IMG/VR virus record: IMGVR_UViG_3300022693_001205
Location: 1-20,464 of that record
Source of the DNA: a virus
Strand: one strand, 5' to 3'
DNA: 20,464 bases
The position numbers and the translations under genes were made by a program. This document shows positions 1-20,464 of this stretch, in pieces. Under the pieces are notes generated by a model. That model was given only the letters and a program-made list of their open reading frames with translations. It ran no database searches and was not told the origin of the DNA. The number at the start of each line of letters is the position of its first letter. Position 1 is the stretch's first letter.

Positions 1-1
1 G

Positions 2-91
2 GAAGAAGACGATGATGGGAATCAGTACGATTGCGAACGTGATTACGTCGGTGTCGAGTTTGATCTTGTTGACGGGAAATGGGTCAACTAA
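2..91 (+). CDS. C-terminal end of an unknown acidic protein (partial, cut by window edge)
   Basis: Reading from base 2 there are 29 codons and a TAA stop at 89-91, with no start inside the window, so this is the tail of a gene that begins upstream. The visible peptide is acidic (it opens with two Glu and three Asp) and ends in DGKWVN. I recognise no family. It is read in the same direction as the rest of the left arm. Confidence 0.5.
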   Translation, partial: EEDDDGNQYDCERDYVGVEFDLVDGKWVN

Positions 92-112
92 ACAAAAGGA
101 ATGGAAGGGAAG

Positions 113-127
113 TTAATTTGCAATTAA
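113..127. promoter_or_regulatory. Small AT-rich palindrome (possible operator), function unknown
   Basis: The sequence TTAATT-TGC-AATTAA is a perfect 6-base inverted repeat around a 3-base spacer. It lies in the 121-base gap (92-212) between the first partial gene and the 45-codon gene that follows. I cannot assign convincing -35 and -10 boxes nearby. The rest of the gap holds no ORF longer than a few codons. AT-rich palindromes of this size also arise by chance, so this is only a candidate protein-binding site. Confidence 0.2.
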
Positions 128-212
128 TCTCATAAAGAGGTTTACGTGGTAATCTAAACATGACAGTATCTACTGGTCATTAAGAAAGCAGATAAAAAAA
201 GGGAGAAGTAAA

Positions 213-350
213 ATGGAAGTAAGAAATAGAATGGCCGAACTAGAAGAGAACTTTAAAAGCAGTGGTTATGTTGATTTTAGTGAGTTCGAATCAGATGAGT
301 GGTTACTGAACAGCAGCATGTGGAAAGAAGAGGGAGTAGAAAGATACTAG
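213..350 (+). CDS. Small acidic hypothetical protein, 45 aa
   Basis: ATG at 213 is preceded by a strong purine-rich ribosome binding site (GGGAGAAG at about 201-208), and the frame ends at TAG 348-350. The product is acidic, with Glu-rich N-terminal and central stretches and two Trp residues, and no membrane segment. It is too short to place in a family. The same reading frame stays open after the TAG for another 23 codons, to a TAG at 420-422, so the gene may be a truncated form of a longer one. It belongs to a run of small early genes of the kind that often act on host functions in phages; its role is unknown. Confidence 0.55.
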   Translation: MEVRNRMAELEENFKSSGYVDFSEFESDEWLLNSSMWKEEGVERY

Positions 351-360
351 ATTAGAAGTA

Positions 361-420
361 AGATATCGGCGGCTGAAGAACTGGCCGACAAGCGACGCTT
401 AGAGAAGGTTGCCGATATTT
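361..420 (+). repeat. Imperfect inverted repeat in the gap between two small genes
   Basis: ATATCGGC at 363-370 is perfectly complementary to GCCGATAT at 411-418. With flanking G-U pairs the RNA stem could extend to about 14 pairs (361-374 with 407-420), around a loop of about 32 bases. No T-run follows, so it is not a standard intrinsic terminator. The stretch also reads as open codons in frame with the upstream gene, so the pairing could be a by-product of degenerate coding sequence. Possible roles are an RNA processing or stabilising hairpin. Confidence 0.25.
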
Positions 421-476
421 AGTTGAAACAAAGTCGTGCTTTGCAGAGCACGCAGTCAAGAAAAGGGAGAAGCAAG

Positions 477-665
477 ATGAAAGATACCACGAAGTTGGAA
501 GATTCTTTGATGGAACTTGAGATGAGAATCAACGCGCTCAGCAGCTTTAATGAGGATCACATTCCTCTCCTTGAGGAACTTCTCTGGGAACGCGAATGCT
601 TGAATAAAGATCTCAGCTTAGTGCGAAACGAAGTTGCGCCGAATCTTGGGGAGTGGCTAACATGA
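477..665 (+). CDS. Small hypothetical protein, 62 aa, predicted helical
   Basis: The start is set at ATG 477 because it has a strong ribosome binding site (AAAAGGGAGAAG just upstream), nearly identical to the one at gene 213-350. A TTG at 423 in the same frame would add 18 residues but lacks a site. The product is rich in Leu and Glu with a heptad-like pattern across most of its length (for example LMELEMRINALS), which suggests a helical hairpin or coiled coil. No signal peptide or membrane segment is visible. The stop overlaps the next gene's ATG (ATGA), so the two are probably translationally coupled. Family and function are unknown. Confidence 0.6.
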   Translation: MKDTTKLEDSLMELEMRINALSSFNEDHIPLLEELLWERECLNKDLSLVRNEVAPNLGEWLT

Positions 666-844
666 CCCACTACAATCGAATAACCCTTGATCTCATTAAT
701 ACCATGATGGAACACAATGTTGAGTCAGGGGAGTTCACTATGGCGCTGTGGGATTGGCACAAGCTGAATTATGATAACCCGAAGGCTTTCAAAGATAATC
801 TGCGGGTTCTTCGAACGCACTTAAAAGGTATGACAGATGATTGA
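662..844 (+). CDS. Small hypothetical protein, 60 aa
   Basis: ATG 662 is preferred over an in-frame GTG at 653 because GGGGAG at about 647-652 sits at good spacing from it and because it forms a 4-base ATGA overlap with the upstream stop. The product is a mixed-charge soluble protein with a Trp-rich centre (LWDWHKLNYDNP) and a basic C-terminal helix. I do not recognise the family. It overlaps the next gene by 8 bases, in line with a coupled early operon. Confidence 0.55.
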   Translation: MTHYNRITLDLINTMMEHNVESGEFTMALWDWHKLNYDNPKAFKDNLRVLRTHLKGMTDD

Positions 845-1088
845 GATAACTGTGAAAACAAGCAATCACGCTGAAAACAAACTAGCGTTTGATATCTCCA
901 TCATGTTGAAGATGCTGTTCGAACACATGAAAGAGGGCAAGCATTCAGCAGACGAGAGAAAGATACTAACAAAGCATCTAGGGAATGTGCTGAAGACAGA
1001 CTTGAAAGATTTAAAGATTGACACTGGCCCGATGGGTGAGATTTTTCTAACAAGAGTCGAGTTAATCACTGCTCCTTACTCATCATGA
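837..1088 (+). CDS. Small hypothetical protein, 83 aa
   Basis: ATG 837 lies inside the end of the upstream gene, and the frame closes at TGA 1086-1088, where it overlaps the next ATG by four bases. The product reads like a compact alpha/beta soluble protein: a short beta-like start (IEITVKTS), a Lys- and Glu-rich helical middle and a hydrophobic C-terminal strand (GEIFLTRVELI). No membrane segment or known motif is visible. Function is unknown. Its place in an unbroken chain of small overlapping genes supports real coding. Confidence 0.5.
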   Translation: MIEITVKTSNHAENKLAFDISIMLKMLFEHMKEGKHSADERKILTKHLGNVLKTDLKDLKIDTGPMGEIFLTRVELITAPYSS

Positions 1089-1327
1089 AATACATTCCAG
1101 AACCAGAGTGGAGATTCAACGAGGAATTATATCTCGGTGTTTACTTCACTCAGAAGCAACGCAGGATTCATCGAAATCACTATCTCTTTAGAAGAAAATA
1201 CCATAATACCATTCATGCGCAAGAACCGGAAGAAGAAACCAGTAACCTCTTTAGAAAAACTACAGATAGTGATAGCCAACATAGCCAAAAGAGCAATGCT
1301 TCAGTACAGACGAGTCGGCGTTTCTGA
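1085..1327 (+). CDS. Doubtful 80-aa ORF, possibly the true start of the next gene in another frame
   Basis: ATG 1085 overlaps the upstream stop (ATGA) exactly like other gene junctions here, which supports a real start. The first 20 or so residues look protein-like (EPEWRFNEELYLG), but the second half turns rich in Gln, Ser, His and Arg, as out-of-frame translations usually do. The frame overlaps the 240-codon frame that opens at 1137. Either this is a short overlapping gene, or its first part joins that frame by a +1 shift near 1130-1140. I cannot decide between these from the sequence alone. Confidence 0.3.
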   Translation: MKYIPEPEWRFNEELYLGVYFTQKQRRIHRNHYLFRRKYHNTIHAQEPEEETSNLFRKTTDSDSQHSQKSNASVQTSRRF

Positions 1328-1859
1328 CTATGAATGGGCTCTTTCCAGGATACTGTATTACATTGGGAGGATCGATAACTTGTCGATGATAGCTCCTGGA
1401 GTACAACAACAAGCCTTAGCCAAAGCTTGGGAAAGTTACACTACCGTCCAGTCTTGGGATCTTCCTACGAGAGAAGAGCATCGATCGATAGAAACCACCT
1501 CTTGGAGAAACATCAGCCCTAACTGGGATCGCATTGCTCAGATGCAGCCAAGAACAAAGCAAAAGAAATTCAATCCCTATTGGAAACCCAAGAAACCAGC
1601 CATTAGTGACTTGGGAAGGTTCCACCACGAAACTATACCAAACCCAGAAAGAGAAGAGATATGGTCTCTTCGATTGGGTCATCTTTTAAAAGAAGATCCT
1701 AACGGTGGATGGCGAGCAAAGTTAACTGGCCCAACCGAGAACTGTTTGTTCGATAAATGCATTGCCATACAGAAGACACCTAATGATAGAAACTTCGGAG
1801 AAGATACAAGAAAGAATAAAGAGGACTGGGGCCAAGTCTATTTGGCTGAAGAGAAATGA
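1215..1859 (+). CDS. Hypothetical protein, about 214-240 aa
   Basis: The frame is open from GTG 1137 to TGA 1857-1859. ATG 1215 is the first ATG; GTG 1137 is an alternative with a poorly spaced GAGG upstream. From ATG 1215 the product starts with a very basic segment (MRKNRKKK), followed by a helical region and a Trp- and Pro-rich, basic C-terminal half. This composition would suit a nucleic-acid-binding role, but no known domain is visible. The last 77 bases overlap an ORF in another frame that begins near 1783. The beginning of the gene is uncertain because a different frame opens at 1085 with a better-placed ATG. Confidence 0.5.
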   Translation: MRKNRKKKPVTSLEKLQIVIANIAKRAMLQYRRVGVSDYEWALSRILYYIGRIDNLSMIAPGVQQQALAKAWESYTTVQSWDLPTREEHRSIETTSWRNISPNWDRIAQMQPRTKQKKFNPYWKPKKPAISDLGRFHHETIPNPEREEIWSLRLGHLLKEDPNGGWRAKLTGPTENCLFDKCIAIQKTPNDRNFGEDTRKNKEDWGQVYLAEEK

Positions 1860-1989
1860 ATTCATTCCCAATAAATCCCAAACATGGAATGAATGGTTTA
1901 AAGAAAGATATGGACAAACTCTTGAACAGTACGCAGATGAGATTTCCAGAGGGGTTAGCGGAAATGAGCCACAAAAGGATGAAGGATAA
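1783..1989 (+). CDS. Small hypothetical protein, about 68 aa
   Basis: The frame ends at TAA 1987-1989 and has its first ATG at 1783; a TTG at 1762 is also possible. The second half (residues about 35-68) reads like a genuine protein, with regularly spaced aromatics around EWFKERYGQTLEQYADEI and an acidic tail. That makes it a better candidate over 1860-1975 than the competing frame, which opens at ATG 1856. The N-terminal third overlaps the upstream gene and is the least certain part. No family is recognised. Confidence 0.4.
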   Translation: MIETSEKIQERIKRTGAKSIWLKRNEFIPNKSQTWNEWFKERYGQTLEQYADEISRGVSGNEPQKDEG

Positions 1990-2299
1990 GCATTGGTATG
2001 GGGGCGGATCTTCAAAGCACAGAACTGTATTTTGTTGTTACGGTCACGCAGCCGAAACAACGTATGACAATATGCCTAACAACAAGCTTACTGTTTGGCT
2101 AGAGGGTAATCCAATAAAGTTCAACTACGCTTGGGCACAGAAGCAGGATGTTATCCTAGTGAAGAGTGGATTCGCTCCTAGTCGATGGACGAAAGAACTG
2201 GTTTGGCTTCTTGACAAAGCTGGAGCAATCAGGATATTGAACTGGGAAAAAGATAGGTTAAACACAACTTTTCTTAGAGACATAGACATAAAGGATTAA
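1979..2299 (+). CDS. Hypothetical protein, about 106 aa
   Basis: The frame is open from ATG 1856 to TAA 2297-2299, but sequence before about 1979 looks non-coding in this frame. ATG 1979 (MKDKHWYGGG), 11 bases inside the previous gene and preceded by AAAGG, is the chosen start; ATG 1964 is an alternative. The product has a Gly/Ser turn, two adjacent Cys (FCCYG), a beta-like middle (LTVWLEGNPIKF) and a C-terminal helix rich in Trp and Lys. It looks like a small soluble alpha/beta protein. It ends 7 bases before the methyltransferase-like gene and is probably co-transcribed with it. Family unknown. Confidence 0.5.
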   Translation: MKDKHWYGGGSSKHRTVFCCYGHAAETTYDNMPNNKLTVWLEGNPIKFNYAWAQKQDVILVKSGFAPSRWTKELVWLLDKAGAIRILNWEKDRLNTTFLRDIDIKD

Positions 2300-2306
2300 G
2301 CTGACC

Positions 2307-3173
2307 ATGTCATATTCAATGAGCACAGCAACACTGTTAAACGCTCCGTATTTACCTTACTTAATACACGAATATTTTATTTATCAACACTCTATCAGAC
2401 ATGCTGAAAAATTCAAAAAGGTTTGTGCTTGTTTAGAAGAGTTCGGAGCATTGGATAACATCGACGAGTTAAGAAAGCTCTATAGCATGTTTACTTATAA
2501 CGAAAACTTTGCTTCTGGCTCAAAAGGCGGAAGAGATAATTACGATCTTTTATTGAGAGGTCTCACTGAAATTTTCCATTATGAGAGAGCTAACTTTTGG
2601 CAAGATATCGTTAATTGTTTAGATGACAATGACTTGGAATCGTTTGGTAACGAAAGCTCTTTGGCAGATGTATGTTGCGGAGATGGAGAATACGCTAAAT
2701 CTTTCTTGGAAACATTTGCTGACTCGAAAGTAACCATGATAGACCGGCCAGGAGTTATCAATATTAAATGGCCAGGAATCGAAATCCCGAGGGAGAGGAG
2801 ATTTATAGTAGAAGTTGATCTACTGTGGGATCCAACAACAATCAAAGAAATGTTGGAAAACTGCAAAGAACATGACGTAGTTCTCTTGTCGGAAGTGTTG
2901 CACTTGAAAGGAGAACAAGAACGCAACGCGATTCTAGATGTTTGTAAAGGTTTGTTAAAAAAGGGAGGGTGTTTATTGGTGGTAGAAAGTGGAGATCCCT
3001 TCCTAGATCTCAGGTTGCATGACTTAACCGAATCAGGTGCTGCTATGCAGCTCGATGATGTTAAGAAAGTAATAAACGATTTTAACTCTTGGGTATCTGA
3101 AGATGTTTTTAAGTTCCAAGCATTTAACTATCAAGGAAGATATCATCATGTCTCTATTTTTAGAAAACTTTAA
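2307..3173 (+). CDS. SAM-dependent methyltransferase, O-methyltransferase-like
   Basis: The 288-residue product has a helical N-terminal half and a Rossmann-type C-terminal half. Motif I reads LADVCCGDGEYAKSF (around residue 118), with DVCCGDG in place of the usual DVGGGxG. It is followed by TMIDRPGVI, close to the DLPxVI signature of the plant and hydroxyindole O-methyltransferase family (Methyltransf_2), then DVVLLSEVLHLK and GLLKKGGCLLVVES, matching motifs IV and V. These motifs are seen; the acceptor is not. Family members usually methylate hydroxyl groups of small molecules. The gene overlaps the next, a pyrimidine-modifying enzyme, by 26 bases, so a modified nucleotide or base is a possible acceptor (inference). 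AAGGA precedes the start at normal spacing. Confidence 0.7.
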   Translation: MSYSMSTATLLNAPYLPYLIHEYFIYQHSIRHAEKFKKVCACLEEFGALDNIDELRKLYSMFTYNENFASGSKGGRDNYDLLLRGLTEIFHYERANFWQDIVNCLDDNDLESFGNESSLADVCCGDGEYAKSFLETFADSKVTMIDRPGVINIKWPGIEIPRERRFIVEVDLLWDPTTIKEMLENCKEHDVVLLSEVLHLKGEQERNAILDVCKGLLKKGGCLLVVESGDPFLDLRLHDLTESGAAMQLDDVKKVINDFNSWVSEDVFKFQAFNYQGRYHHVSIFRKL

Positions 3174-3873
3174 GTTAGCAGATCGTTACGACACAGCCGA
3201 AAGGTGGTTGCTTAATGAGCTTGTTTGTATGTCAGAGTTCAAACCTAAGAAGACTCGTGAAAACATAGGTGTTGGTTTTAAGATGTGTCCATATGATGCA
3301 GAGTGGCCAGAAAGAGACGCTATTGCATTTAAGTCTAAGCGTTTAAACAAAGAACACTGCGAGATCTTTTTCCAGTGGATAATGTCAGGAGATACTGATT
3401 TAACAGAAAAGATAGATAAGTTACAACCCTATGCGAAAATCTTTGTCGACAAGACTGGATTGCCTAAAAACTTTAGTTCTTCTTACGGTTGGAAGATAAA
3501 AGAACAGTTGCCAATAATTATAGAAGAGTTAAAGCGTAATCCAGATTCCCGAAGAGCTTATCTGAGTATCTTATTGAAGGGAGATAATCTTATTTTGAAT
3601 GCCAAAACCTCTATGGAATATCCTTGCACAATAGGAGCTCATTATTTCATCAGAGGAGGTCGGTTGCATACTGTTACTCACATGCGAAGTCAGAATGTTT
3701 GGTCTGTCATGGGATATGACGTTTATAACATGTGCAGACTTCAGGAACACTTATCAGAAAAGTTGGATTGTCTAGTCGGAGATTACACGCACTTTATAGA
3801 TTCTGCTCATATCTTCACTCGTGACATCGAAAAAATTGATGAATACTTAAACAAAGAGGCAATCATATTATGA
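3148..3873 (+). CDS. Thymidylate-synthase homologue, predicted dCMP (hydroxy)methylase
   Basis: The 241-residue product follows the thymidylate synthase fold. It has the phosphate-binding pair in DSRR (135-136), the nucleophile Cys160 in YPCT, Arg180 and Ser181 of the RS motif, GD (211-212) and His221. From Cys160 on, about 70 residues align to E. coli ThyA without a gap. In that alignment Asn177 of ThyA, which selects dUMP, is Asp191 here. Asp at this place is the hallmark of dCMP-specific members such as T4 dCMP hydroxymethylase (established knowledge). The Asp of the RSxD motif is Asn and Tyr of HxY is Phe. ATG 3148 has AAGGAAG upstream; the frame is open further 5' but lies inside the methyltransferase gene. 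Product (5-hydroxymethyl- or 5-methyl-dCMP) is inferred. It overlaps the kinase gene by 4 bases. Confidence 0.75.
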   Translation: MSLFLENFKLADRYDTAERWLLNELVCMSEFKPKKTRENIGVGFKMCPYDAEWPERDAIAFKSKRLNKEHCEIFFQWIMSGDTDLTEKIDKLQPYAKIFVDKTGLPKNFSSSYGWKIKEQLPIIIEELKRNPDSRRAYLSILLKGDNLILNAKTSMEYPCTIGAHYFIRGGRLHTVTHMRSQNVWSVMGYDVYNMCRLQEHLSEKLDCLVGDYTHFIDSAHIFTRDIEKIDEYLNKEAIIL

Positions 3874-4763
3874 GTTTCATTGTCGAAGGGATGGACGGCA
3901 CTGGGAAAAGTCATCTTTCTGCTAAGCTATCTAGGATGTTTGCTTTCAGAGATGGTGTTGGATACTCACATTCCGGTAGAAAGTTTGGGTTCTACGAAGA
4001 AATCAAGATGGTGAAAAGCGGTTCAGATAACATGATTTACGATCGCTTGTCTCACCTTTCGGAGCAGGTTTATGGCCCGATCTTACGTGGCTTTACCGAG
4101 AAATGGCTAGGTCATAGGGCATTTGATAGGGTTTGTCTTTCAAAGAGAGGCGTGGTTATTCTCTGCGATCCTGGGCTCGAAGCTGCAAAAAAGAGTTGGG
4201 AAGCAAATAAAGAATACGAGATGATCAAAGATGTAGACGAGTGGATGACTGGTTATTATGCTTATCAAAATCTCGCAACTCACCTTCCCATCGTATCCTA
4301 TGATTGGACACGAGACACGGCTTTGGACTTGTTCTCTCGGATCGAATATTGTACTCCATCAGAAGATTTAGGACCAGGCTCTGGTCACTTCAAACAGGGG
4401 AATGTCTTGATAGTTGCTGATAGATGTAACCTGAGCGAACAGTGCGAAGTCCCTTTTGCTGCAAAAAACGGAAGTTCGATGTGGTTATCTAATTTATTAG
4501 ACGAGTATGGCATTCCAGAAAATAAACTTTACTGGGCAAATTCATTCACCCACGATGGTAACAAGGTAGATCCCTGCTATATGGAGATTCTGGAGCCTTC
4601 CAAAATTTTTGCTTTGGGTAGAGAAGCAGAGAAATATTTAAAAGATGTTAGCGTAATACCAGACGAGAGCTTTCCTCATCCTCAATACTGGAAAAGGTTT
4701 CATTACAATAGTCCTTATTCTTTTGTATCGGTATTGAAGAGAGCTACTGATGCTATTGCTTAA
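3870..4763 (+). CDS. P-loop deoxynucleoside monophosphate kinase fused to a UDG-like domain
   Basis: Residues 1-165 form a thymidylate-kinase-like P-loop domain: Walker A GMDGTGKS (7-14), YDRLSHLSEQVYG (57-69) matching the DR-S-VYG signature, and YDWTRD (144-149) near its end. Residues about 175-290 resemble the family-4 uracil-DNA glycosylase fold: VLIVADRCN, NGSSMWLSNLL (200-210), LYWANS (220-225), PSKIFALGREA (243-253) and a His-Pro motif FPHPQYW (268-274). The usual catalytic GEAPG motif is not intact, so this half may bind a base rather than cleave it. ATG 3870 overlaps the upstream stop. Next to a dCMP-type thymidylate-synthase homologue, the kinase probably phosphorylates the modified dNMP (inference). 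Two-domain nucleotide-modification enzymes are known in phages with hypermodified DNA, but I do not know this exact fusion. Confidence 0.65.
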   Translation: MSFIVEGMDGTGKSHLSAKLSRMFAFRDGVGYSHSGRKFGFYEEIKMVKSGSDNMIYDRLSHLSEQVYGPILRGFTEKWLGHRAFDRVCLSKRGVVILCDPGLEAAKKSWEANKEYEMIKDVDEWMTGYYAYQNLATHLPIVSYDWTRDTALDLFSRIEYCTPSEDLGPGSGHFKQGNVLIVADRCNLSEQCEVPFAAKNGSSMWLSNLLDEYGIPENKLYWANSFTHDGNKVDPCYMEILEPSKIFALGREAEKYLKDVSVIPDESFPHPQYWKRFHYNSPYSFVSVLKRATDAIA

Positions 4764-5256
4764 TTTCTGCAAAACTAGGAAGGTTAAGTCTCCAGAAAAA
4801 GGGCATAACACGGATGCTGGTATTGACTTCTTTGTTCCATACGATTTCGAAGAAGAGAATATATATTTTGGTGAAGATATTTTAATTCCATCTGGAATAA
4901 AGATGGAAATTCCTTCAGGTTACGCGCTGGTTCAGTTTAATAAAAGCGGTATTGCAACCAAGGAGCAGCTCATTGTTGGCGCTTGTGTTATCGACGAAGG
5001 TTATCAAGGAGAAATACATCTTCACGTGATTAACATCGGAGAACATGTCACGAAGATTTTTCCTGGTATGAAGATAATGCAAGGATTGCTGCTTCCAGTT
5101 CCTGGTGTTGCCATCGTAGAAAAAGATGAAATAGATCTGTTCAGCAAAAAAAGCGCAAGAGGAATAGATGGGTTTGGTTCTACTTCTACAGATGACAAAG
5201 ATCCGACTGGTATGGAGATGGCCTGGAGATTAGCTAATTATGGAGGTACAAAATAA
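4750..5256 (+). CDS. dut: dUTP pyrophosphatase, trimeric type
   Basis: All five dUTPase motifs are present in order: AGIDF (23-27), KSGIA (65-69), GACVIDEGYQGEIH (77-90) with the catalytic Asp82 and the sugar-stacking Tyr85, FPGMKIMQGLL (104-114) and RGIDGFGSTS (137-146). The enzyme hydrolyses dUTP to dUMP and pyrophosphate, keeping uracil out of DNA and supplying dUMP. The 168 residues are slightly longer than the usual 140-155 because of about 22 residues after motif V. ATG 4750 overlaps the upstream kinase by 14 bases and has GAGAG upstream. In a phage with modified cytosine it might also remove dCTP, but nothing in the motifs proves that. Confidence 0.88.
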   Translation: MLLLNFCKTRKVKSPEKGHNTDAGIDFFVPYDFEEENIYFGEDILIPSGIKMEIPSGYALVQFNKSGIATKEQLIVGACVIDEGYQGEIHLHVINIGEHVTKIFPGMKIMQGLLLPVPGVAIVEKDEIDLFSKKSARGIDGFGSTSTDDKDPTGMEMAWRLANYGGTK

Positions 5257-6189
5257 ATGGAAGAAGTAGATAGGCTTTCTTTGACAGATATAGATTGGAA
5301 AGCTTACTTAGATCCAGACGAAACATCTAACGTTCATGAACTGGGAGAGTATAAAGAGGAAGCTTCTCTGTGGTTAACAGATAGAGCAGAAGGCAAAGGT
5401 GGACGCCTTCCGTTTGGTACCTCTGAAGACGAGTATAGAATAACAGAGGGAACTATTAACATCTATGCTGGCACAACAGGCAGCGGAAAATCTTGTCTGT
5501 TATCACAGATAGCAGTATTTTCTACCACTGGCAAATACTCAGACAATAAAGAAAAGTTTTTATATTGGGGACCGGAGCTTAGGCCTCACGTTAATGTTGG
5601 CAGAATGTTAAGACAAGCAACCGGAGAAGAAAATCCTTCGCAAAGTAACATAGATAAAGCGATGGATTTTTTAGAGGGTAAGGGATTTTTATATACGAAA
5701 GAAAATCAGGTGAGAGGGGATGAAATAATAGGAGTATCTAGATTTGCTATGCATGAGCTCGGTGTTAAGCATGTTTTTATTGATGGGTGGTTGAAGCTTA
5801 AACTAGATGGAAATCCAGATAATCGTTGGATGATGGAAGCAGATCTGATGGATAAACTAGCTGTAACATCAAGAGACACAGGAATTACTTTTCATATAGC
5901 AATGCATTCTCGGAAGATGCAATCAGACAGGGGCAAGCTATCTCTTCATGACATTAGAGGGGCTGGTCAATTAACAGACTTGGCAGACACAGCTTGCATC
6001 CTTTGGAGAAACAAAAACAAAGAAGAAGAGTTAATGCTTGGGGGGACAGACCTTGCCGACGAGCCTGATTGCGTACTCGTTGTTGATAAGTCGAGACATA
6101 CCGGCCAATCTAAGTGGCAGCTGTCTTTCAACAAAGCTTCGATGCAATTCTTAAACAATCCATTTGATGCCCCGCAAACGGTTTATTAG
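5257..6189 (+). CDS. DnaB-like replicative DNA helicase
   Basis: The 310-residue product is a RecA-fold ring helicase core: Walker A GTTGSGKS (72-79), Walker B HVFIDGW (172-178), a segment at IAMHSRK (214-220), DIRGAGQLTDLAD (232-244), which matches the DnaB motif around GS-x-I-x-x-x-AD, and VDKSRHTG (276-283) as the likely finger and basic loop. It lacks the N-terminal primase-binding domain of DnaB and any zinc-binding primase domain, so priming must come from another protein, or the host's. ATG 5257 directly follows the dUTPase stop. It is expected to unwind the phage replication fork. The residues before the Walker A segment (about 1-55) are an unassigned acidic leader. Confidence 0.82.
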   Translation: MEEVDRLSLTDIDWKAYLDPDETSNVHELGEYKEEASLWLTDRAEGKGGRLPFGTSEDEYRITEGTINIYAGTTGSGKSCLLSQIAVFSTTGKYSDNKEKFLYWGPELRPHVNVGRMLRQATGEENPSQSNIDKAMDFLEGKGFLYTKENQVRGDEIIGVSRFAMHELGVKHVFIDGWLKLKLDGNPDNRWMMEADLMDKLAVTSRDTGITFHIAMHSRKMQSDRGKLSLHDIRGAGQLTDLADTACILWRNKNKEEELMLGGTDLADEPDCVLVVDKSRHTGQSKWQLSFNKASMQFLNNPFDAPQTVY

Positions 6190-6191
6190 CA

Positions 6192-6536
6192 ATGAGTTCT
6201 CCAACGGTTAGAAGTTTAGACAAGCTTAGAAAAGAAGGTTTTATTGCAGAGGTTGTTGAGAAGTGGAATCCTCACAGCAAAACAAGAAAAGATTTGTTTG
6301 GATTTATAGATATAGTAGGTGTCAAACAGGGATCAACACTTGGCATTCAAGCCACCACCAAAGGAAACATGTCCAGTCGAGTTAAGAAGATAACTGAGTC
6401 CAACAACCTGGAAACGGTTTTGGAAGCTGGCTGGGAAATAGAAGTCTGGGGATGGTGGAAAAACAATAAGAACAGGTGGGAAGTGAAGATTCATTCCATG
6501 AAGGGAGAATTAAGTGAGCCCAGATTCGAAGACTGA
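6192..6536 (+). CDS. Small nuclease-like protein, possible PD-(D/E)XK fold
   Basis: The 114-residue protein has a helix with Glu20, then DLFGFIDIV (34-42), then the strand GIQATT (51-56), then KNNKNRWE (91-98) near the end. This order (Glu, Asp, hydrophobic strand with a Gln-x-Thr) matches small phage proteins related to Holliday-junction-resolvase or VRR-type nucleases, where Gln can stand in the PD-(D/E)XK core. Family and catalytic activity are inferred from memory of this pattern. It lies between the helicase and a Fe-S exonuclease, which suits a repair or recombination role. ATG 6192 is the only good start, two bases after the helicase stop. Confidence 0.5.
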   Translation: MSSPTVRSLDKLRKEGFIAEVVEKWNPHSKTRKDLFGFIDIVGVKQGSTLGIQATTKGNMSSRVKKITESNNLETVLEAGWEIEVWGWWKNNKNRWEVKIHSMKGELSEPRFED

Positions 6537-6789
6537 TTTTGAGAATATGTTGTTTGCTATCGACATGGACTGCAGAAGAGATGCCGAAGAATACGCTAAT
6601 AAATATATGATGTACTTGCTATCTTTGCCTCAGGGAGTAGAACCTGTTGCAATCAAGGCTGACTTAACAGAAAAGTTTTTGGAGATAATAGATTCTACTG
6701 TTGAAACTAGAGCAGCAGAATTTGGTTACGAAAAAGATTATATATTGAAAGATGTTTACAACTTGAAAGGGGGAAACAATCGTGATTGA
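6514..6789 (+). CDS. Small hypothetical protein, 91 aa
   Basis: GTG 6514 is chosen because GGGAG lies about eight bases upstream and because it gives a 23-base overlap with the previous gene; ATG 6547 is an alternative. The product is acidic and mostly helical, without membrane segments, Cys clusters or recognisable motifs. It ends with a Lys-Gly-Gly-Asn-Asn stretch that also encodes the strong ribosome binding site (AAAGGGGG) of the exonuclease gene that follows. Function unknown; its context suggests an accessory to replication or recombination. Confidence 0.55.
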   Translation: MSPDSKTDFENMLFAIDMDCRRDAEEYANKYMMYLLSLPQGVEPVAIKADLTEKFLEIIDSTVETRAAEFGYEKDYILKDVYNLKGGNNRD

Positions 6790-7663
6790 TAGAAACTTTA
6801 CTAATCAACTGGAGTTGCCGGAATGGGTTGTTAGAGGATTAACTTACAGCAACTACAACAAAGAGGGCGTTAAGTTTGATATCAGTTGTACAACTCTTAT
6901 AGATGGACCATTAAAAAATTACTTATATATCAAAAATAGAGAGGCTATAGTAGAAGAGGCTAGCGAGATGCTTTGGAGCGTATATGGAACAGCTGTTCAT
7001 AACGTTTTCGAAAAAGCTAACGAAGAATTTTCAGATGTTATAGTTGAAAAAAGATTTGTATCTCCTTTCGAAGTAAAGAATTATACATTTGATGTGTCAT
7101 GTCAAATAGATTGTTTTGAAATTGAAAGCAAGATTTTATGGGACATAAAAAATATGTCTGTATGGGCAATTGTTAAGCAGGATTACTCCAAGTTCGAAAA
7201 ACAATTAAATGTTAACTGTTCAATAATGCGACACCACGGCCATGATGTAAAAAAATTATACATCCTCGGTATCTGCAGGGATTGGGCCAGAGGCAGAGCC
7301 GGCGAAAGAAATTATCCAAGCCATCCTATACAAGTTCTTTCTATAAATAGATGGTCTAACGAAGAACAAGATCAATATATAAAAGATAGACTTGTTTTAC
7401 ACATGCTTTCAGAAACCGGAGAAGAAACACCGGCTGTTTGTAGTGATGAAGAAAGATGGTATACGGGTTCTAAGCACGCCATAATGAGAAAGAACAAGGT
7501 AAAAGCTGTTAAGTTATGTGACACCGAAGAAGAAGCAGAGGAATATATAGAATCTTTGTTTGATCAGGAGGGGGTCTATCTGCAATACAGGCCTGGATCG
7601 TATAGAAGGTGTGAATCTTATTGCAATGTTTCAGAATTTTGTCCAACGATGGTAAATATATAG
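6782..7663 (+). CDS. Cas4/RecB-type exonuclease, PD-(D/E)XK with predicted Fe-S cluster
   Basis: The 293-residue product has the RecB-nuclease-family layout: GTAVHNVFEKA with His73, CQID with Asp110, WDIKN with Asp121 and Lys123, and QLN with Gln141. These are the metal-binding and catalytic positions of PD-(D/E)XK exonucleases. One N-terminal Cys (Cys36, SCTTLID) and three at the C-terminus (Cys277, Cys281, Cys287 in RRCESYCNVSEFCPT) reproduce the one-plus-three cysteine arrangement that holds a 4Fe-4S cluster in Cas4 and AddB (family knowledge); the spacing here is Cx3C and Cx5C. It probably resects phage or host DNA ends. GTG 6782 is the start, preceded by AAAGGGGG. No CRISPR array is nearby, so it is not a cas gene. 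Confidence 0.75.
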   Translation: MIDRNFTNQLELPEWVVRGLTYSNYNKEGVKFDISCTTLIDGPLKNYLYIKNREAIVEEASEMLWSVYGTAVHNVFEKANEEFSDVIVEKRFVSPFEVKNYTFDVSCQIDCFEIESKILWDIKNMSVWAIVKQDYSKFEKQLNVNCSIMRHHGHDVKKLYILGICRDWARGRAGERNYPSHPIQVLSINRWSNEEQDQYIKDRLVLHMLSETGEETPAVCSDEERWYTGSKHAIMRKNKVKAVKLCDTEEEAEEYIESLFDQEGVYLQYRPGSYRRCESYCNVSEFCPTMVNI

Positions 7664-7673
7664 GAGATGTCTA

Positions 7674-7910
7674 ATGGCTTACGAGCTAAAAGAAGGTAAG
7701 GGTTCTCTATTTCCCAATGAAAAAAGAGAAAGCGATAAGCACCCTCTCATGACTGGTAACGGTAAATGGCGAGGGGAAGAGATTCAGTTAGCCGCTTGGA
7801 AAACAAAATCTAAAAGCGGTAAAGAATATTTATCCTTAACTTTTCAAGAGCCGTTTAATAGCGGAAACGAAAGTTATACCAAAGAAAAGAAAAGCGACAT
7901 ACCGTTTTAA
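7674..7910 (+). CDS. Small OB-like protein with an SSB-type C-terminal tip
   Basis: The product is 78 residues: a short basic leader, a GNGKWRGEEIQLAAWK beta-like segment, a KSKSGKEYLSLTF strand (47-57), then a polar tail ending in SDIPF. Small phage proteins with the pattern GKW.G..I.LAAW..SKSG..YLSL.F form a DUF736-like group. The final DIPF is the same as the end of bacterial SSB, which docks exonuclease I, RecO and other partners, although here the preceding residues are basic rather than acidic. The gene directly follows the exonuclease, and AGGAG precedes ATG 7674. A single-strand-binding or partner-recruiting role is an inference. Confidence 0.6.
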   Translation: MAYELKEGKGSLFPNEKRESDKHPLMTGNGKWRGEEIQLAAWKTKSKSGKEYLSLTFQEPFNSGNESYTKEKKSDIPF

Positions 7911-7991
7911 TTATTGTGCCTAAGATGTGGCCCCGTGTCTTAGGTCCCTCCCTCTGCGAACGGGGCGCAAACTAAAAGGGAATAATTCTTT
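7911..7991 (+). promoter_or_regulatory. Structured leader of nrdJ: candidate H-type pseudoknot riboregulator
   Basis: This 81-base gap is the only sizeable one in the left arm after position 476. CCTAAGA (7919-7925) pairs with TCTTAGG (7938-7944). GCCCCGT (7930-7936), inside that loop, pairs with ACGGGGC (7960-7966). Both are perfect 7-base-pair stems and they interleave as an H-type pseudoknot with loops of 4, 1 and 15 bases. The 15-base loop contains TCCCT twice (7945-7949, 7949-7953), the exact complement of AGGGA (7977-7981), the ribosome binding site of the reductase gene. That suits translational control. There is no T-run, so it is not an intrinsic terminator. It is far too short for a standard cobalamin riboswitch. 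I cannot name the ligand or class. Confidence 0.6.
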
Positions 7992-9878
7992 ATGAATGAA
8001 TACCAGAAATTTATACACAAAAGTCGCTATGCTCGTTACCTCGACGAGGCCGAAAGAAGAGAAACATGGGAAGAGACCGTAGACAGATATTGTGACTTTA
8101 TGAAGAATTCTGATCTGTTTGAATTGAAGTCAGAAGGAGAAGATAACAAGTATCAAAAAATGTGGGATCGGTCTAGGCAAGCGATATTAAACATGGATGT
8201 AATGCCATCGATGAGAGCGATGATGACAGCTGGTCCAGCCCTAGAAAGAGATAACATGGCTGGTTATAACTGTGCTTACATTGCTGTCGATCATCCAAGA
8301 GTGTTTGATGAGAATCTTTATGTGCTCTTATGCGGGACGGGGGTTGGGTTCAGTGTCGAGAGACAATATATAAGTAAGTTGCCTGAGATAGCAGAAGAAT
8401 TTCACGAAAGCGAAACAACAATAATCATAAGAGATAGTAAGATTGGATGGTCAAAAGCCTTAAGAGAATTGGTTAGTTTGCTTTACCAAGGCATGATTCC
8501 TCAGGTAGATTTTTCCAGAATTAGATTAGCAGGTGCTCGGCTAAAAACCTTTGGGGGCAGAGCCTCTGGGCCCGAGCCGTTGGAAAGATTATTTTCTCAT
8601 TATATTTCTACCTTCAAGGCTGCACAAGGAAGAAAGCTTAACAGCATAGAGTGTCATGATTTAATGTGTTGGAACGGCGAAAGTGTTGTTGTTGGTGGTG
8701 TTAGAAGAGCAGCTGAAATAAGTTTAAGCAATTTAACAGATGAACGCATGAGATATGCCAAGTCTGGACAATGGTGGGTAGATCATGCTCAAAGAGCATT
8801 AGCTAACAACTCTGTTTGTTATACAGAAAAGCCTGAAATGGGTATCTTTCTAAGAGAATGGACAGCTCTTTACGAATCCAAGAGCGGGGAAAGGGGGATC
8901 TTTAATAGAAATGCTTGCTTAAAGCTTCTCCCCGAAAGGAGAGATAGAGAGCATGAGTTTGGGTGCAACCCCTGTTCTGAGATTGTTTTAAGATCAGCCG
9001 GTGTTTGTAATTTAACTGAGTGCGTTATCCGACCCGAAGACACAGAAGAAAACATAAAAGAAAAGATCCTTATTGCAACCTTTCTAGGTACTGTGCAATC
9101 TGCATTAACCAACTTCCGTTATGTTAGGGCTGTGTGGAGGAAAAATGCGGAAGAGGAAAGATTGCTTGGGGTTAGTTTCACTGGTATATTTGATTGCCCT
9201 ACGCTAATTAATGCTACAGCAACAAAGCTGCAAGATTGGAAACAATTAGCTGTAGAAGAAAATAAAAGGTGGGCTAAACTATTTCAGATCAATCAATCAG
9301 CTGCTGTTACTTGTGTAAAGCCTTCTGGAACTGTTAGCCAATTAACTGGTATAACTAGTTCCGGGTTACATCCATCGTTTTCAAAATATTATATTCGGAG
9401 AGTAAGGCAGGACAAGAAAGACCCGTTAAACAAAGTTATCATAGCTGCTAACATTCCTTACGAAGCAGATCCCTACAATAACGAAGCGGTTGTTTTCCTG
9501 TTTCCCATGAAGGCGCCTAAAGGATCTCGTATTAAAGACTCTGTTTCTGCCATACAGCATCTAGAGATATGGAAAAAGTTTGCTTTAAATTGGTGCGAAC
9601 ACAAACCAAGCTGCACTATTTATGTTGGTGAAGAAGAGTGGATGGAGGTTGGAGCTTGGTGTTACACAAATTTTGATATTCTCAGCGGAGTTAGTTTCCT
9701 ACCAAAAAGCGAAGACCAACACATCTATGAATCAGCCCCATTCACCGAAATAACATTAAACGAATGGAAGACCTTTCCCAAAAGCAAAGACATTGCATGG
9801 GACGAAGTTCAAGAAAGCGAAGATAATACAACAGCAAGTCAAGAATTGGCTTGCTTTGCAGGAGTCTGCGAGATATGA
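7992..9878 (+). CDS. nrdJ: Adenosylcobalamin-dependent (class II) ribonucleotide reductase
   Basis: The 628-residue protein matches the monomeric class II enzyme. It has YNCAY (92-96, Cys94) and VCN (Cys339) as the redox pair, NPCSE (326-330) with the thiyl-radical Cys328 and Glu330, CVKPSGTVSQLTG (441-453) for substrate phosphate binding, and a C-terminal CFAGVC (Cys621, Cys626) that re-reduces the active site. It makes deoxyribonucleotides using cobalamin and so needs no oxygen and no small subunit, but it depends on host B12. It is shorter than the roughly 740-residue Lactobacillus enzyme. ATG 7992 is preceded by AAAAGGGA at long spacing, and by a structured leader that probably regulates it. 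It overlaps the next gene by 4 bases. Confidence 0.93.
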   Translation: MNEYQKFIHKSRYARYLDEAERRETWEETVDRYCDFMKNSDLFELKSEGEDNKYQKMWDRSRQAILNMDVMPSMRAMMTAGPALERDNMAGYNCAYIAVDHPRVFDENLYVLLCGTGVGFSVERQYISKLPEIAEEFHESETTIIIRDSKIGWSKALRELVSLLYQGMIPQVDFSRIRLAGARLKTFGGRASGPEPLERLFSHYISTFKAAQGRKLNSIECHDLMCWNGESVVVGGVRRAAEISLSNLTDERMRYAKSGQWWVDHAQRALANNSVCYTEKPEMGIFLREWTALYESKSGERGIFNRNACLKLLPERRDREHEFGCNPCSEIVLRSAGVCNLTECVIRPEDTEENIKEKILIATFLGTVQSALTNFRYVRAVWRKNAEEERLLGVSFTGIFDCPTLINATATKLQDWKQLAVEENKRWAKLFQINQSAAVTCVKPSGTVSQLTGITSSGLHPSFSKYYIRRVRQDKKDPLNKVIIAANIPYEADPYNNEAVVFLFPMKAPKGSRIKDSVSAIQHLEIWKKFALNWCEHKPSCTIYVGEEEWMEVGAWCYTNFDILSGVSFLPKSEDQHIYESAPFTEITLNEWKTFPKSKDIAWDEVQESEDNTTASQELACFAGVCEI

Positions 9879-10387
9879 GCATCACGAAAGAAATAAAAAG
9901 GAATCTATCTGTTGAACAATCAGGCGTAAGATTGATCATGCCATATATAAAACAAATTTCTATTGGAGGGAGATATATTGTGCTTCCCTCTATAGGAGAA
10001 TCCAAGTTCAATAAAGATACAAGTCGAGAGTTGCAAAAATACGGTGATATCTTTGTACAATTACCAAACAAACAGATAGAAACTATAGAACTAAAAACGG
10101 AAGTAGAAAATAAACATAACAATTTGTTCTTAGTTTTGTGGGCAGACAAGAAAAGAGAAAGGTCTGGATGGATGTATACATGCAAAGCAGATGTTTTACT
10201 TTATACTTTCTTGAAAACCAAAGAAATATATAGAGCTAATTTCCCATCACTCAAAATCTGGTTTGAAGAAAATAAAGAAAGTTATCCAGAAAAGATAACC
10301 ATGAAAGGAGGTAATGTTATAGTAGCTAAGGTTGTTCCAATACAGGAGCTGCTTGAATTGAGATTTTTACAAAAAATAAAAATATAA
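9875..10387 (+). CDS. Predicted nuclease-like protein, 170 aa
   Basis: ATG 9875 overlaps the reductase stop (ATGA), with AGGAG upstream; the frame is open further 5' but inside the reductase. The core reads YGDIFVQLP (56-64, Asp58), then ETIELKTEVENK (69-80, Glu72 and Lys74), followed by a Trp-containing strand (NLFLVLWAD) and SGWMYTCKADVLLYTF. The D...ExK arrangement with a following strand is typical of PD-(D/E)XK nucleases. This is a pattern match, and activity is not shown. It is the last gene of the rightward arm, and its TAA directly abuts the stop codon of the convergent gene. I see no stem with a T-run that would serve as terminator at the junction, which is only AT-rich. Confidence 0.5.
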   Translation: MSITKEIKRNLSVEQSGVRLIMPYIKQISIGGRYIVLPSIGESKFNKDTSRELQKYGDIFVQLPNKQIETIELKTEVENKHNNLFLVLWADKKRERSGWMYTCKADVLLYTFLKTKEIYRANFPSLKIWFEENKESYPEKITMKGGNVIVAKVVPIQELLELRFLQKIKI

Positions 10388-10690
10388 TTAAATTTCTAAT
10401 ACTTCTATAACACGAATGTTTTCAACGCTCTCTGTAGGGATATACCATAGATTGCCCCAGTAACCCTCTTCTTTTGTCATTGCCAAAGAAACCCAGTCAG
10501 TATTTTTTTCTATTAAAAGACCGTAAGTTTTAGACAAAACCTTTTTTGGCTCGTGTTTTGCCCACCCAGATTCGGTGTAAGAATCTAGCCAGGACACTTC
10601 TACTAACTTCGTTTCTTTCTTTTCTCTAGTGGGCCCGGCAGTATCCACCCTAGGATCATCGGCATTAATATAACTAAGATTAGCATCCAT
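10388..10690 (-). CDS. Small hypothetical phage protein, up to 100 aa
   Basis: This is the last gene of the leftward late arm. The part after about residue 28 is protein-like: KLVEVSWLDSYTESGW, then a strand pattern (TYGLLIEKNTDWVSLAM), then GYWGNLWYIPTESVENIRVIEVL. It looks like a small beta-rich protein that many phages carry, with no assigned function. ATG 10690 is the only ATG, but it puts the first 88 bases inside the upstream membrane-protein gene; GTG 10648 and GTG about 10598 are later options. The N-terminus is therefore uncertain. Confidence 0.55.
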   Translation of the reverse strand: MDANLSYINADDPRVDTAGPTREKKETKLVEVSWLDSYTESGWAKHEPKKVLSKTYGLLIEKNTDWVSLAMTKEEGYWGNLWYIPTESVENIRVIEVLEI

Positions 10691-11046
10691 CCGCCCATCT
10701 CCACTAGTTGTCCAACAACATCCCAGAAATTAGATTCTGCACAGTTATTCAATGTTATATCTCCAGTCTCCTTGTTTGCTAGATCCACACCCACACTCAT
10801 CACAGAGGCACCTACCGCTGAGGCCAGTAACACAGGGGCAGTCCCCGATGTCGCAATCGAGGCAATCGCACCCGCTCCTAGTGAGCCTCCCCCTATCAAT
10901 ACTGCTTTCTTTAGGCTGGTACATCCGCCGATCCAAAGAACAGCGAGTAAACAAGCGTAGCGATTATTAGAACAGCTGCTATTGCTAACACTGGATTTTC
11001 TTTTGCCCAGTTTTTTAATGATTCCATACGTGTCTCCTTTAAGCAT
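10603..11046 (-). CDS. Predicted lipoprotein-like membrane protein, start uncertain
   Basis: The C-terminal 110 residues of this frame look real. A hydrophobic stretch ends in a lipobox-like WIGGC and is followed by TSLKKAVLIGG, a long Gly/Ala-rich hydrophobic region, a short polar loop with one Cys, and a strong membrane segment GWMLILVILMPMILGWILPG before a basic tail. A lipidated or two-pass inner-membrane protein is likely. ATG 11046 overlaps the previous stop but lacks an obvious ribosome binding site and gives an unusually long 30-residue basic leader; TTG 10899 would drop the lipobox. A 38-codon membrane peptide with a perfect ribosome binding site is encoded in another frame over 10911-11027. 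A lysis-related role is possible but unproven. Confidence 0.5.
   Translation of the reverse strand: MLKGDTYGIIKKLGKRKSSVSNSSCSNNRYACLLAVLWIGGCTSLKKAVLIGGGSLGAGAIASIATSGTAPVLLASAVGASVMSVGVDLANKETGDITLNNCAESNFWDVVGQLVEMGGWMLILVILMPMILGWILPGPLEKRKKRS
10911..11027 (-). CDS. 38-aa single-pass membrane peptide
   Basis: ATG 11027 has AAAGGAG seven bases upstream, the best ribosome binding site in this part of the late arm, and the frame ends at TAA 10911-10913. The peptide has a charged start (MESLKNWAKENP), one hydrophobic helix (about residues 13-31, VLAIAAVLIIATLVYSLFF) and a short Gly/Ser/Asp tail, so it is a one-pass membrane peptide. It overlaps, in a different frame, the N-terminal part of the lipoprotein-like ORF. 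Very small membrane peptides in phage late arms can be holins or holin regulators. That assignment is a guess from size and topology only. Confidence 0.6.
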   Translation of the reverse strand: MESLKNWAKENPVLAIAAVLIIATLVYSLFFGSADVPA

Positions 11047-11713
11047 AGTTAGAACATTTACCGGTGATCGGATCACATCTTGAATAACCGCCTATCCCAG
11101 CAAACGACTTTGCTCTTGCTGCTCTTAGTTTTTCAATAAACAACTTAGGAGTGGTGTCAGTTGGCTTGGGAGCTATAGTTGTCAGCTCTTCAGGTACTAC
11201 TGTCTTGATTGGTATCAATGGAGCAGCGGTTGCCATGGGTGCCGCAGGGGCTGGGGCAGGCGCAAGTGTTGGTATTGGCGTCGTCGGCGGGGGAGGAGTA
11301 GCGGCCAATGGAGGTGCTACAGGAGTTACTACAGGCGTTGCAAGCGGAGCAGACATAGCTGACAGAGTAGACACCGATGGAGGTGGTGGTCCAGTAGGAA
11401 AGGCCGACGGCCCTCCAGACATCATCTTCGAAAATGCTATAGGGTCCATTCCAGGCGGGATGGGCATTCCAGCCATCTCTGCTGCAGCGATGATCTCAGC
11501 CGCTGTTGGGTCTACTGTTCCAGTTATGTAACTATATCCAGGTGGTCCCGATGTTGCATAAGGATCTGGCTCCATTGCACTCATTGAACCTGCTAAAATG
11601 CCGGCAAGCGGGTCTGGCGGCAGAGATCCAGAAGGATCTGGTCCCATCGGATATCCGGTAGGATCTGGACCTACTATACCTGGGTCAGGGGATGTCGGGG
11701 AAGTTACTGGCAT
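11039..11713 (-). CDS. Proline-rich low-complexity protein, 224 aa
   Basis: The first 50 residues carry repeated PDP motifs (SPDPG, GPDPTG, GPDPSG, PPDPLAG, EPDPY). Residues about 105-165 are almost entirely Pro, Ala, Thr and Val. The last 35 residues form a basic segment (FIEKLRAARAKSF) followed by CDPITGKC with two Cys. Such extended Pro/Ala linkers occur in virion decoration, tail and spacer proteins. No known domain is visible and there is no signal peptide. ATG 11713 lies 3 bases after the stop of the Fe-S carrier gene. The antisense ORF over the same stretch is a by-product of GC-rich codons. Confidence 0.6.
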   Translation of the reverse strand: MPVTSPTSPDPGIVGPDPTGYPMGPDPSGSLPPDPLAGILAGSMSAMEPDPYATSGPPGYSYITGTVDPTAAEIIAAAEMAGMPIPPGMDPIAFSKMMSGGPSAFPTGPPPPSVSTLSAMSAPLATPVVTPVAPPLAATPPPPTTPIPTLAPAPAPAAPMATAAPLIPIKTVVPEELTTIAPKPTDTTPKLFIEKLRAARAKSFAGIGGYSRCDPITGKCSNYA

Positions 11714-11716
11714 TAT

Positions 11717-12025
11717 CTATTCCTCGAGAGTGAAAGAATTACCACAACCACACGACTTAGTATTTGGTATATCAAATTTAAATGTTGGCGAGAATGCGTC
11801 ATCGGTCCAATCCAGAGTTGCCTTCGATAAATACTCCGCCGAGATGGAGTCGATCAGTATATTTGGATTGATCCAGATGTCGTCTTTGGTAGGACGCTTC
11901 TCTTGTTCGCGTGATAGCCCTACCGTGAAACCACTGCATCCTCCTCCGTTGACAGAGATTCGTAATCGCTCTGAGTCTCCCAAGATCTCTTCTATTTTTT
12001 GGTCTGCTGAAAGAGTGATGTTCAT
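11717..12025 (-). CDS. A-type iron-sulfur carrier (IscA/SufA/ErpA/HesB family)
   Basis: The 102-residue protein has the family signature: GGGCSGF (27-33) with Cys30, and SCGCGNSF (91-98) with Cys92 and Cys94. These are the three conserved cysteines that bind iron or an Fe-S cluster. The usual beta-rich middle and an NPN-like turn (residues 53-55) are also present, and the length is typical. Family members deliver clusters to client proteins in the cytoplasm. In this phage the Cas4-like exonuclease is an obvious possible client (inference). The gene sits in the late arm between small membrane-protein genes and a Pro-rich protein, and overlaps the gene upstream by 4 bases, so it is expressed late. 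Confidence 0.9.
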   Translation of the reverse strand: MNITLSADQKIEEILGDSERLRISVNGGGCSGFTVGLSREQEKRPTKDDIWINPNILIDSISAEYLSKATLDWTDDAFSPTFKFDIPNTKSCGCGNSFTLEE

Positions 12026-12291
12026 GGTCCACGTCTATGGCCTAGGTTATCGATCTTTACAGATAAAGATTTCAACATGTCTTTTATCTCCCCAAATTGC
12101 TCGCTGTTTCTAGCATCAGATCTATCCATACGCGCAGCCAAACTTCTTATATCCATCTGGTTTACTACTGTCTCTTTTTCTATATTAGAGAGATAGGCGA
12201 AGAAACCGACTGCAATACCCAGTGTGCCAACAATGTGCCATACAGATATACTTTTAGAAACTTGCCAACCATTTCTTCGCTCTTCAGTCAT
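12022..12291 (-). CDS. Small membrane protein with coiled-coil tail, 89 aa
   Basis: A basic N-terminus (residues 1-15) is followed by one membrane segment (WHIVGTLGIAVGFFAYL, about 18-34) and a long polar helix with heptad-like spacing (about 35-82, including MDIRSLAARMDRSD and IKDMLKSLSVKI). One-pass proteins of this shape are common beside holin or spanin genes in phages. No lipobox protein is paired with it directly, so an i-spanin call is only possible. ATG 12291 shares bases with the upstream stop (TAATG), and its own stop overlaps the Fe-S carrier start. Confidence 0.65.
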   Translation of the reverse strand: MTEERRNGWQVSKSISVWHIVGTLGIAVGFFAYLSNIEKETVVNQMDIRSLAARMDRSDARNSEQFGEIKDMLKSLSVKIDNLGHRRGP

Positions 12292-12479
12292 TAGCTCGAC
12301 GCATCTTGCATTCTAGTATCCATATCCTTTATTCCTATGGAAACTGCATTCTGGAATACGAATGGAATAATTGCGTGAACAACACCAACCAAAGCCATCA
12401 CAATCAATTGCGCAGATAACTTCAATGCAAATCCTAGATGTTCCCAATAATTCATATTGTGTTCTTTTAAATGCTTCAT
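12291..12479 (-). CDS. Small hydrophobic protein, 62 aa, similar to DUF6356
   Basis: The protein begins MKHLKEHNMNYWEHLGFALKL and continues with one or two membrane segments (about 17-50, LSAQLIVMALVGVVHAIIPFVF) and a short polar end. The pattern of a short HLKE...M.Y..HL start, hydrophobic helix and a His-Ala-Ile-Pro turn matches phage proteins I know as DUF6356; I could not search to confirm. It may be an inner-membrane protein near the lysis or envelope genes. It overlaps its neighbours by 1 and 4 bases. Confidence 0.6.
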   Translation of the reverse strand: MKHLKEHNMNYWEHLGFALKLSAQLIVMALVGVVHAIIPFVFQNAVSIGIKDMDTRMQDASS

Positions 12480-12859
12480 GTTACTTTATCATCTCCTGGT
12501 TTTTTAGCTGGCAGACTTTCCGTTTCTATGGTTCGCAGATAATCTTCAGCAGACCAGAAAATACAAGTTTTATTCACTTCCTTGTTATGTAACAACAATG
12601 TGCTGCTAGGATTGCTTCTGTTTTCGGTGATATACATTTGTATGTTTGTTTTACCCGGGGCACTAAGATTCATAGCATGCACAGGTTTCTCATTATAATT
12701 GGTGAGTAACTTCTCTATCAATAATCCAGGACCTCCGAAAGAACATAAAACCCGGATGGTTACAGTAGTTCTAAATATATTTGATTCCTTTACTTCAGCC
12801 GCGTAAGAAAATGAAAGAGTAGCCAACAGAATAGATAATATTAATATTATCTTCTTCAC
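12476..12859 (-). CDS. Secreted/periplasmic hypothetical protein, 127 aa
   Basis: A classic signal peptide is present: MKKIILILSILLATLSFSYA, with probable cleavage after residue 20 (SYA|AEV). The mature part of about 107 residues has two Cys (VLCSFGG and NKTCIFW) that could form a disulfide in the periplasm. It has mixed strand-like segments and a Lys/Asp/Pro-rich tail. I recognise no enzyme motif. Its position downstream of a large predicted virion protein and beside small membrane-protein genes would suit a role in the host envelope or in lysis. Both ends overlap neighbours by 4 bases. Confidence 0.65.
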   Translation of the reverse strand: MKKIILILSILLATLSFSYAAEVKESNIFRTTVTIRVLCSFGGPGLLIEKLLTNYNEKPVHAMNLSAPGKTNIQMYITENRSNPSSTLLLHNKEVNKTCIFWSAEDYLRTIETESLPAKKPGDDKVT

Positions 12860-15153
12860 GGCATCAATCCACCAACCAATCCTTTAACAGCCTTAAACGG
12901 GAGCTGAATTCCTTCTAGCAAACCTGCTCCAATGTTAGTTTCTTGCTCCAAGCCCGGTGCTAATTGAGTTCCAGCGAATGGGGCTAAAGACTGGGCCTGA
13001 GGGCTTATTTGAACAGGAACCTCTCCAGTGAAAGCAGCTCTTGCTTTAAAAGGAGCTGTTAAGTTAAGCTTTTGCAAGGGCCTTCCCAGCATTCTAAGTA
13101 TAGCGGTATTGGGGGGGTTTCCTGCAAACTGTTTCTTAAAACCTGCTTTCATGCCACTGAAAACAAAATGATTTACCAGTCTTTGTTCTGATGGTGAAAA
13201 TAATACATTTATAAGCGGAGCATTTCCCTTCAACTTGTTCCAACCCGCAGCGAAAGCTTTTACTTTAAACTCTCCCATCGGGAAATCGTTAGTAATTTTT
13301 CTTGCGTTATCAATAAGTCTAAGCATCACTTCGTCTGAAACACCCTTCCACTCGGGAGACGTTTCTCCTAACCGTTCTTTTATAACCTTTAATCCCTTGG
13401 TTAATCCCGACTTGTTAATAAATCCTAGGTTATTAGCATTCAAAACATAGTTTGCAGCCTCTTCCGGAGCTACCTTCAATTTACCACTAACGTTGTCGGT
13501 TAAATCAGAAATTAATTTGTTTTCATCCCAAGATTGTTTTACTTGCCAATCCTTTCCAAACTTAGCCCTTCTCTCGACAGCTGTTTTCCACCAAGTTATA
13601 GAGCGAGGATCTCCCAAAACATAACCTTTTTCTATAATCTTATTTATTTCTCTATCGAATTGTTTTTTAACATGATTTAAAACTGTTTTTTCTGTGCCGA
13701 AAGGAAGCTTACTAGCAGCAGCAGAAACTTCTCTTCTCCAATCAAAATACTTTGCAACATTTACTCCCGCAGATTCAAGAGCAATAGGCTCATCTACAAG
13801 TTTGTTGAAAGATTGAATTGCCTTGGTCCAACCACCAGTTTCCGGAAAGAGTCCCAGATCATTGACAGCCGCTCTTAAAGAAAACTGTTCTCCGGGTGGC
13901 AAGAAGGTGCTTCCCTTTTCAGCATTAGAATAAGCCAGCTGATATGCTACCTTGTCTTGCTCCCTGAGATTTAATACCTTTGCCTGTGCAGTGGCCATCG
14001 GAACGCCCTTCTCTACAGGGCCTACGGCAGCTCCGGTCTCTCTCAACAATGCATCTGGAGCTCCTTGAATGGCAGTGGTCTGTCTCTCTCTCGCAGCGGT
14101 AGCAACATCTTGAGCAACCTTGCCTTTAACACCGGATTCCAAAAATGTTTCCACTTGTTGTTGAGCAGCATCGCCTGTTATTTCACCGGTTGTTTTGGGG
14201 ATGCGTAAATCCTTGGGCAATGCTTTATCTGCTATTTTTGTAGCAGCAACTTCGGTGCCGTGTAATTTTTGTAACTTATTATATTCTCGTACCAAAGAAG
14301 ATTCTAAAACAGCGATTGCACTTTCGTCGTAACCAGCCATAACCAAAGCTTCTTTACCAGCTGGGCTTATATGATTTCCCTGCAACCATGGAGCTATTCT
14401 CGCATAGAGCTGCTTAGATCCCCATGCTATTCCCTTGCCTATGGGAACTCCTAACGCGAAAAGCGCACCAGTTAATACATCTCTTTCTGGACTAAGATCT
14501 TTAGACCCAAGAGCAAGAGAAGCTACGTCTCTTGCGGTAGCAACCGCTGTTCCACCAAGAGCAGCTTTAGTCATCTTGGTTACCATTGTTCCATATTTAA
14601 AAAACTTACTAATAGGAGCGAACGATAACAGTTGCCCAACCAATCTGTCATGATCGACACTGGAGTAACCTGGTTTGTTTAGATAAAACGCTTTGCCATC
14701 GATGATGACAACAGTGTTACCATGGGTGTCTCTGGTAAACTGCACATTATCTTCTCCAACAGCCTCTTTCAAAATATTAGCTAGTTGGAAATCGTCATCA
14801 GTTGTCATTCTTCCAACAACGTAAGGAGCGTAAGGAGCTAAAGACCCATCTCCATATTTCCCTGGCTCCTTAATTCCAGGAATCGCAGCCGAACCAGGTT
14901 GCCACTCTCCCATCTCGGCTCCTCCGGCTTCTAATATGCCACCCTCTGATAGTTCTGGCATAGTAGGGAATTCCGTTCTTTTGGAACCGTTGGCTATATC
15001 ATTTATAGCTTCCCACCAACCACTTACCGTGTTTCCCAGCTTGTCAAAAGCATTCTGATCCAAAGACTCTATAGATAGCCTAAGGGTTGTTTCAGAACTG
15101 TCAGCTGCTCGGTTCTCTCGTTCTCTAAGTTTTTCTTTTAATGTTGAAGCCAT
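12856..15153 (-). CDS. Large predicted internal virion/ejection protein, 765 aa
   Basis: No family is recognised. The protein starts with a charged helix, then a Gly/Pro-rich stretch with a helical hydrophobic region around residues 180-260 (including GALFALGVPIGKGIAWG). It continues with a long Lys/Glu/Ala-rich helical body and ends in a Gly/Leu-rich segment (LVGGLMP). Large, mostly helical proteins with scattered hydrophobic patches, placed late in the virion arm of podovirus-like genomes, are often internal virion or DNA-ejection proteins. That is an inference from position and composition. No lytic transglycosylase or peptidase motif is visible. TAATG-type junction with the upstream gene. 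Confidence 0.65.
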   Translation of the reverse strand: MASTLKEKLRERENRAADSSETTLRLSIESLDQNAFDKLGNTVSGWWEAINDIANGSKRTEFPTMPELSEGGILEAGGAEMGEWQPGSAAIPGIKEPGKYGDGSLAPYAPYVVGRMTTDDDFQLANILKEAVGEDNVQFTRDTHGNTVVIIDGKAFYLNKPGYSSVDHDRLVGQLLSFAPISKFFKYGTMVTKMTKAALGGTAVATARDVASLALGSKDLSPERDVLTGALFALGVPIGKGIAWGSKQLYARIAPWLQGNHISPAGKEALVMAGYDESAIAVLESSLVREYNKLQKLHGTEVAATKIADKALPKDLRIPKTTGEITGDAAQQQVETFLESGVKGKVAQDVATAARERQTTAIQGAPDALLRETGAAVGPVEKGVPMATAQAKVLNLREQDKVAYQLAYSNAEKGSTFLPPGEQFSLRAAVNDLGLFPETGGWTKAIQSFNKLVDEPIALESAGVNVAKYFDWRREVSAAASKLPFGTEKTVLNHVKKQFDREINKIIEKGYVLGDPRSITWWKTAVERRAKFGKDWQVKQSWDENKLISDLTDNVSGKLKVAPEEAANYVLNANNLGFINKSGLTKGLKVIKERLGETSPEWKGVSDEVMLRLIDNARKITNDFPMGEFKVKAFAAGWNKLKGNAPLINVLFSPSEQRLVNHFVFSGMKAGFKKQFAGNPPNTAILRMLGRPLQKLNLTAPFKARAAFTGEVPVQISPQAQSLAPFAGTQLAPGLEQETNIGAGLLEGIQLPFKAVKGLVGGLMP

Positions 15154-16596
15154 TTAGTTTTGCCCCACACCTTCTTTGTTAACTATATAAACAATACCAT
15201 CTTGTCTTACGTAGCACGTCAAGCTACCAGTATCTGCATCATGTATACAGATAGGCTCTGAAAAGTCCTTCTCGTCTCTCATCTCGCTTTGCAGATGCGG
15301 ATCTGCTTCGCGGACAACAGAATAACCCTGTATCGTTGGAATTCCACCATCGCCAGCAGCATCAGTTTCTTCATCTGAGATTTTGAAAAGCAGGTCTATA
15401 TCTTCTGTTTTTATTACTCCGCCTATTCCTGATTTAGGATCATAACCCCACTTCTTAGAAAGCTCTTCTGACATAAAAATAGCGTATTCCATACCAAATT
15501 TTGGATTATCGGGAGTCAACCCTTTGCCGGGAGCAACTTCCCGAATAAATCTTTTGGTTGCATTAGATTTCCACATTGTTTTCTGATAAAATCTTTTCAA
15601 TATATTAAGCAAAGCTCTATTCCCAGGCTTTGTTTTGGTTAATGTTGGAGCCATGCTCATAAAAACCTTGAACTCTATATCACTAATTGCGCCCTTGGTA
15701 AGTTTTAAATATTCAGTACCGAGGAGATCATTGATTTGATTCAATAATTCCATCTTACCTATATCAATATTTGGATCAGCTAACGCTTTCCTAGCCTTGT
15801 CTATCCATTTTCTTTGGGTAAGAGAACTTTCTCTATCAAGGGAACCATCCTGGTTATAACGAGGAGCGCCAAAAACGTCCAGTAAAAACCTAGAAATATA
15901 CATTCTTGTTTTGGCCGTGGGACCAGTTTGGACAGCCGGATCATCCAATAATTTTAGTGCTATATTTATTCTATCTATAGCTTGAAAGGCTTCTTCTTGC
16001 CCACTAACATTCAAAGCATCTCCGATGGCCTTGGCGGTTGTTGTTCCTGATTGCCTACCAAAGGCTTGACCAAAGGCCGGTTGATATTCTAATTTTTCTT
16101 TTTCTGTTGCAAAGAGCTCGCCAGCAAGATGACTAATAATCTTCTTATCATCCCAATAAACTTTTTCACCTTCCTGTATAACAAAACCTAAATCTTGCAT
16201 CCTCTTTTGTAATGCATTATCTGCATTATTCCACTGAGACTCGGCAGCACTTAAATATCTTTTCCATGTAAGATCTATTTTTTTAGAGGGAAACGCACTA
16301 GCCATAGTGCTAAACTGGCCCATGTTCAAACCTATGTCAGTTGTCATCCTGGTTAGATTCGGCCTTGAAGTTGTGGCCTCCGGCCTTCCAAGCATTTGCT
16401 GGAGCATTCCTCTTTCGTCCTGATCTTCTATCACAGCTCTTTGCGCTTTCAGCCTATTTAAAGCATTAGCGGTATAACGAGAAGCTCCGCTGGTTCCAGC
16501 GATAACATCAAGCTCACTTAGTTCCTTGGACCCCTCTAGAATATTTTGGAAATATCTTTTTTCCTTTTTATCCCATTCATCTAATAACTGTCCCAT
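15154..16596 (-). CDS. Large hypothetical virion protein, 480 aa
   Basis: The product is mostly alpha-helical by pattern: a charged start (MGQLLDEWDKKEKRYF), many Lys/Gln/Leu-rich helices, and a final part of about 70 residues with beta-like strands (ICIHDADTGSLTCYVRQDGIVYIVN). No enzyme motif, signal peptide or membrane segment is visible. It lies between an 116-residue Gly/Pro-rich protein and the 765-residue protein, all in one overlapping transcription unit, so a structural or ejection role is likely. Function is inferred from position only. Confidence 0.65.
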   Translation of the reverse strand: MGQLLDEWDKKEKRYFQNILEGSKELSELDVIAGTSGASRYTANALNRLKAQRAVIEDQDERGMLQQMLGRPEATTSRPNLTRMTTDIGLNMGQFSTMASAFPSKKIDLTWKRYLSAAESQWNNADNALQKRMQDLGFVIQEGEKVYWDDKKIISHLAGELFATEKEKLEYQPAFGQAFGRQSGTTTAKAIGDALNVSGQEEAFQAIDRINIALKLLDDPAVQTGPTAKTRMYISRFLLDVFGAPRYNQDGSLDRESSLTQRKWIDKARKALADPNIDIGKMELLNQINDLLGTEYLKLTKGAISDIEFKVFMSMAPTLTKTKPGNRALLNILKRFYQKTMWKSNATKRFIREVAPGKGLTPDNPKFGMEYAIFMSEELSKKWGYDPKSGIGGVIKTEDIDLLFKISDEETDAAGDGGIPTIQGYSVVREADPHLQSEMRDEKDFSEPICIHDADTGSLTCYVRQDGIVYIVNKEGVGQN

Positions 16597-16599
16597 GTC

Positions 16600-16950
16600 T
16601 TATCCTCTTTGCCAAGGATAAACAGGAAAGTTCATGATAGATTTCCACCTATCATCTCTTCCCATATATCCACCAACCCCGCCCACCTGAACAGGGGGAG
16701 CTGTGTTTGGATTAAAACCTGTTTGTGCCACCTCCATGGGAGCTCCCACAGTTAATCCTCCAACCTGAGGCATGGCTACGCCAGTGGTGCCACCAGAAAA
16801 GGCAGCTGGTTGCGGCGTATTCCAAGTACCACCAAATTGCTCATACAGTTTTTTATAACTAGCTCGCCTTTCTCTTTCTTTGTCTATTTCCGACTGTTGG
16901 GAATGCCAATCATCCCAATTCTCAGGAGTTACTGTCGTCGTAGCTGCCAT
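16600..16950 (-). CDS. Small Gly/Pro-rich virion-associated protein, 116 aa
   Basis: A charged helical N-terminal third (WDDWHSQQSEIDKERERRASYKK in outline, residues 13-35) is followed by a low-complexity middle rich in Gly, Pro, Val and Thr (residues 45-96) and a C-terminal segment GRDDRWKSIMNFPVYPW. It is not in any family I recognise. Its start shares a base with the stop of the S74-domain gene (TGATG). A linker or assembly role in the tail is plausible. Confidence 0.55.
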   Translation of the reverse strand: MAATTTVTPENWDDWHSQQSEIDKERERRASYKKLYEQFGGTWNTPQPAAFSGGTTGVAMPQVGGLTVGAPMEVAQTGFNPNTAPPVQVGGVGGYMGRDDRWKSIMNFPVYPWQRG

Positions 16951-17906
16951 CAGAACAGCATTCCATAATTAACTATGCGATAACCGTTGATCTTCTCAAC
17001 AGCCTCCGGCATAATGCGCTCAATCTCTTGCGCAATAACTCCGATGAATCTCTTCGGACTCCACAGATAATTGAAGCGATAAATGTTGAAGCCGTTAAGC
17101 ACACCAACTTGTTCAATATTCTCTTTCAATCGCTCATCAGACACGCCAAACATCTTAGCAAGCGCAGCCATCTGTCCTACAGTTGATATAGCACTAGGCG
17201 TTTCTTTCGAGGTACCGCCATAATCGCCACTTATCATGCCCATATAATTCTCAAGCATACCTTGATCTTTCTGTGCGTCATAGTTGTATCTAAGCTGATC
17301 TTGGTTGATAGCCTCTTGACTCAACGCCCTTCTCTGGCCACCGACATCACCTAAGGCTTGATACATGCCTAATGGAGCGCCCATAATAGAAGGATACATT
17401 TGAGCGAACTGAGTTGACCTTTCTTGAGCCCCCTGATAAGCTCCTCCGTACATCTCAGCAGCTTTATTTAACATCTGTTGATTAGCCGCTGATATTGCCT
17501 GCGATTGAATCATGTCTCCCCTGGTGGATCCGCCTGGTTGATACTCAACCATCGACTGGCGAATACCTGGTAAAACATTACCGGTTAATTGACTCTTCAT
17601 CTGCTCTGCTAGGGCAGACATAACAGGATTAAAGGTTTCTGTATCAACCTTTCCTTCTAGCCCTGTCTGCAATCGTTTCTCAGCAAAAGCTTGCTGGGAA
17701 GCTGCCCTGGGGCCAGTTATATATTCTCCTGCTGCTTTTTGTGCCCTTATCTGGAGGGGATCAAACCCAGCTAAAGTTTCTTTGGGATAATACGCCGAAG
17801 GGCCGGCTCTATATATATCCCCGGCCTCTTTGAAACCCGCGGTTAAATAAGGTTTCTGCTCTGCCCAAGGCTCTGTTCTTGTTGTAGCTGATGATCCACC
17901 TGACAT
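16950..17906 (-). CDS. Virion protein with C-terminal S74 intramolecular chaperone domain
   Basis: Residues 1-250 are Ala/Gln/Gly-rich and helical, typical of a phage tail or adaptor protein. Residues about 255-318 form a peptidase-S74-like chaperone. SDERLKENI carries Ser256 and Lys261, five residues apart like the endosialidase Ser-Lys dyad that cleaves the domain off after trimer folding. These are followed by YRFNYLW, GVIAQEIERIMPEAV (289-303) and VNYGMLF at the end. Self-cleavage would release about the last 63 residues. In most phages this domain ends long tail spikes; here it ends a fairly short helical protein. Confidence 0.8.
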   Translation of the reverse strand: MSGGSSATTRTEPWAEQKPYLTAGFKEAGDIYRAGPSAYYPKETLAGFDPLQIRAQKAAGEYITGPRAASQQAFAEKRLQTGLEGKVDTETFNPVMSALAEQMKSQLTGNVLPGIRQSMVEYQPGGSTRGDMIQSQAISAANQQMLNKAAEMYGGAYQGAQERSTQFAQMYPSIMGAPLGMYQALGDVGGQRRALSQEAINQDQLRYNYDAQKDQGMLENYMGMISGDYGGTSKETPSAISTVGQMAALAKMFGVSDERLKENIEQVGVLNGFNIYRFNYLWSPKRFIGVIAQEIERIMPEAVEKINGYRIVNYGMLF

Positions 17907-17933
17907 TAGTTTACCCCTATTAATTTAATCATG

Positions 17934-19544
17934 TTATTCACTCGGTTCCATTCCCTCCAATGCCTCCGCCAAATCTTCGGAAGAATAAGTACCCGACGCC
18001 ACGGTAGTGCCCGCTATTGAGTGCGGATCTCCTAAAATACTGGTAATCCCCTTCGTGGCATCAATGGTTGAAAAGGTCCCGGAAGCATCGTGAGCTATGA
18101 GACCACCCGTTGGGTCATGCCCGCCTTCGGAAACGGGGGAAACTGTTCCACTAGTGCCAGGTGTCGGAGTAATCGAAGCCAGAGCGGTAGTAGTCGGGAA
18201 CGTTGTAGAGGCAGTTCTAACCACCCCTGGTCCTGCACCGCTTGCTGTTGTTCCCAACATTCCACCTACCGGAGTTGCCCCAGGGATAACCCCAGAAGCA
18301 GGGTAGTTTGATGCCCATGGTTGATAAAGCAATCCACCACCTTCTGCCAAAGCAAAATTTTCAGGCATGTAAGCTGACCAATCTTTTGCTGGACCAGAAC
18401 CAATGCCGGTTCCAACGCCGGTTGTTATATAAGATCCAGGAGATCCTGCAATGCTTAAGCCAGGGAAATCTCCACCTGCAGCCGAATAACCAGTTCCGGG
18501 TCCGCTAACTACAGATCCGCCTAACAGTTTAGCCCCATATTTATCTCCAGCTAATTTGCCCATTCCTCTGCCAGTATCGATATCGGTTCCACCCCGGTGA
18601 ATAGAAGCCAACTCAAGAGCCAGTTCTGTGCCACCAGCTTGGTGGTAATTATTTCCTTCTACCTTTCTAACTCCCCCGAGATGGGCAGCTATACCGATAG
18701 CTTCTGCTCCCTGTTTTTCAAAGTTGGGGATCCAGATGCCGGTTTCTCCCATTGCATTGGTACCATTAGCAGCATGCCAATTAATAACATTTGTCCAGTA
18801 GGCTGGGTTCTGATTGGTATAATCTATGGAATGAGGCTGAGAACCATCATATTCAGCGTGGTGTCCTGCAAAATTAAGATAACTTGCTAAGTCTGTGTCG
18901 GCCCCAGCCGCTGTTGTAGTTCCAGCTACGGTCGAAGTAGAGCTAATTCCCGGAGTCGGGAACGTCCCCCTAATCCTTAACCCGTCACTATCGCGCGGGC
19001 CCAATAAATTATCAAGTAATTCTTCTGTAACCGCTGTCCCAGCTGTCAATAAACCAGCATAATCCCCGCCGGCAGCCGCGTAATTAGCCCCAGGAGTGCC
19101 AACAACATTTCCACCACTTATCGACACCCCTTGCCAAGAAGGTGGAAGCTTTCCCATTCCTCCCAGAGATGTCCCGGCGCCATAGTCGTCTGATGCAGAG
19201 GTTGTTTCGTAATCTGTACCACCTCTATAAATAGAGGCTAGAGTTATAGGCCTGGTTATACTATATTCCGCCCGCGAGGATTCTGTCTCTCCGGTGTCGG
19301 CGTAAGTTCTAGTATCTGCTGACGAACTACCACCAGCATAGTTACTCCCCCCGACCGCTACAACTCCACCAGCAGAGGCTGCTAATGCAATAGACTCTGC
19401 TCCCTGTTTTTCTAAGTTAGGAATCCATATGCCGGTTTCACCAACATCATTTTCGCTATGAGTTTTAAAATATTCATTAACACCAGACCAGTAATCTGGA
19501 TTGGAGTTGGTGTAGTCCACCTGGTTTTCGCCGTTATATGACAT
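17934..19544 (-). CDS. Glycine-rich virion protein with an internal duplication, 536 aa
   Basis: The protein is very rich in Gly, Ser, Thr and Ala. Residues 3-168 and 232-367 are two copies of the same module. Each starts with a Y-N/D-G segment and DYTN.NP.YW, then GETGIWIPN.EKQGAE, I.RGGTD, GMGKL and AAGGD..GL. The second copy lacks about 30 residues in the middle. The final 170 residues are low-complexity Gly/Thr/Pro/Ser. No enzyme motif, signal peptide or membrane segment is visible. Position next to the S74 protein and GNAT-like protein suggests a tail or particle-surface component. The 27 bases after its stop are non-coding. Confidence 0.65.
   Translation of the reverse strand: MSYNGENQVDYTNSNPDYWSGVNEYFKTHSENDVGETGIWIPNLEKQGAESIALAASAGGVVAVGGSNYAGGSSSADTRTYADTGETESSRAEYSITRPITLASIYRGGTDYETTSASDDYGAGTSLGGMGKLPPSWQGVSISGGNVVGTPGANYAAAGGDYAGLLTAGTAVTEELLDNLLGPRDSDGLRIRGTFPTPGISSTSTVAGTTTAAGADTDLASYLNFAGHHAEYDGSQPHSIDYTNQNPAYWTNVINWHAANGTNAMGETGIWIPNFEKQGAEAIGIAAHLGGVRKVEGNNYHQAGGTELALELASIHRGGTDIDTGRGMGKLAGDKYGAKLLGGSVVSGPGTGYSAAGGDFPGLSIAGSPGSYITTGVGTGIGSGPAKDWSAYMPENFALAEGGGLLYQPWASNYPASGVIPGATPVGGMLGTTASGAGPGVVRTASTTFPTTTALASITPTPGTSGTVSPVSEGGHDPTGGLIAHDASGTFSTIDATKGITSILGDPHSIAGTTVASGTYSSEDLAEALEGMEPSE
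18444..18851 (-). repeat. Second copy of the module duplicated inside the Gly-rich protein gene
   Basis: This stretch codes residues 232-367 and is homologous to 19041-19538. Base identity is still visible in short runs, such as CTGCTCCCTGTTTTTC at about 18706 and 19399, and ATGCCGGTTTC at about 18735 and 19428. The copies differ at many third positions, so the duplication is not very recent. Confidence 0.8.
19041..19538 (-). repeat. First copy of the module duplicated inside the Gly-rich protein gene
   Basis: It codes residues 3-168. Compared with the copy at 18444-18851 it carries an insert of about 30 residues rich in Ser, Thr and Glu between the GIWIPN segment and the RGGTD segment. The shared landmarks are DYTN, GETGIWIPN, EKQGAE, RGGTD, GMGKL and AAGGD. 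Confidence 0.8.
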
Positions 19545-19982
19545 TTAATGCATCCTATGTTTCAAATCTTTCGTATAAACCACATAAGAATCTTTCCAAT
19601 CAGATAAAATTCTTTTCCATCCTTTTCTTCCCCAAGCTTCCAAGGAAGAACAACCCATAAGAATTGCAAACTCCTCTAAGTCTGGTTGGAAGTGAAACCA
19701 TTTTCCAATCTCCCCGCCAGCTATTGCAATTACCCGTAATACTTTTTTTGCCGGATAGGTTATAACTTGAGTTATCATAGAGGCGATAACCTCATCCTCC
19801 TCAACAGCTATCCATAGCTGCATTTCTGCCTCAATTAAAGCAATATAAAAATCTTCGGGAGTCATCTCTCCTTCCGAATGAGGAACACACCGCTCTATTT
19901 GAGGTAATACCTCATCCCATATCTTAGGTATTTCGCTAGGATGTACTAACCCTACTCTACAGCTTGGTCCAACTGGAGCCAT
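19545..19982 (-). CDS. GNAT-like phage protein, 145 aa
   Basis: The frame is open up to ATG 20087, but the first 35 residues from there lie inside the 92-residue upstream gene and look out of frame. ATG 19982 (MAPVGPSCRVGLVHP) is therefore chosen, giving a 26-base overlap; ATG 20030 is an alternative. The body resembles the GNAT-fold proteins common in phage virion gene clusters: IPKIWDEVLPQIE, MQLWIAVEEDEVIASMITQVITYP, then LEEFAILMGCSSLEAWGRKGW and a C-terminal strand. The AWGRKGW segment matches the GR.GW signature near the end of that group. Substrate unknown; whether it has acetyltransferase activity is not shown. Confidence 0.65.
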   Translation of the reverse strand: MAPVGPSCRVGLVHPSEIPKIWDEVLPQIERCVPHSEGEMTPEDFYIALIEAEMQLWIAVEEDEVIASMITQVITYPAKKVLRVIAIAGGEIGKWFHFQPDLEEFAILMGCSSLEAWGRKGWKRILSDWKDSYVVYTKDLKHRMH

Positions 19983-20235
19983 CAAACCAATAAATTCCTG
20001 TACCCGCTCCCGGATTCCAGTTCGATCCATCAGCGTATCTGATGTCGCCGTCTCTTGGTTTTGCGGGGGCTGTGTTTGTTTCTTCAAGTCTCATCACCGA
20101 TTGGTTGAATAGTATACTTCCTAACCTCTTTAATTCTGTAACTACGTAGATTCCCAAATCCTCTGGATTCTCTGGTAGTGGTCCCGGCTCGTATCTTGTT
20201 ACGGACTTGACCTTCTTTACAGAAGCCATTGCCAT
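19957..20235 (-). CDS. Small conserved phage virion-associated protein, 92 aa
   Basis: The pattern is characteristic of a small protein beside tail or capsid genes in many podovirus-like phages: YEPGPLPENPEDLGIYVVTEL, a helix, then APAKPRDGDIRYADGSNWNPG and a short strand ending WFDGSSWTKL. The last part looks like a small carbohydrate- or surface-binding beta hairpin. No enzymatic motif is visible. ATG 20235 shares bases with the upstream stop (TAATG); ATG 20229 is a close alternative. It overlaps the GNAT-like gene by 26 bases. Confidence 0.7.
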   Translation of the reverse strand: MAMASVKKVKSVTRYEPGPLPENPEDLGIYVVTELKRLGSILFNQSVMRLEETNTAPAKPRDGDIRYADGSNWNPGAGTGIYWFDGSSWTKL

Positions 20236-20464
20236 TAGTAAGACCTCGAACCACGCCTACCTGCATCGTCTAACTCAAACTCTAAACCATCCAGTCTCCA
20301 AGAAGTATCACCAGTAGATTCAATCTTGATTCCATAAAGTTTTCCACTCGCTCTACAAGATACCTTAGATTGACTATCTGGATTAAAAGTTATTGGAGAA
20401 CTCCATGTGATGGCTTCTTCTGTAGACATCTGGGTTCCAATGTAGAAATTTACTGTATCAGCAC
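20235..20464 (-). CDS. C-terminal end of a virion protein (partial, cut by window edge)
   Basis: The frame is open from the window end to TAA 20235-20237. An ATG at 20429 exists, but the residues before it (DTVNFYIGTQ) continue the same fold, so this is the tail of a longer protein. It reads as a beta-rich segment: WSSPITFNPDSQSKVSCRASGK, IKIESTGDTSWRLDG and ELDDAGRRGSR, in outline. Many podovirus-like phages end a large tail or packaging-stabilising protein this way, a match from memory. It is the first visible gene of the leftward arm. Confidence 0.65.
   Translation of the reverse strand, partial: ADTVNFYIGTQMSTEEAITWSSPITFNPDSQSKVSCRASGKLYGIKIESTGDTSWRLDGLEFELDDAGRRGSRSY

Follow-up and report, generated by a model that had tools for sequence, protein, structure and literature searches.

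The closest described system to the element reported here is the gene 32 operator of phage T4. In this operator, a pseudoknot of about 28 nt precedes a less structured stretch of more than 40 nt that covers the ribosome site, and both parts are needed for repression (PMC535899; PMC3014915). Binding of the protein gp32 starts at the pseudoknot and then extends across the ribosome site (PMC535899; PMC3014915). Other described RNAs share single features with our locus. The STAXI motif (RF01728) is a pseudoknot near genes for single-strand DNA-binding (SSB) proteins (PMC2864571), and an nrdJ RNA motif, listed in Rfam, has been reported in Streptomyces (PMC8388888). Also, H-type pseudoknots exist among riboswitches, for example those for SAM/SAH (PMC7367207) and preQ1 (PMC11625349).

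Here, we describe a predicted H-type pseudoknot in the leader of the class II (adenosylcobalamin) ribonucleotide reductase gene nrdJ of an uncultured phage, IMG/VR virus record IMGVR_UViG_3300022693_001205. The window, meaning the whole stretch of DNA that was analysed, comprises 20,464 bp. On the + strand, its left arm holds genes for nucleotide metabolism and replication, mostly overlapping or abutting, which encode thymidylate synthase-like, kinase-like, dUTPase, DnaB-like helicase, exonuclease, SSB-like, and NrdJ proteins. The thymidylate synthase-like gene (possibly a nucleotide-modifying variant) and the kinase-like and dUTPase genes are clustered near nrdJ (3103-5256, + strand), which suggests that the phage strongly remodels the dNTP pool or carries modified DNA. 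Between the stop codon of the SSB-like gene at 7910 and the nrdJ ATG at 7992 lies an 81-bp gap. This gap, originally described as the only sizeable one, is the arm's largest intergenic gap apart from the first 422 bases.

Direct reading of the gap recovers the stems, the loops, and the AGGGA motif exactly where the original prediction had placed them (Table 1); the capacity of this leader to fold and the position of the element are established. The predicted knot is 48 nt long (7919-7966) and extends from -73 to -26 relative to the nrdJ ATG. Its third loop holds two copies of TCCCT, at 7945-7949 and 7949-7953, with one base common to both. The sequence that follows is rich in A+T (71.9% across 7967-8030). 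No convincing promoter was found near the pseudoknot, and a search for a terminator-like site on the + strand at this locus was likewise negative.

Table 1. Features of the nrdJ leader and its flanking genes
Feature	Position	Strand	Basis
SSB-like small protein gene, 78 aa, C-terminal DIPF, upstream	7674..7910	+	PHROGs, DDIPF-tail family
3' end of SSB-like gene with its stop codon and the next 4 bases; 34 bp shared unchanged with sister phage	7881..7914	+	alignment
53-bp block identical in sister phage, whole pseudoknot inside	7916..7968	+	alignment
Stem 1, 5' arm CCTAAGA	7919..7925	+	read from sequence
Loop 1 TGTG	7926..7929	+	read from sequence
Stem 2, 5' arm GCCCCGT	7930..7936	+	read from sequence
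Junction, one base G	7937..7937	+	read from sequence
Stem 1, 3' arm TCTTAGG	7938..7944	+	read from sequence
Loop 3 TCCCTCCCTCTGCGA, TCCCT twice, overlapping	7945..7959	+	read from sequence
Stem 2, 3' arm ACGGGGC	7960..7966	+	read from sequence
Ribosome-binding region, A-rich, little structure	7967..7991	+	sequence, alignment, folding
Shine-Dalgarno AGGGA of nrdJ	7977..7981	+	read from sequence
nrdJ, class II (adenosylcobalamin) ribonucleotide reductase	7992..9878	+	PHROG 367 E 1e-159; Pfam RNR domains

Conservation provides the main evidence that this fold matters. The one relative that carries the element is the contig of an uncultured sister phage, IMGVR_UViG_3300036814_001729, whose NrdJ is 89% identical and which aligns over ~18.6 kb at 79% nucleotide identity, or 59% if third codon positions are taken. 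The 53-bp identical block is the longest identical run of this alignment. Windows with 48 of 48 bases unchanged occur only within it, coinciding with the knot, and differences resume immediately outside: the gap contains five, one at 7915 and four in 7967-7991. Other gaps between the two phages are 70 to 86% identical. By our own arithmetic, at background identities of 79 to 86%, a particular 48-base stretch would stay unchanged with a probability of ~1e-5 to 7e-4. When identity strings were permuted (500 trials), the longest run averaged 38 and never exceeded 63, so the length of the run is not extreme by itself, and the argument lies in its overlap with the knot. Because the sole fully identical 48-base windows coincide with the pseudoknot, loops included, the alignment indicates that the element is, with good confidence, functional. 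As for compensatory changes, the stems and all 20 loop bases are identical in the two genomes, with no substitution, and the Shine-Dalgarno sequence and loop 3 are both unchanged. Such strict retention of the loop bases suggests recognition by a protein or ligand, which would fit better than a plain barrier. Moreover, the SSB-like gene shows no synonymous change in its final codons, and so the constrained region may start near 7881.

Elsewhere in the two-phage alignment, the second-longest identical run (47 bp, 10664-10710) covers the start of a minus-strand ORF (10388-10690), inside its overlap with the ORF at 10603-11076. Also on the minus strand, 11717-12025 encodes a 102-aa protein that has a C...CGCG pattern and matches PHROG 17776 (function unknown); in our reading, this phage protein resembles the A-type iron-sulfur carriers (HesB/IscA/ErpA).

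The claim that the structure is hard to explain by chance holds for the gap but not for the window. A perfect 7/7-bp H-type knot arose in 15 of 200,000 first-order shuffles of the 81-nt gap and is thus unlikely there. At least one such knot was present in 22 of 300 shuffled whole windows (~7%), so the fold by itself is only moderately surprising, and a 7/7 knot somewhere in the whole window is unremarkable. The knot before nrdJ is the sole one of its kind on either strand of the window; the 1.63 Mb of phage and genome DNA compared contain ~20 distinct examples. The nested folding stability of the leader is ordinary (z = -0.83), as expected of a method that cannot represent pseudoknots. The anti-Shine-Dalgarno repeat adds little: when the letters of loop 3 are shuffled, 12% of the results contain TCCCT one or more times and 0.3% contain it twice, and hence the match is weak evidence.

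Searches for further copies indicate that the element is lineage-specific, as far as the collections searched show. The Rfam/Infernal comparison proposed with the original prediction gave nothing relevant at the gathering cut-off or at E 10, the nrdJ motif and known riboswitches included. The idea of a general nrdJ riboregulator did not survive comparison with NrdJ relatives: the knot is absent from all 60 other upstream regions (that of L013 was truncated to 45 nt), and many relatives of ~70% identity have a start codon that abuts or overlaps the preceding gene. No knot was found in the leaders of six named phages or downstream of SSB relatives, where other genes directly follow. Exact patterns in which stem 1 was free, stem 2 was free, or loop 3 was fixed, run against the 2.9 million viral contigs of IMG/VR, returned the sister phage and three chance matches only (L202, L203, and L218); such patterns would miss more diverged forms of the element. 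A looser pattern yielded no further copy of the knot among the matches listed. GTDB genomes of bacteria and archaea gave 0 matches and then 6 matches without the second stem, phage records gave no DNA match, and plasmids gave two short chance matches. The window itself holds a single copy, with no near match elsewhere. In Lactobacillus genomes (L219, L222, and L224), a common hairpin, CCTAAGATGTG...TCTTAGG, precedes a T-run; it is terminator-like, and we rejected it as a relative of stem 1, the likeness being due to chance.

The leader may have access to more than one fold. Crude estimates, in which stacking energies are summed and a constant pseudoknot penalty is added, put the knot of stems 1 and 2 at about -20 kcal/mol and an alternative knot, made of stem 2 and a helix between loop 3 and the Shine-Dalgarno sequence, at about -18 kcal/mol. 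Without a pseudoknot, these 48 nt reach -15.8 kcal/mol in their best nested fold, while the nested fold of the whole 81-nt leader (-21.3 kcal/mol) is comparable to the knot estimate. On these models, an anti-Shine-Dalgarno switch between the two knots is possible. The default state is probably the knot of stems 1 and 2, given the rough energies and the presumed earlier formation of stem 1, and it would leave the Shine-Dalgarno sequence free because its 3' end lies 25 nt upstream of the start codon. Under nested folding, bases 7945-7949 of loop 3 are ~91% unpaired, and pairing with the Shine-Dalgarno sequence is not favoured. We consider it doubtful that the pseudoknot represents a new class of phage RNA switch that couples reductase synthesis to DNA-replication status by way of either a mutually exclusive loop:Shine-Dalgarno helix or the binding of phage SSB.

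We tentatively propose, by analogy with gene 32, that the pseudoknot between the SSB-like gene and nrdJ is a protein-bound, cis-acting translational operator of nrdJ, and we rank this reading above the others considered below. During transcription, the stem 1 hairpin would presumably form first and stem 2 next. As the default, the knot would leave the A-rich ribosome site open, allowing nrdJ to be translated. A phage protein, most economically the upstream SSB-like protein, would recognise the knot and, once bound, spread over the unstructured ribosome site, whereupon less reductase would be made. Free SSB (or scarce single-stranded DNA) would be the signal that there is enough reductase already. 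We infer the fold in vivo, the action on nrdJ, the binding of a protein, and the identity of that protein. In favour of such an operator are the 7/7 knot in the gap, its strict conservation, the A-rich ribosome site, the SSB-like neighbour, and a knot energy below that of the best nested fold of the same bases. Against it stand the invariance of the element in a sample of two genomes, the SSB relatives elsewhere that lack a downstream knot, the crudeness of the knot energy next to the comparable nested fold of the leader, and the basis of the SSB call. The 78-aa protein matches PHROGs annotated as "single strand DNA binding protein" (E 5e-6 and 3e-5) and belongs to a family with ...DDIPF tails, while a Pfam DUF736 match falls below the cut-off. 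Its predicted model is all-beta, and searches of solved structures and folds (PDB) returned no significant match; the SSB assignment, made from weak PHROG profile matches and the DIPF tail, is therefore only probable.

The likeness to the T4, T2, and RB69 gene 32 operators is one of arrangement: a phage mRNA, an H-type knot (here by prediction) upstream of the start codon, and an SSB context, perhaps together with an A/U-rich, unstructured ribosome site. However, gp32 regulates its own gene in T4, whereas our knot follows the SSB-like gene and precedes nrdJ. The folded part is also longer here (a predicted 48 nt), and the RNA 3' of it, although A-rich and weakly folding (-1.6 kcal/mol), is shorter than that of T4 and lacks UUAAA repeats. 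Also, the SSB-like protein here is small, and any kinship of it with gp32, or of this element with the gene 32 operators in sequence, would be conjecture. STAXI occurs as two to three tandem knots, often with UUCG loops, whereas the element here is a single copy without UUCG, and a search of the window with RF01728 gave no match. The likeness to the nrdJ RNA motif is an association with nrdJ by name, and cmscan to E 10 found no match to it here.

Several other explanations deserve weighing. A metabolite riboswitch, in which a small aptamer knot binds a nucleotide, cobalamin, or a similar ligand and so controls how accessible the nrdJ ribosome site is, whether by exchange of the two knots or otherwise, would account for the aptamer-like constancy of both stems and all loop bases. 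It would also make use of the pairing between TCCCT and AGGGA in an alternative knot of similar rough energy, and it has precedent in the small H-type riboswitches, which likewise sit in mRNA leaders. Riboswitches usually recur. This element was not found before other genes or in the other phages and genomes searched, it lacks an Rfam match, its Shine-Dalgarno sequence lies outside the knot, and a loop:Shine-Dalgarno match is cheap in a C-rich loop. We therefore regard a riboswitch as unlikely. The original prediction of a pseudoknot leader before nrdJ stands, and the leader is conserved and probably regulatory, but no specific ligand of the kind it suggested is indicated. Equally unlikely in our view is a structural mRNA element that does not switch, either a barrier or a processing or stability element that sets the level of the SSB-like cistron relative to that of nrdJ, or a shield of the nrdJ start from upstream translation. 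Its location between the stop and start of adjacent genes, the G+C-rich stem 2, and a constraint that reaches into the end of the SSB-like gene are all compatible with such a role, and in T4, the mRNA of gene 32 undergoes cleavage close to the pseudoknot as well (PMC3014915). Nevertheless, identical loop sequences would be needless for a barrier, and the + strand has no terminator-like site here.

Two further readings strike us as improbable. One is a DNA-level site, an operator or other binding site built from two interleaved inverted repeats: both stems are inverted repeats in DNA too, and conservation would look the same for an RNA or a DNA role. Such a site would be present in a single copy with no convincing promoter nearby, and it would be incidental that the repeats interleave with loop lengths that suit a pseudoknot. 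A chance fold, in a stretch that two related phages share through a slow local rate or recent exchange, draws on the frequency of 7/7 knots in shuffled windows, on the long runs in permuted alignments, and on the sample of two. It would nevertheless require two independent rarities to meet in one stretch of 48 bases whose immediate flanks differ again.

If the proposed operator is real, it would be a second, unrelated phage pseudoknot of this kind, lying between genes for an SSB-like protein and a ribonucleotide reductase. It would also make a compact and readily testable example of RNA control over phage nucleotide supply.
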